Positions 1-64,000 of a stretch of DNA of 64,000 nucleotides are shown here, piece by piece (the first letter of the stretch is position 1; each line of letters begins with the position of its first letter). Source of the stretch: Solirubrobacteraceae bacterium (GTDB taxonomy: Bacteria > Actinomycetota > Thermoleophilia > Solirubrobacterales > Solirubrobacteraceae); the NCBI GenBank assembly GCA_025934395.1, contig JAICYC010000007.1:1-64000 (forward strand), written 5' to 3'. The notes under the pieces are model-generated. The model was not told where the DNA came from. It ran no database searches and was given only the letters and a program-made list of their open reading frames with translations. A program made the translations under genes and the position numbers.

Positions 1-2
1 GC

Positions 3-1208
3 GACGCTTCGCTGCGCGACCTGCAGAGCTTCAGGCGCCGCGGACGCTATCGCGCGGGGGACGGCGGGCGGGGGGAGGGGGCGCTGCGCCACGGCGCCGA
101 CGGGGAGCCGCTGCTGCTGAGGGTTCCGCCGGGCACCACGATCGCCGCCGACGGGGACGACGGCGGCGACCTGTCCGGGCGCAGCTTCGAGCTACTCGCC
201 GACGGGCAGCGCGCGGTGCTCGCGCGCGGCGGCTCGGGCGGGCGCGGCAACAAGCAGTTCGCCACCCCCACGCGTCAGGCGCCGCACTTCGCCGAGCGCG
301 GCCTGCCCGGCGAGGAGGGCTGGCTGCTGCTGGCGCTGAAGCTGATCGCCGACGTGGGGCTCGTGGGGCTCCCCAACGCGGGTAAGTCCTCGCTGCTCTC
401 CCGCCTCACGCGCGCCGCCCCGAAGATCGCGAGCTACCCGTTCACGACGCTCTCGCCGGTGCTCGGCGTGATCGACACCGAGGAGCGCCAGCTGGTCGTC
501 GCGGACATCCCGGGGCTGATCGAGGGGGCGAGCGAGGGAGCCGGGCTCGGGCACGACTTCCTCGCTCACGTCGAGCGCACGCGCGTGCTCGTGCACGTGC
601 TCGACCTCGCGCCGGAGCTCAGCCAGGGCGAGGACGCCGACGCGGTCGCCAACCACAGCACGATCGAGCGCGAGCTCGCCGCGCACGATCCGCGCCTGGC
701 GCGCCTGCCGCGGGTGCTCGCCCTCTCGAAGGCAGACCTCGTGCCCGAGGACCAGGCACGGGCCGAGGCCGAGCGATGGCGGGCGCGGCTCGGGGAGCAG
801 GTGCCGGTGCTGCTCACCTCGAGCGCAACCGGTGCGGGCCTCGACGAGCTCGCGCGCGCGCTGCTCGGCGCAGTCGCGGCCGCCGAGCCCGACATCGACG
901 CGCTCTCCGCGCCCGCTCTGGAGGGAGGGGACGTGCTCGCGGAGCACATGGTGTTCCGTCCCGCCGCGCGCAGCGGCTTCGCCGTCGAACGGCTGGGGCC
1001 GCGGTCGTTCGCGGTGCGGGGGCGCGGGATCGAGCAGCTGCTCGCGCGCCACGACGTCGACAACGACGAGGCGATGACCTACCTGGAGGGGCGGCTGCGA
1101 CGGATCGGCGTGATCGGCGCTCTGGAGGCGGAGGGCTTCCAGCCCGGCGACGAGATCCAGATCGGGGGCGTGGCGTTCGAGCTCGACCCCGACGAGCCGC
1201 CCGCCTAG
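3..1208 (+). CDS. obgE: GTPase ObgE/CgtA (5' end outside window)
   Basis: Essential ribosome-associated GTPase that acts in 50S assembly and the stringent response. The frame is open from the first bases, so the N-terminus lies outside the window. The visible part begins in the glycine-rich Obg domain, ending near GGSGGRGNKQFATPT. It continues into the G domain with G1 GLPNAGKSS, G3 DIPGLIEGA, a G4-like SKAD where NKxD is usual, and G5 SSATGAG. The last 70 or so residues match the OCT domain (DNDEAMTYLEGRLRRIG). Obg next to proB and proA is a common bacterial arrangement. The SKAD variant is the only oddity seen. Confidence 0.96.
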   Translation, partial: DASLRDLQSFRRRGRYRAGDGGRGEGALRHGADGEPLLLRVPPGTTIAADGDDGGDLSGRSFELLADGQRAVLARGGSGGRGNKQFATPTRQAPHFAERGLPGEEGWLLLALKLIADVGLVGLPNAGKSSLLSRLTRAAPKIASYPFTTLSPVLGVIDTEERQLVVADIPGLIEGASEGAGLGHDFLAHVERTRVLVHVLDLAPELSQGEDADAVANHSTIERELAAHDPRLARLPRVLALSKADLVPEDQARAEAERWRARLGEQVPVLLTSSATGAGLDELARALLGAVAAAEPDIDALSAPALEGGDVLAEHMVFRPAARSGFAVERLGPRSFAVRGRGIEQLLARHDVDNDEAMTYLEGRLRRIGVIGALEAEGFQPGDEIQIGGVAFELDPDEPPA

Positions 1209-1259
1209 CGCGCACGGCGGGGCGCGATCGCGGGCCGCGGGACGGCGGCCCGCGGCAAA

Positions 1260-1265
1260 TAAGCT
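1260..1265 (+). promoter_or_regulatory. -10 element of proB, leaderless type
   Basis: TAAGCT lies 7 nt before the ATG of proB, with no room for a Shine-Dalgarno leader, so transcription should begin at or next to the start codon. Confidence 0.55.
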
Positions 1266-1272
1266 CCACGCC

Positions 1273-2400
1273 ATGAGCAGGGTCGTGTTGAAGCTCGGAT
1301 CGAGCGTGGTGGCCGACGACGGCGGCGTCCCGCGCGCAGACGTGCTCGCGGGCGTCTGCGACGTGCTCGCCGAGCTGCACCGGGCGGGCGAGGAGGCGAT
1401 CGTGGTGAGCAGCGGCGCGATCGCACACGGCGTGCGCGTGATGGGCCTGAACCAGCGGCCCACGACGATCGCGGACCTGCAGGCGGCGAGCGCGGTGGGG
1501 CAGGGGAAGCTCTATCGCGTCTACGACGAGCTGCTGCGCGAGCGCGGGGTGACGAGCGCGCAGGTGCTGCTGACGTTCTTCGACATGAGCGCCCGCACCC
1601 ACTACCTGAACGCGCGACAGACGCTCACCACGCTGCTCGCGTGGCGGGTGCTGCCGGTGATCAACGAGAACGACACGACCGCGACGGACGAGATCTCCTT
1701 CGGCGACAACGACTTCCTCGCCGCGCAGGTGGCGGTGCTCGTCGCCGCAGACAGGCTGCTGCTCCTGACCGACATCGACGGCCTCTACACCGCCGACCCG
1801 CGCGTGCACCCCGACGCGCGAATCGTCGCGGAGGTCGACGACTTCGCCCAGCTCGAGGAGCTGGAGATCGGGCACACGACCTCGCCGCTCGGCTCGGGCG
1901 GGATGCGCTCCAAGGTCGTCGCCGCCGAGATGGCCACCGCGGCGGGGATCGAGACCGTGATCTGCAACGGGTTGCAAACGGCGTCTCTGCGCGCGGTCCT
2001 CTCGGGCGAGGGCGGGGGCACGCGCTTTGCTGCACGCCAGGCGCGATACAGCAGCTTCAAGCTGTGGCTGAAGTACGCGAAGCCCTCGCGCGGCACGCTG
2101 GTGGTGGACAGCGGCGCAGCGCGCGCCGTGCGTGACGGCAGCGCGAGCCTGCTGCCGGTGGGCGTGGTCGACGTGCTCGGCGACTTCGACGCGGGCGACG
2201 CGGTCGAGATCGCCGCCCAGCGCGAGGACGACGAGGGAGGCGGGTCCGCCGGGCCCGGGCCCACGCTCGCGAAGGGGATCTGCAACTACTCGGCCCCGGA
2301 GCTGCGCCGGGTGGCGGGGCTGAAGTCCGCGGACGTGCGCGAGGTCCTCCCGCGGGCGACCGAGGAGGCGGTTCACCGGGACTACCTCGTGCTCGGCTGA
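1273..2400 (+). CDS. proB: Glutamate 5-kinase with PUA domain
   Basis: Catalyses the first step of proline synthesis, ATP-dependent phosphorylation of glutamate, in the cytosol. The amino acid kinase domain starts with VVLKLGSSVV and holds the INENDTTATDE and FGDNDFLAAQVA blocks typical of the family. A C-terminal PUA domain follows from about residue 268. At 375 residues it matches the long, PUA-containing form. The start is an ATG with a -10 hexamer 7 nt upstream. It is followed directly by proA, whose product uses its unstable product gamma-glutamyl phosphate. Confidence 0.97.
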   Translation: MSRVVLKLGSSVVADDGGVPRADVLAGVCDVLAELHRAGEEAIVVSSGAIAHGVRVMGLNQRPTTIADLQAASAVGQGKLYRVYDELLRERGVTSAQVLLTFFDMSARTHYLNARQTLTTLLAWRVLPVINENDTTATDEISFGDNDFLAAQVAVLVAADRLLLLTDIDGLYTADPRVHPDARIVAEVDDFAQLEELEIGHTTSPLGSGGMRSKVVAAEMATAAGIETVICNGLQTASLRAVLSGEGGGTRFAARQARYSSFKLWLKYAKPSRGTLVVDSGAARAVRDGSASLLPVGVVDVLGDFDAGDAVEIAAQREDDEGGGSAGPGPTLAKGICNYSAPELRRVAGLKSADVREVLPRATEEAVHRDYLVLG

Positions 2401-2415
2401 GCGCCCGCGGGACAC

Positions 2416-2421
2416 TAGGCT
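2416..2421 (+). promoter_or_regulatory. Possible -10 element of proA
   Basis: TAGGCT ends 9 nt before the proA ATG. The spacing is slightly longer than in the other leaderless candidates, and proA may also be cotranscribed with proB, whose stop is only 30 nt upstream. Confidence 0.35.
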
Positions 2422-2430
2422 GTAGGGCCG

Positions 2431-3699
2431 ATGGCGAGCGCAACCGCATCCGTGGCGGAGGTCTGCAGCGCGGCGAAGAGCGCCTCGCGCACGCTCGCTC
2501 GCGCGGACAGCGCCCTGCGCGACGCGGCGCTGCGAGCGATCGCGCAGTCCCTGACCGAGCGCAGCGGCGAGATCCTCGCCGCGAACGAGCTCGACATGCA
2601 GGCGGGCGCCGAGGCGGACATCGGCTCGGCGCTGCTGGACAGGCTGCTGCTCGACGAGCGGCGCCTGGAGGCGATCGCGCAGGCGGTGCGCGAGATCGTG
2701 GCGCTCCCGGACCCGGTCGGCGAGGTGATCGACGGACATCGCCTGCCCAACGGCCTCGACGTGCGGCGCGTGCGCGTGCCGCTGGGCGTGGTCGCCGTCG
2801 TCTACGAGGCGCGCCCGAACGTCACGATCGACGCGACCGCCCTGTGTCTGAAGTCGGGCAACGCGATCGTGCTGCGCGGCTCGAGCACCGCTGCGCACTC
2901 GAACGCGGCGCTCGCGCGGGTTGCCGCGGATGCGGTCGCCTCCTGCGGGCTCCCGGAGAGCTGCGTGAGCCTCGTCGCCGGTGGCGGGCGCGAGGAGCTC
3001 GCAGAGCTCGCCACCGCGCGCGAGAGCGTCGACCTGATCATCCCGCGCGGCGGGGAGGGCCTGAAGGACGCGCTGCAGGCGGTTGCCACCGTCCCCGTGA
3101 TCTACGCGGCCTCCGGGAACTGCCACGTGTTCGTGGACGCCTCCGCCGACCTCGGGATGGCGGAGGCGATCGCGATCAACGCCAAGACGCAGCGGCCGGG
3201 CGTCTGCAACGCCGCCGAGACGCTGCTCGTGCACGAGCGCTGCGCCGGTGAGCTGCTGCCGCGGCTGCTGCCGCTCCTGGAGCACGCGGGCGTGCAGCTG
3301 CGCGGCGACGAGCGCACCCGCGCGCTCGCGGGCCCCGAGGCGCACGTCGAGCCCGCGACCGAGTCGGACTGGGCGACCGAGTACCTGGACCTCGTGCTCG
3401 CGGTGCGCGTCGTCCCCTCGGTGGAGGACGCGATCGAGCACATCGGCCGGTACGGCAGCGGGCACTCCGAGGCGATCGTCACCGCCGACGCGCGGAGCGC
3501 GCGGGCGTTCCAGCTCGGGGTGGACGCGGCGTGCGTGTACGTGAACGCGTCCACACGCTTCACCGACGGCGGCGAGTTCGGGATGGGCGCGGAGATCGGC
3601 AACTCCACCCAGAAGCTGCACGCGCGCGGGCCGATCGGGCTGCGCGAGCTGTGCACCTTCAAGTACCTCGTCGAGGGCGACGGGCAGGTGCGCAGCTGA
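2431..3699 (+). CDS. proA: Gamma-glutamyl phosphate reductase
   Basis: NADPH-dependent reductase that converts gamma-glutamyl phosphate to glutamate semialdehyde, the second step of proline synthesis. The 422-residue protein has normal family length. The catalytic cysteine is Cys259 within RPGVCNAAETLLVH. Other family blocks are seen, such as VYEARPNVTIDA near residue 128 and the C-terminal FGMGAEIGNSTQKLHARGP. It lies 30 nt after proB and 7 nt before nadD, so a proBA-nadD-rsfS unit is likely. Confidence 0.97.
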   Translation: MASATASVAEVCSAAKSASRTLARADSALRDAALRAIAQSLTERSGEILAANELDMQAGAEADIGSALLDRLLLDERRLEAIAQAVREIVALPDPVGEVIDGHRLPNGLDVRRVRVPLGVVAVVYEARPNVTIDATALCLKSGNAIVLRGSSTAAHSNAALARVAADAVASCGLPESCVSLVAGGGREELAELATARESVDLIIPRGGEGLKDALQAVATVPVIYAASGNCHVFVDASADLGMAEAIAINAKTQRPGVCNAAETLLVHERCAGELLPRLLPLLEHAGVQLRGDERTRALAGPEAHVEPATESDWATEYLDLVLAVRVVPSVEDAIEHIGRYGSGHSEAIVTADARSARAFQLGVDAACVYVNASTRFTDGGEFGMGAEIGNSTQKLHARGPIGLRELCTFKYLVEGDGQVRS

Positions 3700-3706
3700 G
3701 CCGCCT

Positions 3707-4351
3707 GTGCCGGTCTCCCCTGCACGCGGCACCGGGCTCCTCGGCGGCACGTTCAACCCGCCCCATCTCGGCCATCTCGCCGCCGCCCGCCATGCGCGCG
3801 CCGAGCTGGGGCTCGAGCGGGTGCTCCTGATGCCCGCGCACGCCTCGCCGCACAAGCTCGACGACGAGCACGACCCCGGCGTGGAGGCTCGCCTTCAGAT
3901 GTGCCGCCTGGCCGTCGGCGCGGAGCCCGGCCTCGGCGTGTGCGCAGCGGAGGCCGGCCGCGAGGGCCCGTCCTACACCGCCGAGACGCTTGCCCTGCTC
4001 CGCGAACGTAATCCCAGCGGCGAGCTGACGTTCATCGTCGGCGCCGACACCGCGAGCACGCTGCCCACGTGGCGCGAGCCGCGTGCGGTGCTGGAGCTCG
4101 CGCGGCTGGCGGTGGTGGCGCGCGACGGCACGCACATCGAGCAGGTGCGGCGGCGGCTCGCCCCGCTCCTCGAGCAGGCGGGCGACGCGGCGGATGTGCG
4201 CTACCTGGAGATGCGCCCCGTGGCGGTGTCCTCCTCGGCGGCGCGCGCGGCCGCGGCGCGCGGCGAGCAGCTCGCGGCGCTGGTGGGCGAGCCGGTGGCG
4301 GCGTACATCGCCGAGCACCGCCTCTACCGCGACGGCGGGCGGCCGGCGTGA
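3707..4351 (+). CDS. nadD: Nicotinate-nucleotide adenylyltransferase
   Basis: Adenylates nicotinate mononucleotide to deamido-NAD in NAD biosynthesis. The nucleotidyltransferase signature GGTFNPPHLGHL sits near residue 12, and the C-terminal VSSSAARAAAARG corresponds to the family SSTxxR block. The length (214 aa) is normal. The start is a GTG 7 nt after the proA stop. The stop overlaps the rsfS start in a GTGA tetranucleotide, implying translational coupling. Confidence 0.95.
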   Translation: MPVSPARGTGLLGGTFNPPHLGHLAAARHARAELGLERVLLMPAHASPHKLDDEHDPGVEARLQMCRLAVGAEPGLGVCAAEAGREGPSYTAETLALLRERNPSGELTFIVGADTASTLPTWREPRAVLELARLAVVARDGTHIEQVRRRLAPLLEQAGDAADVRYLEMRPVAVSSSAARAAAARGEQLAALVGEPVAAYIAEHRLYRDGGRPA

Positions 4352-4698
4352 GCCCGCAGCAGCTGCTCAGCGAGATCGAGCGCTACGCCGCCGACAAGAA
4401 GGCGATCGACATGGTCGAGCTCGACCTGCGCGGCGTGCTGGGGTACACCGACTACTTCGTCGTGTGCTCCGGGAACACCGGCAGGCAGGCGAAGGCGATC
4501 CACGACGGCATTCTCGAGGGGCTCAAGCGCGAGCACGGGATGCTGCCGCGCAAGGTCGAGGGCACAGCAGCGGCCGGCTGGATCCTGATGGACTACCTCG
4601 ACGTGGTCGTGCACATCTTCACGCCGGAGACGCGCGACTTCTACCGCCTGGAGCAGCTGTGGGGAGAGGCGCCCGCGCGCGCCGCCGGTGAGGCCTGA
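4348..4698 (+). CDS. rsfS: Ribosome silencing factor RsfS
   Basis: Small protein of the RsfS/Iojap family (116 aa) that binds ribosomal protein L14 and blocks subunit joining during starvation. Family residues are visible in VELDLRGVLGYTDYFVVCSGNT and in the WILMDYLDVVVHIFTPETR block, which is typical of the group. I place the start at the GTG overlapping the nadD stop (GTGA). nadD-rsfS adjacency is very common in bacteria. Confidence 0.94.
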   Translation: MSPQQLLSEIERYAADKKAIDMVELDLRGVLGYTDYFVVCSGNTGRQAKAIHDGILEGLKREHGMLPRKVEGTAAAGWILMDYLDVVVHIFTPETRDFYRLEQLWGEAPARAAGEA

Positions 4699-4738
4699 CG
4701 TTGCTCGCAGGCCCGGTGTGTTACGTCGGGCCGCTCGC

Positions 4739-4752
4739 TCGCCCATGGGCGA
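4739..4752. terminator. Perfect 14-bp palindrome between convergent genes
   Basis: TCGCCCATGGGCGA is its own reverse complement. It lies in the 90-nt gap between the converging rsfS and the membrane protein gene, just after another GGCCCG/CGGGCC stem at about 4710-4732. It may act as a two-way terminator, although neither side has a T tract. Confidence 0.35.
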
Positions 4753-4788
4753 TCGCGCCGGGTGGTTGTGGCCTCTGCTGTGGCGCGG

Positions 4789-5601
4789 TCAGCGCCCGCG
4801 TGTTGCTGGGGCGAGCTGGGGGGTTGGGGGGGTTGTGGGGAGCTGGCGCAGGAGGGCGATGATCGCGCCCTGCGTTAGCAGCGCGACGGCGGTGGCCAGC
4901 GCGAACGCCGCCCCTGTTCCCAAGGGGCGCAACGTGATCGCGAGGGTGAAGCAGAACAGCGCGAAGGCGCCGTAGCCGCTCAGCAGCCAGCGCAGCAGGC
5001 GCTGCGCTTCGGCGGTGCCGTGCTGGGCGTGGGTGAACGTTGCGAGCACGGTGGCGATGATCGGGAACGGCGCGAGCAGGCCGCTGAGCCGCGGCCCCAG
5101 CCAGCCGGCGACCCCGGTGAGCGCGAGCACCAGCGCGAGCGCGCAGACCGCGCGCATCGGCAGATCCCAGGAAGGGGGCGTAGAGGGCGGGGAGTCGGAG
5201 TCCTGCCCGGTGCGCGGGGTGAGCGCCAGGCCCAGCGCGAGACCCGCGGCGCAGATCGCCAGCGCCGCGCCTGCGGGCACTGTGAGCTCGCTGAAAGCGG
5301 CGGTGGCGAGCGCGAACGCGAGCCATCCTCCGAGCATCGCGGCACCCCAGAAGACGCGCTCGGAGAGGCGCGCGTAGACGACCACGAACGCTGCGAGCGA
5401 GACCAGCCCGAGCAGCGTGCCGAGCGCGGCGCCCGCGGCGAAGCCCTTGCCGTGGGCGAGCGCGTAGGCGAGCAGGATCGGGCCCGCCACCACCGGCAGC
5501 CCCGCGATCAGGCCGCCCACGCGCGGCCCGAAGCGGCGCGCCGTCAGCGACGCGGCGACGACGAAGCTCGGTGCGAGCAGCAGCTTTGTGACCAGCAGCA
5601 T
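4789..5601 (-). CDS. Integral membrane protein with internal duplication
   Basis: Predicted 270-residue membrane protein of unknown function with about eight hydrophobic segments. The two halves look homologous: FGPRVGGLIAGLPVVAGPIL near residue 24 is matched by LGPRLSGLLAPFPIIATVLA near residue 168, each followed by two more helices. A Pro/Ser/Asp linker near residues 130-145 joins the halves. Such duplications are typical of small transporters, but I do not recognise the family. ATG start; the hexamer CAATCT lies 6 nt upstream (5608-5613), and a hairpin separates it from the P450 gene upstream. Confidence 0.75.
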   Translation of the reverse strand: MLLVTKLLLAPSFVVAASLTARRFGPRVGGLIAGLPVVAGPILLAYALAHGKGFAAGAALGTLLGLVSLAAFVVVYARLSERVFWGAAMLGGWLAFALATAAFSELTVPAGAALAICAAGLALGLALTPRTGQDSDSPPSTPPSWDLPMRAVCALALVLALTGVAGWLGPRLSGLLAPFPIIATVLATFTHAQHGTAEAQRLLRWLLSGYGAFALFCFTLAITLRPLGTGAAFALATAVALLTQGAIIALLRQLPTTPPTPQLAPATRGR

Positions 5602-5607
5602 CGGCAG

Positions 5608-5613
5608 AGATTG
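5608..5613 (-). promoter_or_regulatory. -10-like element of the membrane protein gene
   Basis: On the minus strand CAATCT precedes the ATG by 6 nt, the same geometry as the TAATCT before leuS. It suggests an independent leaderless transcript rather than read-through from the P450 gene. Confidence 0.35.
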
Positions 5614-5626
5614 TTGCGCACCGCCT

Positions 5627-5651
5627 GACGCGCGAGATGTGCTCGCGCGTC
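5627..5651 (-). terminator. Hairpin terminator after the P450 gene
   Basis: A perfect 10-bp stem (GACGCGCGAG with CTCGCGCGTC) closes a 5-nt loop 24 nt past the P450 stop on the minus strand. There is no T tract, which is common for terminators in high-GC actinobacteria. Confidence 0.6.
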
Positions 5652-5674
5652 CCGGGCGCGTGCTCGGGAGACCG

Positions 5675-7054
5675 TCAGGCGGCGGCTGCGAGCGCGCGCG
5701 CCTCGCGCGCCTGCGCGTCCGAGGCGGCCGCTGCGCGGGCGGTGAGCATCACGCGCGCGCCTCGCGCGGGGCTGAACGTGATCGAGCGCCGCCGTGTGCG
5801 TTCGCCCCCGCCCCGGAGCGCGCTCACCTCGTAGCGGGTGAGCATCTCGCGGACCACGATCCGCATCTCCTGCTGCGCGAACGCCGCGCCGAGGCAGCGC
5901 CTGCGACCGCCTCCGAAGGGCAGCCATGTGTACGTCCCGGGCCCGCTCTCCAGGAAGCGCTCGGGACGGAACGCGTAGGGCTCGGGATACACGTCCGGGT
6001 CGTGGTGGACGAGGTAGGCGCTCACGAAGATCGTCACGCCGGGCGGGTAGGTGACGCCTCCCGCTTCGAACGGCTGCTTGACGTGGCGGGGCTCCGCGTT
6101 GGGGATCACGGGGTGCAGGCGCATCGCCTCGGTGATGGTCGCGTTCAGGTAGTCCTCGCCCGCGCCGGCTGCTCCCGGCTTTGCGAGGGCATCGATCTCC
6201 GCGCGCAGGCGCGCCTGCACGCGCGGCGCGCGCGCGAGCGCCACGAACGTCCAAGCGAGCTGCGAGGCGGTCGTCTCGTGGCCGGCGACGAGCGCGGTGA
6301 CCAGCTCGTCGCGCAGTTCCTGTGGGCTCATCGGGTTCCCGTCCTCGTCGCGCGCGGAGAGCAGGAGCGCAAGCACGTCCGCGCCCTCCTCGGGCGCGGC
6401 GCGGCGCTCGTCGATCAGCTCGTAGATCAGCTCGTCGACCCGCTCGCCGACCTTGCGCATCCGCGCCGGCGGCCCGACCCGGGCGAGCACGCCTGGGAGC
6501 GGCGGCAGGAGCGAGAGCGGGTTCTCGCTGAACGTGAGCAGCTCGGTGAGCAGGGCGCGCAGCTCGGCGAGCTGCGCCCCCCGTTCAAGGCCGAACACGG
6601 CGCGCAGGATGATCTCGAGCGTCAGTCGCTGAAAGCGCGGGTGCAGCTCCACCTCCTCGCCGGTCGGCCACGACTCGAGCTCCTTGCGTGTGAGCTCCTC
6701 CATCAACCCGTAGAGCGCCTGCATGCGCTCGCCGTGGAACGCGGGCAGCAGCAGTTTGCGCTGGCGCAGGTGGGGGTCCTCGTCGAGCAGGATCACCGAG
6801 TTGGGGCCGACCACCGGCTCGAGGATGAAGGCGCCCTCGCCGGGGTGCAGCACATCGGGCGGAGCGGTCAGGACCTGCTTGATCTCCTCCGGGTCGGAGA
6901 CCATCACCATCGGCGGCTGGCCGAGCATCCGCACGGTGAAGCGCCGCCCGTAGCGCGCGCGGGCACGCTCGATGAACGACGTCGGGCGGCTCCAGTTGGC
7001 GAGCGTCTGCAGGAGCACCGGCGTGCGCGGGCCGGGGGGAAGGCTGTCGGTCAT
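5675..7054 (-). CDS. Cytochrome P450 monooxygenase
   Basis: Heme-thiolate monooxygenase of 459 residues. The I-helix oxygen-activation motif AGHETT is at residues 257-262, the K-helix ExxR is Glu309-Arg312, and the heme loop FGGGRRRCLG carries the axial Cys387. No membrane anchor is seen, so it should be soluble and need separate redox partners, none of which is encoded nearby. The substrate cannot be told from sequence. It is transcribed divergently from a TetR regulator with a palindrome between them, which suggests ligand-controlled expression. GAGGG precedes the ATG at Shine-Dalgarno distance. Confidence 0.95.
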   Translation of the reverse strand: MTDSLPPGPRTPVLLQTLANWSRPTSFIERARARYGRRFTVRMLGQPPMVMVSDPEEIKQVLTAPPDVLHPGEGAFILEPVVGPNSVILLDEDPHLRQRKLLLPAFHGERMQALYGLMEELTRKELESWPTGEEVELHPRFQRLTLEIILRAVFGLERGAQLAELRALLTELLTFSENPLSLLPPLPGVLARVGPPARMRKVGERVDELIYELIDERRAAPEEGADVLALLLSARDEDGNPMSPQELRDELVTALVAGHETTASQLAWTFVALARAPRVQARLRAEIDALAKPGAAGAGEDYLNATITEAMRLHPVIPNAEPRHVKQPFEAGGVTYPPGVTIFVSAYLVHHDPDVYPEPYAFRPERFLESGPGTYTWLPFGGGRRRCLGAAFAQQEMRIVVREMLTRYEVSALRGGGERTRRRSITFSPARGARVMLTARAAAASDAQAREARALAAAA

Positions 7055-7097
7055 CGGACCCTCGCTCTCGTCAGTAGCGGACCAGGCCGCTATGATT

Positions 7098-7129
7098 GAT
7101 ACCGGTGAGTATATCTACTGATGAGTATC
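7098..7129. promoter_or_regulatory. Imperfect palindromic operator for TetR/P450
   Basis: A 32-bp imperfect palindrome with outer arms GATAC and GTATC and an inner AGTA-N4-TACT. By hand 22 of 32 positions match the reverse complement. It occupies the only AT-rich part of the divergent gap and covers the first possible TetR start codon at 7121, so it is the likely binding site of the adjacent regulator. Confidence 0.6.
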
Positions 7130-7816
7130 TGTCAATGGGCGCGCTCGATGCCGCGCGGTGACTTCGACCGCAGCGCGCGCAACGCGCAGACCCGCGAGCG
7201 CCTGCTCCAGGCGGCAGCCGCCGTCTACGCGCGCCGCGGGGTCAGCGGCGCGACGCTGGACGAGGTGGCCGCCGAGGCGGGCTTCACGAAGGGCGCGGTG
7301 TACAGCCAGTTCGGGAGCAAGGACAACCTCCTGATAGCGCTGCTGCACGAGCACCTCGCCACGCAGATCGCCGAAGAGCTGGATCTCTTCGACCTGGAGC
7401 GCGATGCGGTCGAGCGCCAGCAGATCGGCAGCGCGCACTGGATGGACCGGCTGAGCGAGAACCCCGACGCGTTCCGCCTGTTCGTCGAGCTGTGGGTGCA
7501 GGCGCAACGCGACGAGCGGCTGCGTGAGCGGCTCGCGAACGGGCTGCTCGCGCTGCGCGACGTGCACACGCGCTTTGCGGAAGCCGGCGCGGCGAACTCG
7601 GGCATCGAGCAGCCGGCGCACGTGGCGGAGCACTTCGCCACGCTGATCACGGCGCTCGGGATCGGGATCGCGATGCTGCGCCTGATCGACCCCGAGCCGG
7701 TGCCGCCCGCGCTGATGGGGGTGGCGCTCGCGTCGCTCGTGCGTGCGGCCGAAAGCGACCCCCAGGCGCGCGAGATGATGGCGACGTTGCCCGATCGCCT
7801 GGCCCCTGCCCCCTGA
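7121..7816 (+). CDS. TetR-family transcriptional regulator
   Basis: One-component repressor with an N-terminal helix-turn-helix (TRERLLQAAAAVYARRGVS, then GFTKGAVYSQFGSKDNLL) and a variable ligand-binding C-terminal domain. The length of 231 residues is slightly long. It is divergent from the P450 gene, so that gene and its own promoter are the expected targets. The start is uncertain: ATG 7121 lies inside the operator palindrome, while the in-frame ATG 7148 (MPRGDFDRSARN) would give a more usual N-terminus and leave the operator in the leader. Confidence 0.92.
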   Translation: MSICQWARSMPRGDFDRSARNAQTRERLLQAAAAVYARRGVSGATLDEVAAEAGFTKGAVYSQFGSKDNLLIALLHEHLATQIAEELDLFDLERDAVERQQIGSAHWMDRLSENPDAFRLFVELWVQAQRDERLRERLANGLLALRDVHTRFAEAGAANSGIEQPAHVAEHFATLITALGIGIAMLRLIDPEPVPPALMGVALASLVRAAESDPQAREMMATLPDRLAPAP

Positions 7817-7909
7817 GCACGGACGCCCGCGCGGAGGCAGCCCGGTACGCGCCAGGGGTGCGCTTTGGCCTGCGGCGGGTAGTGCAGTTGGGCACATGGG
7901 AGACGACCA

Positions 7910-8932
7910 GTGGCCGAGGCGGGCCTGAAACCGCTGCACCGCCGCCCCCACGCCTCGCTGGTGCTCTCACTGGCGGTGGCGGCGGGCACGGTCGCTGCGG
8001 TCGCCGCGACCGACCGGCCCGCTGCGCTGTGGCACGGGGTCACGCACATGGAGCCGCTGTGGCTGCTCGCCGCGTTCGGCGCTCAGATCGTCGCCTACGT
8101 GGGATACGTGCTCGCCTATCGCGCCACGATCTCGCCACCCGGGAGCCCCCCGCTCGAACTTCTGCTCGCGGTGCGGCTCGTCGTGGCCGGGTTCGGGCCG
8201 TTCGTCCCGCTCGGCGGGTTCTCGTTCGACCGCCGGGCGCTCGCGGCGGTGCACCGAAGCCGGCGCGACGCGCGCCGCAAGGTGCTCGCGCTCGGCGTGG
8301 TCGAGTACCTGCTGCTGGCGCCCGCCGCGTGCGTGTGCGCTCTGATCCTGCTGCTGCAGTCCAGGCACGCGTCGCTCGCGCTCACGCTTCCGTGGGTGTT
8401 CGCCGTGCCGCCGGGATTCGCGCTGGCGTGGTGGGCGACGCGAGCAGACCGCGTCCGCCGCCTGGAGCGCTCCCGCTGGGGAGCCGCCCGGGCGCTCGCA
8501 GAGGTCCTGCACGGCGCCGCGATCCTGCGCGATGTCGTGCGGCGCCCGCTCGAGCATCCCTCGGCGCTGGTGGGGATGGGCTTCTACTGGGCGGCAGAGA
8601 TCGCGTGCCTCGGGTTCGCGCTCGACTGCTTTCACGTCGAGCTCGGGGTGCCCGCGCTCGTGGTGGCCTACGCCACCGGCTACGCAGCGAGCAGGCGCTC
8701 GCTGCCGCTCGGGGGCGCGGGCATCACCGAGGCGCTGCTGACGCTCGCGCTCGTCTGGGTGCACGTGGGCGGAGCTCAAGCGCTGCTGAGCGTCGTGGCC
8801 TACCGCCTCGTGAGCTTCGTCGTCCCCGCCCCCGTCGGCCTGCTCGCGCATGCGTCGCTCGACGGGATGCTGGGCGGCGGCGGCAAGGGCGGCGGGCGCC
8901 GGTCTCCCGCGCGCGCGGGCGCGAAGGGCTGA
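7910..8932 (+). CDS. Lysylphosphatidylglycerol-synthase-TM-like membrane protein
   Basis: A 340-residue polytopic membrane protein that resembles the flippase-like family containing the transmembrane half of MprF and AglD-type proteins. Supporting segments are LAVRLVVAGFGPFVPLGGFSF near residue 85, the late YATGYAASRRSLPLGGAGITEALL, and the final AYRLVSFVVPAPVGLLAH. There is no C-terminal aminoacyl transferase domain, so it is not a full MprF. It probably acts in lipid or lipid-linked sugar translocation. GTG start with GGGAG 7 nt upstream; the tail is Gly/Arg-rich. Confidence 0.8.
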   Translation: MAEAGLKPLHRRPHASLVLSLAVAAGTVAAVAATDRPAALWHGVTHMEPLWLLAAFGAQIVAYVGYVLAYRATISPPGSPPLELLLAVRLVVAGFGPFVPLGGFSFDRRALAAVHRSRRDARRKVLALGVVEYLLLAPAACVCALILLLQSRHASLALTLPWVFAVPPGFALAWWATRADRVRRLERSRWGAARALAEVLHGAAILRDVVRRPLEHPSALVGMGFYWAAEIACLGFALDCFHVELGVPALVVAYATGYAASRRSLPLGGAGITEALLTLALVWVHVGGAQALLSVVAYRLVSFVVPAPVGLLAHASLDGMLGGGGKGGGRRSPARAGAKG

Positions 8933-8936
8933 CGGT

Positions 8937-8942
8937 TAGGGT
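8937..8942 (+). promoter_or_regulatory. -10 element of the alpha/beta hydrolase gene
   Basis: TAGGGT lies 7 nt before the GTG start in an 17-nt intergenic gap, so the hydrolase may be made from its own leaderless transcript. Confidence 0.45.
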
Positions 8943-8949
8943 TGCGGGC

Positions 8950-9768
8950 GTGAGCGAGCTCGACCTCACGCACGCGCACTTCACGCCGCAGCACCGCGGC
9001 GGCTCGGGCTCGCCGATGGTGTGCCTGCACGGCATCACCGACACCTGGCGCACGTGGGAGCTCGTGCTGCCGGCGCTCGAAGCGCAGCACGACGTCCTCG
9101 CGCCGACGCTTGCGGGACACGCCGGCGGGCCTGCGGTGGCCGGTGCGTTCACGGGCGCGACGCTCGCGGACGCGGTCGAGCGGGCGATGGACGACGCGGG
9201 CTTCGAGACCGCGCACATCGTCGGCAACTCCCTCGGCGGCTACGTGGCCCTGCAGCTCGCCGCGCGCGGGCGGGCGCGCACGGTGGTCGCGCTCGCGCCG
9301 GCGGGCGGCTGGGCGGAGGGCGACGAGTCGTTCAAGGAGGCGCTCGAGTACTTCGCGAGCACCGCCCCGCTGGTGCGCGCCGCGGCGCCGCACGCCGACG
9401 CGCTGATGGCAAGCGAGGACGGCCGTCGCCGCGCAACGCAGTTCACGGCGGTCAGCTACGAGCACATCCCCGCGGGGCTGCTCGCCCATCAGCTCCGGGG
9501 CGCGGCCGCCTGCGACGCGCTCGCGGCGCTCACCGAGCTCGCGCTCGCGGACGGGTGGCCGCTCGACGGAGCCGCGATCGGGTGCCCGGTACGCGTGGTG
9601 TGGGGGACCGCCGACGCGATCCTGGGCTGGCCGGGCGCAGCTGCGCGCTACCGGGAGGAGCTGCTCCCCCACGCAGACTGGGTGATCCTGGACGGCGTCG
9701 GCCACCTGCCGCAGCTCGACGTGCCGCTCGAGACCGCGCAGCTGGTGCTCGGCTTCACGAGCGACTAG
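8950..9768 (+). CDS. Alpha/beta hydrolase
   Basis: Soluble alpha/beta-fold hydrolase of 272 residues. Visible features are the oxyanion-hole region CLHGITDTWRTW near residue 27, the nucleophile elbow GNSLGG with its serine near residue 96, an acid in VVWGTADAILG near residue 220, and the catalytic histidine in GVGHLPQLD near residue 250. The substrate is unknown; esterases, haloperoxidase-like enzymes and C-C hydrolases share this layout. I start it at the GTG 17 nt after the preceding stop, because the open frame further upstream is only an overlap with the membrane protein gene. Confidence 0.9.
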   Translation: MSELDLTHAHFTPQHRGGSGSPMVCLHGITDTWRTWELVLPALEAQHDVLAPTLAGHAGGPAVAGAFTGATLADAVERAMDDAGFETAHIVGNSLGGYVALQLAARGRARTVVALAPAGGWAEGDESFKEALEYFASTAPLVRAAAPHADALMASEDGRRRATQFTAVSYEHIPAGLLAHQLRGAAACDALAALTELALADGWPLDGAAIGCPVRVVWGTADAILGWPGAAARYREELLPHADWVILDGVGHLPQLDVPLETAQLVLGFTSD

Positions 9769-9786
9769 CGCTGCGGACGCGGCTGG

Positions 9787-10260
9787 CTACAGCTCGCGCT
9801 CGTAGTAGATGTTCACCGGGCCGCCGGGCTTGTGCTCGGTGCTGCTGAAGCCCATGCTCTCGTAGAGCGCACGTGCGGCGGTGTCGGTCTCGGCGGTGTT
9901 GAGGTCGACGTAGTCTGCGCCCCGGGCGCGGGCGAGCTCGAGCGCGTAGGTGAGCAGCGCCCGGCCGATGCCCCTCCCGCGCTCGCCCGGCGCGACGTAG
10001 AGCTCGGCCAGGTAGCACTCCTCGCGCGGCGTCCAGATCGAGGTGCGAAAGCGCATCGCCGCCAACCCGCATGGCGGCTCGCCTGCCAGCGCGATCACCG
10101 TGTCGCCACCGCGGAGCAGCTCCGCCACGCGGACCGTGAGCTCGTCCACGGGCGGCGCGGAGGCGTCGAACTCGTTGTTGAAGTCCACCAGCAGGCGCGC
10201 GATCGCGGGCGCGTCATCGGCGCCCGCGGGGCGCAGGGTCGTGGATCCCGTGCCGGCCAC
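9787..10260 (-). CDS. GNAT-family N-acetyltransferase
   Basis: Acetyl-CoA dependent acetyltransferase of about 158 residues. The core contains CYLAELYVAPGERGRGIGRA, whose RGRGIG is the acetyl-CoA pyrophosphate loop, and the C-terminal ALYESMGFSS block. The acceptor is not predictable. The frame stays open to 10434, but that extension runs through the terminator palindrome of the upstream gene. I therefore place the start at the GTG at 10260, just before TGSTTLRPAG. Confidence 0.85.
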   Translation of the reverse strand: MAGTGSTTLRPAGADDAPAIARLLVDFNNEFDASAPPVDELTVRVAELLRGGDTVIALAGEPPCGLAAMRFRTSIWTPREECYLAELYVAPGERGRGIGRALLTYALELARARGADYVDLNTAETDTAARALYESMGFSSTEHKPGGPVNIYYEREL

Positions 10261-10364
10261 CGGCCAAGCGTAGAGCGCCGGGGCAACTGGCCGCCTCCTC
10301 GAGGTCGCACCGGACGGCGCGAACGCGACGGCCGTTCGTCGAGTGCCCACAGGTGGGACAGCAG

Positions 10365-10392
10365 ACGGCCCCGGGTGCGCACCCGGGGCCGT
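10365..10392. terminator. Perfect 28-bp palindrome, terminator of the SGNH hydrolase gene
   Basis: Twelve-base arms (ACGGCCCCGGGT and its complement) flank GCGC. The site lies 62 nt past the stop of the minus-strand SGNH gene. It is the strongest hairpin in this part of the window and has no clear T tract. Confidence 0.7.
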
Positions 10393-10454
10393 TGCAGTCT
10401 CCCCGCCGAGCGTGCCCTCAGCCTTCGGGGACACGCCGGGCGGGTCGAGTGGAG

Positions 10455-11423
10455 CTAGGCGTGGTGGGAGATCGCCTTCTCGACGGCGATCGCGTCGTGT
10501 TCCTCGCCGAGCGCGTTCGGGTGGACCGGTACGCCCGTCAGCGAGCCGATGAGCGGTTCGATCCAGCGCACGCCCGGAGGCTGGCAGACGTCGTGCCCGA
10601 TGCTCGCCGGGAACGTGTTCACGAACGTTGCGTGCTGTTTGTGCGCCTCGCGCCTGGCCATCGCGGCGCCCGCGATCTGCACGTTGTTGCGGAACCAGCG
10701 GAGATCACCGGTCGTCCACGGCATCGCGCTCGGGCAGTAGCCGTGCGCGGGGGTGATGTCGGGGTATCCGACCACGAAGATCTTCGCGTTCGGCGACAGC
10801 GCGTGGATCTCTTCGAGTGCTTCTTCGGCGGGACGCTGGTCTTCCCTGAATGTCGTCCGGACGAAGCTGTTGAAGTGTTCACGGCACGGCGCACCCACGT
10901 TCGGCTGGCCCGCATCGAGTGCGGTGCAGCCCGCGACCAGCGTGCCGAACAGGTTGTGGTCGTTGCCGCCCATACCCACCGTCACGATTTCGGTGGAGGG
11001 GGTCAGCGCGTCGAACTGCGGCGGCTGGTCGGGGAACTGGGCGACGGTGAAGTTTTCGGTCTTCGCGCCGCTGCAGCTCACGTCCGTCAGCGACAGGCCG
11101 AACGCTGCGGCGACCAGGTGCGGGTAGTTCGCCGCCGACTGCGCACAGTCAGCAGGGGCGGTGGGGGATGGCGGCAGCACTCCCGGTGCTGCGGTGTAGG
11201 AGTCTCCCATCGCGACGTACGACGCGCCCGAGAGGCTGCTGACCCTGTTGGCGTGTCCGTTGCCGTGACCGTTCGCGTTCGCGTTCCCGTTCCCGTGGCC
11301 TGCGCTCGCGGCAGCGGGCAGCAGGACCGCGGCGGCGATCGCCAGGAGGATCGCCATCAGGCTCAGGGCCCGTCGTCTGGCGCGGCGTGTCCCGGCGCGC
11401 CGTTCGGTTGCGACCGTTCTCAT
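10455..11423 (-). CDS. Secreted SGNH/GDSL-type lipase or esterase
   Basis: Exported serine esterase of 322 residues. A basic N-terminus and hydrophobic stretch (ALSLMAILLAIAAAVLLPAA) ending at ASA-G form a signal peptide. A Gly/Asn/His-rich linker (GHGNGNANANGHGNGHAN) follows. Block I is YVAMGDSYTA with the nucleophile Ser, block III is GMGGND, and block V is VHPNALGEEHD with catalytic His. Paired cysteines (SCSGAK, AGCTALDAG, APCREH) suggest disulfides outside the cell. The start is ATG 11423 with GGGAG about 9 nt upstream, although the frame is open further. Confidence 0.9.
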   Translation of the reverse strand: MRTVATERRAGTRRARRRALSLMAILLAIAAAVLLPAAASAGHGNGNANANGHGNGHANRVSSLSGASYVAMGDSYTAAPGVLPPSPTAPADCAQSAANYPHLVAAAFGLSLTDVSCSGAKTENFTVAQFPDQPPQFDALTPSTEIVTVGMGGNDHNLFGTLVAGCTALDAGQPNVGAPCREHFNSFVRTTFREDQRPAEEALEEIHALSPNAKIFVVGYPDITPAHGYCPSAMPWTTGDLRWFRNNVQIAGAAMARREAHKQHATFVNTFPASIGHDVCQPPGVRWIEPLIGSLTGVPVHPNALGEEHDAIAVEKAISHHA

Positions 11424-11501
11424 AAAACCAACTCCCTTCGGTGCGCCACGCGACGAGCGAAGCGGCGCCTGCGGTCGCCCGCCAACCGTGGCTCTGGGCC
11501 C

Positions 11502-11522
11502 GCGCCCGGCCAAGCCGGGCGC
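11502..11522 (-). terminator. Hairpin downstream of tRNA-Ala
   Basis: A 9-bp perfect stem (GCGCCCGGC with GCCGGGCGC, loop CAA) lies between the tRNA-Ala gene and the SGNH hydrolase gene. It may terminate the tRNA transcript or sit in the hydrolase leader. The rest of the 233-nt gap (11424-11656) shows no gene. Confidence 0.45.
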
Positions 11523-11656
11523 CTCATCCATAAAGGCTACCCACTGCGGCGCGTCTCGCACCACACAACCGTCCATGCACTGCGGTGGTCACCCGAGACG
11601 ACGCGCGGCCGGCGGCGGCCAGGAGGGGCCGATGTACCGGCCGTCACGTTCCAGGA

Positions 11657-11729
11657 TGGAGCTAGTCGGGCTCGAACCGACGACCTTCGCGCTGCCAGCG
11701 CGACGCTCTCCCAGCTGAGCTATAGCCCC
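11657..11729 (-). tRNA. tRNA-Ala (anticodon GGC)
   Basis: The minus strand folds as a complete 73-nt cloverleaf. The 5' GGGGCTA pairs with 3' TAGCTCC plus discriminator A. It has a GCTC/GAGC D arm, an anticodon stem TCGCG/CGCGA with loop CTGGCAG giving anticodon GGC, and a T arm GTCGG-TTCGAGC-CCGAC. CCA is not encoded. It reads GCC, an abundant alanine codon in this genome. Confidence 0.97.
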
Positions 11730-11785
11730 TGGTCAGCCTCCAAGTCTAACGGCCACCCGCGCGCCCGCGCCCGCGACGCCCGCCG

Positions 11786-12832
11786 TCAGGAGCGCGGCAC
11801 GAACGACGGGACTTCGAGCTCGTCGTCGAAGTCCTCGTAGCGCCCGACGGCGTCCTCGCGCCGCTCCGTGCGCCGGGTGAATCGGCGCCGGCGTGAGCTC
11901 TGATCGTCGGGCCCCGGATCCGGCGGGCCCCCGCCGGCCTGGTCGAGCCGGGCGGTCATGCCGCCGTGTGCGAGGCGCACATCGCGCAGCAGCCGCTCGG
12001 CGTTGTTGCGCAGCGACGCGGACAGCTCACGCAGGTTGCGCGACATCTCGCCGCCCTCGGTGAGGATCTCGCGCGCGACCACGTGGGCCTCGCTCGTGAT
12101 CTCCCGCGCCTGGTCGCGCGCGCGCGCTTTGACCTCGCGCGCCTTCGCCTCCGCGTCGATCAGCATCCGCTCGATGTCGGCCTGCCGTTCGCCGAGCAGC
12201 TGGTCGGCGGTCTCCCTGGCCTCCTCGGTCATGCGCGCGGACTCCGCGCGTGCGGCGTCGAGGATCCGTGCGGCATCCGACTCGGCCCCCGCGCGCAGGC
12301 GCTCGCCTTCGCGCTGGACGCCTTCGCGAAGCTGGTGGGCCTCGGCCTCGCTGGAGCTGCGGACGTGCTCGCCGAGCGCGAGCGCCTCCGCGCGCAGGCG
12401 CTCGGTCTCCTCGCGCGTGCTCGCGCGGGTGTGCTCGGCCTCGGCGCGGGCGGACTCGAGCAGGGTGTGCGCTTCCTCGCGCGCGGCCTCCAGCAGCGCG
12501 GCCGCCTCGTCGCGGGAGAGCTCCGCGTCGTTGTGCAGCTTCGTAACGGACGCGAGTGCATCGTTGCGCGTGCTCTCCGCCTGCGCGCGCGCGCCGGCGA
12601 GGATCTCCTCCGCCTCCTCTTCGGCGGCGTGCACGCGGATCTCGACCGCCCGATCGGCCTCCGCGATCCGTTCCTGAGCGCGCGCCTCAGCTGTTTCGCG
12701 CATCCGTTCGGCGGTGCGCTCCGCAGCGCCCACGATGCTAGACACATGCTCCGCGGTGGCCCGCAGCGCCTCGGGATCGCCCTCGGCGAGGAGCGAGTCC
12801 AGGTCCTGCTCCTCGTAGTAGGCGTCCTCCAT
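11786..12832 (-). CDS. Long coiled-coil protein, DivIVA/FilP-like in style
   Basis: A 348-residue protein that is almost all charged, alanine-rich helix from about residue 25 to 290, with repeated patterns such as AEAEHTRASTREETERLRAEA and ARAESARMTEEARETADQLL. It has no signal peptide or membrane segment. The C-terminus (RRRRFTRRTERRE) is basic, then acidic. Proteins of this type in actinobacteria (DivIVA, Scy, FilP) organise polar growth or the cytoskeleton. Here that role is only an inference from composition. ATG start with TACGAT 6 nt upstream. Confidence 0.75.
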   Translation of the reverse strand: MEDAYYEEQDLDSLLAEGDPEALRATAEHVSSIVGAAERTAERMRETAEARAQERIAEADRAVEIRVHAAEEEAEEILAGARAQAESTRNDALASVTKLHNDAELSRDEAAALLEAAREEAHTLLESARAEAEHTRASTREETERLRAEALALGEHVRSSSEAEAHQLREGVQREGERLRAGAESDAARILDAARAESARMTEEARETADQLLGERQADIERMLIDAEAKAREVKARARDQAREITSEAHVVAREILTEGGEMSRNLRELSASLRNNAERLLRDVRLAHGGMTARLDQAGGGPPDPGPDDQSSRRRRFTRRTERREDAVGRYEDFDDELEVPSFVPRS

Positions 12833-12838
12833 CGAGCA

Positions 12839-12844
12839 ATCGTA
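12839..12844 (-). promoter_or_regulatory. -10 element of the coiled-coil gene
   Basis: Minus-strand TACGAT ends 6 nt before the ATG, so the transcript should be leaderless. Confidence 0.5.
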
Positions 12845-12944
12845 AACCGGACGGGCGGCGGTAAGCCGTACGATCGAGACCCATGGCAGAAAATGTGGGA
12901 TTCTCGTCCTTGCGGACGTGCTGCGGATGGGCCATGATCGCCGC

Positions 12945-13958
12945 ATGAGCCCAGCACCGAAGCCGCGCCAGATCGCGATCCTGCTCTACCCGGGTGTGCA
13001 GAGCCTCGACGTGACGGGGCCGCTGGAGGTGTTCCACACCGCCCACCAGCTGCTCGCGCACGCGGGCAGCAGCGATCGCGGGTACGAGGTCGCGCTGCTC
13101 GGAGCCGCCGCTGCGCCGCTGCGCACGAGCAGCGGTCTGCAGGTCGTTCCCGACGCCACGCTCGACCGGGTCAGCGGCCCGATCGACACGTTGATCGTCC
13201 CCGGCGGGAGCGGGCACAGGGAGGTGGGGCGGGATGCGCGCACGATGCGCTGGATCGAGCGCTCCTGCGCGCGCGCCCGCCGCACAGCCTCGGTCTGCAC
13301 CGGCGCGTTCGTGCTCGCGCGAGCGGGCCTGCTCGACGGCCGCCGCGCCACCACGCATTGGGCGTGGGCGGAGCGCATGCAGCGCGAACACCCCGCCGTT
13401 GTGGTGGACCCCGAGCCGATCTTCATCCGTGACGGCGACGTGTGGACATCCGCGGGCGTCACCGCGGGAATCGACCTGGCGCTGGCGCTGGTGGAGGACG
13501 ACACCGACCGCGCCACCGCGTTGCAGATCGCGCGCCAGCTCGTGATGTTCCTGCGCCGCCCGGGCAGCCAGGCGCAGTTCAGCGCAACGCTCGCCTGCCA
13601 GCAGCCCGAGCGCGAGCCGCTGCGCGAGGCCCAGCGGCTCGTCGTCGAGGACGTCGCGGGCGATCACACCGTGGAGGCGATGGCGGCGCGCGCGCACATG
13701 AGCCCGCGGCACTTCGCGCGCGCGTTCCGCGCCGAGACCGGCTCCACGCCGGGGCGGTTCGTCGAACGCGTGCGCCTCGAGGCGGCGCGCCGCATGCTCG
13801 AGGACGGCTCGCAGCCGCTCGGCGCCGTCGCCGCCGCGTGCGGCTTCGGCTCCGCCGAGACGATGCGCCGCGTGTTCCTGCGCGCGCTCGCGGTCGGCCC
13901 AGCGGAGTACCGCCGCCGCTTCCACGCCGCAGGCAATGCAGGCGAGCGGGCTGCGTGA
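12945..13958 (+). CDS. GlxA-type regulator (DJ-1/PfpI domain plus AraC HTH)
   Basis: A 337-residue transcription factor with an N-terminal DJ-1/PfpI-like domain (IAILLYPGVQSLDVTGPLEVF; nucleophile-elbow-like SVCTGAFVLARAGLLDGRRATTHW) and a C-terminal AraC-type double HTH (MAARAHMSPRHFARAFRAETGSTPGRF...). The domain is thought to bind a ligand rather than to catalyse. It lies 55 nt before a stand-alone DJ-1 protein with the same CTG motif, which is its likely target. Start ATG 12945 is preferred over the one at 12918; CATGAT lies 6 nt upstream. Confidence 0.92.
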   Translation: MSPAPKPRQIAILLYPGVQSLDVTGPLEVFHTAHQLLAHAGSSDRGYEVALLGAAAAPLRTSSGLQVVPDATLDRVSGPIDTLIVPGGSGHREVGRDARTMRWIERSCARARRTASVCTGAFVLARAGLLDGRRATTHWAWAERMQREHPAVVVDPEPIFIRDGDVWTSAGVTAGIDLALALVEDDTDRATALQIARQLVMFLRRPGSQAQFSATLACQQPEREPLREAQRLVVEDVAGDHTVEAMAARAHMSPRHFARAFRAETGSTPGRFVERVRLEAARRMLEDGSQPLGAVAAACGFGSAETMRRVFLRALAVGPAEYRRRFHAAGNAGERAA

Positions 13959-14013
13959 GCCGCACGCCGTCCCAGCACCAGCCAACAGAACAAGAAAGAA
14001 GGAGGACCGCCCG

Positions 14014-14664
14014 ATGGACATCGCAATCCTGCTGTACGACCGTGTGACCGCGCTCGACGCGATCGGCCCCTACGAGGTGCTGAGCCGGCTTCCCGGCGCC
14101 CGCGTGACGTTCGTGGCCGCCGAGGCGGGGCCCGTGCGCACCGACAGCGGCATGCTCACGCTCCTGGCCGAGCGCTCGATCGCGGAGGTGCGGGCGCCCG
14201 AGATCGTGCTGGTGCCGGGCGGTCCCGGCGAGGTCGCCGCGCGGGCGGGCGAGAGCGTGCTGGAGTGGCTGCGCACCGTGCACGAGACGTCCACGTGGAC
14301 CACGTCCGTGTGCACCGGCTCGCTGATCCTCGCCGCCGCGGGCCTGCTCGAGGGGCGCCCCGCCACCTCGCACTGGCTCGCGCTCGACGCCCTACGGGAG
14401 CTCGGCGCCGAGCCCACGCTCCAGCGGGTGGTGTTCGACGGCAAGATCGTCACCGCGGCGGGCGTGTCGGCCGGGATCGACATGGCCCTCGCGCTCTCCG
14501 AGCGGATCGCCGGTGCGGAGGTCGCGCAGGCGATCCAGCTCGGCGTGGAGTACGACCCGCAGCCTCCGTTCGACGCGGGCTCGCCCGAGAAGGCGCCCGC
14601 CGAGATCGTGCAGCTGCTGCGCTCGAACAGCCGCTTCACCACCGGCGAGGCGCAGCCCGCCTGA
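14014..14664 (+). CDS. DJ-1/PfpI family protein, isonitrile-hydratase-like
   Basis: A 216-residue cytosolic protein of the DJ-1 superfamily. The nucleophile cysteine lies in [24 protein letters not shown], and a conserved acid is in the N-terminal GPYEVL. This pattern is closest to isonitrile hydratase (InhA type), which adds water to isonitriles to give N-formamides. Deglycase or chaperone-like members share the fold, so the substrate is uncertain. GGAGG lies 8 nt before the ATG. The upstream gene encodes a GlxA-type regulator with a related domain. Confidence 0.85.
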
Positions 14665-14700
14665 CCTCGCGCGCGCTGCCCCGGGGCGCGGGGCTCCCGA

Positions 14701-14706
14701 TAATCT
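14701..14706 (+). promoter_or_regulatory. -10 element of leuS
   Basis: TAATCT stands 8 nt before the leuS ATG, with no Shine-Dalgarno sequence between. Confidence 0.5.
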
Positions 14707-14714
14707 GCGGCGGG

Positions 14715-17306
14715 ATGGCGGAAAAACGCTACGACCCCCGTGAGATCGAGCCGCGCTGGCAGCAGGTGTGGGCCAGCGAGCGCACCTGGGAGGTCAGCAA
14801 CGACCCCGCAGGCGACGCCGGCCGCGACGGTGCGCCGGGCCCCTCTGCGCCCAGCTCCTACGTGCTGGAGATGCTCCCCTACCCGAGCGGGGAGCCGCAC
14901 ATCGGACACCTGAAGTGCTACTCGGTGGGCGACGCGATCGCGCATTTCCACCGGCGCCTCGGGCGGCGTGTGCTGCACCCGATGGGCTATGACGCGTTCG
15001 GGCTGCCCGCGGAGAACCACGCGATCAGGACGGGCGAGCACCCGCGCGACTCCACCGCCGCGTCGATCTCCTCCTTCCAGCGTCAGTTCCACTCGTGGGG
15101 CATCTCGATCGACTGGTCGCGCGAGCTCGCCACCCACGAACCGAGCTACTACCGCTGGACGCAGTGGATCTTCCTCGAGCTGTTCCGGGCGGGCCTCGCC
15201 TACCGCAAGGAGGCAGCGGTGAAGTGGTGCCCGCACGACCAGACCGTGCTCGCCAACGAGCAGGTCGACGCCGACGGCCGCTGCGAGCGCTGCGGGGCGC
15301 TCGTGGAGGTGCGTCAGCTCGAGCAGTGGTTCCTGCGCATCACCGACTACGCCGAGCGGCTGCTGGGCGACCTGGACGGGATCGACTGGCCCGAGCACGT
15401 CAAGACGATGCAGCGCAACTGGATCGGGCGCAGCGAGGGCGCCGAGGTGACGTTTCGCTGCGAGGAGCTCAGCATCGACTACCCCGTGTTCACCACGCGG
15501 CCCGACACGCTGTTCGGGGCCACCTTCTTCGTGATGGCGCCCGAGCACCCCGACGTGCTGCGCCTCGCCGAGGGCACGCCCAACGAGATGGAGGTGCGTG
15601 CGTACGTCAACAAAGCGCTCACGGAGACCAACGAGGAGCGCGGCAACGCGGAGAAGCCCAAGACCGGCGTGCCGCTCGGGCGCACCGTCACCAACCCCGT
15701 CAACGGCGAGCAGCTGCCCATGTACGTCGCCGACTACGTGCTGATGGAGTACGGCACGGGGGCGATCATGGCCGTGCCCGCCCACGACGAGCGCGACTTC
15801 GCGTTCGCGCAGGCGTTCGACCTGCCCGTGCGCCAGGTGATCGCGCCGCGCGAGGCCGCGGAAGCGCCGGAGGGCGGCGGGGCGGGCGCCGCCGGGGACG
15901 GGCACCCGCCGGAGGACGGCGACGGGGGCACCGCCCGGGCCGGCGACGCTCAGGATGGCCAGCTTCCGTTCACTGCAGACGGCGTGCTGGTGGGCTCGCA
16001 CCCGGACTTCGACGGCAAGCCCAACCGCGCCGCGCTCGCCGAGATCGTCGCCTGGCTCGACCGCGAGGGCAAGGGGCACGCGTCCGTCAACTACCGCCTG
16101 CGCGACTGGCTCGTCTCGCGCCAGCGCTACTGGGGCTGCCCGATCCCGATCGTCTACTGCGATCGCTGCGGGATGGTGCCCGTGCCCGACCTGGAGCTGC
16201 CCGTGCGGCTGCCCGAGATCGACGACTACACGCCGAAGGGCCGCTCGCCGCTGGCTGCCGCCGAGGACTGGGTGGCGACAGCGTGCCCGGAGTGCGGCGG
16301 CGCTGCGCGCCGCGAGACCGACACGATGGACACCTTCGTCGACTCGTCCTGGTACTTCCTGCGCTACTGCGACGCGAGCAACGAGGCTGCTGCGTGGGAC
16401 CCCGCGGTGCTGCGCGAGTGGATGCCCGTCGATCAGTACATCGGCGGCGTGGAGCACGCGATCCTGCACCTGATGTACGCGCGCTTCTTCTGCAAGGCGC
16501 TCGCCGACCTCGGCCATCTCGACTTCCAGGAGCCGTTCAGGGCGCTCTTCACCCAGGGCATGGTCACCAAGGACGGCTCGAAGATGAGCAAGTCGCGTGA
16601 CAACGTCGTCTCTCCCGCCGCGATCGTGGAGCGCGTGGGATCGGACACCGCGCGCGCGTACATCCTGTTCGTGGGCCCGCCCGACCAGGACGCGGACTGG
16701 GCGGATGAGGGCGTCGAGGGCGTGCATCGGTTCCTCTCGCGCCTGTGGCGGCTGTCCGCCGAGACCGCCGAGCGGGCCGGCACGCCCGTCGCCGAACCGC
16801 TCGCCCCCGAGCACGGCGAGGGCGCGGACCTCGCGCTCGTGCGCAAGACGCACTGGGCGATCGACAAGGTCAGCGGCGACCTGCGGCGGTTCGCGTTCAA
16901 CACCGCCATCGCTGCCGTCATGGAGCTGCTGAACGACTGCTCGCGGCTGCGCGAGGAGGTGCAGCTCGAGACCCTGCGGTTCTCGCTCGCCACCGCCGGC
17001 TCGCTCCTGTTCCCCTTCGCCCCGCACGTGTGCGCGGACACCTACAGCCTCCTCACCGGCGAGCGCGTGTGGGAGCAGCCGTGGCCCGAGGCCGACGAGT
17101 CGATGCTCGAGAGCGACTCCTACGAGCTCGTCTGCCAGGTCAACGGCAAGGTCCGCGATCGCGTGCGCGCCAGCGCCGACGCCGACCCCGGTGCGCTCGG
17201 CGCGCTGTGCCGCGCCGCGCCCAACGTCAAGGCGCACGTCGACGGGCGGGAGATCGTCAAGGAGATCGTCGTTCCCGGCAAGCTCGTCAACCTCGTCGTG
17301 CGGTAG
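14715..17306 (+). CDS. leuS: Leucyl-tRNA synthetase
   Basis: Class I aminoacyl-tRNA synthetase that charges tRNA-Leu. The HIGH-type motif [14 protein letters not shown] is near residue 55 and the KMSKS loop [10 protein letters not shown] near residue 622. The editing domain holds [13 protein letters not shown], and the anticodon-binding and C-terminal domains end in [10 protein letters not shown]. The length, 863 aa, is normal. Two low-complexity Gly/Ala/Asp-rich inserts are seen, at about residues 30-47 and 379-414. Cysteine pairs at CPHDQ/CERCGA and CDRCG/CPECGG suggest zinc sites. Confidence 0.97.
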
Positions 17307-17337
17307 GGCTCAGAGCCGCCCCGACCCGCCCGGATCA

Positions 17338-17343
17338 TAGACT
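17338..17343 (+). promoter_or_regulatory. -10 element of holA
   Basis: TAGACT ends 6 nt before the GTG start of holA; the identical hexamer and spacing occur before murE. Confidence 0.5.
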
Positions 17344-17349
17344 CGTGCG

Positions 17350-18444
17350 GTGCCGTCGCCCGCGCTGAAGCCCGCATACCTGATCCACGGCGACGACCAC
17401 GGCGCGATCGCGGAGCGGCGCGCCGGGCTGCGCGCGCTCGCCGAGCGGCTGGAGGGCGGGGCGGCGAGCGTCGAGCTGCTCGAGGGCGAGCGTGGTGGCC
17501 CCGGCGAGGTCGCCTCCGCGCTGTGCGCGATGACGCTCGCGGTGGGCCGGCGCGTGATCATCGCCGACGGCGCCGAGCGCTGGCGCGAGGACGACGTCGC
17601 CAAGCTGCTCGTGCCGGTGATCGCGGACATGCCACCCGACACCACGCTCGCGGTGTTCGCCCGCGAGGACCAGCGTGCGAAGGCGCCCCGCGCCCTGCAC
17701 GACGCGATCGAGGGCGCCGGTGGGCAGGTGGTTCAGCACGCAACGGTGAAGCCGTGGGAGCTCCCCAAGTGGGTGCGCGAGCAGGCGGAGCGGCTGGGTC
17801 TCGCGCTCGACGCCGCCGCAGCCAGAGCGCTCGTGGCGATCGTCGGCGAGCGCCAGCAGCGGCTGCTCCGCGAGCTCGAGAAGCTCGCGCTCGAAGGCGA
17901 TCCCCCGGCGCCCGGAGGCGCGGCGCAGAAGCGAGCGGTCGACGAGGAGGAGATCGAGCAGCGTGCTGCGCACTCCTCCGAGCGCCGCGCATACGCGCTC
18001 GCCGACGCGCTCGTGGGCGGTGCGCGTGGCGAGGCGCTCTCCGCATACCTGCAGCTGCGCGAGCAGGGGGAGCGCCTCACCGGGCTGACGTACGTGATGG
18101 CATCGCGCCTGCGAGAAGCGCTCGCGATCGCGCTGCGCCTGCAGGCGGGCGAGTCGCGCGCCGAGGTCAAGCGCGGCCTGCGGATGCCCTCGCGCGCCGC
18201 CGACCGGCTGATCGCGGACGTGGTCGCCACCGACCCCGAGCACCTCCGCGCAGCGCTCGTGACGCTCGCGGATCTCGAGCTCGACACGCGCGGCGGGGCG
18301 CCCGTTCGGGCCGCCCGCCGCACGCTCGCAGGGGGCGACGAGGACACGCTCGCCGTGCGCGCGATCGAAGCGGTCGCAGCTGGGTCCGACGCCGACAGCC
18401 AGCGCGCGGGGGCCGAGCGAGCGCGGGGACGAGGCCGCTGCTAG
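17350..18444 (+). CDS. holA: DNA polymerase III delta subunit
   Basis: Clamp-loader delta subunit, which opens the sliding clamp. The 364-residue protein begins with the family pattern AYLIHGDDHGAIAERRAGLR. It contains DTTLAVFAREDQR near residue 97 and the helical region ERQQRLLRELEKLAL. Sequence conservation in this family is low, but the position next to rpsT, as in many bacteria, supports the call. GTG start. The stop shares a CTAG with the stop of the convergent rpsT gene. Confidence 0.88.
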   Translation: MPSPALKPAYLIHGDDHGAIAERRAGLRALAERLEGGAASVELLEGERGGPGEVASALCAMTLAVGRRVIIADGAERWREDDVAKLLVPVIADMPPDTTLAVFAREDQRAKAPRALHDAIEGAGGQVVQHATVKPWELPKWVREQAERLGLALDAAAARALVAIVGERQQRLLRELEKLALEGDPPAPGGAAQKRAVDEEEIEQRAAHSSERRAYALADALVGGARGEALSAYLQLREQGERLTGLTYVMASRLREALAIALRLQAGESRAEVKRGLRMPSRAADRLIADVVATDPEHLRAALVTLADLELDTRGGAPVRAARRTLAGGDEDTLAVRAIEAVAAGSDADSQRAGAERARGRGRC

Positions 18445-18722
18445 GAGGAGGGGGCGTCGCCGCCCGAGCCGGCCAGCACGCGCGCGGCACGGGACTTCTT
18501 GCGCGCGCCCGTGTTCCGATGGAGCGCGCCGCTCTTGACCGCCTTGTCGATCGTGCTGACGAGCTCGCGGTGGGCCGCATCGGCCTCACCGCGCTCGCTG
18601 CCCGCCGCGAGGCCTTCGAGACGGCGGAAGTGGGTCTTGATCGCCGAGGTGTAGCGACGGTTCTCGATCCGCTCGCGCTCGGAGCGGAGGATGCGCTTCT
18701 TCTGTGAGTGGATGTTGGCCAT
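18441..18722 (-). CDS. rpsT: 30S ribosomal protein S20
   Basis: Primary 16S rRNA-binding protein of the small subunit. The 93-residue sequence starts MANIHSQKKRILRSERERIENRR and keeps the family pattern (SAIKTHFRRLE, then VSTIDKAVKSGALHRNTGARKKSR). It is convergent with holA: the 4-nt palindrome CTAG at 18441-18444 supplies the TAG stop on both strands. It is divergent from murJ and probably uses the minus-strand -10 near 18777-18782, giving a leader of about 48 nt. Confidence 0.97.
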   Translation of the reverse strand: MANIHSQKKRILRSERERIENRRYTSAIKTHFRRLEGLAAGSERGEADAAHRELVSTIDKAVKSGALHRNTGARKKSRAARVLAGSGGDAPSS

Positions 18723-18775
18723 CTTCGACGGCCCGCGCGCGTGCAAAACCCCTGCTCCCGCGCCGAGCAGCGCCG

Positions 18776-18783
18776 TACTATAG
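18776..18783. promoter_or_regulatory. Symmetric bidirectional -10 for murJ and rpsT
   Basis: TACTAT (18776-18781) fits a -10 for murJ, 7 nt before its TTG. On the other strand TATAGT (18782-18777) fits a -10 for rpsT. The shared core CTATAG (18778-18783) is palindromic. Confidence 0.5.
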
Positions 18784-18788
18784 CGGCC

Positions 18789-20423
18789 TTGTCGTCCAGC
18801 GCCGAAGCCTTCGCCGAGGAACCTCCGCCTCCGGCGCCGCCCGGCGGCGGCAGGGTCGCGCGCAACACAGCGATCTTCTCGATCGCGACCGGGATCTCGC
18901 GCGTGGCGGGCCTCGGCCGGGAAATCCTCGCGGCCGGCTTCTTCGGCACGCGCGGCCCGGCGTCCGCGTACACGATCGCCTCTCAGGTGCCCAACCTCGT
19001 CGCGAACCTGTTCGCGAACGCGGCGCTCTCGGCGGCGTTCGTGCCTGTGTTCACCGAACTGCTCCAGCAGGGGCGCCGCAAAGAGGCGGTGAGGCTCGCC
19101 TCGACGCTTTTCTGGCTGCTGCTGATCGGCCTCGGTGCGATCACAGCGGTGTTCATCCTGGGCGCGGGGCTGATCATGCCGCTGTTCACCGGGCCCACGT
19201 TCGGGTCCGCGCTCGACCACTTCACCGTCAGCTTCTCGCGGATCCTGTTCCCGATCGTGATGCTGATCGGGCTGAACGGGCTGCTCGTGGGGGTGCTGCA
19301 GTCCTACGAACACTTCACGATCCCCGCGATCTCGCCCGCGGTGTGGAACGTGGTGATCATCGTCCTGATGGTCCTCCTGAAACCGCACTTCCACGGCGGC
19401 TACGAAGACGGCGAGAAGGTCTACGCGCTCTCGATCGCGCTGCTCGCCGCCACGTTCGTGCAGCTCGGGATGGCGTTCGCGGCGCTCGGAAGGATCGACT
19501 TCCGGCTGCAGATGTCGATCGACTGGGGGGACCCGCGCATCCGGCAGGTGTTCGTGCTGATGCTGCCCGTGACGATCGGTTTGGGCATCGTCAACCTCGA
19601 CCAGCTCATCAACTCGGTGTTCGGCACGCTCGTCGACAAGGAAGCGCCGCGCGCGATCGACAACGCGTTCCGGATCTACATGCTGCCGCAGGGGCTGTTC
19701 AGCGTGTCTGTCGCCACGGTGCTGTTCCCCACGCTCAGCCGGATGGCCGCGATCCGGGACGCGCGGTCGATGCGCCGCGCGGTGGGGATCGGCATGCGCC
19801 AGATCAACCTGCTGCTGATCCCGTCCACGGCCTTCATCGCGGTTCTCACGACCCCGATCGTGCGGCTGGTGTTCGAACGGGGGCAGTTCAACTCCCAATC
19901 GACGAGCCTGGTCGCCGAAGCGCTGTTCTGGTTCGCGTTCAGCCTCCCGTTCGCGGGGGTGAACCTGCTGCTCACGCGCACGTTCTTCGCGGTGCAGCGC
20001 CCCTGGATACCCACGCGGCTGGCCGCGATGAACATCGTCGTTGACGTGATCGTGAGCATCGGCCTGTACAAGCCCTTCGGGATCGCCGGGCTGATCATCG
20101 GCACCGTCGTCGCGAACGCCGTGATGACGGGCCTCCAGCTCCTGCGCCTGCGCGAAGGCTTCAACGGGCGCCTCGAAGGTGCGCAGACCACGATGATCAC
20201 CGCGCGCATCCTCCTCGCCTCCGCGCTGCTCGCGGGCGTGTCGTGGGTCGTGTGGAGGCTGCTCGCGGACCTTCTCGGGCAGACGCTGCCCGCCGAGATC
20301 GTGAGCATCGGCCTCGCCGGTGCCGCGGGCGTGTTCGTCTACGCGCGCGCGGTGCTCGCGATGCGCGTCCCGGAGGCGCACCAGGTGGCGCGGCTGATCC
20401 GCGCGCAGCTCGGCCGGGCCTGA
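18789..20423 (+). CDS. murJ: Lipid II flippase MurJ
   Basis: Multidrug/oligosaccharidyl-lipid exporter-fold flippase that moves lipid II across the membrane for peptidoglycan synthesis. About 544 residues with some 14 hydrophobic helices. Family blocks include ISRVAGLGREILAAGFFG near residue 41, NLFANAALSAAFVPVF near residue 70 and GLFSVSVATVLFPTLSR near residue 305. I chose the TTG at 18789 because a -10 hexamer lies 7 nt upstream and the open frame further upstream runs through the rpsT promoter and start. Glutamate is often GAA here, unlike in neighbouring cytosolic genes. Confidence 0.93.
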   Translation: MSSSAEAFAEEPPPPAPPGGGRVARNTAIFSIATGISRVAGLGREILAAGFFGTRGPASAYTIASQVPNLVANLFANAALSAAFVPVFTELLQQGRRKEAVRLASTLFWLLLIGLGAITAVFILGAGLIMPLFTGPTFGSALDHFTVSFSRILFPIVMLIGLNGLLVGVLQSYEHFTIPAISPAVWNVVIIVLMVLLKPHFHGGYEDGEKVYALSIALLAATFVQLGMAFAALGRIDFRLQMSIDWGDPRIRQVFVLMLPVTIGLGIVNLDQLINSVFGTLVDKEAPRAIDNAFRIYMLPQGLFSVSVATVLFPTLSRMAAIRDARSMRRAVGIGMRQINLLLIPSTAFIAVLTTPIVRLVFERGQFNSQSTSLVAEALFWFAFSLPFAGVNLLLTRTFFAVQRPWIPTRLAAMNIVVDVIVSIGLYKPFGIAGLIIGTVVANAVMTGLQLLRLREGFNGRLEGAQTTMITARILLASALLAGVSWVVWRLLADLLGQTLPAEIVSIGLAGAAGVFVYARAVLAMRVPEAHQVARLIRAQLGRA

Positions 20424-20479
20424 GACTTCTCTCTCCGCCCCGCCGGAGGCGACCTCCCCAGACGGGCGCGCGGATGCTC

Positions 20480-20485
20480 TAGCCT
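20480..20485 (+). promoter_or_regulatory. -10 element of the putative small RNA
   Basis: TAGCCT lies 5-7 nt before the predicted 5' end of the structured RNA at 20491. No good -35 is seen. Confidence 0.4.
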
Positions 20486-20490
20486 TGCCG

Positions 20491-20680
20491 GACCGGCGGA
20501 TCGTCCACTCGGCCGAGGCCTTCGGGTCAGCCGCGGCAACGCGCCTTCGGGCGGCCTGTCCAGGTGGTCGGGAGTGTCAGTTGCCCAGGCACCAGACACA
20601 AGTCCTGGGACATAGCAGTACAGCGGCGATCCATGTTCGGGTCGGCCGGGTGGGCCAAAAGCCCGCCCGGCCCTCTTCGG
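20491..20680 (+). ncRNA. Putative structured small RNA upstream of lepA
   Basis: About 190 nt that fold into a closed structure. GACC (20491-20494) pairs with GGTC (20640-20643) and GGATCG (20498-20503) with CGATCC (20627-20632). Two UUCG-capped hairpins are at 20517-20528 (GGCC/GGTC) and 20542-20553 (CGCC/GGCG). CCCAGG (20584-20589) pairs with CCTGGG (20604-20609). A strong terminator follows directly. The inner part is less GC-rich than coding DNA and has no credible ORF. Size and closed shape recall 6S RNA, but I recognise no family signature; a lepA leader element is the alternative. Confidence 0.55.
20644..20672 (+). terminator. Intrinsic terminator of the small RNA
   Basis: A 12-bp stem (GGCCGGGTGGGC with GCCCGCCCGGCC, one G-U pair) closes the loop CAAAA and is followed by CTCTTC. 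It separates the RNA from lepA, which starts 53 nt later. Confidence 0.7.
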
Positions 20681-20725
20681 CCCGCCCGTGCGCCCCGAGC
20701 CACCATCTATCGTGACGGCGGCCCC

Positions 20726-22545
<1,820 letters not shown>

Positions 22546-22546
<1 letters not shown>

Positions 22547-23055
22547 TGGCGGCCGCCGCCGCGGGACGCCCGGTGCGCGTGCTGTTCGTGTGCCTGGGCA
22601 ACATCTGCCGCTCCCCTACGGCCGAGGGCGTGATGCGCTCGCTGATCGCGCGCGAGGGGATGGAGGCGGAGATCCAGCTCGACTCCGCCGGCACCGGCTC
22701 CTGGCACGTGGGCAGCGCGCCCGATCCGCGCGCCGCCTCGGCCGCGCGGGGACGCGGGGTCGCGCTGTCGGGCATCGCGCGGCAGGCGCGAGCGGAGGAC
22801 TTCGAGGCCTTCGACCTGATCGTGGCGATGGACCGCTCCAACCAGCGCGACCTGCTCGAGCTCGCCCCCGACGCCGAGGCACGCGAGAAGGTGCGGCTGC
22901 TGCGCGAGTTCGACCTCAGCAGCGGGGAGCTCAGCGAGCTCGACGTGCCCGACCCCTACTACGGCGGCGGCGAGCACTTCGAGGAGGTGCTCGAGATCGT
23001 CGCCGCGGGCTGCGAGGGCCTGCTGGAGGAGATCCGCGCAGGACGCCTGCCGTGA
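22546..23055 (+). CDS. Low-molecular-weight phosphatase (LMW-PTP family)
   Basis: A 169-residue phosphatase with the signature P-loop CLGNICRS (nucleophile Cys16, Arg22) and the general acid in VPDPYYGGGEHFEEV. Members are annotated as protein-tyrosine phosphatases. This one is translationally coupled on both sides and precedes a ketosamine 3-kinase gene with a GTGA overlap. Published work on such pairs showed that the phosphatase can act on ribulosamine/erythrulosamine 5-phosphates, so a role in deglycation of damaged proteins is plausible here. Confidence 0.9.
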
Positions 23056-23888
23056 CGCTGCCGCCGCGCTCGCGCGATGCGCGGCCGGTGGGGGGCGGCT
23101 ACATCAACGAGGCCTTCCGCGTCGAGCTCGCCGGCGGCGAGACCGCGTTCGTCAAGACGCGTGCCGCGCCGCAGCCCGGGGAGTACCGCGCCGAGGCCGA
23201 GGGGCTGCGCTGGCTCGGCGAGGCGGGCGGGCTGCGCACCCCCGCGGTGCTCGAGGTCTCCGACTCCTACCTCGCGCTCGAGTGGCTGCAGGTCGGCTCA
23301 CTCTCCGCAGACGGCGCCGCGGAGCTCGGGCGCGGGCTCGCGCTCGTCCACGCAGCAGGCGCTCCGTGCTTCGGCGACCCCGGGTTCATCGGGCCCGCGC
23401 GGCTCGGAACGCTGCAGCTCCCCAACGACCGGTCCCAGGACTGGCCTCGCTTCTACGCCGAGTGCCGGCTGCTGCCGCTGGCGCACGAGGCGGGCGCTCG
23501 CGGCCGGTTGTCCGCGCAGGCCGTCGCCCACGTCGAGGGGGTGTGTGGGCGGATCGAGGAGCTCGCAGGTCCCGCCGAGCCCCCCGCGCGGATCCACGGC
23601 GACCTGTGGAGCGGGAACGTGCTCGCCGACCACCACGGCCGGCCGTGGTTGATCGACCCCTGCGCGCACGGGGGTCACCGAGAGGTGGACCTCGCGATGC
23701 TGCGTCTGTTCGGAGCCCCGCCGCAGCAGACGTTCGACGCATACGAGGAGGTGTCGCCGCTGGCCGACGGATGGGCGGAGCGGGTTGCGCTCTACCAGCT
23801 GCTGCCGCTGCTGGTGCACGCCGCGCTGTTCGGGGGCGGCTACGTCTCCTCCGCGGAGAGCAGCGCGCGGGAGCTGGCCATGCGCTGA
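23052..23888 (+). CDS. Fructosamine/ketosamine 3-kinase family protein
   Basis: Kinase-fold protein of 278 residues. The catalytic loop is IHGDLWSGNVL near residue 183, and the metal-binding WLIDPCAHGGHREVDLAML follows, both diagnostic of the fructosamine kinase/aminoglycoside phosphotransferase group. Family members phosphorylate the sugar of glycated lysines at O-3, which destabilises the adduct. It overlaps the LMW-PTP gene by 4 nt, so the two enzymes are made together. GTG start. Confidence 0.9.
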   Translation: MTLPPRSRDARPVGGGYINEAFRVELAGGETAFVKTRAAPQPGEYRAEAEGLRWLGEAGGLRTPAVLEVSDSYLALEWLQVGSLSADGAAELGRGLALVHAAGAPCFGDPGFIGPARLGTLQLPNDRSQDWPRFYAECRLLPLAHEAGARGRLSAQAVAHVEGVCGRIEELAGPAEPPARIHGDLWSGNVLADHHGRPWLIDPCAHGGHREVDLAMLRLFGAPPQQTFDAYEEVSPLADGWAERVALYQLLPLLVHAALFGGGYVSSAESSARELAMR

Positions 23889-23905
23889 GGGCCTGCGGGG
23901 GCGCT

Positions 23906-25458
23906 TCAGACGGTTGAGCGGACCGCGTCGGACGGCGCGGGCGCCCGCTCCTGCTCGGGCAGCGCGTCCGCCGTGGGGAGCGTCAGGCGCATGATCGTGC
24001 CGCCCCCCGGCGCGGGCTCGGCTGTGATGCTCCCTCCCAGCTGGTCTGCCACCTGACGCACGATCGCCAGGCCGAGCCCCGAGCCTGGCCTGCCGCGCGC
24101 CTCGGCCCCGCGGTAGAAGCGATCGAACACGTGCGGGAGGTCCTGCTCGGCGATCCCCCCGCCATGGTCGCGCACGGTCAGCTCGCCCCCGTGCAGCTCC
24201 ACCCGCACCGCTGCGCCCGGAGGGCTGTGCTTGACCGCGTTGTCGAGCAGGTTCGCCACCGCCCGCTCCAGGCGTCCCGGTACGCACGCGATCATCGTCG
24301 GCGCCAGGTCGCGCTCGATCGGCGTGCTCGGCGAATGGCGACGCGTGCGCTCGAGCACGTCTTCCACGAGCAGGTCCAGCCGCACCTCCTCGGAGGCAGC
24401 GCGCGGCTCATCGCCGCGCGCGAGCTCGATCAGGTCGTTCATCAGCATCGTGAGCTCCTCGATCTGCTGCACCACCTCGGCGAACATCTGCTGCTGGTCG
24501 GAGCTGCTCATCTGCGTCCCCTGCGCCTGCAGGATCTCGATGTTGGTGCGCACGCTCGTGATCGGCGTTCGCAGCTCGTGCGACGCGTCCGCCACGAGCT
24601 GGCGCTGGGCGTGCACAGAGGCATCGAGCGCGTCCATCGATCGGCCGAGCGCGTCGAGCATCGCGTTGAAGTTCGCCGCCAGCTGCCCCACCTCGTCGCT
24701 GCCCGGCTGCTCGATGCGCTGCGAGAGGTCGCGCGTGAGCGCCACGTGCTCGGTCGTCCTCGACAGGGCGCGCAGCGGCTTGACCGCCGCCCCCGCCACG
24801 ATCCTGCCCAGCAGCGCTGCCAGGGCGATCCCGCCCACGTCGAGCAGCACGAGGATCAGGCGCAGCCGCCGCAGCAGGCTGTCCACTTCGGTGAGCGGCT
24901 GGGCGAGCTGCAGGACGCGACCGCTGCCGAACGGCTCGGAGAGCACGCGCAGGTGCAGGCCCCGCACGCGCGCGTCGGTGAAGTGCGAGGGCCCGCCGTG
25001 CAGCGCGAGCTTCCTCGTCGCGCCGTCCACAGGGAGCAGGAAGTGGGAGTTGGAGCGCAGCAGCACCTTGCCGCCCGCGTACACCTGCTGGTAGCCGCGC
25101 ACCTGGTCCGGGCCCGGCGCGAACCGGCCGAAGAAGTTCGTTCGCCCCGTCGCGAGGCGGCGCAGCTGGCGCGCGGTCAGCGAGGACGGCTGGGCCGCTT
25201 TCCCGCCCGCGCCCGAGCCCGCGATGTGGGGCGCCTTCGCTCCCGGCACCCCCAGCGCAGCGTCCACCACCGCGGTCCCGTTCGGCACCGATTCGAGCAG
25301 GTGCAGCAGCCGGTTGGCGCCGTGCGCGCGCTCCCGGAGCTGCGAGTCCACCTGGCTGTGGAGCTGGTTGGAGGTGAGCAGGTAGACGAGAATCGACGCG
25401 AGCACGATCGCGATCGCCACGGCCGCCGCTGCCACGATCGTCAGGCGTCGCCGGAAGC

Positions 25459-25462
<4 letters not shown>
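23906..25462 (-). CDS. Sensor histidine kinase (MprB/HK1-like)
   Basis: Membrane sensor kinase of 518 residues. Two transmembrane helices (about 7-29 and 201-219) flank an extracytoplasmic sensor region. A HAMP segment follows, then the dimerisation domain with phosphoacceptor His295 in [13 protein letters not shown]. The ATPase domain shows N box [11 protein letters not shown]1 RDHGGGI, F box VFDRFYRG and G2 GSGLGLAIV. The start overlaps the stop of the response regulator gene (ATGA on the minus strand), so the pair forms one operon. The layout is like the MprAB envelope-stress system, but the signal is unknown. Confidence 0.95.
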
Positions 25463-26151
<689 letters not shown>

Positions 26152-26167
26152 TGATCGAGCCGTGCTC

Positions 26168-26198
26168 GGCGGCCCCGGCGTCGCCTTCCGGGGCCGCC
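26168..26198 (-). promoter_or_regulatory. Leader hairpin of the two-component operon
   Basis: An 11-bp perfect stem (GGCGGCCCCGG with CCGGGGCCGCC) and 9-nt loop lie 17 nt before the response regulator ATG on the minus strand, inside the expected 5' leader. Confidence 0.45.
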
Positions 26199-26222
26199 GC
26201 ACGGAGAACCTGGTCATCGGGA

Positions 26223-26236
26223 GAGAACCGGTTCTC
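26223..26236. promoter_or_regulatory. Perfect 14-bp palindrome, candidate operator
   Basis: GAGAACCGGTTCTC is fully symmetric, and a further half site GAGAACC is at 26204-26210. The position upstream of a response regulator gene suggests autoregulation. A second imperfect repeat, GATTCCTAAGAATC, is at 26286-26299. Confidence 0.45.
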
Positions 26237-26620
26237 AGGCTAGCGTGATGGCGTTTCGCGATACCCGGATAAGGAAAGCCGAAGAGATTCCTAAGAATCG
26301 GGGCTGACGACGTCGGAAGGTGGCTGGCGCAGGCGCCCCGCGGCGCGCAACCGCCCCCGGCCCCGGCGCAGTCGCGCTGTCCCCTGCTGCAGTCGCCCCC
26401 GCGGGGCACCACCGTGGCGCGCAGTCGCCCCGCCGCCTCCACGGTCGCGCGCGCGACCGGGCGGGCGAGCGCGGGTCTCGCAAGCGTCCCGTACGCTCGC
26501 CCGCCCTCGGTCTCCTCCCTCCTGCTCCTCCTCTTCTTCTCCTCCCGATCGCGGCCGTTCGCCATCTGTCCCGGCGGTCGGTGTGGAAGCCAGCAACGCC
26601 AGCGGCCACAGGAGGACGTC
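26237..26620. other. Non-coding region between divergent operons
   Basis: About 380 nt without a supported gene. It holds an inverted repeat (GGGCGAGCG at 26463-26471 with CGCTCGCCC at 26494-26502) and a pyrimidine tract at 26511-26547. GGAGG at 26611-26615 serves the next gene. An in-frame extension of the next gene reaches back to 26414 but has no protein-like composition. Confidence 0.5.
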
Positions 26621-27556
26621 ATGCCGAGCAGCATCAACAGCGCCATCACGCCCGCGCGCAGCGAGCACGCGCCGCGTCGCCAGAGGACCCGCCCAGCCGA
26701 TCGCACGCGCGTGCTACTGCGCTTCGCGGACCAGGGCGGCGGCGCCCGCGAGGTGGTCGCACAGCGCCTGGCCTCAGGCGGGATGCTCGTGATCGATCGC
26801 GCCGAGCCCGGTGGAGGCGACGAGCGCCTGCTCGCCCACCTCGCCCCCGATGAGCCGTTCGAGAACGCCGTGCTGGCCGCGCGCTGCTACGCGCAGGACG
26901 GCCCCCGCGCGGGCCGCCCGCGGCGCGTCCTGCAAGCCGACAGGGACGCGCGTCCCGAAGGCGAGTGCGAGCCGCAGCCCTTTCTGCCGGGGGCATCGGT
27001 GATCCGCTGCCGGGGCGCCGCGCGCGCATTTCGCCTCGGCCTCCTCGACGGCGCGATGTCGATCCCCGAGCTCCGCTGGACCGCGGTCGATCGGGGTGGC
27101 CTCGCAGCGGAGGCGACCGTGGTGAGCCTGCGCGAGGTGATCGCCTCCGTGGAGGCCTACGAGCCCGCGCTGCGCATCACCGCCGGCGCGCTCGCGGGTG
27201 CCCGCGCGACCGCAGCCGGCGCGGTCGGCGGCGATGCGCACTCCTGCTCGGTGCTGCGCCAGGAGCACGCGCGCGTGTGCTCCAGCCCGATCGTGCTCAA
27301 CCGCGGCCTGCGCGAGGCGGTGCTCGCCGCGCTCGCACGCGGTGACACGAGCATGAGCGAGATCGCGATCCGCTGCGGGCGGGTCAAGCGCGATCGCCGC
27401 GGCAACGTCAGCGGGGAGACGAGCTGGCTGGCGCGCCGCATCGGCCTGCTCGCGGAGGGCGGGGCCGCGCGCCCGACGCCCTGGATCCACACCGACGTGC
27501 TCGCGCTGATCGCGCGTCGCGGCCTGGCGCTCAGCCCCCGCGAGGTAGAGCTCTGA
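26621..27556 (+). CDS. Unknown protein with a possible C-terminal DNA-binding domain
   Basis: A 311-residue protein that I do not recognise. The N-terminus is Arg-rich and probably disordered; residues 28-120 form a mixed alpha/beta region ([22 protein letters not shown]). The last 85 residues are helical with a HTH-like part ([22 protein letters not shown]) and a second unit ([20 protein letters not shown]). A regulator or DNA-binding role is only an inference. ATG with GGAGG 5 nt upstream. The stop lies next to the response-regulator-like gene, and both run toward the TraG-like ATPase gene. Confidence 0.6.
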
Positions 27557-27567
27557 GCGCCGCGCGA

Positions 27568-28257
27568 GTGCTGGTGGTGCTCGAACGCCACGGCCCTCGC
27601 ACCGCGTTGCGCACCGCAGAGCTGCTCGCGCTCCTGGCCGCAGACGGATACGACGTCGCGGTCGCGCACGGCCTCGTCCAGGCGCGCGCGATCGCGAGGC
27701 GACGCCCCCCGCACGCGCTCCTGCTGGGCCATCTCGGCGGCCCGGCCGTCTCGCTGGAGATGCTCGCGGAGGTGCCCACGATCAACGGCCGCGTGCGTCC
27801 CCCCTCGGCGATCGTGCTCGGGTGCGTCCGTGAGGAGGGCGAGCTCGTGCGCGCGCTCGACGCCGGCGCCGACGACGCGCTCGTGCGCGACTCCTCATAC
27901 ACAGAGCTGAGCGCCCGGCTGCGAGCGCGCCTGCGCGAGCTCGCCGCCGCGCATGCACACGCCACACGGCTCGAGGTCGGCGCGCTCGCGATCGACAGGG
28001 GCGCGCGCACGGTGATGCTCGGCGGCGAGCCCGTCGCTCTGCGGAACCTCGAGTTCGAGCTGCTCGCACATCTCGCCCGCGCCCCGCACCGGGTGTTCGG
28101 CAAACACGAGCTGCTCGCCGCGGTGTGGGGCTACCGAAGCACCGCGCGGACGCGAACCGTCGACAGCCACGCGCTGCGCCTCCGCCGCGAGCTGCGCCGG
28201 CACCACACAGACCCCTGGGTGGTCACCGTGTGGGGGGTCGGCTACCGGCTGATCTGA
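27568..28257 (+). CDS. Atypical response-regulator-like protein without a phosphoacceptor
   Basis: About 229 residues. The N-terminal half has the secondary-structure pattern of a receiver domain, but the phosphoacceptor position reads Gly54 in HALLLGHLGGP. The N-terminal acidic pair is missing (VLVVLERHG), and the switch lysine is replaced in DDALVRDSS. The C-terminal OmpR-type winged helix is intact (LRNLEFELLAHLARAPHRVF, TVWGVGYRLI). It therefore likely binds DNA without phosphorylation control. GTG 27568 is the first standard start; a CTG at 27553, overlapping the previous stop as CTGA, would add five residues. Confidence 0.8.
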   Translation: MLVVLERHGPRTALRTAELLALLAADGYDVAVAHGLVQARAIARRRPPHALLLGHLGGPAVSLEMLAEVPTINGRVRPPSAIVLGCVREEGELVRALDAGADDALVRDSSYTELSARLRARLRELAAAHAHATRLEVGALAIDRGARTVMLGGEPVALRNLEFELLAHLARAPHRVFGKHELLAAVWGYRSTARTRTVDSHALRLRRELRRHHTDPWVVTVWGVGYRLI

Positions 28258-28418
28258 GCTGCGAGCCGCGCCGCGCTCGCGGCGGCCGCGCACATCTCCA
28301 CGACGGCGCCGCGACGCGTCCGTCGCAACGCGCCGCGCGGGCCAGTCCGCCGGCGTGACCGAAGGCGCGGGCGTGCGAGCCGGGCGACCGGCGCCGCCCG
28401 CGCGCATCCACAGCAACC

Positions 28419-28435
28419 AGCCGGCGTCGCCGGCT
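28419..28435 (+). promoter_or_regulatory. Small hairpin before the TraG-like gene
   Basis: AGCCGGC-GTC-GCCGGCT sits just upstream of the AAGGAGGG Shine-Dalgarno sequence at 28441-28448. The rest of 28258-28451 is very GC-rich and shows no gene. Confidence 0.35.
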
Positions 28436-28451
28436 CACACAAGGAGGGACG

Positions 28452-30050
28452 ATGCACCCCACGCATCTCGCCGCCGCGATCGGCGGCAACCCCGGCCTGC
28501 ATGTCAGGCAGGCCTTCACATGGCTCATCACCGAGGCGCTCCACCTCGTGCTCGGCCTCGCAGCAGGGGCGCTCCTCGCGCGCTCGCTGCGGGCTCGCGG
28601 GCTGCACTGGAGCTGGGCGCTCGCAGCGCTCCCCGCGATTCCGCCCGCCTCGGCGCTCGGCGCCCCCGAGCTGACGGTCGCGCTCGCCGCGGCGGTCGCG
28701 GCGCGGACCGGAAGGCGCCTGCACCGAGAGGACCTGATGGACGGCGGGGACCTCGCGCGCGCTGCGCATGCACGACGGAGCCCCGGTGACGCGCTGCGCG
28801 TCGCGCTGGGCGACACGCTCGGTCGCAGCGGAGCGCCCGCCGGCGCGTCGCGTGAGGCGATGACGCTCGGTCGCGACGATCGCGGGCGTGCGGTGCGGAT
28901 CGCCGTCGGCGGCGGGCGCCACACGCTCGTGGTCGGCGCCACCGGCTCGGGCAAGACGGTCACGCAGGCCTCGATCGCGGTCCACGCGATCGAGCGGGGC
29001 GCCGCTGCGATCGCGATCGACCCGAAGGGCGATCGCGACCTCCGGGAGGCGCTCGCCTCGGCTGCCGCGAGCGCCGGTCGCCGGTTCCTGTCCTGGTCGC
29101 CCCAGGGCGGCGCCGTGTACAACCCATATGAGAGGGGCGGCAGCAGCGAGATCGCCGACCGGCTGCTCGCGGCGGAGCCGTTCAGCGAGCCGCACTACCT
29201 GCGCCAGGCGCAGCGCTACATCGCGCACGTGGTGAGCGCCCTTCGCGCCGCGGGCGAGGACGTGTGCCTGCGCACGATCGCCGAGCATCTCGAACCCGTT
29301 CGTCTGGAGCTGCTCGCGCGCGAGCTGGGGGAGGGCGGACGCGCCACGCACGACTACCTGGACGCGCTCACCCCCCGCCAGCGTGCGGACCTGTCGGGGG
29401 TGCGGGACCGCCTCGCGCTCGTCGCGGAGTCCGACGTCGGGCGCTGGCTGGACCCGCGCAACGACGCCGCGCCGCGGTTCGAGCTCGAGGCGGCCGTGCG
29501 CGCCGGCGCGACCGTGTGCTTCACGCTCGAAGCCGACCGCCGCCCGCTCCTCAGCGAGATGCTCGGCGCCGCGATCGTCCAGGACCTGCTCGCCACCGTG
29601 GCGTCGCTGCAGTCGCAGCCCGTCCCGGCGCTCGTGATGGTGGACGAGTTCTCCGCGATCGCCGCCCGCCACGTGGTGCGGCTGTTCGCCCGGGCGCGCT
29701 CGGCCGGCTTCAGCCTGCTGCTGGGCACCCAGGAGCTCGCCGACCTGCGGTTGCGCGACGGCGAGCAGGTGCTCGACCAGGTGCTCGGGAACCTGTCCGT
29801 GCTGATCGCCCACCGCCAGGTGGTGCCGGGGTCCGCGGAGCTGATCTCCGCGATCGCCGGCAGCCGCGGCACATGGCGGGTGAGCAGGCACAGCGACGGC
29901 CGGCACACGCGCACCCGTGCGCAGGAGCGGGTGCTCGTGCCCGAGCAGGTGGCGCGGCTCGATACGGGGCGTGCAGCGGTGCTGCGCCTGCACGGGGGCG
30001 GTGCCGAGGTCGTGCGGGTCGACCCCGCGGGCGTGGAGGTGTCCAGATGA
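28452..30050 (+). CDS. VirD4/TraG-like DNA-translocating ATPase
   Basis: A 532-residue P-loop ATPase of the type IV coupling protein/HerA-FtsK group. One or two hydrophobic segments (about residues 22-45 and 53-85) precede the motor domain. Walker A is GATGSGKT (162-169), Walker B VMVDEF (395-400), and the sensor-like GTQELADL is near 425. FNPY-like VYNPYERGG near 222 matches TraG-type proteins. Such ATPases deliver DNA to a secretion channel. No relaxase or type IV channel gene is in the window, so the role may be chromosomal or regulatory. The stop overlaps the next start (ATGA). Confidence 0.85.
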   Translation: MHPTHLAAAIGGNPGLHVRQAFTWLITEALHLVLGLAAGALLARSLRARGLHWSWALAALPAIPPASALGAPELTVALAAAVAARTGRRLHREDLMDGGDLARAAHARRSPGDALRVALGDTLGRSGAPAGASREAMTLGRDDRGRAVRIAVGGGRHTLVVGATGSGKTVTQASIAVHAIERGAAAIAIDPKGDRDLREALASAAASAGRRFLSWSPQGGAVYNPYERGGSSEIADRLLAAEPFSEPHYLRQAQRYIAHVVSALRAAGEDVCLRTIAEHLEPVRLELLARELGEGGRATHDYLDALTPRQRADLSGVRDRLALVAESDVGRWLDPRNDAAPRFELEAAVRAGATVCFTLEADRRPLLSEMLGAAIVQDLLATVASLQSQPVPALVMVDEFSAIAARHVVRLFARARSAGFSLLLGTQELADLRLRDGEQVLDQVLGNLSVLIAHRQVVPGSAELISAIAGSRGTWRVSRHSDGRHTRTRAQERVLVPEQVARLDTGRAAVLRLHGGGAEVVRVDPAGVEVSR

Positions 30051-30730
30051 GCCGCACGATCCGAGCCCAGCGGCGCGCGGCAACGCTCGGTTGGATCGCC
30101 CGCACCGGTCCCGTCACGGCCGGCGCGCTGGCGGTGCGCGAAGGTTGCGGTCTTGCCTCCGCACGGTCGCACCTCGCCGCGCTCGCGCGCGCGGGGCTCG
30201 TCCGGCGGAGCGCGCCGCTGCGCGACGCCCCGCCGCTGTACACGATCTCCCCGCACGGGCTGCGCACGGCCGGCACCCGGGGCGTCGCGCCCGCCCCGGT
30301 GAGCGCCGCCGCCGCCGCGCACGCGATCGCATGCGCCGAGGTCGCCGTCCGCCTCCAAGCGCGCTGGCCCGAGCTGGAGGTGATCGGAGAGCACGCGATC
30401 CGCGCGCGCGAACGCGACGGCGTACCTTCGTTGAGCTGCCTGGCCGGCACGCTCACCGCCGACGGGCGCCACGTGACGCACCGGGCCGACCTCGCGGTGA
30501 TCGGCGAGCCGCCGCTAGTCGTCGAGGTCGAGCTGACCGCGAAGGCGCCCGCGCGCCTGGCCCGGATCTGCCGGGCGTGGGCGCGCTGCAGCACGGTCTC
30601 CGGCGTGCTCTACGTGGTCTCCGCCTCCGCGCAGCAGCCGGTCGCGCGCGCCGTCGCCCGCGAGCACGCCGGATCGCGAATCGCGATCGTGCGGCTGGCC
30701 GCGCTCGGCGTCGCCGAGCGACCCCACTGA
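30047..30730 (+). CDS. Winged-helix protein of replication-relaxation type
   Basis: A 227-residue protein with an N-terminal winged helix (TLGWIARTGPVTAGALAVREG, then ARSHLAALARAGLVRR) and a C-terminal alpha/beta part. The C-terminal part has a nuclease-like core: THRADLAVIGEPPLVVEVELTAKAPARLARICRAW, with D, E-x-E and K spaced as in PD-(D/E)xK folds. The architecture fits the actinobacterial replication-relaxation family, often found next to TraG-like ATPases on mobile elements. Whether it cuts DNA is unknown. It is translationally coupled to the ATPase gene, so the two products probably work together. Confidence 0.7.
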   Translation: MSRTIRAQRRAATLGWIARTGPVTAGALAVREGCGLASARSHLAALARAGLVRRSAPLRDAPPLYTISPHGLRTAGTRGVAPAPVSAAAAAHAIACAEVAVRLQARWPELEVIGEHAIRARERDGVPSLSCLAGTLTADGRHVTHRADLAVIGEPPLVVEVELTAKAPARLARICRAWARCSTVSGVLYVVSASAQQPVARAVAREHAGSRIAIVRLAALGVAERPH

Positions 30731-30753
30731 GGGGAACCGTCCCAAGAGGCGCC

Positions 30754-30759
30754 TAGCGT
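30754..30759 (+). promoter_or_regulatory. Possible -10 element of ssb
   Basis: TAGCGT lies about 38 nt before the ssb ATG, leaving a short leader that contains GTGGAGG (30786-30792). The ssb gene could thus be expressed apart from the ATPase operon. Confidence 0.3.
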
Positions 30760-30797
30760 CCGCGGCGGGGGACCAACAACGAGCAGTGGAGGCATGC

Positions 30798-31214
30798 ATG
30801 GCATACGACATGGTCAACAGAGTGGTTGTGGTGGGTCGGCTCACCCGCGATCCCGAGCTCCGCGCGCTGTCGTCGGGCTCGTCGGTGTGCTCGCTGCGGC
30901 TCGCCTGCAACGGGTCGCGGCGGACGCCCGACGGCGCCTATGAGGAGCGGCCCAACTACTTCGACGTGAGCGTGTTCGGCCCGCAGGGCGAGAACGTCGA
31001 CCGCCACATGGAGCGCGGCAGCCTCGTCGCGGTCGACGGCCGGCTCGAATGGCGCGAGTGGGACACCGAGCACGGTCGCCGCCAGGCGGTGAGCATCGTC
31101 GCCGACAGGGTCCAGTTCCTCGACCGTCCGGGCGGCCGCGGGGAGGAGGGCGAGGGCGGGGAGGACCCCGAGCTCGCAGGCGTGGGCGCCGACGACGGCG
31201 CGGTCGCATTCTGA
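30798..31214 (+). CDS. ssb: Single-stranded DNA-binding protein
   Basis: OB-fold SSB of about 138 residues (MVNRVVVVGRLTRDPELRAL; NYFDVSVFGPQGENVDRHMERGSLVAVDGRLEWREW). The acidic tail ends DDGAVAF rather than the usual DDxPF, so the contact with partner proteins may differ. It is not flanked by rpsF and rpsR, as the housekeeping ssb normally is. It follows the TraG-like operon by 67 nt, which suggests a specialised paralogue. The start is ATG 30798, 5 nt after GTGGAGG. Confidence 0.9.
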   Translation: MAYDMVNRVVVVGRLTRDPELRALSSGSSVCSLRLACNGSRRTPDGAYEERPNYFDVSVFGPQGENVDRHMERGSLVAVDGRLEWREWDTEHGRRQAVSIVADRVQFLDRPGGRGEEGEGGEDPELAGVGADDGAVAF

Positions 31215-31230
31215 GGGAGCACCGCAGCGC

Positions 31231-31327
31231 GCTGCCCGGGGCGGCGGCGCGCTGCGGGGCCGCCCCCGGGGCGGCGGCGCGCTGCGGGGCTGCGGCGCCC
31301 GCGGGTCCGGCGGCGCCCGCGGTTCCG
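31231..31327. repeat. GC-rich short tandem repeats
   Basis: Two copies of a 30-nt unit lie at 31231-31260 and 31261-31290, identical over the last 23 or so bases. Two copies of an 18-nt unit (GCGGCGCCCGCGGGTCCG type) follow at about 31292-31327. They fill the gap between ssb and the dehydratase pair. Confidence 0.6.
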
Positions 31328-31345
31328 GCAGCGCCCTGCGCCGCG

Positions 31346-31351
31346 TAAACT
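31346..31351 (+). promoter_or_regulatory. -10 element of the dehydratase operon
   Basis: TAAACT is followed by a leader of about 23 nt with AAGGAG (31368-31373), 8 nt before the ATG. Confidence 0.45.
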
Positions 31352-31381
31352 GGCGCGCCGCACGACCAAGGAGCCTTCGAG

Positions 31382-31822
31382 ATGCCAGTGAACACGCAAG
31401 CGGTCGGCAAGACCTACGACCCCGTCAACTACGCGGTGGGCCGCGAGAAGATCCGCGAGTACGCGCGTGCGGTGGGGGAGACGAACCCCGTGCACCTCGA
31501 GCTCGATGCAGCGCGCGCGGCGGGGTACGCGGACCTCGTGGCACCGCCGATGTTCGCGGTCGTGTACTCGGCCCCGGCGGTGGGCCCGCCGATCTTCGAT
31601 CCCGAGATCGAGCTCAACTTCGCGATGATGGTCCATGGGGGCCAGGAGTTCGTGTGGGGCGAGCCGGTCGTCGCGGGCGACGAGATCGACACCGTGGCGA
31701 GCGTCAAGGACATCCACGAAGCGGACGGTCGGGGCTACTACGTGTTCGAGTCGATCTCGACCAACCAGCGCGGCGAGCAGGTCTGCCGCGGGACGTGGAC
31801 GAACATCGTGCGAGGAGTGTGA
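31382..31822 (+). CDS. MaoC-like dehydratase, HadA-type subunit
   Basis: A 146-residue hot-dog-fold protein resembling the HadA subunit of the (3R)-hydroxyacyl-ACP dehydratase of actinobacterial type II fatty acid synthesis. Family features are REKIREYARAVGETNPVHLELDAARAAGYADLVAPPMFAVVY and the WGEPVVAGDEI strand. It lacks the full catalytic Asp/His hydratase motif, which the next gene carries, in keeping with HadA acting as the substrate-binding partner. ATG start with AAGGAG. It is 4 nt from the next gene. Confidence 0.88.
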   Translation: MPVNTQAVGKTYDPVNYAVGREKIREYARAVGETNPVHLELDAARAAGYADLVAPPMFAVVYSAPAVGPPIFDPEIELNFAMMVHGGQEFVWGEPVVAGDEIDTVASVKDIHEADGRGYYVFESISTNQRGEQVCRGTWTNIVRGV

Positions 31823-31826
31823 GCCG

Positions 31827-32216
31827 GTGAGCGAGCTTCAGGCAGGAGCCCAGATCCCGGAGCTGCGGGTGACGCCCGACAAGTTCCTCACCGTCCGCTA
31901 TGCGGGCGCCTCGGGTGACTTCAACCCGATCCACATCGACGAGGAGTTCGCCAAAGCCGTCGGTCTGCCCGGGCGGATCCTTCACGGCCTGTGGACGATG
32001 GCGCAGGTGGCGCGGGCGCAGACCGATGCCGCGGGCGGCCCTCAGCACCTCAAGCGCCTGTCGGTGCAGTTCCGCGGCATGGGGATGCCCGAGCAGGAGG
32101 TGCTCGTCACGGGAACGGTGCGCGAGGTCGACGGGTCGAAGGCGATCGTCGACACCGTCGCCGAGCAGGGCGGCAGCCAGATCATCCGCAACGCGGAGGC
32201 CGAGCTCAGCATCTGA
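31827..32216 (+). CDS. MaoC-like dehydratase, HadB-type catalytic subunit
   Basis: A 129-residue hot-dog-fold hydratase/dehydratase with the catalytic motif YAGASGDFNPIHIDEEFAKA, in which the Asp and His are the expected catalytic dyad, and GRILHGLWTMAQVAR after it. With the preceding HadA-like subunit it probably forms the dehydratase of the fatty acid elongation cycle. GTG start 4 nt after the preceding stop. Confidence 0.88.
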   Translation: MSELQAGAQIPELRVTPDKFLTVRYAGASGDFNPIHIDEEFAKAVGLPGRILHGLWTMAQVARAQTDAAGGPQHLKRLSVQFRGMGMPEQEVLVTGTVREVDGSKAIVDTVAEQGGSQIIRNAEAELSI

Positions 32217-32244
32217 GCCGGTCCGCCGGCGCCAGGGCGCGGCC

Positions 32245-32250
32245 TACAAT
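32245..32250 (+). promoter_or_regulatory. -10 element of hrcA
   Basis: TACAAT, close to the consensus, is 7 nt before the hrcA ATG. No CIRCE inverted repeat was found around it. Confidence 0.6.
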
Positions 32251-32257
32251 CAGACGC

Positions 32258-33286
32258 ATGCTCACCGCACGCCAGGAGCAGATCCTGAGCAAGGTGGTCG
32301 ACGACTACCTGCGCTCCGGAGCGCCGGTGCCCTCGCGCACGATCGCCGCAGACCCCGCGCTCGAGTGCAGCCCCTCCACCGTGCGCAACGAACTCGCGGT
32401 GCTGGAGGAGATGGGCCTGCTCACGCACCCGCACGTCTCAGCGGGGCGCGTGCCCACCGACGCGGGGCAGCGCTACGTGGTGGATCGCATGCTCAGCTCC
32501 GGCGGGATCGTGCACGCGCCGCGGCGACGCCTGGAGCTCTCGCTGATCCGCCGCGAGGTCGACCAGGTGATGCGCGCGACGACCGAGACGCTCTCACAGG
32601 TGACCAACCTGCTCGCGGTGGTGTCCGCGCCGTCGATCAAGGCGGCGACCGTTCGCCACGTCGAGGTGCTCGCGCTGCAGCCGCAGGTCGTGATGGTCGT
32701 GATCATCACGTCGACCGGCGGCGTGTCGAAGATGCTCGCCACGTTCGATCACAGCGTCGACCAGGGGCTGCTCACGTGGGCGGGCGAGTACCTCAACGAC
32801 CGGCTCGTGGGCCGCGAGCTGGGCGCGCGCATGCTCCAGCAGCGGCTGTTCGACCCGAGCCTCTCGCCGGTGGAGCTCGCGTTCCTCTCGCGCCTGTCGC
32901 CAGCGTTCGGCGGGCTCGCTCAGGACGCCGACGAAGAGCTGTACGTGGACGGCACGGCGCGCCTGTTCGAGACGGCGCGGATCGACGACGTCGCCGAGAT
33001 GAACGAGCTGATCGAGCTGCTCGAGCGCCGCGTGACCCTCCTGCAGATCCTGCGCTCGGCGCTCGGAGAGGACGGGGTGTACGTCCGGATCGGCAGCGAG
33101 AACGAGCTGCCGGCGATGCAGTCGCTCGCCGTCGTGGCGAGCGGCTACGGGATCGCCCAGCGCAAGCTCGGCACCGTGTCGCTGATCGGCCCCGTGCGAA
33201 TGGACTACGCGGCCGCGATCGCCACCGTGCGGGACGCTGCACAGGAGCTCTCGGCGTTCGTCCAGGACGCCTACGCCGACAATTGA
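32258..33286 (+). CDS. hrcA: Heat-inducible transcription repressor HrcA
   Basis: Represses chaperone genes by binding CIRCE elements and needs GroEL for activity. The 342-residue protein starts with the winged helix (MLTARQEQILSKVVDDYLRSGAPVPSRTI, SPSTVRNELAVLEEMGLLTHPHVSAGRVPTD) and has the GAF-like C-terminal domain typical of HrcA (VYVRIGSENELPAMQSLAVV, GPVRMDYAAAIATV). It begins an hrcA-dnaJ-prmA unit without grpE or dnaK. Confidence 0.96.
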   Translation: MLTARQEQILSKVVDDYLRSGAPVPSRTIAADPALECSPSTVRNELAVLEEMGLLTHPHVSAGRVPTDAGQRYVVDRMLSSGGIVHAPRRRLELSLIRREVDQVMRATTETLSQVTNLLAVVSAPSIKAATVRHVEVLALQPQVVMVVIITSTGGVSKMLATFDHSVDQGLLTWAGEYLNDRLVGRELGARMLQQRLFDPSLSPVELAFLSRLSPAFGGLAQDADEELYVDGTARLFETARIDDVAEMNELIELLERRVTLLQILRSALGEDGVYVRIGSENELPAMQSLAVVASGYGIAQRKLGTVSLIGPVRMDYAAAIATVRDAAQELSAFVQDAYADN

Positions 33287-33306
33287 TGAGCGGCCCCGTC
33301 AACTGA

Positions 33307-34419
33307 ATGCCGCGGGATCCCTACGAGGTGCTCGGCGTGGGCCGTGAGGCCGGCGAGCAGGAGATCAAGAAGGCGTTCCGCGTGCTCGCGCGCGAGCTCC
33401 ACCCCGATGTGAACGCGCACGACCCGCAGGCCGAGGAGAAGTTCAAGGAGGCTGCGGAGGCGTACGAGATCCTCTCCGACGCGGACCGCCGCGCCACATA
33501 CGACCGCTACGGGCACGAGGGCCTGCGCTCCGGCGGCTACGCGCCCAACTTCGACGCGTTCTCCTCGATCGGCGACCTGTTCAACGCGTTCTTCGGCGGT
33601 GGTGGGATGCGCACCGGCCCGGCCCAGGGCGGCGATGTGGCGGTGCGGGTCGACATCGACCTGCTCGACGCCGCCCACGGCGTCACCAGCGAGGTGGCCT
33701 TCGAGGCGATCGACCGCTGCGAGCGCTGCCACGGCAACGGAGCGGAGCCCGGCACGCCGATCGAGACGTGCGAGCGCTGCGGCGGCGCGGGGCAGCTCCA
33801 GGCGGTCACGCGCACCCCGTTCGGGCAGATGATGCGCACGATGGTGTGCGACACGTGCGAAGGCGACGGCCGCGTCCCGCGCGAGCCGTGCAGCGAGTGC
33901 CACGGCCGGGGTCGGATCAGGCGCGCGCGCAAGATCGAGGTGGAGATCCCTGCGGGGATCGCCGACGGACAGCGCGTGCGGCTCTCGGGCGACGGCCATG
34001 TTGGCGACGCGGGCGCGCCCGCGGGCGACCTGTACGTGCTCGTGCGCGTGCGCGAGGACCCGCGCTTCGTGCGCGAGGGCGACGACCTGATCACCGCGCT
34101 CGACGTGCCCGCGCCCCTCGCGGCGCTCGGCGCCACGCTCGAGGTCCCCACGCTCGAGGGGAGCACCGAGGTGGAGCTGCCCGCGGGCAGCCAGCCCGGC
34201 GACGTCCTCACCCTGCGGCGCGAGGGGATGCCCTCGCTGCGCCACGGCCGCACGGGTGACCTGAAGGTCGTCGTCAACGTGATCGTGCCGCGCCGGCTCA
34301 CGCCCGAGCAGCGCGACCTGGCCGAACGCCTCAACGAGACCCTCACGGAGGAGAACCTGCGCTCGCACGAGTCGGTGTTCGCCAAGCTGCGCCGGGCGCT
34401 CGGCAGCCAGGCGGCGTGA
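33307..34419 (+). CDS. dnaJ: Chaperone DnaJ (type I)
   Basis: Hsp40 co-chaperone of DnaK, 370 residues. The J domain carries HPD in ARELHPDVNAHD, followed by a short Gly/Phe region (FNAFFGGGG) and four zinc-binding repeats, CERCHGNG, CERCGGAG, CDTCEGDG and CSECHGRG. The C-terminal substrate-binding domains are complete. The start ATG lies 20 nt after the hrcA stop. The stop overlaps prmA (GTGA). The hrcA-dnaJ order suggests this is the stress-controlled DnaJ copy. Confidence 0.96.
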   Translation: MPRDPYEVLGVGREAGEQEIKKAFRVLARELHPDVNAHDPQAEEKFKEAAEAYEILSDADRRATYDRYGHEGLRSGGYAPNFDAFSSIGDLFNAFFGGGGMRTGPAQGGDVAVRVDIDLLDAAHGVTSEVAFEAIDRCERCHGNGAEPGTPIETCERCGGAGQLQAVTRTPFGQMMRTMVCDTCEGDGRVPREPCSECHGRGRIRRARKIEVEIPAGIADGQRVRLSGDGHVGDAGAPAGDLYVLVRVREDPRFVREGDDLITALDVPAPLAALGATLEVPTLEGSTEVELPAGSQPGDVLTLRREGMPSLRHGRTGDLKVVVNVIVPRRLTPEQRDLAERLNETLTEENLRSHESVFAKLRRALGSQAA

Positions 34420-35342
34420 TCCGGCTCGCGGTGCGCGTCAGCAGCGAGCACGCGGAGCTCGTGCTGGCGGAGCTGCTCACGCTGTGCCCAGCCGGCGTCG
34501 AGGAGGCCGAGCTCGCCCCCGGCGTGATCGAGTACGCCGTCTACGGTGCGCCCGGCGAGCTTCCGAGCCTGCCGGACCTGCACGCGGTCGCAGGCGACGC
34601 GCTCGTCGAGGTGCGCACCACCGAGGTCGCCGAGGACTGGTCGGAGCGCTGGAAGCAGTTCCACCGGCCCGTCCTGATCCCGGCGCCCGCGGGCTCCACC
34701 GGCGTCCCCGCCGTGTACGTGCGGCCGCCGTGGGAGCCGCCGCGGGGCGCCGCGGACGGCATCGAGATCGAGATCGACCCCGGGCAGGCCTTCGGCACCG
34801 GCGGCCACGCCACCACGCGGCTGTGCCTGGAGCTGCTGCTCGCCCACGCCGGCCTGCGCGGGGCGCGCGGCGCGGTGCTCGACGTCGGCACGGGCTCCGG
34901 AGTGCTCGCGATCGCCGCCTCCAGGCTCGGCTACGCCCCCGTGCTCGCGCTCGACAACGAGCCCGAGAGCGTCAACGCCGCTTGCGAGAACGCCCGCGTC
35001 AACGGCGCCACCGTCGAGGTGCGCCGGCTCGACCTGCGCAGCGATCCGCTGCGTTGGGTCGGCGAGGAGCCGACCGCGCCCACGCTGGTGCTCGCCAACC
35101 TGCTCGCACCGTTGCTCGAGCTGCTCGCATCCACGCTCGCCGACGGGCCGGCGCTTCCCGGCGATCTGGTTGCGGGCGGGCTGCTCGACCACGAGGCGCC
35201 CGCCGTGGCGCGCGCCTTCGCCCAGGCCGCCGGGATGGAAGTCGTGCGCAGTCGCGAGGAGGGGGGGTGGGCGGCGCTGTGGCTCGCCCGTCCTGGTCAG
35301 CCGTCCGCGAGCTCCGTCGCCGCGCACACGTTGGCGCGGTAG
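34416..35342 (+). CDS. prmA: Ribosomal protein L11 methyltransferase
   Basis: S-adenosylmethionine-dependent methyltransferase that trimethylates ribosomal protein L11. Of 308 residues, the N-terminal substrate domain ends near WSERWKQFHRP. Then come the family hallmark GQAFGTGGHATTRLCLELL and the SAM loop LDVGTGSGVLAIAA. hrcA-dnaJ-prmA is a widespread operon. The final 15 codons overlap the 3' end of the convergent amidohydrolase gene by 46 nt. Confidence 0.93.
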   Translation: MIRLAVRVSSEHAELVLAELLTLCPAGVEEAELAPGVIEYAVYGAPGELPSLPDLHAVAGDALVEVRTTEVAEDWSERWKQFHRPVLIPAPAGSTGVPAVYVRPPWEPPRGAADGIEIEIDPGQAFGTGGHATTRLCLELLLAHAGLRGARGAVLDVGTGSGVLAIAASRLGYAPVLALDNEPESVNAACENARVNGATVEVRRLDLRSDPLRWVGEEPTAPTLVLANLLAPLLELLASTLADGPALPGDLVAGGLLDHEAPAVARAFAQAAGMEVVRSREEGGWAALWLARPGQPSASSVAAHTLAR

Positions 35343-36427
35343 ATCAGGTCGATCGCCGGACGCACGCCGTTCTCGTCGCCCAGCAGAGACTGCGCCGCCG
35401 ACAGGGCCGCGCCGATCTTCTCGAGCGCCTCGCCGAAGCTCCCGGGATCCCTGTCGCGGCACGCTGCGACGGCCATGTCGAGCATCGCCTGCGCCGGCTC
35501 CAGCGCACCCTGGAACAGCGCGGGCCCGACGAGGCTGCCGTAGTTGTAGACGCGCGCCAGCCGCCCCGAGAGCGCGATCGTTTCAGCGCGGCGGGGGGCC
35601 GTCGCCGGGGGCAGGCCCTCGCCGTCGAGCAGCCCTGCCATCGTGCCGCCGAGCACCGCGCGCACCGCAGCGTCGTCGAGCCCGGCCTGCTTGGCCACGC
35701 GCAGCGCCATGTACAGCGTCGTCATCGGCATGCCGTAGGGAGGGTCCGACGCGAACACGATCCGCTCGACCGGCACGCGCGCGAACAGCTCGATCACGTC
35801 GATCGGGAAGAAGCACGAGATGTCGTAGAGCACGCCCGGATGGTCCGCGAGCCGCGTGGTGAGGATGCCCTGGTCGCAGATCGCGCCGTGCGCGAGGATC
35901 AGAACCGCGCCGGGGTGGCGCAGCGCGAGGTCCGCGAGGCCGTCCGCCAGCGGGGGAAGACCGCGGCCCGCGTGGATCAGGATCGGCACCTTCGCGGATT
36001 CCGCGAGCGCCCACACGTCGTCCATGTCGCCGCCGTCGAAGACGAAATCCTGGGCGCGGGGGTGGAGCTTGATCCCGCGCGCGCCGCGCCCGAGCGAGCG
36101 TTCGGCCTCGGCGAGCGCGCCTTCGGAGGGGTCCAGCCGGCAGAACGGCACGAGGCGGCCGTCGCTTTCGCCCGCCCACTCCAGCACGCGGTCGTTGGGC
36201 AGGCTGTAGGACGGCCGCCGCTCGGGGTCGTGCAGCGGAAACACGCACGCGCGCCGCGCCTCCGCGGCGTCGAGCATCGCCAGCAGCTGCTCCAGCGCGA
36301 GCGAGCGGCCGTCCTCGTCGAGCCCGAGGTGGGTGTGGGCGTCGATCACTTCGGTGTCCGGCGGGCGCAGCTGTGCGACCTCGGCCAGGAACGGCGCGAG
36401 GGCGCTCTCGTAAAGGGATTGATCCAT
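35297..36427 (-). CDS. Amidohydrolase (family 2) protein
   Basis: Metal-dependent TIM-barrel hydrolase or decarboxylase of about 376 residues. The first metal motif is VIDAHTHLGLDE near residue 30. HPRAQDF and ILIHAGRG follow, then ILAHGAICDQG, and a late acid in VFASDPPYGMP. The reaction cannot be told from sequence; related enzymes act on aromatic acids and lactones. I prefer ATG 36427 over GTG 36436, since TAGGGT ends 7 nt before the ATG. The gene is divergent from ndh, with only 23 nt between start codons. Confidence 0.85.
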   Translation of the reverse strand: MDQSLYESALAPFLAEVAQLRPPDTEVIDAHTHLGLDEDGRSLALEQLLAMLDAAEARRACVFPLHDPERRPSYSLPNDRVLEWAGESDGRLVPFCRLDPSEGALAEAERSLGRGARGIKLHPRAQDFVFDGGDMDDVWALAESAKVPILIHAGRGLPPLADGLADLALRHPGAVLILAHGAICDQGILTTRLADHPGVLYDISCFFPIDVIELFARVPVERIVFASDPPYGMPMTTLYMALRVAKQAGLDDAAVRAVLGGTMAGLLDGEGLPPATAPRRAETIALSGRLARVYNYGSLVGPALFQGALEPAQAMLDMAVAACRDRDPGSFGEALEKIGAALSAAQSLLGDENGVRPAIDLIYRANVCAATELADG

Positions 36428-36434
36428 GGCCTGC

Positions 36435-36444
36435 ACCCTATTCT
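36435..36444. promoter_or_regulatory. Interlocked -10 elements of amidohydrolase and ndh
   Basis: On the minus strand TAGGGT (36440-36435) lies 7 nt before the amidohydrolase ATG. On the plus strand TATTCT (36439-36444) lies 6 nt before the ndh ATG. The two hexamers share two base pairs. Confidence 0.45.
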
Positions 36445-36450
36445 GTCCCC

Positions 36451-37794
36451 ATGGCCTGGCAGGTCGTGATCGCGGGCGGCGGCTTCGGCGGCTTCTACGC
36501 CGCGCGAGCGCTCGAGCGCATGCTCCCCGCGCAGAGCGCGCACGTCACGCTCGTGAACTCCGCCAACTTCCTGCTCTACACGCCGCTGCTCCCCGGTGCG
36601 GCGGGGGCGACGCTCGACCCGCGCCACGTCGTGGTGCCGCTGCGCGCCGAGCTGCGCCGCACCGACGTCGTCATCGGGTCGGTCAGCGGCGCGGATCCCT
36701 CGCGGGCGGTGCTGGGTGTCGACCGCATCGACGGCGACAGGGTGGAGCTCGCCTACGACCAGCTGATCATCGCGCTCGGCTCGGTGTCGCGCACCCTGCC
36801 CGTGCCCGGGCTCGCCGAGCACGGGGTGGGCCTGAAATCGCTCTCGGACGCCACGGCGCTGCGCAACCAGGTGCTGACGTGCTTCGACATCGCCGAGTCG
36901 CTCGAAGACCCCGCCGAGCGCGCCGAGTACCTCGGCTTCGTGTTCGTCGGCGCCGGCTACGCCGGCGTGGAGGGGCTCGCGGAGCTGCAGGACTTCGCGG
37001 TGCAGGCGATCGAGCTGTACCCGCGCTGCCGCGCGCAGGGGATGCGGTGGGTGCTCGTCGACGCCGCCGAGCGGATCATGGGCGAGGTGCCGCCGAGCCT
37101 CTCGCGCTTCGCCGAGCACGAGCTCTGCGGGCGCGGGATCGAGGTGCGCACCTCCACCACGCTCGCCGAGGCGGGCGCGCGCAGCGCGAGGCTCTCCGAC
37201 GGTGAGACGATCGCCGCCCGCACGCTCGTGTGGACGGCCGGCGTGAAGCCGAGCCCCGTCGTCGCGCGCCTCGGGCTCCCGCTCGACGAGGGCGGACGGG
37301 TGGTCGTGGACAGCACGATGGCCGTGATCGGCGCGCCCGGGCCCGGCCGGGAGTGGGCGATCGGCGACTGCGCTGCGGTGCCCGACAGCGCCCGCCCCGG
37401 ACTCGCGTGCCCTCCCACCGCGCAGCACGCCATCCGCCAGGGGCGCCTCGTCGCGCGCAACGTCGTCGCCTCGCTGGCGGGACGATCGGGGCGACCGTTC
37501 CGCTACCGCACCAAAGGCGTCGTGGCCGAGCTCGGGCGCAACAAGGCCGTCGCGATCACGCTCGGGATCCGCTGGCGGGGGCTTCCGGCGTGGCTGATCG
37601 CGCGCACCTACCACCTGCTGCTGATGCCCGGCGTCGGACGGCGGCTGCGCCTGCTCGTCGACTGGAACGTGGCGCTGGTGTTCGGCCGCGACGCCTCCTC
37701 GCCGGGACGCCTCGGGAGCACCACGCCGCTCGGCCACGAAGACCAGCGCAACGGGAGCCTGGCGGCGACCCACGCGGCGCCACCCGCGGTTTGA
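36451..37794 (+). CDS. Type II NADH dehydrogenase-like FAD oxidoreductase
   Basis: A 447-residue pyridine nucleotide-disulfide-type flavoprotein. FAD binding is shown by VVIAGGGFGGFYAARAL at the N-terminus and EWAIGDCAAVP near residue 299. NADH binding is at FVFVGAGYAGVEGLAEL near residue 165. CPPTAQHAIRQGRLVARN is typical of NDH-2, and the C-terminal stretch (RTYHLLLMPGVGRRLRLLVDWNVALVFGRD) could be the amphipathic membrane anchor. NDH-2 passes electrons to quinone without pumping protons. ATG with TATTCT 6 nt upstream. Confidence 0.9.
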   Translation: MAWQVVIAGGGFGGFYAARALERMLPAQSAHVTLVNSANFLLYTPLLPGAAGATLDPRHVVVPLRAELRRTDVVIGSVSGADPSRAVLGVDRIDGDRVELAYDQLIIALGSVSRTLPVPGLAEHGVGLKSLSDATALRNQVLTCFDIAESLEDPAERAEYLGFVFVGAGYAGVEGLAELQDFAVQAIELYPRCRAQGMRWVLVDAAERIMGEVPPSLSRFAEHELCGRGIEVRTSTTLAEAGARSARLSDGETIAARTLVWTAGVKPSPVVARLGLPLDEGGRVVVDSTMAVIGAPGPGREWAIGDCAAVPDSARPGLACPPTAQHAIRQGRLVARNVVASLAGRSGRPFRYRTKGVVAELGRNKAVAITLGIRWRGLPAWLIARTYHLLLMPGVGRRLRLLVDWNVALVFGRDASSPGRLGSTTPLGHEDQRNGSLAATHAAPPAV

Positions 37795-37806
37795 CGGGTC
37801 GCGGCG

Positions 37807-37812
37807 TATCCT
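37807..37812 (+). promoter_or_regulatory. -10 element of the yqeY-phoH-ybeY-era unit
   Basis: TATCCT lies 7 nt before the GTG of the first gene. Confidence 0.5.
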
Positions 37813-37819
37813 GACTCGG

Positions 37820-38251
37820 GTGGCGATAGCCGAGCAGATCAAGACGGACCTCCAGGGCGCGATGCGCGCGGGCGAGCGGCAGCGCGTGGGGGCTTTGCGG
37901 CTCGTGCTCTCGGAGCTGCAGAAGGCCGCCAAGGAGGGGAGCGACGACGAGCTCGCCGTGCTTCGGCGCGAGCGCAAGCGCCGGCTCGAGGCCGCCGGCG
38001 CCTACCGCGAGGCGGGTCGCGACGACCTCGCCGACGGCGAGCAGCACGAGGCGGAGCTGATCGGCTCCTACCTGCCCGCGGAGCTGTCCGACGAGGAGCT
38101 CGCCGCGATCGTGCAGGACGCCGTTCGCAACAGCGGCGCCAGCTCGGCCAAGGAGATGGGGGTCGCGATGAAGCACGCCATGGCGGCCGTGGACGGGCGC
38201 GCCGACGGCAAGCGAGTATCGGGGCTCGTCCGCGCGGCGCTGCAGGCATGA
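37820..38251 (+). CDS. yqeY: GatB/YqeY domain protein
   Basis: A 143-residue protein of the YqeY family, related to the C-terminal tRNA-binding domain of GatB. Family pattern: IKTDLQGAMRAGERQRVGALRLVLSELQ, then IGSYLPAELSDEELAAIV and the C-terminal GRADGKRVSGLVRAAL. Its exact role is not established; binding to tRNA is presumed. GTG start. Its stop overlaps the phoH start (ATGA), so it belongs to the yqeY-phoH-ybeY-era unit. Confidence 0.92.
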   Translation: MAIAEQIKTDLQGAMRAGERQRVGALRLVLSELQKAAKEGSDDELAVLRRERKRRLEAAGAYREAGRDDLADGEQHEAELIGSYLPAELSDEELAAIVQDAVRNSGASSAKEMGVAMKHAMAAVDGRADGKRVSGLVRAALQA

Positions 38252-39264
38252 GGACGCAGCTGGAGCTCTCCAACGAAGTCGCCGCGGAGCTGGCCGGCAG
38301 CCAGGACGCCGTGCTGCGCGCGCTCGAGGAGCACCTCGACTGCAAGGTCTACCTGCGCGGGAACCTGATCACGCTCGAGGGCGAGGAGAACGATGTGCTC
38401 ACCGGTGAGCGGGTCGTGCGCGAGCTTGCCGACCTGATCGCCCGCGGTCACCAGATCGGGCCCGGGACGATCACCGCGGTGACAGGGGCGCTCGACGCGC
38501 ACGAATCCCCCGCCCGGGTCCTGGAGGACATCGTCTGGAGCCACCGCAGCCTGCGCGTCGCGCCGAAGACCGTCAACCAGAAGCGCTACGTGGACTCGGT
38601 GCGCTCCAGCACGGTCACGTTCGGCGTGGGCCCCGCCGGGACGGGCAAGACCTTCCTCGCCGTCGCGATGGCCGCCGCGGCGCTCTCGCGCCACGAGGTC
38701 AACAGGATCATCCTCACGCGCCCCGCCGTCGAGGCGGGAGAGCGCCTCGGGTTCCTGCCGGGGGACCTGATGGCGAAGGTCGACCCCTACCTGCGCCCGC
38801 TGTTCGACGCGCTGCACGACATGCTCGACCCGGAGAAGGTGTCCCAGTACATCGACCGCGGGGTGATCGAGATCGCGCCGCTCGCGTTCATGCGCGGCAG
38901 GACGCTCAACGACTCTTTCGTGATCCTCGACGAGGCGCAGAACACGACGCCCGAGCAGATGAAGATGTTCCTCACGAGGCTCGGGTTCGGCTCGCGGATG
39001 GTCGTCACCGGTGACATCACGCAGGTCGACCTCCCTCGCGAGCAGCAGTCGGGGCTGATCGCGGTCGCCGAGGTCCTGCAGAACATCGAGGGGATCGACT
39101 TCGTTCGCTTCGGCGGAGAGGACGTGGTCCGGCACAAGCTCGTGCAGCGCATCGTCGAGGCCTACGACGATCACTCCAAACGCCCGCTCGACGCCCCGGC
39201 CACCGCAGCCGAGGCACAGCGCGCGCTCTCACGCAGCGCGAAGCGCTCGATCCGCAGCGCCTAG
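38248..39264 (+). CDS. phoH: PhoH-like ATPase
   Basis: A 338-residue P-loop ATPase of the PhoH/YbeZ family. An N-terminal KH-like region precedes Walker [12 protein letters not shown] near residue 130. The family motif [19 protein letters not shown] follows, then Walker [22 protein letters not shown] and the [10 protein letters not shown] block. It works with YbeY in rRNA maturation and quality control, and the next gene is ybeY. ATGA overlap with the gene before. Confidence 0.95.
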
Positions 39265-39268
39265 CGGG

Positions 39269-39661
39269 ATGCTCGAGGTGGAGGTCCTGCGCGCGCCGCG
39301 CTCCGCCGGTGCGCCCACGCGCGCGGAGATCCGCGAGCTGTGCCGCGCCGCCGCGGAGCGCTTTGCCGTCGGCGACGGCCATGTGGCGGTCGAGTTCGTC
39401 GACGCCGAGCGGATCGCCGCCCTGAACGCCGCGCATCGGGGTCGTTCCACGGCGACCGACGTGCTCTCGTTCCCCGTCGACGGGCCCCAGGGGCCCCCGC
39501 CGCGAGAGCTCGGGGACGTGGTGATCTGCCCGGAGCACACCGCCGACGTGCGGGAGGCCGTCGTCCACGGGATGCTGCACCTCCTCGGCATGGACCACGA
39601 GCGCGACGACGGCGAGATGCTCGCGCTCCAGGACGAGCTGCTCGCCGCACGGCGCCCGTGA
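39269..39661 (+). CDS. ybeY: Endoribonuclease YbeY
   Basis: Zinc-dependent endoribonuclease for 16S rRNA 3' maturation and 70S quality control, 130 residues. The metal-binding signature [16 protein letters not shown] near residue 100 contains the three histidines. DVLSFP is the second conserved block. The start ATG is 5 nt after the phoH stop, and the stop overlaps era in GTGA. Confidence 0.95.
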
Positions 39662-40539
39662 CCCGCAGCGGCTTCGTCGCGCTCGCCGGGCGCCCCAACG
39701 TGGGCAAGTCGACGTTCGTGAACGCCGTCGTCGGCGAGAAGGTCGCGATCGTCTCCGACCGGCCGCAGACCACGCGACGTGCGATCCGCGGGGTGCGTCA
39801 CGACGGCGACCGCGAGCTGGTCCTCGTCGACCTGCCGGGCGTGCAGCGGCCGCGCGACGCCCTCACCGCGCGGATGGCGAGGCGCGTGACGCACGAGCTG
39901 GACGGTGCCGACGCGGCGCTGCTGATGCTCGGCGGCGACCAGGGTGTGGGCCCGGGCGACCGCTTCATCGCGCGCGAGCTCGCCGCCGGCGAGCTGCCCG
40001 TCACGATCGCGGTGAACAAGATCGACCGGCTCGCTCGGTCCGCGCTGCTCGCCACCCTGACCGAGGCGGCGGAGCTGGGGGTGGGGGACGAGGTGTTCCC
40101 GATCTCCGCGCGCACCGGCGACGGCGTGCCCGAGCTGCTCGCGCACCTCGCCGAGCTGTTGCCCGAGGCCCCTTTCATGTACGAGGCGGGTGCCACCTCC
40201 GACCAGCCGCGCGAGCAGCTGGTCGCGGAGCTGATCCGCGAGGCTGCGGTGCGGCGCACGTTCCGCGAGCTCCCGCATGCCGTCGAGGTGGTCGTGGACG
40301 AGATCGAGGAGCCACGCGAGGGACTCACCCGCGTGCGCGCGCTGATCTGGGTCGAGAGCGAGTCGCAGAAGGGGATCCTGATCGGGGCGCGGGGCCGGAT
40401 GGTGAAGGCGATCGGGACCGCCGCCCGGCGCGAGCTCGAAGCCGCCCTCGGCACCGCCGTGCACCTCGACCTCTCCGTGCGCGTACGGCGCGACTGGCGG
40501 GGCGATGAGGCGCTGCTCGACCGCCTGGGGATCGAGTAG
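39658..40539 (+). CDS. era: GTPase Era
   Basis: GTPase that binds the 3' end of 16S rRNA in 30S assembly, 293 residues. G1 [10 protein letters not shown]2-region [11 protein letters not shown]3 DLPGV and G4 NKID are seen. The C-terminal KH domain has [29 protein letters not shown] start overlapping the ybeY stop, so it ends the yqeY-phoH-ybeY-era unit. It converges with the ArsA-like gene 6 nt away. Confidence 0.96.
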
Positions 40540-40545
40540 TCGCCG

Positions 40546-41514
40546 CTACACGCGCGGGTCGAGCTGCCCGGCGAGCCTCGCGAGGGCGGCGCGATCGAGC
40601 GCAGCGCCCCACAGGAACGGCACGCTCACGACCTCGAGCTCGTGGCGGCGCAGGCGCGCAACCTGGTTCTGCTGCAGGCGCGCGCGCTCGTGCACCGAGT
40701 GCGCAGCGTGCGCCGCCGCGCGCAGCAGCTCGCGATCGGATCGTGCGGTGCGCCGCCCGCCGGAGCGCGAGCCGTCCGCGCCGTCGAGCTTCGCGATCCG
40801 GGCCATCTCCTGGGCGCTGAAGCGGCGGGGGAGCACCGCGTTGACGAGGACCGCGTCGAGGCCGCGGCCGAGCGCCTCGCGCAGCGCCCCGTCGAGCTCG
40901 ATCGCCTCGCTGACCGCCATCTCGCTGGCGTGTGAGACGGCCACGTGCGCGCTGCGGCGCCGGTCGCCGAGCAGATCCTGCACGCGGTCCGCCTGCGCCG
41001 CCACGGGGCCCACACGGGCGATCGCCCCGAACGTCTGCGGGGAGCGCAGCAGTCCGAGCGCGTGGCCCGTGGCGGGCGCGTCGAGGATCACGAGGTCGTA
41101 TCCCCGCGCGCGCCGCTTCCAGCGCTTGCCCTGGGTGAGCTCCCAGACCTTCACCATCGCGAACAGCTCCTTGGCGCCCGGCGCGGCGGCCGCGAAGTAC
41201 TGGAACGTGGAGCTCCCGGCGAGCACTTTGCCGGGGATCCGGCCGCCCAGCTCCTGCACCCACTCCAGCAGCACGCGGTCGGGGTCGATCGTCGTCGCCC
41301 ACAGCCGCTCGGCGAGCTCCACCTCGGCGCCGGGCTCTCCGTCGGGCGCCACCCCGAACAGCTCCGGCACGCGCCGCTGGTCGCCGACCTCGACCACGAT
41401 CGTGCGTGCGCCGCGTTCGCTCGCGAGCAGCGCCAGCGAGGCGGCGAGCGTCGTCTTGCCGACGCCGCCCTTGCCGGTGACCACGACCAGATCGCGCTCG
41501 AGCAGGCCTTCCAT
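40546..41514 (-). CDS. ArsA/GET3-family ATPase
   Basis: A 322-residue deviant-Walker P-loop ATPase: VVTGKGGVGKTTLAASLALLA near residue 10 is the signature of the ArsA/GET3/MinD class. DLVILDAPATGHALGLLRSP near residue 140 holds the switch II DxPATGH block of ArsA-type proteins. It is a single-domain form. Actinobacteria carry such proteins with no known arsenic function, and no ars genes are nearby. ATG start; GAGACT lies 8 nt upstream on the minus strand, facing the hisIE promoter. Confidence 0.85.
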   Translation of the reverse strand: MEGLLERDLVVVTGKGGVGKTTLAASLALLASERGARTIVVEVGDQRRVPELFGVAPDGEPGAEVELAERLWATTIDPDRVLLEWVQELGGRIPGKVLAGSSTFQYFAAAAPGAKELFAMVKVWELTQGKRWKRRARGYDLVILDAPATGHALGLLRSPQTFGAIARVGPVAAQADRVQDLLGDRRRSAHVAVSHASEMAVSEAIELDGALREALGRGLDAVLVNAVLPRRFSAQEMARIAKLDGADGSRSGGRRTARSDRELLRAAAHAAHSVHERARLQQNQVARLRRHELEVVSVPFLWGAALDRAALARLAGQLDPRV

Positions 41515-41542
41515 CGACGGGCAGTCTCGCACCCGGCGCACC

Positions 41543-41548
41543 TACAAT
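41543..41548 (+). promoter_or_regulatory. -10 element of hisIE-trpEG
   Basis: TACAAT ends 6 nt before the hisIE ATG. No leader peptide or attenuator can fit, so classical trp attenuation is excluded at this promoter. Confidence 0.55.
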
Positions 41549-41554
41549 CGGACG

Positions 41555-42187
41555 ATGGACAACGCCACGACCGATCGCGCTGCGCTCTTGGAGCTGGTCG
41601 CCTTCGACGAGGAAGGCCTCGTGCCGTGCGTGGTCCAGGACTGGCACAGCGGCGAGGTCCTCACGCTCGCGTACATGAACGAGCTCGCGCTGCAGCGCAC
41701 GTGCGAGTCGGGCGAGCTCCATCTCTACAGCCGCTCGCGCAGAGAGCAATGGCACAAGGGCGAAACGAGCGGCAACACCCAGGCGGTGCGCGCGCTGCGC
41801 CTGGACTGCGACGGCGACACGCTGCTCGCGCTCGTGGAGCCCGCCGGCCCGGCGTGCCACACGGGCGAGCGCACCTGCTTCCACCGCGGGGAGCGCGAGG
41901 CGCCGGCCCCCCACGAGACGCTGCCGGAGCTCGAGCGCACGCTCGCGCAACGCGCGCACGAGCGGCCCGCCGGCTCCTACACGGTCGCGCTGCTCGGCGA
42001 TCCCGACCGGATCGGCGAGAAGGTGATGGAGGAGGCCGAGGAGGTCGCGCGCGCGGCCCGCGAGGAGTCGGACGCGCGGGTCGATGAAGAGGCCGCCGAC
42101 GTCCTCTACCACCTGCTCGTGCTGATGCGCAGCCGCGGACGCTCGCTCGCCGACGCGGAGCGCGTGCTCGATGGCCGTCGCGCCTAG
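41555..42187 (+). CDS. hisIE: Bifunctional phosphoribosyl-AMP cyclohydrolase / phosphoribosyl-ATP pyrophosphatase
   Basis: Catalyses steps 2 and 3 of histidine synthesis. The N-terminal HisI domain shows VVQDWHSGEVLTLAYMNELAL, SRSRREQWHKGETSGNTQAV and the zinc site around CDGDTLL and CHTGERTCFH. The C-terminal HisE domain has IGEKVMEEAEEVARAAREES and EEAADVLYHLLVLM. Of 210 residues. Many actinobacteria encode hisI and hisE separately, so the fusion is worth noting. Its 3' end overlaps trpE by 17 nt. Confidence 0.95.
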   Translation: MDNATTDRAALLELVAFDEEGLVPCVVQDWHSGEVLTLAYMNELALQRTCESGELHLYSRSRREQWHKGETSGNTQAVRALRLDCDGDTLLALVEPAGPACHTGERTCFHRGEREAPAPHETLPELERTLAQRAHERPAGSYTVALLGDPDRIGEKVMEEAEEVARAAREESDARVDEEAADVLYHLLVLMRSRGRSLADAERVLDGRRA

Positions 42188-43673
42188 CGAGCAGCCACCC
42201 AGGGGCCCGCGAACGGGGGCCGGTGAGCTGTCGCCCTCGCTCGAGCAGGCGCGCGAGCTCGCTGGCGAGCACAACCTGATCCCCCTCACCACGAGCTTCG
42301 TCGACGACTGCGAGACCCCCGTCTCCGCGTTTCTGAAGCTGCGCGCACTGCACCCCTTCGACCCCGCCTTCCTGCTCGAGTCCGCAGAGCAGGGACAGCG
42401 CGTGGGGCGCTGGTCCTTCATCGGGTTCCAGCCTCACGGCGTCCTGCGCTGGTCGCTGGCGGAGGGCGGCGATCCCTATGAGCTCGCCGGGGAGCGGCTG
42501 GCGCGCCTCAGCCAGGCGCCGATGCAGGACCCGCCGCCGTTCACCGGCGGCGCGGTGGGCCTGTTCGGCTATGACCTCGTGCGCGCGGTCGAGCCGCTGG
42601 CCGAGCCCAATCCCGACCCCCTGGGGCTCCCCGACATGGCGCTGATGCTCACCGACGGCCTGCTCGCTTTCGACCATCTCAAGCACACGATCACGATCCT
42701 CGTAAACGCCAACCTCGACGCGGAGCCGGACGTCGGGCGCGCGTACGCGGCTGCGGCCGACGCGATCGCCGAGGTCCGAGAAGCGCTCGCGGGGCCGGTG
42801 CCGCGCGCACCCTCGCCCGGGCGGCGCGAGGTGCCGGAGTTCGAGCCCAACATGCCGCGCGAGCAGTTCGAGGCGATGGTCGAGCGGATCGTCCGCTACG
42901 TCTTCGCCGGCGACGCCTTCCAGGTCGTCCCGTCGATGCGCTGGTCGGCCGCCGTCCCCGTTGAGCCGTTCTCGATCTACCGCGGCCTGCGCGCGGTGAA
43001 CCCCAGCCCCTACATGTACTTCCTCGACTTCGGCGACTTCCAGATCGCGGGCGCGAGCCCCGAGCCGCTGCTGACGGTCAGCGGGCGGCGGGTGAGCACG
43101 AAGCCGATCGCCGGGACGCGCCCGCGCGGCGCGAGCGCGGAGGAGGACCGGCGCATCGCCGCCGAGCTGCTCGCGGACGAGAAGGAGCGCGCCGAGCACG
43201 TGATGCTCGTCGACCTGGGCCGCAACGACCTCGGGCGGGTGTGCGAGTACGGCACGGTCCAGGTGGACGAACTGATGGAGATCGAGACCTACAGCCACGT
43301 GATGCACATCGTCTCGAGCGTGTCCGGGACGCTGCGCGACGGCGTGGGCGCGGTGGACGCGCTGCGCTCGGTGCTCCCCGCGGGCACGCTCTCCGGGGCC
43401 CCGAAGGTGCGCGCGATGCAGATCATCGACGAGCTCGAGCCGGTCAAGCGTGGGGGCTACGGCGGCGCGATCGGCTACCTCAGCTACGGGGGCGACCTCG
43501 ACACCGCGATCCACATCCGCACCGTGGTGCTCAAGGACGGCGTCGCGCACGTCCAGGCCGGTGGCGGCACCGTCGCCGATGCCAAGCCCGCCTACGAGTA
43601 CGAGGAGGCGGTCGCCAAGTCGGGCGCCGCGCTGCGCGCCGTCAGGCTCGCATGCGAGAGCGAGTGGCCGTGA
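42171..43673 (+). CDS. trpE: Anthranilate synthase component I
   Basis: Makes anthranilate from chorismate with ammonia from TrpG. The 500-residue protein keeps the tryptophan feedback motif LLES-x10-S (LLESAEQGQRVGRWS), so it should be inhibited by tryptophan. The chorismate-binding domain has NPSPYMYFLDF, TKPIAGTRPRG, LVDLGRNDLGRV and PAGTLSGAPKVRAM. ATG 42171 lies within the end of hisIE, and the stop overlaps trpG in GTGA. Confidence 0.96.
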   Translation: MAVAPSEQPPRGPRTGAGELSPSLEQARELAGEHNLIPLTTSFVDDCETPVSAFLKLRALHPFDPAFLLESAEQGQRVGRWSFIGFQPHGVLRWSLAEGGDPYELAGERLARLSQAPMQDPPPFTGGAVGLFGYDLVRAVEPLAEPNPDPLGLPDMALMLTDGLLAFDHLKHTITILVNANLDAEPDVGRAYAAAADAIAEVREALAGPVPRAPSPGRREVPEFEPNMPREQFEAMVERIVRYVFAGDAFQVVPSMRWSAAVPVEPFSIYRGLRAVNPSPYMYFLDFGDFQIAGASPEPLLTVSGRRVSTKPIAGTRPRGASAEEDRRIAAELLADEKERAEHVMLVDLGRNDLGRVCEYGTVQVDELMEIETYSHVMHIVSSVSGTLRDGVGAVDALRSVLPAGTLSGAPKVRAMQIIDELEPVKRGGYGGAIGYLSYGGDLDTAIHIRTVVLKDGVAHVQAGGGTVADAKPAYEYEEAVAKSGAALRAVRLACESEWP

Positions 43674-44251
43674 GGGTCCTCGTGATCGACAACTACGACT
43701 CGTTCACGTACAACCTCGTGCAGTACCTGGGCGAGCTCGGCGCGGACATCACGGTCGTGCGCAACGACCGTGCAGAGCCCGATGGGCTCCTCGCCGGAGG
43801 CTTCGACCGCTGCGTGGTCTCGCCCGGGCCGTGCACGCCCAACGAGGCGGGCATCAGTCTCGAGGTGGTGCGCCGGATGCCGGAGGCGGGGGTTCCCACG
43901 CTCGGTGTGTGCCTCGGCCACCAGGCGCTCGCGCAGGCGTTCGGCGGGCGCGTCGTGCTGAACCCACCCGTGCACGGCAAGGCCGCCGTCGTCGAGCACG
44001 ACGGCCGCACGATCTTCGACGGGCTGCCCTCGCCGCTGAACGTCGGCCGCTACCACTCGCTGGTGGTCGACCGCGAGCTCCCCGACTGCCTGCAGGAGAC
44101 CGCGAACGCCGGGGACGTGCTGATGGCGTTGCGTCACCGCGAGCTCCCGGCCGAGGGCGTTCAGTTCCACCCCGAGTCCGTGCTCACCGAGGAAGGCCGC
44201 AAGCTGCTCTCGAACTTCCTGCAGGCGAGCTGGGTCGGCGCCGCGGCGTGA
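43670..44251 (+). CDS. trpG: Anthranilate synthase glutaminase component
   Basis: Class I glutamine amidotransferase subunit, 193 residues. It starts VLVIDNYDSFTYNLVQYLGE. The nucleophile Cys is in GVCLGHQALAQ, and the His-Glu pair is in GVQFHPESVLT. It may also serve p-aminobenzoate synthesis, as PabA-like TrpG proteins do. GTG start coupled to trpE. A perfect 22-bp palindrome begins at its stop codon. Confidence 0.95.
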   Translation: MRVLVIDNYDSFTYNLVQYLGELGADITVVRNDRAEPDGLLAGGFDRCVVSPGPCTPNEAGISLEVVRRMPEAGVPTLGVCLGHQALAQAFGGRVVLNPPVHGKAAVVEHDGRTIFDGLPSPLNVGRYHSLVVDRELPDCLQETANAGDVLMALRHRELPAEGVQFHPESVLTEEGRKLLSNFLQASWVGAAA

Positions 44252-44271
44252 GCGCCGGGCGCCCGGCGCTC
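44250..44271 (+). terminator. Perfect 22-bp palindrome between trpG and trpD
   Basis: The arms (GAGCGCCGGGC and its complement) have no spacer, and the left arm includes the trpG stop. It should form a very stable RNA hairpin, acting as an internal terminator or processing site between hisIE-trpEG and trpDC. Confidence 0.6.
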
Positions 44272-44294
44272 CCAACCACCAGAATGGCGGCGCG

Positions 44295-45341
44295 ATGCCA
44301 AACGCGATCCTGACCAGCGCGATCGACGCGCTCGCAGCACGCCGCGACCTGAGCGCCGAGCAGACGGGGGAGGTGCTCGCCGAGATCATGCACGGCGACG
44401 TCTCCGAGGTGCAGATCGCGGGCTTTCTGATCGCGCTGCGCACCAAGGGCGAGACCGTCGCGGAGCTCGCAGGGCTCGCGCGCACGATGCGCGCGCTCGC
44501 AGCGCACGTCCCCACCGACCGCGCGGACCTGCTCGACACGGCGGGGACGGGCGGCGGCAGCAGCACGTTCAACGTGTCCACCACCGCAGCCCTGATCGCC
44601 GCGGGTGCGGGGTGCGCGGTCGCCAAGCACGGCAACCGGTCCGCCACGAGCCGGTCGGGATCCGCGGACCTGCTCGAGGCGCTCGGCGCGCGCATCGACC
44701 TCGGCCCGGATGCGGTTGCGGGCTGCATCTCGCAGACGGGCTTCGGCTTCATGTTCGCGCCCGCCCACCACCACGCCACGCGTTTCGTCGTGCCGGTGCG
44801 GCGGGAGCTCGCCGTGCGCACGATCTTCAACATGCTCGGCCCGCTCACCAACCCCGCAGGGGCGAGCCGCCAGCTGATCGGCGTCTCGGACCCATCGTTC
44901 CTGCAGACGATCGCCGGCGCGCTCGCGCAGCTCGGGGTCGCACGCGCGCTCGTGGTCTCCAGCGAGGACGGGCTCGACGAGGTCTCCGCGACCGCGCCCA
45001 CGCGCGCGGTCGAGGTGAACGGCGAGGAGCTGCGCTCGTACACGATCGAGCCCGCCGCGCTGGGCCTCCCCGAGGGCGGCGCGTTCGTGGACGGAGGTAC
45101 GCCCGAGCAGAACGCCGCCGTCACGCGCGCGATCCTCGCGCGGGACGGCGCCGGCGCGCCGGGCGCCGCGCTCGCGCTCGCCAATGCCGGCGCAGCGGTC
45201 TACGTCGCCGGCGCAGCAGACACGCTCGCCGACGGCGTGACGCTCGCGCGCGAGGCGCTCGTCGACGGCGCTGCGCAGACGGTCCTCGAGCGCTACGTGG
45301 AGGCGAGCAACCGGCTCGCGCCCGCCGAGGCGCTGAAGTGA
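44295..45341 (+). CDS. trpD: Anthranilate phosphoribosyltransferase
   Basis: Transfers phosphoribosyl from PRPP to anthranilate. Of 348 residues, with PRPP-site motif DTAGTGGGSSTFNVSTT near residue 80, KHGNRSATSRSGSADLLEALG and RTIFNMLGPLTNPA. Separated from trpG by 43 nt containing the palindrome. The hexamer CAGAAT at 44280-44285 is a weak possible -10, 9 nt before the ATG. Confidence 0.96.
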   Translation: MPNAILTSAIDALAARRDLSAEQTGEVLAEIMHGDVSEVQIAGFLIALRTKGETVAELAGLARTMRALAAHVPTDRADLLDTAGTGGGSSTFNVSTTAALIAAGAGCAVAKHGNRSATSRSGSADLLEALGARIDLGPDAVAGCISQTGFGFMFAPAHHHATRFVVPVRRELAVRTIFNMLGPLTNPAGASRQLIGVSDPSFLQTIAGALAQLGVARALVVSSEDGLDEVSATAPTRAVEVNGEELRSYTIEPAALGLPEGGAFVDGGTPEQNAAVTRAILARDGAGAPGAALALANAGAAVYVAGAADTLADGVTLAREALVDGAAQTVLERYVEASNRLAPAEALK

Positions 45342-46144
45342 GCGTCCCCACCGGCACGGTGCTCGACCGGATCCTCGCCGAAACCCGCGAGGAGGTCGCA
45401 CGGCGGATCGCCTCCACCCCGCTCAGCGCGGTGGACGCCCCTGCGGCGCCCGCACCCCGCCGCTTCCGGGCGGCGCTGGAGGCGCCCGGGATCGGTGTGA
45501 TCGCGGAGTTCAAGCGCCGCTCGCCCTCCGCGGGTGCGCTGCGCGAGGAGCCCGACATCGACGAGATCGTCCGCGCCTACGGGCGCGGCGGCGCGGTGGC
45601 CCTCTCGATCCTCACGGAGGGGCCCAACTTCGGGGGCTCGCTCGCGGACCTGCAGCGCGCGCGGGCAACCAGCGCGCTGCCGGTGCTGCGCAAGGACTTC
45701 ATCGTGGACCCCTACCAGCTGCACGAGGCGCGCGCGGCCGCTGCCGATGCGGTGCTGCTGATCGCCGCCGCGCTGGAGCCGCGCGAGCTCACGGCGCTGC
45801 ACGCCGAGGCGCAGGCGCTCGGGCTCGACGTGCTCGTGGAGGTGCACGACGAGCGCGAGGTCGAGGCCGCGCTGCAGGCGGGCGCGGCGATCGTGGGGGT
45901 CAACAACCGCGACCTGCGCGACTTCAGCGTGGACGTCGCGCGGACCGAGCGGCTGCGCGCGTCGATCCCCGCCGAGGTGCTCCTCGTCTCGGAGTCCGGG
46001 ATCGGCAGCGCGGAGCAGCTCGCGCGCCTGCAGGACCTCGACGTGGCGGCGGTTCTGGTGGGGGAGACGCTGATGCGCGCGCCCGATCCGGCTGCGGCGC
46101 TGGTCCGCCTGCGAACATTTAGCGGGGCAGGGGGCGCACTTTAG
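45338..46144 (+). CDS. trpC: Indole-3-glycerol phosphate synthase
   Basis: TIM-barrel enzyme that closes the indole ring, 268 residues. Conserved blocks: VIAEFKRRSPSAG, LPVLRKDFIVDPYQL, GVNNRDLRDFSVD and LLVSESGIGS. GTG start overlapping the trpD stop (GTGA). The C-terminus is short after VGETLMRAPDP. The next gene is not trpF but an HtrA protease. Confidence 0.96.
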   Translation: MSVPTGTVLDRILAETREEVARRIASTPLSAVDAPAAPAPRRFRAALEAPGIGVIAEFKRRSPSAGALREEPDIDEIVRAYGRGGAVALSILTEGPNFGGSLADLQRARATSALPVLRKDFIVDPYQLHEARAAAADAVLLIAAALEPRELTALHAEAQALGLDVLVEVHDEREVEAALQAGAAIVGVNNRDLRDFSVDVARTERLRASIPAEVLLVSESGIGSAEQLARLQDLDVAAVLVGETLMRAPDPAAALVRLRTFSGAGGAL

Positions 46145-46179
46145 ATCTGCTTGAGTGCGACGCTGCATCCTGTCCTCCG

Positions 46180-47397
46180 ATGAAACGCTCCCTCCTGATC
46201 CCGTTCGTCTGCGCGCTGCTCGGTGGCGGCGTCGTGGTCGCCGTCGTTGCGGCCGCCGGCGGGCTGTCCAAGGGCGGCACCACGGTCACCACCGTGCAGG
46301 CGGCGCCCGCCGCGCCGAGCAACGCATCCGCCCCGGCCGGGGGCCTGACCCCCGGCGAGATCTACAAGCGCGCCGCCCCGGGGGTGGCCTTCGTGACCTC
46401 CACGGTCGTGCAGCGCAGCGAATCGCCGTTCAACCTCTTCGGCGGCGGTGAATCGCAGCGCCAGGGGGTCGACACCGGCTCGGGGATCGTGATCGACACC
46501 AAAGGCACGATCCTCACCAACTACCACGTGATCGAGAACACGGCGAAGGTGACGGTGAGCTTCGAAAAGGGCAAGACGCTCGAAGCGCACGTCGTGGGCA
46601 AGGACCCGTCGAACGACCTCGCCGTGCTGCGCGTGAACCCCGAAGGCGTCACGCTGCACCCGATCGCGCTGGGCGACTCCAACGGCGTCCAGGTCGGCGA
46701 CCCGGCGTACGCGATCGGCAACCCGTTCGACCTCGAACGGACGCTCACCACCGGCGTGATCTCCGCGCTGCAGCGCCACCTCACCGCGCCCAACGGGTTC
46801 CAGATCAACAACGTCCTCCAGACCGATGCGCCGATCAACCCGGGCAACTCCGGCGGACCGCTGCTGAACTCGAGCGGTCGCGTGATCGGCATCAACTCCC
46901 AGATCGAGACCGGCGGCAGCGGCAACGGCAGCGTGGGGATCGGCTTCGCGGTCCCGATCAACACCGCCAAGTCCGAGATCCGCCAGCTCGAGAAAGGCGG
47001 CACGGTCGCCGCGGCCTACCTCGGGCTCGTGACCCGCACGGTCGACGGCTCGCTCAGCGCGCTGAACCTGCCCGTCCAGAACGGCGCGCTCGTGCTGAGC
47101 GTGCAGCCGGGGACGCCCGCCAACAAGGCGGGGATCAAAGGCGGCTCGGCCGCCTCCAGCGAATCGGGCGAAGTCGCCGTCGGCGGCGACATCATCGTCG
47201 GCATCAACGGCAAGAAGGTCGCGAGCTCCGAAGACGTCGCCAACGACGTCGCCTCGCACAAGCCGGGCGACAAGGTGACCGTCGAACTGCTGCGCCCCGA
47301 CGGGCACGGCCACTGGGGCAAGAAGACCGTGGGCGTCACGCTCGCGAGCCGGCCGAGCACGGCGCCCGAAGGCCTGAACAACACGCCCGGAGGCTGA
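46180..47397 (+). CDS. HtrA/DegP-type serine protease with PDZ domain
   Basis: Membrane-anchored extracytoplasmic protease of 405 residues. One N-terminal hydrophobic helix ([19 protein letters not shown]) has no clear cleavage site. A disordered linker follows. The trypsin-like domain has catalytic His116 (TNYHVIE), Asp146 (SNDLAVL) and Ser224 (GNSGGP), and one PDZ domain occupies about residues 290-390. It should handle misfolded envelope proteins. It lies between trpC and trpF, 35 nt after trpC. Glutamate codons are GAA in 11 of 16 cases by my count, unlike the trp genes around it. Confidence 0.94.
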
Positions 47398-47426
47398 CCT
47401 CGGCCGCCCTTGGCAAGCAGGGACAG

Positions 47427-47442
47427 GCGGGCGGTCGCCCGC
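47427..47442 (+). terminator. Hairpin after htrA
   Basis: GCGGGCG and CGCCCGC form a tight stem just before the trpF -10 element, probably ending the htrA transcript. Confidence 0.4.
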
Positions 47443-47448
47443 TACGGT
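47443..47448 (+). promoter_or_regulatory. -10 element of trpFBA
   Basis: TACGGT ends 6 nt before the trpF ATG, so trpFBA may be a separate leaderless operon. Confidence 0.5.
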
Positions 47449-47454
47449 TGAGCG

Positions 47455-48131
47455 ATGGAGCACCGCGTGCGGGTGAAGATCTGTGGCGTGACCAACCTCG
47501 AGGACGCGCAGCTCGCCGTCGAGCTGGGCGCCTGGGCCGTGGGGATGATCTTCCACGGCTCGAGCCCGCGGAGCTGCTCGCAGGAGCACGCCGCGGCGAT
47601 CGCCGGCGCGCTGCGGCGCCGCGTGAAGCTCTGCGGGGTGTACGTGAACGCGGCGCTCGAGACGATCGAGAGCGACGCAGACCGGCTGGGCCTCGCGCTC
47701 GTGCAGCTCCACGGCGACGAGGGCCCCTCGTTCTGCACCGAGGTCGCGCGGCGCACCGGCGCTCGCGTGATCAAGGCGGCGCAGGTCTCCGACGCCGGCG
47801 ACGTGCGCGCGATCGAGCGCTTCCACACGGACTTCCACATGCTCGACGCGCGCCCGCGCCGCGCCGAGCACGCGGGGCTGCGTGGCGGCACGGGGGAGAC
47901 GTTCGACTGGTCGCTCGTGGCCGCGCGGCGCTCCAAGGTGCCGTTGATCCTCAGCGGAGGCCTGCACGCGGGCAACGTGGGGGATGCGATCGCCGCGACC
48001 CGGCCCTACGCGATCGACACCGCGAGCGGAACGGAGTCCGCGCCGGGGCACAAGGACCCCGAGCGCATGCGTGCGCTGTTCGCGGCGGTCCACGACGCGA
48101 ACGAGTCCGCGCGCGAGATCGGCTCCGCGGC

Positions 48132-48135
<4 letters not shown>
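47455..48135 (+). CDS. trpF: Phosphoribosylanthranilate isomerase
   Basis: Amadori rearrangement step of tryptophan synthesis, 226 residues. It starts with [27 protein letters not shown], whose Cys is the catalytic base. [12 protein letters not shown] and [17 protein letters not shown] (phosphate site) follow. A dedicated TrpF shows that this organism does not rely on the dual-function PriA of many actinobacteria for this step. The stop overlaps trpB (GTGA). Confidence 0.95.
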
Positions 48136-49312
<1,177 letters not shown>

Positions 49313-49316
<4 letters not shown>

Positions 49317-50122
49317 GCGCTCCACCCGTCAGCGGCGAGCAGCGCATCCGCGAGGCGTTCGCCGGCGCGAGCGGCCGCGCGGCGCTGATGCCGTACCTGA
49401 TGGGCGGGTTCCCCACGCTCGCCGACTCGATGCGGATCGGGGAGGCCTGCGTGCAGGCCGGCGCGGACGTGATCGAGCTGGGAGTCCCCTACTCCGACCC
49501 GCTCGCCGACGGCCCCGTGATCCACGCCGCAGGCACCGCCGCCCTCGCCGCGGGCGCGAACCTCGCGGGCGTGCTCGAGGTGGCGCGCGCCGTCTCGGAG
49601 GGCGTTCCGGTCGTGCTGATGTGCTACTCGAACATGGTGTTCGCCCCCGGCGTGGACGCGTTCCTCGAGCGCGCCGCCCGCGCGGGCGTGAGCGGGCTGA
49701 TCGTCCCCGACCTGCCGCACGGCGAGGCGCCCGAGGTGCGCGAGGCCTGCGAGCGCGCGGGGATCGCCCAGGTGCCGCTCGTCGCGCCCACCACGACCCC
49801 CGAGCGCCTCGCGCAGATCGGCGCGGACGCGATGGGGTTCGTGTACACCGTGTCGGTCGTGGGGACCACCGGGGAGCGTCGCGCCCTCAGCGAGCACTTC
49901 GCCGAGGTGATCGCGCGTACGCGCGCCAGCACCCAGGTGCCGGTCGCGCTCGGCTTCGGCATCAGCACGCCCGAGCACGCCGCGCAGGCGGCCGACGCCG
50001 GCGCCGACGGGGTGATCGTCGGAACGCGCCTGGTGCGCGCGGCGGGAGAGGGCGCCGACCCAGCGGGCGCCGTCGGGGCGCTCGTCGCGGAACTCGCCGC
50101 GGGCCTGGACGCGGCCCGCTAG
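49313..50122 (+). CDS. trpA: Tryptophan synthase alpha chain
   Basis: TIM-barrel lyase that releases indole, 269 residues. It has [15 protein letters not shown], the catalytic Glu in [20 protein letters not shown], and the catalytic Asp in [10 protein letters not shown]. The phosphate site is [11 protein letters not shown] use the TTG at 49313, which overlaps the trpB stop as TTGA, because no ATG or GTG is available before the first conserved residues. Confidence 0.95.
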
Positions 50123-50125
50123 GAT
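50120..50125 (+). promoter_or_regulatory. Possible -10 element of the small membrane protein gene
   Basis: TAGGAT overlaps the trpA stop codon and ends 9 nt before the next ATG. Confidence 0.3.
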
Positions 50126-50134
50126 TCCGCGCGC

Positions 50135-50296
50135 ATGGGACTGATCCTCACCGTCACCGCGGGGCTCGTCGTCTGGATCGTGCTCTGGGCGCTCGGCGCC
50201 AAGGGCGTTGACGCGTTCCTGCTCTCCGCAGCGATCATCCTGGTTGGCGCGTCGTTGAGGATCCTCTCCGGCTACCTGCCAGGCCGTCGCACCTAG
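50135..50296 (+). CDS. Small two-helix membrane protein (53 aa)
   Basis: A short gene between trpA and a lipoprotein gene. The 53-residue product has two hydrophobic helices (about residues 3-20 and 26-44) joined by GAKGVD, and a basic end (PGRRT). Codon third positions are GC-rich throughout, as expected for a real gene here. Such small proteins are common near the trp genes of related genomes in my recollection, but no function is known. It starts 12 nt after the trpA stop. Confidence 0.65.
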   Translation: MGLILTVTAGLVVWIVLWALGAKGVDAFLLSAAIILVGASLRILSGYLPGRRT

Positions 50297-50303
50297 CCGC
50301 GCC

Positions 50304-51539
50304 GTGCGCGCGCGCTCGCTGCGCCTAGCCGCTCTTGCCGCCGCGGCCGCAGCGCTCGGCGGATGCGCGGGCGGCGGCGCTGCGACGAGCTACGACGCGA
50401 CCGGCAGCGTGCTCGCCGTCTACTCCAGCCTGCCGCTGCAGGGCTCCGCCGCAGCCGGCTCCACCCAGCTCGTCAACGGCGAGAAGCTCGCGCTCGCCGA
50501 CGCGGGCGGGCGTGCGGGGATGTTCCGCGTGGGCTACAACTCGCTCGACGACTCGGACCCGACGACGGGCCGCTGGAACCCGGGCGTGACGGCGCAGAAC
50601 GCCAAGACCGCTGCCGAGGACACCAGCACGATCGCCTACATCGGCGACCTCGAATCGCCCGCCACCGCGATCTCCCTGCCGCTGATCAACGCGGCGGGGA
50701 TCGCGCAGGTCAGCCCGGCCAGCCCTTACGTGGGCCTGACGAGCTCGCTCGATGCCGGGCAGGACGAGCCCGAACGCTTCTACCCCTCCGGCCAGCGGAC
50801 GTTCCTGCGGCTCGTCCCGGGCGACCAGGTGCAGGCGCGCGCGCAGGTCTCGCTGATGAGGTCGCTCGGCGTGCGCGAGCTGTACGTGCTCGACGACGCC
50901 GAAGACCCGTTCTCGCTGCCGCTCGCAGAGCTCGTCGCCGCCGACGCCCAGCAGGCGGGGATCCGCGTGATCGCGCACGAAGGCGTCGCGCTCGTGACGG
51001 GCGGGGTCTACGAAGGCGAGGCGAGGAAGGTCGCCCAGAGCGGCGCCGACGCGGTCTTCTACTCCGGCGCGGGCACGGGCGGCGCGGCAACGCTGTGGCA
51101 GGAGCTCCACACCGCCGAACCGCGCCTGCGCCTGCTCGCCGGCAGCGCCGCGCTCTCCGAATCGTTCACGGCGGAGCTGGGGCCGGCGGGGCCCTCCACG
51201 TACCTCACCACGCCGGTGATGCCCGCGACGATGTACCCGCCCGCGGGCCGGCGGGTGCTGGCCGAGTACGCCCGCGAGTTCAAGAGCCCCGGCGACGGCT
51301 ACGCGCTGTACGGCTACGAAGCGATGAGCCTCGTGCTGGCGGCGATCAGGCGGGCGGGCGCCCACGGCAACGACCGGCGCACCGTCACCGCGCGCCTGCT
51401 CGACACGCGATCGCGCAACTCCGTGCTCGGTCGGTTCGCGATCGAGCCGAACGGTGAAACCTCGTTCTCGCGCTTCGCGGTGGACCGCATCGTTCGCGGC
51501 ATGCCGGTCTTCGACCGGATGCTCGACGCGGGATCCTGA
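50304..51539 (+). CDS. Lipoprotein, branched-chain amino acid ABC-type substrate-binding protein
   Basis: A 411-residue exported lipoprotein with a type I periplasmic-binding fold (leucine/isoleucine/valine-binding family). The lipobox ALGGC places the lipidated Cys at residue 21. The ligand-fold pattern is visible in VLAVYSSLPLQGSAA, AYIGDLESPATAISLPLINAAGIAQVSPASPY and GYALYGYEAMSLVLAAIRRAG. No permease or ATPase gene is adjacent, so it may be an orphan binding protein or sensor. GTG start 7 nt after the small gene. An 18-bp tandem repeat begins at its 3' end. Confidence 0.85.
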   Translation: MRARSLRLAALAAAAAALGGCAGGGAATSYDATGSVLAVYSSLPLQGSAAAGSTQLVNGEKLALADAGGRAGMFRVGYNSLDDSDPTTGRWNPGVTAQNAKTAAEDTSTIAYIGDLESPATAISLPLINAAGIAQVSPASPYVGLTSSLDAGQDEPERFYPSGQRTFLRLVPGDQVQARAQVSLMRSLGVRELYVLDDAEDPFSLPLAELVAADAQQAGIRVIAHEGVALVTGGVYEGEARKVAQSGADAVFYSGAGTGGAATLWQELHTAEPRLRLLAGSAALSESFTAELGPAGPSTYLTTPVMPATMYPPAGRRVLAEYAREFKSPGDGYALYGYEAMSLVLAAIRRAGAHGNDRRTVTARLLDTRSRNSVLGRFAIEPNGETSFSRFAVDRIVRGMPVFDRMLDAGS

Positions 51540-51576
51540 GCCGACGCGGGGCCCTGAGCCGACGCGGTGCCCTGAG
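51523..51576. repeat. 18-bp tandem repeat, three copies, across a stop codon
   Basis: Units at 51523-51540, 51541-51558 and 51559-51576 share the pattern CCGACGCGGGGCCCTGAG with few changes. The first unit encodes the last residues and the TGA of the binding protein gene, and each unit repeats the TGA in the same frame. Confidence 0.8.
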
Positions 51577-51582
51577 CGGGCC

Positions 51583-53409
51583 TCAGCCGTTCGCCGGACG
51601 CAGCACGACGACCAGCTTGAAGCGTTCCACTTCGCCGCCGATCGGGTGGCCGCCGCCGACCGCGGTCGTGATCGCGTGCGCGTAGGGGGCGATCTTCGCG
51701 AACGCGGGGTCTTCCGTCAGGCCGACGCCTTCGAGCAGGCCGACGAGCGTGCTGACGTTGAAGATGAGGCTCGGCGCGATGCCTTCGCCGATCCGCTGCT
51801 CGGCGAACGTCTTCGTGGGCGAGCTCACGAGCGCGCTCGCCGGGTGCAGCGCATCGGTCACCGATGCCTGCCCGAGTCCGAGCACGAACAGCGTCCCGCC
51901 CGCGGTCGTGCGCCCGCTGGCGATGTCGAGCTGCACCGGGAGGCCGCGGACCTGCACCTGCGCCGCCGCTTCGGTCCCCGGGATCGAGACCGCCCTGGTC
52001 GAGTCGCCCGTGCGCGCGAGCAGCGCTGCGAGCTTGCCCACCGCCGCGCGGGACGCGGCGGGGTTGCGTGATTCGATCACCACGGCGCCCTTCAGTTCGA
52101 GCAGGCCGGTGCCGCTCGCGAACACACCCCCCGAGCCCATCCAGCTCGTGAAGTCGCGGCGTGCCTGCGCACCCGGCGAGGTCATCGCCTTCAGCGGCGC
52201 GAGCAGCCCTTCGATCAGGCCGCCGACGCTGATCGTCCCCGACTGCTGTTCGCCGGACCCGACCGCCCCACCCACCGCGCCGGCGAGTTCGCCGAGACCG
52301 GAGATGTCCGCGCCCAGCGTCTGCCCGAGGTTGCCGAGGCCGAGCGCCAGCCACGAGTCGCCCGGCAGGGCCTCGAGTGCGCTCGCGCCCGAGGTTCCCG
52401 ACGCGAGCAGGCCGCCGGGAGCCCCGGTCGCGCCCGACGCACGGCTGTCCGTGTAGATCGAGAGGACGTTCGAGCCGGGCACGACGGAGATGTTGGCCTC
52501 GCGCGCGCCCGCGAACAGCGACACCACGCCCGCGCCCGCGGCGGCGCCGGTGGCGGGAGCGCCGCCGCCCCCCTGACCGCCCTTGCCCGCCTGCCTGCCG
52601 AGCGCGGTCGGGTTGGCGAACAGGTGGGCGAGCGTCCCCGGCGGGCTGTGCGCCAGCAGGCGCGAGTAGTCAGGGGCGGCGCGCAGCGAGCTGCCGCCCG
52701 CAGCGGTGTCGATCACCGCACGCACGCCCGCGTCGCTGCCGAGCACGGCGAACCGCTCGACCATCGCGAACGCCACGCCGCCGGTGGTGCGCCTGTAGGA
52801 GATCCCGCGGTACCGCGCCCGTGCGGCACCCGCATGGGATGCCTGCGATTCGACGAACGACTTCGCCTTCCCCGCGTCGCTGGTGTCGAGCACCACCGCA
52901 CCCTGGGCGCCCCCGGGGCCGAACGGGAACTCCGCGCCGGTGGAGCCCGTCCCGAGCAGCCCCTGCTCGGCGATCCCCAGCAGGGCGCTGGCGCCCGAGG
53001 CCGAGGTCACGAACAGGCCCGCGCGGGGACCGAGCCACGGCGCCACGTCGCGGGAGTAGTCGATCGCGGGCGACCCGGGCGTCTGCAGCACCGCGGCGAG
53101 CTGCTTGTAGGGATCCTGCCTGTGGGTGAGCGCCGATCCCACCGCCAGGGCGTAGGTCTTCTCGGACCCGGTGGGGCGCACGTCCGCGCCGAGGAACACC
53201 GGCGCTGAGGCGGGGACCACGCTCGCGGGGTCGACCGTGGTGCCCGACGATCCCACCGAGCCGCACCCGGCCAGCGCGAGCGTCGCGGCGAGCGCGGATC
53301 CCGCGACCAGCGCGGCGGCGCGGGACGAGCGCCGGGGGGCGTTGTGGGCGAGGCGCGCGCCGGCGGCGCGCGAACGGCGCGGGCCAGGGTTGAGGGCAGG
53401 CAGGCGCAA
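51583..53409 (-). CDS. DUF3352-like lipoprotein
   Basis: A large exported protein of about 608 residues. The N-terminus has an Arg-rich stretch, then a hydrophobic helix and lipobox (ALAATLALAGC), so it should be a lipoprotein. The body is rich in Gly, Ala and Ser with repeated alpha/beta units, such as APVFLGADVRPTGSEKTYALAVG and PGDSWLALGLGNLGQTLGADIS. This matches my recollection of the uncharacterised DUF3352 proteins of actinobacteria. I place the start at the TTG at 53409, since TACGAT lies 7 nt upstream on the minus strand. Function unknown. Confidence 0.75.
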   Translation of the reverse strand: MRLPALNPGPRRSRAAGARLAHNAPRRSSRAAALVAGSALAATLALAGCGSVGSSGTTVDPASVVPASAPVFLGADVRPTGSEKTYALAVGSALTHRQDPYKQLAAVLQTPGSPAIDYSRDVAPWLGPRAGLFVTSASGASALLGIAEQGLLGTGSTGAEFPFGPGGAQGAVVLDTSDAGKAKSFVESQASHAGAARARYRGISYRRTTGGVAFAMVERFAVLGSDAGVRAVIDTAAGGSSLRAAPDYSRLLAHSPPGTLAHLFANPTALGRQAGKGGQGGGGAPATGAAAGAGVVSLFAGAREANISVVPGSNVLSIYTDSRASGATGAPGGLLASGTSGASALEALPGDSWLALGLGNLGQTLGADISGLGELAGAVGGAVGSGEQQSGTISVGGLIEGLLAPLKAMTSPGAQARRDFTSWMGSGGVFASGTGLLELKGAVVIESRNPAASRAAVGKLAALLARTGDSTRAVSIPGTEAAAQVQVRGLPVQLDIASGRTTAGGTLFVLGLGQASVTDALHPASALVSSPTKTFAEQRIGEGIAPSLIFNVSTLVGLLEGVGLTEDPAFAKIAPYAHAITTAVGGGHPIGGEVERFKLVVVLRPANG

Positions 53410-53416
53410 GGCGCTG

Positions 53417-53422
53417 ATCGTA
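53417..53422 (-). promoter_or_regulatory. -10 element of the DUF3352-like gene
   Basis: Minus-strand TACGAT ends 7 nt before a TTG. It is the same geometry as murJ, which also seems to use TTG. The rest of the 313-nt divergent gap up to mraZ is covered by the mraZ promoter and leader entries; 53423-53595 shows nothing clear. Confidence 0.45.
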
Positions 53423-53595
53423 CCCGCGGTCTGCGCGGAACCGGTGCAGCGGCCGGGCTGCAACGCCTCCTGCAGAACGCGCGCGTGCAACGGGACTTGC
53501 GAACGCGAGCGTCTCCCACCACGCGGCCATCCACGTCCTTTCTCTCAATCTACGCGGGCCAGAACGGTCGGATGGAGGGTCCCGGGAAGGGCAAG

Positions 53596-53647
53596 TGGGA
53601 GAAGTTGTGCAAAAGGGGTTGCATTGTGGGAGAGAGTGGGGTATGTT
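53596..53647 (+). promoter_or_regulatory. mraZ promoter with MraZ-box repeats
   Basis: A -35 TTGCAT (53619-53624) and -10 TATGTT (53642-53647) are spaced by 17 bp. Repeats of the MraZ box TGGGN lie at 53627-53631 and 53637-53641, spaced 10 bp within the spacer. A further TGGGA is at 53596-53600. This fits autorepression of the dcw operon by MraZ. Confidence 0.7.
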
Positions 53648-53657
53648 CGCGCCAGCG

Positions 53658-53698
53658 AGCCGGGGTGGAGGGGCTCCTCCCACTCCTCCACCTCGGCT
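53658..53698 (+). promoter_or_regulatory. Stable hairpin in the mraZ leader
   Basis: AGCCGGGGTGGAGG pairs with CCTCCACCTCGGCT over 14 bp with one G-U, and the loop is 13 nt. It lies between the transcription start (near 53655) and the Shine-Dalgarno sequence, and has no T tract after it. Confidence 0.6.
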
Positions 53699-53722
53699 CG
53701 AAATCAAGCTCTGGAGTTGGCA

Positions 53723-54166
53723 GTGGTTCCGTTCCGTGGCACCTTCGACCACACGCTCGACGCGAAGAACCGCCTCACGGTGCCAGCGCGCTACCGCGCG
53801 GCGCTCGCGGAGGGCGTGGTGCTCGCGATGCCCGTCGACCTCAAGCCGTGCGTGGGCGTTTGGCGGCCCGAGGAGTACGCCGCCTACACCAGCCGGGCGC
53901 TCGCGGAGCTGCCGCCCCTGTCGACGCGTCTCACCGAACTGGAGCGCTTCTTCTACGGCAGCTCCCACGACGCGGAGCTCGACGCGGCGGGCCGGATCAT
54001 GGTGCCGATCTCGCTGCGCGAGAGCGCGAGGCTGCAGAAGGACGTGATCGTGGTGGGCGTAGGCGACAGACTGGAGCTGTGGGACAAGCAGACCTGGAAC
54101 GAGCATCGATCGACGCTGCTCAGCGGCGTCGCGGAGGTGACCGCGCGTGTCGACGATGCTGGCTAG
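53723..54166 (+). CDS. mraZ: Transcriptional regulator MraZ
   Basis: First gene of the division and cell wall cluster. MraZ is a ring-forming DNA-binding protein of the AbrB/SpoVT fold that represses its own operon. The 147-residue protein has two repeats of the family motif: FDHTLDAKNRLTVPARYR and SHDAELDAAGRIMVPISLR. I use GTG 53723, since GGAG lies 6 nt upstream; the TTG at 53717 would leave no spacing. The 3' end overlaps rsmH by 20 nt. Confidence 0.94.
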   Translation: MVPFRGTFDHTLDAKNRLTVPARYRAALAEGVVLAMPVDLKPCVGVWRPEEYAAYTSRALAELPPLSTRLTELERFFYGSSHDAELDAAGRIMVPISLRESARLQKDVIVVGVGDRLELWDKQTWNEHRSTLLSGVAEVTARVDDAG

Positions 54167-55424
54167 GGCCGTCGTGACGGCGCCCGCTCGACCGCAGGAC
54201 GGCGAGGAGCCGCCCGTGCGCCGCAAGCCCCGCGCGCCTCGCAGGCCCCCGCGCGCGATGCCCGCCCTCCCTGCGGACCCGCAGCCCGCCGACCCCGGGC
54301 TCGACCCCGCTGAGCTGATCGACGCGGTGCCTCCGGCCACCGCGCTGGCCAAGCGCCGGCGCGGCGGCGGAGCGACACCGCGCCCGCCGGCCCCTGCCCC
54401 GGGAGTGCCGCGCGCGGACGGCGCCGGCGCCCGGGCGGCGCGGGAGCCCGCACGGAGCACGGCGCCCAAGGGCATCGCGACCGGTCACACGCCCGTGCTG
54501 GCCGCGGAGCTGCTCGACCTGCTCGCGCCCGCGCCCGGCCAGACCGTGGTCGACTGCACGTTCGGCGATGGCGGGCACGCACGGCTGGTGGCCGAACGGC
54601 TCGGCGCAGGCGGAACGCTCGTGGCGATCGACCGCGACCCGCACGCGCAGGCGCGCTTCGACGCGCTCGCCGCGGAGGTCCCCTGCGCGGTGCGCTTCAT
54701 CCGCTCCGGCTACGCGGAGGCGCTGGAGGCGCTCGGCGCCGAGGGCGTGCGCGCCGCGGCGGTGTACTTCGACCTCGGGATGTCCTCGATGCAGGTGGAC
54801 GCTCGCGACCGCGGGTTCTCCTACTCCTACGACGCGCCGCTGGACATGCGCATGGATCCCACCGAGGAGCGCAGCGCGCGCGAGGCGGTGGCCGAGTGGG
54901 ACGAGCGCACGCTCGCGCGCGTGCTGCGCGACTACGGCGAGGAGCGCCACGCGGGCGCGATCGCGCGCGCGATCGTCCGGCGCCGCTCCGAGCGGCCGAT
55001 CGAGACGACGCTCGACCTCGTCGAGACGATCACCGGCGCGATCCCCGCCCCCGCGCGCTTCGCGGGCGGGCACCCCGCCAAGCGCTCGTTCCAGGCGCTG
55101 CGGATCGCGGTAAACGACGAGCTCGGGCAGCTCGACAGGGCGCTCCCCCTTGCATGGTCGCTGCTCGGCGTGGGCGGCTCGATCGCTGCGATCTCGTTCC
55201 ACTCGCTCGAGGACCGTCGCGTCAAGCGCTTCCTCGCAGGCCGCGCGCAGGGCTGCGTGTGCCCACCCGAGCTGCCCGTGTGCGTGTGCGGGCGCGAGCC
55301 CGAGGCGGAGCTCCTCACGCGCCGCTCGGTCACGCCCTCGCCAGAGGAGCTCGCCGCCAACCCGCGGGCTGCCTCCGCGCGCCTGCGCGTCGCGCGCAAG
55401 CTGCGCGAGGAGGAGACCGGGTGA
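54147..55424 (+). CDS. rsmH: 16S rRNA (cytosine-1402-N4) methyltransferase with long N-terminal extension
   Basis: Methylates C1402 in the ribosomal decoding centre. The conserved domain begins only at about residue 112 (GHTPVLAAELLDLL), and shows VVDCTFGDGGHARLV, FDLGMSSMQVD and RSFQALRIAVNDEL. The C-terminal GCVCPPELPVCVCG holds four cysteines. The first 110 residues are a Pro/Ala/Arg-rich, probably disordered extension that usual RsmH proteins (about 310 aa) lack. GTG 54147 overlaps mraZ; in-frame ATGs at codons 4 and 38 would shorten but not remove the extension. Confidence 0.93.
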   Translation: MSTMLARAVVTAPARPQDGEEPPVRRKPRAPRRPPRAMPALPADPQPADPGLDPAELIDAVPPATALAKRRRGGGATPRPPAPAPGVPRADGAGARAAREPARSTAPKGIATGHTPVLAAELLDLLAPAPGQTVVDCTFGDGGHARLVAERLGAGGTLVAIDRDPHAQARFDALAAEVPCAVRFIRSGYAEALEALGAEGVRAAAVYFDLGMSSMQVDARDRGFSYSYDAPLDMRMDPTEERSAREAVAEWDERTLARVLRDYGEERHAGAIARAIVRRRSERPIETTLDLVETITGAIPAPARFAGGHPAKRSFQALRIAVNDELGQLDRALPLAWSLLGVGGSIAAISFHSLEDRRVKRFLAGRAQGCVCPPELPVCVCGREPEAELLTRRSVTPSPEELAANPRAASARLRVARKLREEETG

Positions 55425-56287
55425 CGCCGCCGCCCGCCGCCGCCGAGACGGCCGGCGCCTACGCGCCGCCACGGCGCCAGAGCGCACCGCGGCGCCCCCT
55501 GCGCGCCGCGCCGCCGCGCAGGGTCTCGGGCCCGACCCGCCCTGCGTCCTCCGCGCGCCCCGCCCGAGGCTCCCGTCGCGCGGGCCTCGTTCCCGCGCTG
55601 CAACGGGCGCTCGTGCGGCTCGCCGATCACCCCTTGGTCGACCGGCTGATCGCGGGCAAGGTGTGGATCGGCCTCGTCGCGTTCGCGCTGATCGGGATCG
55701 TGACGCTGCAGCTCGGGCTGCTGAAGCTCAACACCCACATCGGACGCGAGCTGGAGCGCCAGGGCAAGCTCGAGCGCGAAAACGCCGCGCTGAGCATCCA
55801 GAACTCCGAACTCGCTGCGGGCGAAACCGTCGAGGCGGGGGCGCACGCGCTCGGAATGCGCCTGGTGCCCGCAGGCGCGCTCCGCTTCCTGCGGTCGAGC
55901 CCGCACGCCGACATCGTCCACGCGGCAGGCGCGCTCGCGAGCGCGGCGCCGGTCACGCATCCCGCGAGCACGGAAGCGGAAGCCACGCAGACGGGCAGCG
56001 GTGAATCGTCGTCGTCCGGGGAAGCGTCATCCTCCGGTGAAGCGGCCGCGGAATCCTCGTCGGGCTCCTCGGAATCCGGCGGCACCGAAGGCCACAGCTC
56101 CGAAGAAACGCAGGCGGCATCCGAAGCGAGCTCGCCCGCTGCGGGCGAAACGTCGCACGCGAGCGGGGCCGAAGCAGGCGGGGAACCGTCGTCGTCGAGA
56201 AGCTCCGAATCGGCGTCCTCCGAAGCGGCCGCAGGTGCTGCCCAGTCGGGCGGCACGGGGGCCGGGGGGGCGGGCCCCTCCACGTGA
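55421..56287 (+). CDS. ftsL: FtsL-like division protein with acidic Ser/Glu tail
   Basis: Bitopic protein in the ftsL position between rsmH and ftsI. Of 288 residues: a Pro/Arg-rich cytoplasmic part (1-75), one transmembrane helix (81-101), and a short coiled coil (103-135, RELERQGKLERENAALSIQ) as expected for FtsL, which joins FtsB in the divisome. A Ser/Glu/Gly/Ala tail of over 100 residues (181-288) follows, which normal FtsL (about 100-120 aa) lacks. Nearly all Glu codons in the tail are GAA. The assignment rests on position and topology. GTG start overlapping rsmH. Confidence 0.8.
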   Translation: MTPPPAAAETAGAYAPPRRQSAPRRPLRAAPPRRVSGPTRPASSARPARGSRRAGLVPALQRALVRLADHPLVDRLIAGKVWIGLVAFALIGIVTLQLGLLKLNTHIGRELERQGKLERENAALSIQNSELAAGETVEAGAHALGMRLVPAGALRFLRSSPHADIVHAAGALASAAPVTHPASTEAEATQTGSGESSSSGEASSSGEAAAESSSGSSESGGTEGHSSEETQAASEASSPAAGETSHASGAEAGGEPSSSRSSESASSEAAAGAAQSGGTGAGGAGPST

Positions 56288-57945
56288 GCGCCGTCCAGCA
56301 GCGCACGGGCTGGATCTTCGCCCTGTTCCTCGGGCTCCTCGTGATCGCTGCGGCACGCACCGCGTACCTCGGCGTGATCCGCTCGGGAGCGCTGCGCAAA
56401 GCCGCGAGCACGCAGCAGGTGACAGACGAAAAGGTCAGCTCGCCGCGCGGCACGATCACGGACCGCAACGGGGTGCAGCTGGCTGTGTCCGAACCGGCCC
56501 GCGACATCGCTGCGGATCCCTACCTCCTCGATGACCCGCTCTCGGCGGCGCGCAGGCTCGCGCCGCTGCTCGGGCAGAGCGAAGCGGACGTGCTGCGCAA
56601 GCTGACCGAGCGCTCCGGCTTCGTCTACCTCGCCCGTGCGCTGCCCGGCGACCGCGCGACGCGCGTGATGGCGCTCAAGCTCCCAGGGGTCTCCGGCACG
56701 CCGGTGATGCGGCGCGTGTACCCGCGCGGGCAACTCGCATCACAGGTGCTGGGCCTCGTGGGTACCGAAGGCCACGGCCTGAACGGCCTGGAGTACTCGC
56801 GCAACACCCAGCTCGCGGGGCACGCTGGGGACCGGCGCACCGTCAGCGATGCGATCGGCCAGCCCGTGTCGATCACCGAATCGAGCCCCGAGGTCTCCGG
56901 CGAACCGCTCGAGCTCACGCTCGACGCGAACATCCAGCAGCGCTCCGAAGACGTGCTCTCGGCCGTGGCGCGCGTGTTCCAGCCCAAGGACGCGACCGCG
57001 ATCGTGATGGACCCGCGCAGCGGTGCGCTGCTGGCGGTGGCCAACTGGCCCCAGGTGAACCCCAACGACGTCGCCGCGGCACCCGCGGGCGCGCTCTCCG
57101 ACAGGGCGGTCAGCTTCGACTACGAACCGGGCTCGACGTTCAAGGCGGTGACGGTGGCCGGTGCGCTGCAGGAACACCTCGTCACGCCCGAGAGCGGGTT
57201 CAACATCCCCGCCCAGATCCAGGTCGCCGACCGCACGATCCACGACGACACCGAACACGCCGAAGAAACGCTCAGCACGGCGCAGATCCTCGCGCGCTCG
57301 AGCAACGTGGGTGCGATCAAGATCGGCATGCTCGAGGGGTCCTCGCGCTTCAACAGCTGGGTGCACCGGTTCGGCTTCGGCGCGCGCACGGGCGTCGACC
57401 TCCCCAGCGAGGAACGCGGCCTCACGCTGCCCCTGAGCCACTACTCGGGCTCCTCGATGGGCAACCTCCCGATCGGCCAGGGCGAGTTGGTGACGCCCAT
57501 GCAGATGGCCTCCGCCTACGCGGCGATCGCCAACGGCGGGGTGCTGCGCCCGCCGCACATCGTCGAGCGCGTCGGCGACAAGGCGCAGCCCGACCCCGCG
57601 GGCAGGCGCGTGATCTCGCCGTCCACCGCCGCGTCGCTGCGCGAGATGCTCGAAGGCGTGCTGAAGGCGGGCGGCACCGCGAGCGAGGTCTCGATCCCTG
57701 GCTACGCGCTCGCCGGCAAGACGGGCACCGCGTCGAAGATCGACCCCGCGACAGGCGAATACTCGAAATCCGCCTACGTGGCATCGTTCATCGGGTTCGT
57801 CCCCGCCGCGCACCCGAAGCTGCTGTGCGCGGTCGTCGTCGACGAACCCCAGACCGGCTCGATCTTCGGCGGCGAGGTCGCCGCGCCCGCGTTCGGCCAG
57901 ATCATGAGCTTCGCCCTGTCCTACATGGGCATCCCGCCCGAATAG
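56284..57945 (+). CDS. ftsI: Peptidoglycan transpeptidase FtsI (class B PBP)
   Basis: Septal transpeptidase (PBP3 type), 553 residues. One N-terminal membrane helix (WIFALFLGLLVIAAARTAYL) precedes the pedestal domain (SPRGTITDRNGVQLAVSEPARDIAADP). The penicillin-binding domain has active-site Ser284 in STFK (284-287), SSN (339-341) and KTG (479-481). No PASTA domain is seen. It cross-links glycan strands at the septum with FtsW. GTG start overlapping ftsL (GTGA). GAA makes up 17 of 29 glutamate codons by my count. Confidence 0.96.
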   Translation: MSAVQQRTGWIFALFLGLLVIAAARTAYLGVIRSGALRKAASTQQVTDEKVSSPRGTITDRNGVQLAVSEPARDIAADPYLLDDPLSAARRLAPLLGQSEADVLRKLTERSGFVYLARALPGDRATRVMALKLPGVSGTPVMRRVYPRGQLASQVLGLVGTEGHGLNGLEYSRNTQLAGHAGDRRTVSDAIGQPVSITESSPEVSGEPLELTLDANIQQRSEDVLSAVARVFQPKDATAIVMDPRSGALLAVANWPQVNPNDVAAAPAGALSDRAVSFDYEPGSTFKAVTVAGALQEHLVTPESGFNIPAQIQVADRTIHDDTEHAEETLSTAQILARSSNVGAIKIGMLEGSSRFNSWVHRFGFGARTGVDLPSEERGLTLPLSHYSGSSMGNLPIGQGELVTPMQMASAYAAIANGGVLRPPHIVERVGDKAQPDPAGRRVISPSTAASLREMLEGVLKAGGTASEVSIPGYALAGKTGTASKIDPATGEYSKSAYVASFIGFVPAAHPKLLCAVVVDEPQTGSIFGGEVAAPAFGQIMSFALSYMGIPPE

Positions 57946-57979
57946 AGGCCGCGCAGGCCGCTCCGGCGGGGGCGGAAAC

Positions 57980-57985
57980 TAGACT
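57980..57985 (+). promoter_or_regulatory. -10 element inside the dcw cluster, before murE
   Basis: TAGACT ends 6 nt before the murE ATG in the 46-nt gap after ftsI, so murE and the genes after it can be transcribed apart from mraZ-ftsI. Confidence 0.5.
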
Positions 57986-57991
57986 CAGGCC

Positions 57992-59581
57992 ATGCCGGTG
58001 CGGGGTCCTCGTGGAGCACGGACAAGCGAGCGGGCGACCACGCTGCACGAGCTGCTCGACGCCGCGGAGGTCCCGCGCACCGCTTCGAGCGCAGCGGGCG
58101 AGGGCGTGCGCATCACCTCGCTCGCCTACGACAGCCGCGCGGCCGAGGCGGGCTCGCTCTTCTTCTGCGTGCCGGGCTTCCGCGTGGACGGGCACGACCA
58201 CGCCCCCGCCGCGATCGCCGCGGGGGCCTCGGCGCTCGTCGTCGAGCGCGAGCTGCGCCTTGGCGTGCCGGAGGTGCGCGTGCCATCGGTGCGCGCCGCG
58301 ATGGCGCCGATCGCGGCGGCGTTCTACGGGCACCCCGCGAGCGCGCTGGACGTGGTGGGCGTGACTGGCACCAACGGCAAGACCACCACCAGCTATCTCG
58401 TGCGCGCGCTGCTCGAAGCGGACGGGCGCCGGTGCGGCCTGCTCGGGACGGTGAAGTCGGTGGTGGGCGGGGTCGAGCGGGAGGTCGCGCGCACCACTCC
58501 CGAGGCGATCGACCTGCAGGCGGACCTGCGCGCGATGGTCGACGGCGGGGACGTGGCGTGCGCGATCGAGGTGTCCTCGCACGCCCTGGAGCTCGGGCGG
58601 GCCGACGCGATCCCGTTCGCGGCGGCCGTGTTCACCAACCTCACCCAGGACCACCTCGACTTCCACGACACGATGGAGGACTACTTCGCGGCGAAGCGAC
58701 TGCTGTTCCTCGGCGCGCCCACGCCGCCGAGGGCGAGCGTGGTCAACGTCGACGATCCCTACGGCAGGCGGCTGGCGGACGAGCTCGGGGACGCGACCAC
58801 CTACGCCCTGCAGGAGGACGCGCACTACCGCGCAAGCGGCGTGCGCGTGAGCTTTCGGGGGTGCGAGTTCACGCTGCACACACCGGCGGGGGAGCGGGAC
58901 GTGTCGCTGCCGATGCCGGGCCGGTTCAACGTCGCCAACGCACTCGCCGCGCTCGCGGCCGCACACACGCTCGGGGCGGACCTCGACGTGCTCGTGGCGG
59001 CGCTCGAAGCGGGCGTCCACGTCCCCGGGCGCTTCGAGCCGGTCCCCACCGGCCAGGACTTCGCCGTTCTCGTCGACTACGCGCACACGCCGGACTCGCT
59101 CGAGAACGTGCTCGGCGCGGCGCGCGAGCTGATCGAGGCCCACGACGAGCGGGGAGCGGGCAACGGCGCTCGAGCCGGCGCGCCACGGGGAAGGGTGATC
59201 TGCGTGTTCGGCGCGGGCGGCGACCGCGACCGCGGCAAGCGCCCGCTGATGGGCGAGATCGCGGCACGCCTCGCCGACGCCGTGGTGGTGACGTCGGACA
59301 ACCCCCGGTCGGAGGACCCCGAGCTGATAATCGAGGAGATAATGAGGGGGGTCCCGGGAGAGGGGGGGTCCGCGGCCGCTGCCCCGCGGGCTCGGGTGAC
59401 CGCCTGCAGCGATCGGCGGGCTGCGATCGACGTCGCGCTCGATCAGGCCCGCGCGGGCGACATCGTCGTGATCGCGGGCAAGGGCCACGAGCAGGGGCAG
59501 GAGCTGGCCGGCGGGGTGAAGATCCCCTTCGACGACGTCACCGTCGCGCGCGAGCTGCTCGGCGCGCGCGGGGCGGCATGA
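57992..59581 (+). CDS. murE: UDP-MurNAc-tripeptide synthetase, meso-DAP adding
   Basis: Mur ligase that adds the third stem amino acid, 529 residues. The ATP loop is GVTGTNGKTTTSYL near residue 125. The specificity motif DNPRSEDP begins at Asp436, and DNPR is the signature for meso-diaminopimelate, so the peptidoglycan is predicted to be of DAP type. The final GKGHEQGQE is also conserved. A Gly/Ala-rich insert near residues 390-402 is not seen in typical MurE. The stop overlaps murF (ATGA). Confidence 0.96.
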   Translation: MPVRGPRGARTSERATTLHELLDAAEVPRTASSAAGEGVRITSLAYDSRAAEAGSLFFCVPGFRVDGHDHAPAAIAAGASALVVERELRLGVPEVRVPSVRAAMAPIAAAFYGHPASALDVVGVTGTNGKTTTSYLVRALLEADGRRCGLLGTVKSVVGGVEREVARTTPEAIDLQADLRAMVDGGDVACAIEVSSHALELGRADAIPFAAAVFTNLTQDHLDFHDTMEDYFAAKRLLFLGAPTPPRASVVNVDDPYGRRLADELGDATTYALQEDAHYRASGVRVSFRGCEFTLHTPAGERDVSLPMPGRFNVANALAALAAAHTLGADLDVLVAALEAGVHVPGRFEPVPTGQDFAVLVDYAHTPDSLENVLGAARELIEAHDERGAGNGARAGAPRGRVICVFGAGGDRDRGKRPLMGEIAARLADAVVVTSDNPRSEDPELIIEEIMRGVPGEGGSAAAAPRARVTACSDRRAAIDVALDQARAGDIVVIAGKGHEQGQELAGGVKIPFDDVTVARELLGARGAA

Positions 59582-61005
59582 GAGCCTGGGGCCCCGAGCG
59601 TCTCGCCGCCGCTGCGGGCGCAGACGTGCGCCTCGCGCCGCGCGCGCAGGACGCCCGCACCGCCCAGGCCGGGCCGCGGGGGGTGTCGATCGACTCTCGC
59701 GCGATCGCGCCGGGCGAGCTGTTCGTGGGGCTGCGCGGCGAGCGGACCGACGGCGGCGCCTACGCGGCGGCTGCGCTCGCGGCGGGCGCGTGGGGCGTGC
59801 TGGTCGCGCCCGACTCGGCGCCCGCCGGCGAGGACGTACCGCAGGGCGCTGCGGTGCTCGTGCACGAGGAGCCGCTGGCCGCGCTCGGGCAGCTCGCCCG
59901 CGAGTGGCGGCGCGAGCTGGGTGCGGGTGGCGCGCGCGTGGTGGCGATCACCGGCTCCACCGGCAAGACCTCCACGAAGGACATCCTCGCGGCGATGCTC
60001 CGCACCTCGCTGCGCACCGCGGCGACGCCCGCGAACCTCAACACCGAGATCGGCCTCCCGCTCACGGTCCTGTCGGCCCCCGCCGACACCGAGTGCCTCG
60101 TGCTCGAGCTGGCGATGCGCGGGCCGGGGCAGATCGCCGAGCTGACCGCGATCGCCGAGCCCGACGTGGGCGTGATCGTCAACGTCGGCACCGCGCACCT
60201 GGAGCTGCTCGGCACGCGCGAGGCGATCGCCGCCGCGAAGGCGGAGCTGATCGCCGGCCTCCGCCCGGGCGCGGCGGCGGTGGTGCCCGCGGGCGAGCCG
60301 CTGCTGGCGCCGCACCTGCGCGAGGACGTGCGCACGATCACGTTCGGCGCACCGGAGCCGAGCGCGACGGGAGACGGCGCGGACGTGTGGCTGCTCGCGC
60401 GCGAGGCGGGCGGGCGCGTGCGGATCGCGGTGGACGCGGGCGCGGGCCAGGTCGAGCTGCGCCCGTCCTTCTCCCAGACCCACAACCTCGGCAACCTGCT
60501 CGCGGCGGTGGCCGCCGCGGGGACCCTCGGGGTGCGCCCCGGGGGCGACCTGAACGTGGAGTTCTCGCCCGGGCGCGGCCAGCTGCTCGAGCTCGCCGAC
60601 GGGGTTGCCGTGATCGACGACTGCTACAACGCCAACCCGATGTCAATGCGCGCGGCGATCGACGAGCTCGCGAGGGCGCCCGCGCGGCGGCGCGTGGCGG
60701 TGCTCGGGGACATGCTCGAGCTCGGCCGGGACGCGCCCGCGCTGCACCGCGAGATCGGTGCCCACGCGGCCGCGGCGGGCGTGGACGTGCTGATCGCCGT
60801 GGGCGGGCTCGCGACCGAGCTGGGCGCGGGCTACGGGGGCGAGCTGCACCTGGCGCCCGACGCTGCCGCCGCCGCCACCCTGGCGGCCGAGCTCGTGGCG
60901 CCCGGCGACACCGTGCTCGTGAAGGCCTCGCGGGGCGTGGGGCTGGAGCGCGTGGTCGAGCGGCTCGCGCATTCGCCAGCGCTGAGCGGCGGCGGACGGC
61001 GCTGA
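59578..61005 (+). CDS. murF: UDP-MurNAc-pentapeptide synthetase
   Basis: Adds D-Ala-D-Ala to the UDP-MurNAc-tripeptide. The 475-residue Mur ligase has SIDSRAIAPGELFVGLRGE, ATP loop ITGSTGKTSTKD near residue 123, NLNTEIGLP, and DDCYNANPMSM near residue 350, all typical of MurF. ATG start coupled to murE. The mraY start follows its stop with no gap. Confidence 0.96.
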   Translation: MRAWGPERLAAAAGADVRLAPRAQDARTAQAGPRGVSIDSRAIAPGELFVGLRGERTDGGAYAAAALAAGAWGVLVAPDSAPAGEDVPQGAAVLVHEEPLAALGQLAREWRRELGAGGARVVAITGSTGKTSTKDILAAMLRTSLRTAATPANLNTEIGLPLTVLSAPADTECLVLELAMRGPGQIAELTAIAEPDVGVIVNVGTAHLELLGTREAIAAAKAELIAGLRPGAAAVVPAGEPLLAPHLREDVRTITFGAPEPSATGDGADVWLLAREAGGRVRIAVDAGAGQVELRPSFSQTHNLGNLLAAVAAAGTLGVRPGGDLNVEFSPGRGQLLELADGVAVIDDCYNANPMSMRAAIDELARAPARRRVAVLGDMLELGRDAPALHREIGAHAAAAGVDVLIAVGGLATELGAGYGGELHLAPDAAAAATLAAELVAPGDTVLVKASRGVGLERVVERLAHSPALSGGGRR

Positions 61006-61974
61006 ATGGGCCGGATCCTGTTCGGGGGCACCGCCGCCCTGCTCATCTGCATATTCCTCAGCCCCAAGTTCATCGAGTTCCTGCGCAACCGCGAGTTCGG
61101 GCAGCACATCCGCGAGGACGGCCCCGCCGGGCACCATCAGAAGGCGGGCACCCCCACGATGGGCGGGATCATCATCTTCATCGCCGTCTCGGTGGCGTTC
61201 CTGATCCTGAGCAACTACGAATGGCGCTCGGTGGGGGTGTTCGGGGCGGCGATCGCCTGCGCGCTGCTGGGGTTCGCGGACGACTACACGAAGCTCGTCA
61301 AGCGGCGCTCGCTCGGGCTCCGCGGGCGTACGAAGCTCGTGGTGACGGTCGCGATCTCCGTGGGCCTGTGGCTCGTGGCGACGAAGCTCGCCCACCTGCC
61401 CTCGACCCTGCAGCTCCGCTTCGTCGACTACCACATCGACCTCGGGCCGTTCTACCCGGTCCTGATCTACCTCGTGGTGGCGGGGACGACGAGCGCGGTG
61501 AACCTCACCGACGGGCTCGATGGGCTCGCGGCGGGCTGCGCGGCGATCGTGCTGCTCGCCTACATCGGGATCACGTTCCTCGCCAACGACTCCGACCTCG
61601 CGATGCTCGCGGGCTCCCTCGTGGGGGCCTGCATCGGGTTCCTCTGGTACAACGCGTTCCCCGCGACGGTGTTCATGGGGGACACGGGGTCGCTCGGGTT
61701 GGGGGGCGCGATCGCGGGCCTCGCCGTGATGACCAAGACCGAGGTGCTGCTGATCCTGCTCGGCGGGATCTTCGTGATCGAGGCGCTGTCGGTGCTGATC
61801 CAGGTGATCTCCTTCCAGACGACCCGGCGGCGGGTGTTCCTGATGGCGCCGATCCATCACCATTTCGAGCTGAAGGCCTGGTCGGAGACCAAGATCATCC
61901 TGCGCTTCTGGATCGTCGCGTCGATCTGCGGGGCGATCGGGTTCACGATCTACCGACAGAGCCGCGGGCTGTGA
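61006..61974 (+). CDS. mraY: Phospho-MurNAc-pentapeptide transferase MraY
   Basis: Integral membrane enzyme that makes lipid I from UDP-MurNAc-pentapeptide and undecaprenyl phosphate, 322 residues with about ten helices. Motifs: HHQKAGTPTMGG near residue 45, the Mg-binding ADDYTKL near residue 90, NLTDGLDGLA near residue 167, and APIHHHFEL near residue 283. The ATG directly follows the murF stop. Confidence 0.97.
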   Translation: MGRILFGGTAALLICIFLSPKFIEFLRNREFGQHIREDGPAGHHQKAGTPTMGGIIIFIAVSVAFLILSNYEWRSVGVFGAAIACALLGFADDYTKLVKRRSLGLRGRTKLVVTVAISVGLWLVATKLAHLPSTLQLRFVDYHIDLGPFYPVLIYLVVAGTTSAVNLTDGLDGLAAGCAAIVLLAYIGITFLANDSDLAMLAGSLVGACIGFLWYNAFPATVFMGDTGSLGLGGAIAGLAVMTKTEVLLILLGGIFVIEALSVLIQVISFQTTRRRVFLMAPIHHHFELKAWSETKIILRFWIVASICGAIGFTIYRQSRGL

Positions 61975-62048
61975 GGCGTCCGCGGCCACGCGAAAACGGC
62001 GCAGTCCAGCTGAAAGGCATCCGGCGGCGCGCGTCGAAGTGAGCGGGG

Positions 62049-63398
62049 ATGCCCAAAGCCGCGCCCCGGCGTACTCGACGCAAGGAGGCTTCGCGCCGTT
62101 CGCGCGGCCGCGGAGCCGGCTCCGCCGGCGCCGCGCGCGGCCAATCGCTCGAGCAGCGGCTGCTGCTCACCGCGACGCTGTGCCTGCTCGCGTTCGGGGC
62201 GGTGATGGTCTACAGCGCCTCCTCGGCGACCACGCTGCTGCAGGGCGGCGGGACGGGCAGCGGCGACCTCATCAGGTTCGTGATCTACGGTGCGCTGGGG
62301 CTGTTGGTGATGCGCGTGCTCGCGCGCGACGGGATCGCCCGGGTGCACTCGATCACGGCGCCGCTGCTGGTCACGTCGTTCGTGCTGGTGCTCGCCGTCC
62401 ACGTGCCGCACCTCGGGGTGAGCGTCAACGGCGCGCGTCGCTGGATCGGGTCGGGCCCGCTGCAGTTCCAGCCTTCCGAGCTGCTGAAGCTCGCGCTCGT
62501 GCTGTACGCGGCGACGCTCGTCGCGAGGCGCCCCGCGCGCGTGCACGACCTGCGCGAGCTCGCAAGACCGCTGCTGATCGTCGTGGGCGCGGCGTGCCTG
62601 CTGGTCTTCTCCCAGCCGGACCTCGGCACGGCGATGGTGATCGCGTTCACCGTCGGCGCGATGCTCGTGGCGGCGGGCATCCCTCCGCGCAGGCTCGCGA
62701 CGATCGTCGGCATCGTGCTCGGCGTGGTGCTGCTCTACGCGCTCGCGCGGCCGTATGCCCGCGCCCGGCTGACATCGTTCCTGGACCCGTGGGCGCACGC
62801 GTCCTCGAGCGGCTTCCAGGCCGTGCAGGGTCAGATCGCGATCGGGTCAGGCGGGATGTTCGGCGTCGGGCCGGGCGAGTCGGTGCAGAAGATCTTCTAC
62901 CTCCCCGAGGCGCCCACCGACTTCATCCTCGCGGTGATCGCCGAGGAGCTCGGCGTCGTGGGGGTGTTCGGGCTGCTGTTCCTCTACGGGCTGATCGCCT
63001 ACGCGGGGCTGCGCACGGCGCAGAAGGCGCGCAGCCTCTACAGCGCGCTGATCGCCGTGGGCGTCACTGCGCTGATCGTCTCCCAGGCCCTCCTGAACGT
63101 GTTCGCGGTGCTCGGGCTGGCGCCGCTCACCGGGGTGCCGCTCCCGTTCGTCTCCTACGGATCGAGCAGCATGATCGTGATGCTCGCGGGGATGGGCCTG
63201 CTGATGAACGTCGCGTCGGGGGCGACCGGGCACGTCCGCTCGGTGCCCACCTCGCGCCGAAGCGCGGCCGACGCGCGCTCACGCGAATCGGGACGATGGG
63301 ACGGTGAGCGGAGCCCCGAGAAGGATCGTGATCGCCGCGGGAGGGACGGCGGGTCACGTCGTGCCGGCGCTCGCGGTCGCGCAAGCGCTGCAGGGTGA
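62049..63398 (+). CDS. ftsW: Peptidoglycan glycosyltransferase FtsW
   Basis: SEDS-family lipid II polymerase of the divisome, 449 residues with ten predicted helices. It has NGARRWIGSGPLQFQPSELLKLALVL near residue 135, FSQPDLGTAMV near 190, and the C-terminal GVPLPFVSYGSSSMIVMLAGMGLL. An Arg-rich N-terminus precedes the first helix. The C-terminal tail of about 55 residues is charged and reads through 95 nt of murG in another frame. The gap after mraY (74 nt) is too short for murD, which normally sits there. Confidence 0.95.
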   Translation: MPKAAPRRTRRKEASRRSRGRGAGSAGAARGQSLEQRLLLTATLCLLAFGAVMVYSASSATTLLQGGGTGSGDLIRFVIYGALGLLVMRVLARDGIARVHSITAPLLVTSFVLVLAVHVPHLGVSVNGARRWIGSGPLQFQPSELLKLALVLYAATLVARRPARVHDLRELARPLLIVVGAACLLVFSQPDLGTAMVIAFTVGAMLVAAGIPPRRLATIVGIVLGVVLLYALARPYARARLTSFLDPWAHASSSGFQAVQGQIAIGSGGMFGVGPGESVQKIFYLPEAPTDFILAVIAEELGVVGVFGLLFLYGLIAYAGLRTAQKARSLYSALIAVGVTALIVSQALLNVFAVLGLAPLTGVPLPFVSYGSSSMIVMLAGMGLLMNVASGATGHVRSVPTSRRSAADARSRESGRWDGERSPEKDRDRRGRDGGSRRAGARGRASAAG

Positions 63399-64000
63399 GG
63401 GCGCCGCGGTCGCCTTCATCGGGGGCGACCGCGCCGAGGCGGCGCTCGTCCCGGCCGCGGGCTACGAGCTCAGCAGGATCGCGGGGCGCGGGATCTCGCG
63501 CACGAACCCGCTCGCCGCCCTGACGGCTCTGGGAATGGCTGCTGCGGCGGTCCCGCGCGCGCGGGCGCTGCTCGCGGCGAGCGCCGCCGACGCGGTGCTC
63601 GGCGGCGGCGGCTACGTCGCTGCGCCGGTCGGGCTCGCCGCGGCGACGCTGCGCATCCCGCTCGTGCTCACCGAGGCCGACAGCCATCTCGGCCTCGCCA
63701 ACCGCGCGCTCGCGCCGTTCGCGCGCCGCGTGTGCCTGTCGTTTCCGATCGCAGGACGCGCCGGCGGTCGCTACCGCGTGACGGGCCGCCCGATCGCGGC
63801 GATCCCCGAGGACCGCGACGTGGCCCGCGCATCGTTCGGCATCGGCCCGCGCGAGCAGTGCGTGCTCGTGTTCGGCGGCTCGCTCGGCGCGCGCTCGATC
63901 AACCACGCCGCGCTCGACGCGTTCGCGCGGTCCCCGTTCCGCGTGCTGCACGTATGCGGCGCGCGCGACCACTCCGCCCTGGCGGCGCGCGAGCTGCGCG
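63304..64000 (+). CDS. murG: MurG, lipid II synthase (3' end outside window)
   Basis: Glycosyltransferase that adds GlcNAc to lipid I at the inner membrane face. About 232 residues are visible. Motifs: IVIAAGGTAGHVVPALAVAQ at the N-terminus, GGGGYVAAPVGLAA near residue 100, VTGRPI and VFGGSLGARSIN near residues 160 and 190. Where most MurG proteins have HEQN, this one reads LTEADSHLGLANR. The GTG start lies inside ftsW. The gene runs off the window. Confidence 0.93.
   Translation, partial: MSGAPRRIVIAAGGTAGHVVPALAVAQALQGEGAAVAFIGGDRAEAALVPAAGYELSRIAGRGISRTNPLAALTALGMAAAAVPRARALLAASAADAVLGGGGYVAAPVGLAAATLRIPLVLTEADSHLGLANRALAPFARRVCLSFPIAGRAGGRYRVTGRPIAAIPEDRDVARASFGIGPREQCVLVFGGSLGARSINHAALDAFARSPFRVLHVCGARDHSALAARELR

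What the first reader, a model, noticed from the sequence alone, without database searches (positions are those of the whole stretch)
26621..31214. TraG-like ATPase, nuclease-like winged-helix protein, SSB and a phosphorylation-blind regulator in one module
Five consecutive plus-strand genes combine an unknown protein with HTH-like end, a receiver-less OmpR regulator, a VirD4/TraG-type motor with intact Walker motifs, a translationally coupled winged-helix/PD-(D/E)xK-like protein and an extra SSB. These are the parts of a machine that moves or processes single-stranded DNA. No relaxase, type IV channel, integrase or att site is present and the flanks are housekeeping genes. It could be a domesticated conjugation remnant or a dedicated chromosomal DNA-transfer, uptake or defence system. 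The assignment of parts is from motifs; the joint function is inference.
Basis: partly seen in the sequence, partly recalled or inferred. Interest (0 to 1): 0.72.

Follow-up and report, generated by a model that had tools for sequence, protein, structure and literature searches.

The report
Chromosome-fixed conjugation machine, split in parts
The five genes are the DNA-handling half of a bacterial mating machine whose channel genes sit elsewhere in the same chromosome; both halves have been inherited in fixed places through a genus of soil bacteria instead of moving as a mobile element, which suggests the bacteria kept it to move their own DNA.

Summary
The module is real and conserved: unkA, a degenerate response regulator, a TraG/VirD4 ATPase, a PF13814 protein and a second SSB. 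TraG sits just upstream of MaoC-MaoC-hrcA-dnaJ-prmA in 18 of 24 sampled genus members. (1) The 'winged-helix/nuclease' protein belongs to the MOBC relaxase family. It keeps the catalytic D/E/E/K/R set of pTEF1 TraX, but Tyr181 is Leu. (2) The channel exists: a TcpF/VirB4-type T4SS operon lies at a second fixed locus (beside lon) in G000 and most of the genus (VirB4 in 19 of 24). (3) A 1250-aa ATPase-MOBC fusion usually lies just upstream of unkA (on another contig in G000) and directly follows a T4SS operon in G085 and G087. VirB4, the fusion protein and unkA track housekeeping genes (Mantel r 0.81-0.83). A helically phased GCAGTYGC array upstream of unkA (26368-26428) goes with the canonical TraG-MOBC pair, so it is a candidate oriT/binding site. 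ComEC was not found. Best reading: a vertically inherited, split conjugation-type ssDNA export system acting on the chromosome; that function is inferred. A second genus has fixed a TraG-MOBC pair without detectable VirB4, so a channel-independent role remains a serious rival.

The parts
26223..26236 (.). perfect palindrome GAGAACCGGTTCTC; possible relative of the TCCGAGACCCC(C)TTAAGGGG(G)TCTCGGA palindrome found 126-240 bp upstream of unkA in most genus members
   Evidence: pattern scan. In the window it lies further upstream than in relatives, so the equivalence is uncertain
26368..26428 (+). array of three GCAGTYGC direct repeats (26368-26375, 26389-26396, 26421-26428), spacings 21 and 32 bp; candidate oriT-type binding site or operator
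   Evidence: 15-fold enriched upstream of unkA, present with the canonical TraG-MOBC pair and missing without it
26621..27556 (+). unkA, 311 aa, conserved unknown protein, highly conserved HTH-like C-terminus; found only in Solirubrobacterales loci, also in recombinase/ParB/ArdC elements
   Evidence: no family; AF2 pLDDT 83; no PDB match
27568..28257 (+). RRx, OmpR/PhoB-type regulator with degenerate receiver (phospho-Asp replaced by Gly); optional, no homologue in several genomes with the rest of the module
28452..30050 (+). TraG/VirD4-type membrane ATPase (T4CP family), 532 aa
   Evidence: (TrwB the best solved relative)
30047..30730 (+). MOBC-family (PF13814, Replic_Relax) protein, 227 aa: N-terminal MarR-like winged helix, C-terminal D148/E160/E162/K166/R170 motif, Tyr181 equivalent = Leu171
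30798..31214 (+). second SSB with a conserved variant C-terminal tail in place of DDDIPF (alternative start 30786)
31382..35342 (+). constant right flank MaoC-MaoC-hrcA-dnaJ-prmA (anchor for synteny, not part of the machine)

Best explanation
The module is the DNA-processing half of a conjugation-type type IV secretion machine that has become a fixed, vertically inherited chromosomal trait. SHOWN by sequence: a TraG/VirD4 ATPase, a MOBC-family relaxase-like protein and an extra SSB at the hrcA locus; a large membrane ATPase fused to a second MOBC domain (c6), normally next door and in G000 on contig C79; a TcpF/VirB4-type channel operon (TcpC-like, small membrane protein, TcpE-like, VirB4, VirB6-like, lytic transglycosylase) at a second fixed locus beside lon; a helically phased repeat array plus a palindrome upstream of unkA. 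INFERRED: the MOBC proteins recognise the repeat array, a strand is nicked and unwound there or nearby, c6 and/or TraG pump it to the channel, and SSB2 coats it. RRx and unkA regulate the locus. Because the array lies in the chromosome without an integrase or att site, what would be exported is chromosomal DNA (as in Hfr strains or the Neisseria gonococcal genetic island), not a discrete mobile element.
For: Fixed location in 18 of 24 genus members, with unkA-(RRx)-TraG-MOBC-SSB or a divergent version beside MaoC-hrcA-dnaJ. PF13814 is treated as MOBC (Coluzzi 2017 Table 1; PLSDB types pTEF1, which carries one, as MOBC), and MOBC is PD-(D/E)XK-related. D/E/E/K/R and Tyr203 kept versus pTEF1 TraX. 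Channel operon syntenic in the genus, with TcpF E=1.7e-55 and a transglycosylase. c6 directly follows the VirB1 gene of a T4SS operon in G085 and G087. Mantel r versus HrcA/DnaJ/PrmA: VirB4 0.83, c6 0.81, unkA 0.81, near the locus A housekeeping genes Lon 0.81 and FAD reductase 0.82. dN/dS 0.10-0.22 for module genes in the closest pair, PrmA 0.29. c6 and TraG present or absent together in the 11 best genomes (8 both, 3 neither; Fisher p=0.006). Array enrichment and its absence in the two loci with a TraG-MOBC deletion. No ComEC in 24 genomes, controls positive.
Against: No transfer data exist. TraG and the MOBC protein follow the species tree less well (r 0.48 and 0.35; 0.59 and 0.58 without three divergent genomes), so some replacement or accelerated change occurred. 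Tyr181, proposed catalytic in TraX, is Leu in all 21 aligned proteins. Two loci have lost the TraG-MOBC pair, and G019/G022 lack TraG, c6 and the genus-type VirB4, so the system is dispensable. G024 has c6 and TraG but no VirB4 detected at 93% completeness. A second genus (g39) has fixed a TraG-MOBC pair with no VirB4 detected. TcpC, TcpE and VirB6 assignments score below curated cut-offs. Nearly all genomes are draft MAGs, and the permutation tests are not phylogenetically corrected.
Confidence: 0.5

Rival explanations
1. Immobilised remnant of an integrative conjugative element: an ICE inserted near hrcA in the ancestor, lost its integrase, was broken into pieces, and the pieces are drifting away.
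For: Homologous sets lie in real elements with integrase, ArdC, ParB and SSB. TraG-MOBC deleted in L069 and L074; TraG, c6 and genus-type VirB4 absent in G019 and G022; RRx and the MOBC protein patchy.
Against: Reading frames intact in nearly all genomes, dN/dS about 0.2, vertical signal for VirB4, c6 and unkA, both loci retained at fixed places over deep within-genus divergence, cis array kept together with its presumed readers.
Confidence: 0.2
2. The TraG-MOBC pair is a stand-alone chromosomal DNA translocase-nuclease (repair, segregation, plasmid or phage restriction) that does not need the channel.
For: Genus g39 fixes a MOBC-TraG pair at another constant place (between a lipid-kinase-like gene and relA-recJ-secDF) in the loci read, with no VirB4 detected in that genus. 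TraG has a PADLOC mad8 hit (E=3e-18). Tyr181 lost, consistent with a changed nuclease activity.
Against: In g1, g7 and part of g2 the pair co-occurs with c6 and a conserved channel operon; it has a hydrophobic N-terminal segment in most g1 genomes; order-level homologues lie beside channel genes. A mad8 hit is unsurprising for a VirD4-type ATPase and the MOBC protein has no PADLOC hit. The g39 pair is a separate clade.
Confidence: 0.2
3. The T4SS has been co-opted to secrete proteins or for cell contact, as proposed for Patescibacteria, and the DNA-handling genes are incidental neighbours.
For: A lineage-wide chromosomal monoderm-type T4SS mostly without relaxase is known in Patescibacteria (PMC12102498). 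The channel is at a separate locus.
Against: Here MOBC domains, a T4CP, a variant SSB and a cis repeat array are conserved together; c6 is adjacent to the channel genes in G085 and G087. No effector cluster was noted.
Confidence: 0.1
4. DNA uptake (competence) machinery.
For: An extra SSB is typical of competence systems; T4SS-derived uptake exists (Helicobacter ComB, general knowledge).
Against: No ComEC in any of 24 genus genomes while the same search finds it in 10 of 14 control genomes; MOBC, T4CP and VirB4 point to export.
Confidence: 0.03

Closest known systems
MOBC relaxase systems: pAD1/pTEF1 TraX with its VirD4-type T4CP; streptococcal IMEs with Rel_PF13814/MobC and VirD4
   Same: PF13814 domain, MarR-like N-terminus, D...E-x-E-x3-K-x3-R spacing, neighbouring VirD4-type T4CP and SSB genes; oriT with short direct repeats (five direct repeats: PMC12857230; its inverted repeat is recalled)
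   Different: No plasmid, integrase or att site; Tyr181 replaced by Leu; a second MOBC domain fused to an ATPase; channel at another chromosomal locus; vertical inheritance
TcpF/TcpC/TcpE-type (MPF_FA-like) conjugation machines of monoderms, e.g. pCW3 and Tn916 relatives
   Same: VirB4/TcpF-like ATPase, TcpC-like, TcpE-like and VirB6-like membrane proteins, lytic transglycosylase, in one operon
   Different: Fixed next to lon across a genus, no relaxase or integrase in the operon, coupling genes at the hrcA locus
Gonococcal genetic island T4SS and Hfr-type chromosomal transfer
   Same: Chromosomal machine with relaxase and T4CP that would export chromosomal ssDNA
   Different: GGI is F-like with a MOBH relaxase and is a single island; here the parts are split and MOBC-type, and export is not shown
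Patescibacteria chromosomal T4SS (PMC12102498)
   Same: Lineage-wide chromosomal monoderm-type T4SS with T4CP encoded apart from virB4
   Different: Patescibacteria clusters mostly lack a relaxase; here MOBC-family domains are conserved with the T4CP

Membership tests
MOBC relaxases | PF13814 (Replic_Relax) match above the curated cut-off | tested here: met
   26.8 bits vs 25.3; c6 of G000 27.2 bits; pTEF1 TraX-like 28.5 bits
MOBC relaxases | N-terminal MarR-like winged helix followed by a PD-(D/E)XK nuclease fold | tested here: inconclusive
   AF2 model pLDDT 94; N-terminal half matches MarR-family structures (Foldseek probability up to 1.00, no E-value below 0.001); no solved structure matched the C-terminal half
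MOBC relaxases | catalytic D152, E170, E172, K176, R180 of TraX | tested here: met
   D148, E160, E162, K166 invariant and R170 nearly invariant in 21 proteins, same E-x-E-x3-K-x3-R spacing as pTEF1 TraX
MOBC relaxases | Tyr181 of TraX (proposed catalytic; recalled from Francia 2013, not read here) | tested here: not met
   Leu171 in all 21 proteins; the c6 MOBC domain keeps a Tyr at the matching place
MOBC relaxases | nicks a cognate oriT (inverted repeat plus direct repeats) | not testable with these tools
   A candidate repeat array and palindrome exist; no nicking data
VirD4/TraG coupling proteins (T4CP) | Walker A and B, TraG-D_C/TrwB domain, N-terminal membrane segment | tested here: met
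   hydrophobic N-terminal segment found in 19 of 22 aligned proteins by a simple hydropathy scan
VirD4/TraG coupling proteins (T4CP) | couples a relaxase to a VirB4-type channel | not testable with these tools
   Co-occurrence only
TcpF/VirB4-type conjugative T4SS | VirB4/TcpF ATPase with companion TcpC, TcpE, VirB6 and cell-wall hydrolase | tested here: inconclusive
   Hydrolase passes its cut-off; VirB4 strong by E-value (1.7e-55) but below the equivalog cut-off; TcpC 19 bits (cut-off 27), TcpE 15.9 (29.9), CD3337/EF1877 44.9 (120); all syntenic and homologous to ICE genes
Integrative conjugative element | integrase and att site, variable chromosomal location | tested here: not met
   No integrase among gene calls at the locus; same flanks in the genus. 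No dedicated integrase HMM or att search was run
Competence (ComEC) DNA uptake | ComEC channel | tested here: not met
   0 of 24 genus genomes, 10 of 14 controls positive

The most novel reading that the evidence does not exclude
A whole genus of Solirubrobacteraceae-like soil actinobacteria, lacking ComEC, carries a vertically inherited chromosomal gene-exchange apparatus: a split MOBC/VirD4/TcpF machine that starts from one chromosomal repeat array and exports the cell's own genome to neighbours, i.e. conjugation turned from a mobile element's tool into a host trait.
Probability: 0.3. Interest if true: 0.87.

Novelty: new variant of a known kind. Interest (0 to 1): 0.7.

Why it matters
Conjugation genes are normally read as selfish cargo. 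A machine whose parts sit at separate constant chromosomal places, largely follow the host tree, evolve under purifying selection and lack an integrase would be a case of conjugation kept by the host. A 2011 survey found few T4SS or coupling proteins in actinobacteria (PMC3158045). The genus also appears to lack ComEC. The array upstream of unkA and the MOBC proteins make the question directly testable: does the protein bind and nick there, and does chromosomal DNA leave the cell?

Tried and rejected
Receiver-less regulator: rejected, the receiver is degenerate but present. RRx as reader of the repeat array: disfavoured, the array is present in six genomes without detectable RRx and absent in two (G016, G029) with it. 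Dispersed array (parS/clt-like): rejected, outside the locus the pair pattern occurs at control frequency. Canonical relaxase: PF03432 only in 2 of 24 genus genomes and not in G000; TrwC-type relaxase was not searched. Defence system: only VirD4/HerA-type cross-hits in PADLOC. Phage origin: no TraG match in phage records. Plasmid origin: TraG matches only distant Spiroplasma, Carboxydocella, Sporomusa and Bdellovibrio plasmids, the MOBC protein none. unkA function: no family, no PDB fold. c6 as a competence or FtsK protein: rejected, it follows a T4SS operon in G085/G087. Horizontal replacement of TraG in G001/G006/G018: the tree puts them inside the clade on a long branch, so fast divergence is equally possible. 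Searches failed from a wrong end coordinate, from a region one base too long, from a short term.
Full report
WHAT IS THERE. The window lies in a Solirubrobacterales MAG (G000; named close relatives are Solirubrobacteraceae/Solirubrobacterales MAGs). Five + strand genes stand where reported: unkA 26621-27556, RRx 27568-28257, TraG 28452-30050, a PF13814 protein 30047-30730 overlapping the TraG stop, and SSB2 30798-31214. Family scans give nothing for unkA; Trans_reg_C for RRx; TraG-D_C, TrwB_AAD_bind and T4SS-DNA_transf for TraG; Replic_Relax for the fourth; SSB for the fifth. SSB2 is one of two SSB genes in the genome; the other is in the rpsF-ssb-rpsR-rplI context. In genus relatives SSB2 ends in a conserved variant tail (around E/D-LVGVGAG...F) instead of DDDIPF.

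CORRECTIONS. RRx has a receiver domain below the Pfam cut-off, with Gly at the phospho-acceptor position in all relatives that have that region. It is optional: several genomes with unkA, TraG and the PF13814 protein have no detectable RRx. The PF13814 protein is in the family that the literature treats as MOBC relaxase (Coluzzi et al. 2017, PMC5357655). MOBC is described as related to PD-(D/E)XK nucleases, with TraX of pAD1 as prototype (PMC12857230). I took the replication-relaxation protein of pTEF1, a plasmid typed MOBC. Its residues 28, 152, 170, 172, 176, 180, 181 and 203 are E, D, E, E, K, R, Y, Y, matching the TraX residues I recall from Francia et al. 2013 (not read here). In the profile alignment the window protein keeps D148, E160, E162, K166, R170 and Y189, with Leu171 at the Tyr181 position. 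D148, E160, E162, K166, Leu171 and Y189 are invariant in 21 relatives. The comparison is of modest strength (hhalign E 0.05) and rests on motif spacing plus PF13814 passing its cut-off in both. AlphaFold2 gives a confident model (pLDDT 94); only the N-terminal half matches solved structures, MarR-type.

FIXED LOCUS B. tblastn of window proteins against relatives shows unkA-(RRx)-TraG-MOBC-SSB immediately before MaoC-MaoC-hrcA-dnaJ-prmA in the genus and in two neighbouring genera (G029, G024). TraG is at this place in 18 of 24 genus genomes; G021 and G001 are on contigs too short to see the flank; G009 has the flank inverted but close. In G006, G016 and G018 TraG is strongly divergent and the MOBC gene missing or displaced. 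L069 and L074 (genus-type loci) have unkA, RRx and SSB with TraG and MOBC missing between them.

THE MISSED PARTNER c6. A protein of about 1250 aa, with TM segment, P-loop ATPase and C-terminal PF13814 domain, lies just upstream of unkA in most genus members beside a TetR/MarR-type regulator. In G000 it is on contig C79 (61% identical to G002). Its MOBC domain keeps D, E, D, K, R and the Tyr in nearly all rows. In G085 and G087 it is the gene following VirB8-like, small protein, (TcpE-like), VirB4, VirB6 and VirB1 genes. So c6 reads as the coupling-protein/relaxase fusion of this T4SS type.

THE CHANNEL, LOCUS A. A VirB4 query from an ICE of the order found one strong copy in most genus members. 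Reading the surroundings shows a syntenic operon (TcpC-like, small membrane protein, TcpE-like, VirB4, VirB6-like, lytic transglycosylase) between an FAD-dependent reductase and a YihY-lon pair. In G000 it is on C148. With the G000 VirB4 as query, 61-71% identity copies occur in 18 genus members besides G000, and in G029 and G140; more distant copies (35-46%) are scattered and look like ICEs. VirB4 is TcpF-like (E 1.7e-55) and the hydrolase is clear, but TcpC, TcpE and VirB6 calls are below curated cut-offs.

VERTICAL OR MOBILE. Distance-matrix correlation with HrcA/DnaJ/PrmA: VirB4 0.83, c6 0.81, unkA 0.81, SSB 0.69, TraG 0.48, MOBC 0.35; controls MaoC 0.93, FAD reductase 0.82, Lon 0.81. Without the three divergent genomes TraG is 0.59, MOBC 0.58, SSB 0.81 and VirB4 0.63. 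These are permutation tests on related genomes and small sets. dN/dS in the closest pair is 0.22 (unkA), 0.18 (TraG), 0.19 (MOBC), 0.10 (SSB), 0.17 (c6), against 0.08-0.29 for neighbours; wider pairs give higher ratios (up to 0.76 for MOBC between G000 and G023), where dS is poorly estimated. In the 11 best genus genomes TraG and c6 are present or absent together (8/3, p=0.006); TraG with VirB4 p=0.055. G019 and G022 lack all three (the VirB4 hits in G019 are of the ICE type). Relaxase PF03432 is found in only 2 of 24 genomes; ComEC in none.

RELATED MOBILE ELEMENTS. unkA relatives occur in elements with ParB, ArdC, SSB and a tyrosine or serine recombinase (L071, L072, L076, L082, L090, not every part in each). 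G041 has a full ICE with integrase, TraG, MOBC, SSB, VirB4, VirB6, TcpC-like, TcpE-like and ArdC; G050 has most of these. The module therefore probably comes from conjugative elements.

A CIS SITE. Upstream of unkA an array of GCAGTYGC repeats is 15-fold enriched (44 in 16.7 kb against 63 in 368 kb). The motif was found post hoc from shared k-mers, but clusters of three or more within 250 bp occur almost only there. Same-strand spacings are mostly 20-21, 32, 41-42 and 53-54 bp, multiples of a helical turn. Genome-wide, repeat pairs away from the locus occur at the frequency of the reversed-pattern control, and the 32-bp spacing is found only at the locus. All 15 genus members with canonical TraG and a readable upstream region have the motif, 14 with two or more copies; the five loci without a canonical pair (G006, G016, G018, L069, L074) have none or one. 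A palindrome TCCGAGACCCC(C)TTAAGGGG(G)TCTCGGA lies 126-240 bp upstream of unkA in most genomes, including some without the array. An inverted repeat plus short direct repeats is how I recall the pAD1 oriT; the review confirms five direct repeats as the TraX bind site. Operator function is an equal possibility, for the palindrome above all.

COUNTER-EVIDENCE. Genus g39 of the same family has a MOBC-TraG pair fixed at another place (before relA-recJ-secDF in the loci read: L134, L135, L138, L139, and before the same relA-like gene in L137) with no VirB4 detected in that genus. That pair is a separate clade in the TraG tree. So a channel-free role for such pairs is possible. Function in the window's genus is inference from parts, conservation and co-occurrence.

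VERDICT. The best reading is a split, host-inherited conjugation-type DNA export system (0.5). Its closest kin are MOBC/VirD4/TcpF conjugation machines, of which this is a new variant.

Noticed in passing
L134, L135, L137, L138, L139 (genus g39): A MOBC-TraG pair in the opposite gene order is fixed between a diacylglycerol-kinase-like gene and relA-recJ-secDF, with no VirB4 detected in the genus: a second, apparently independent chromosomal fixation.
   Followed up: partly
window 26223-26236; upstream of unkA in relatives: Long palindrome TCCGAGACCCC(C)TTAAGGGG(G)TCTCGGA upstream of unkA in most genus members, present also in genomes without the repeat array.
   Followed up: partly
L072, L076, L090 (G009), L082, L071: Solirubrobacterales elements with unkA, ParB, ArdC, SSB and a recombinase in varying sets; G009 holds several. 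They look like an undescribed integrative element family.
   Followed up: partly
L069, L074: The TraG-MOBC pair is missing between RRx and SSB, together with the repeat array.
   Followed up: yes
SSB2, window 31150-31214 and relatives: Conserved alternative SSB C-terminal tail (around LVGVGAG...F) instead of DDDIPF, suggesting a dedicated partner.
   Followed up: no
24 genus genomes: ComEC (PF03772) not found in any genome of the genus although the control search works.
   Followed up: no
window 31225-31350: GC-rich short repeats between SSB2 and MaoC.
   Followed up: no
window 23906-26151: A histidine kinase/response regulator pair occupies the place upstream of unkA where most relatives have c6.
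   Followed up: partly
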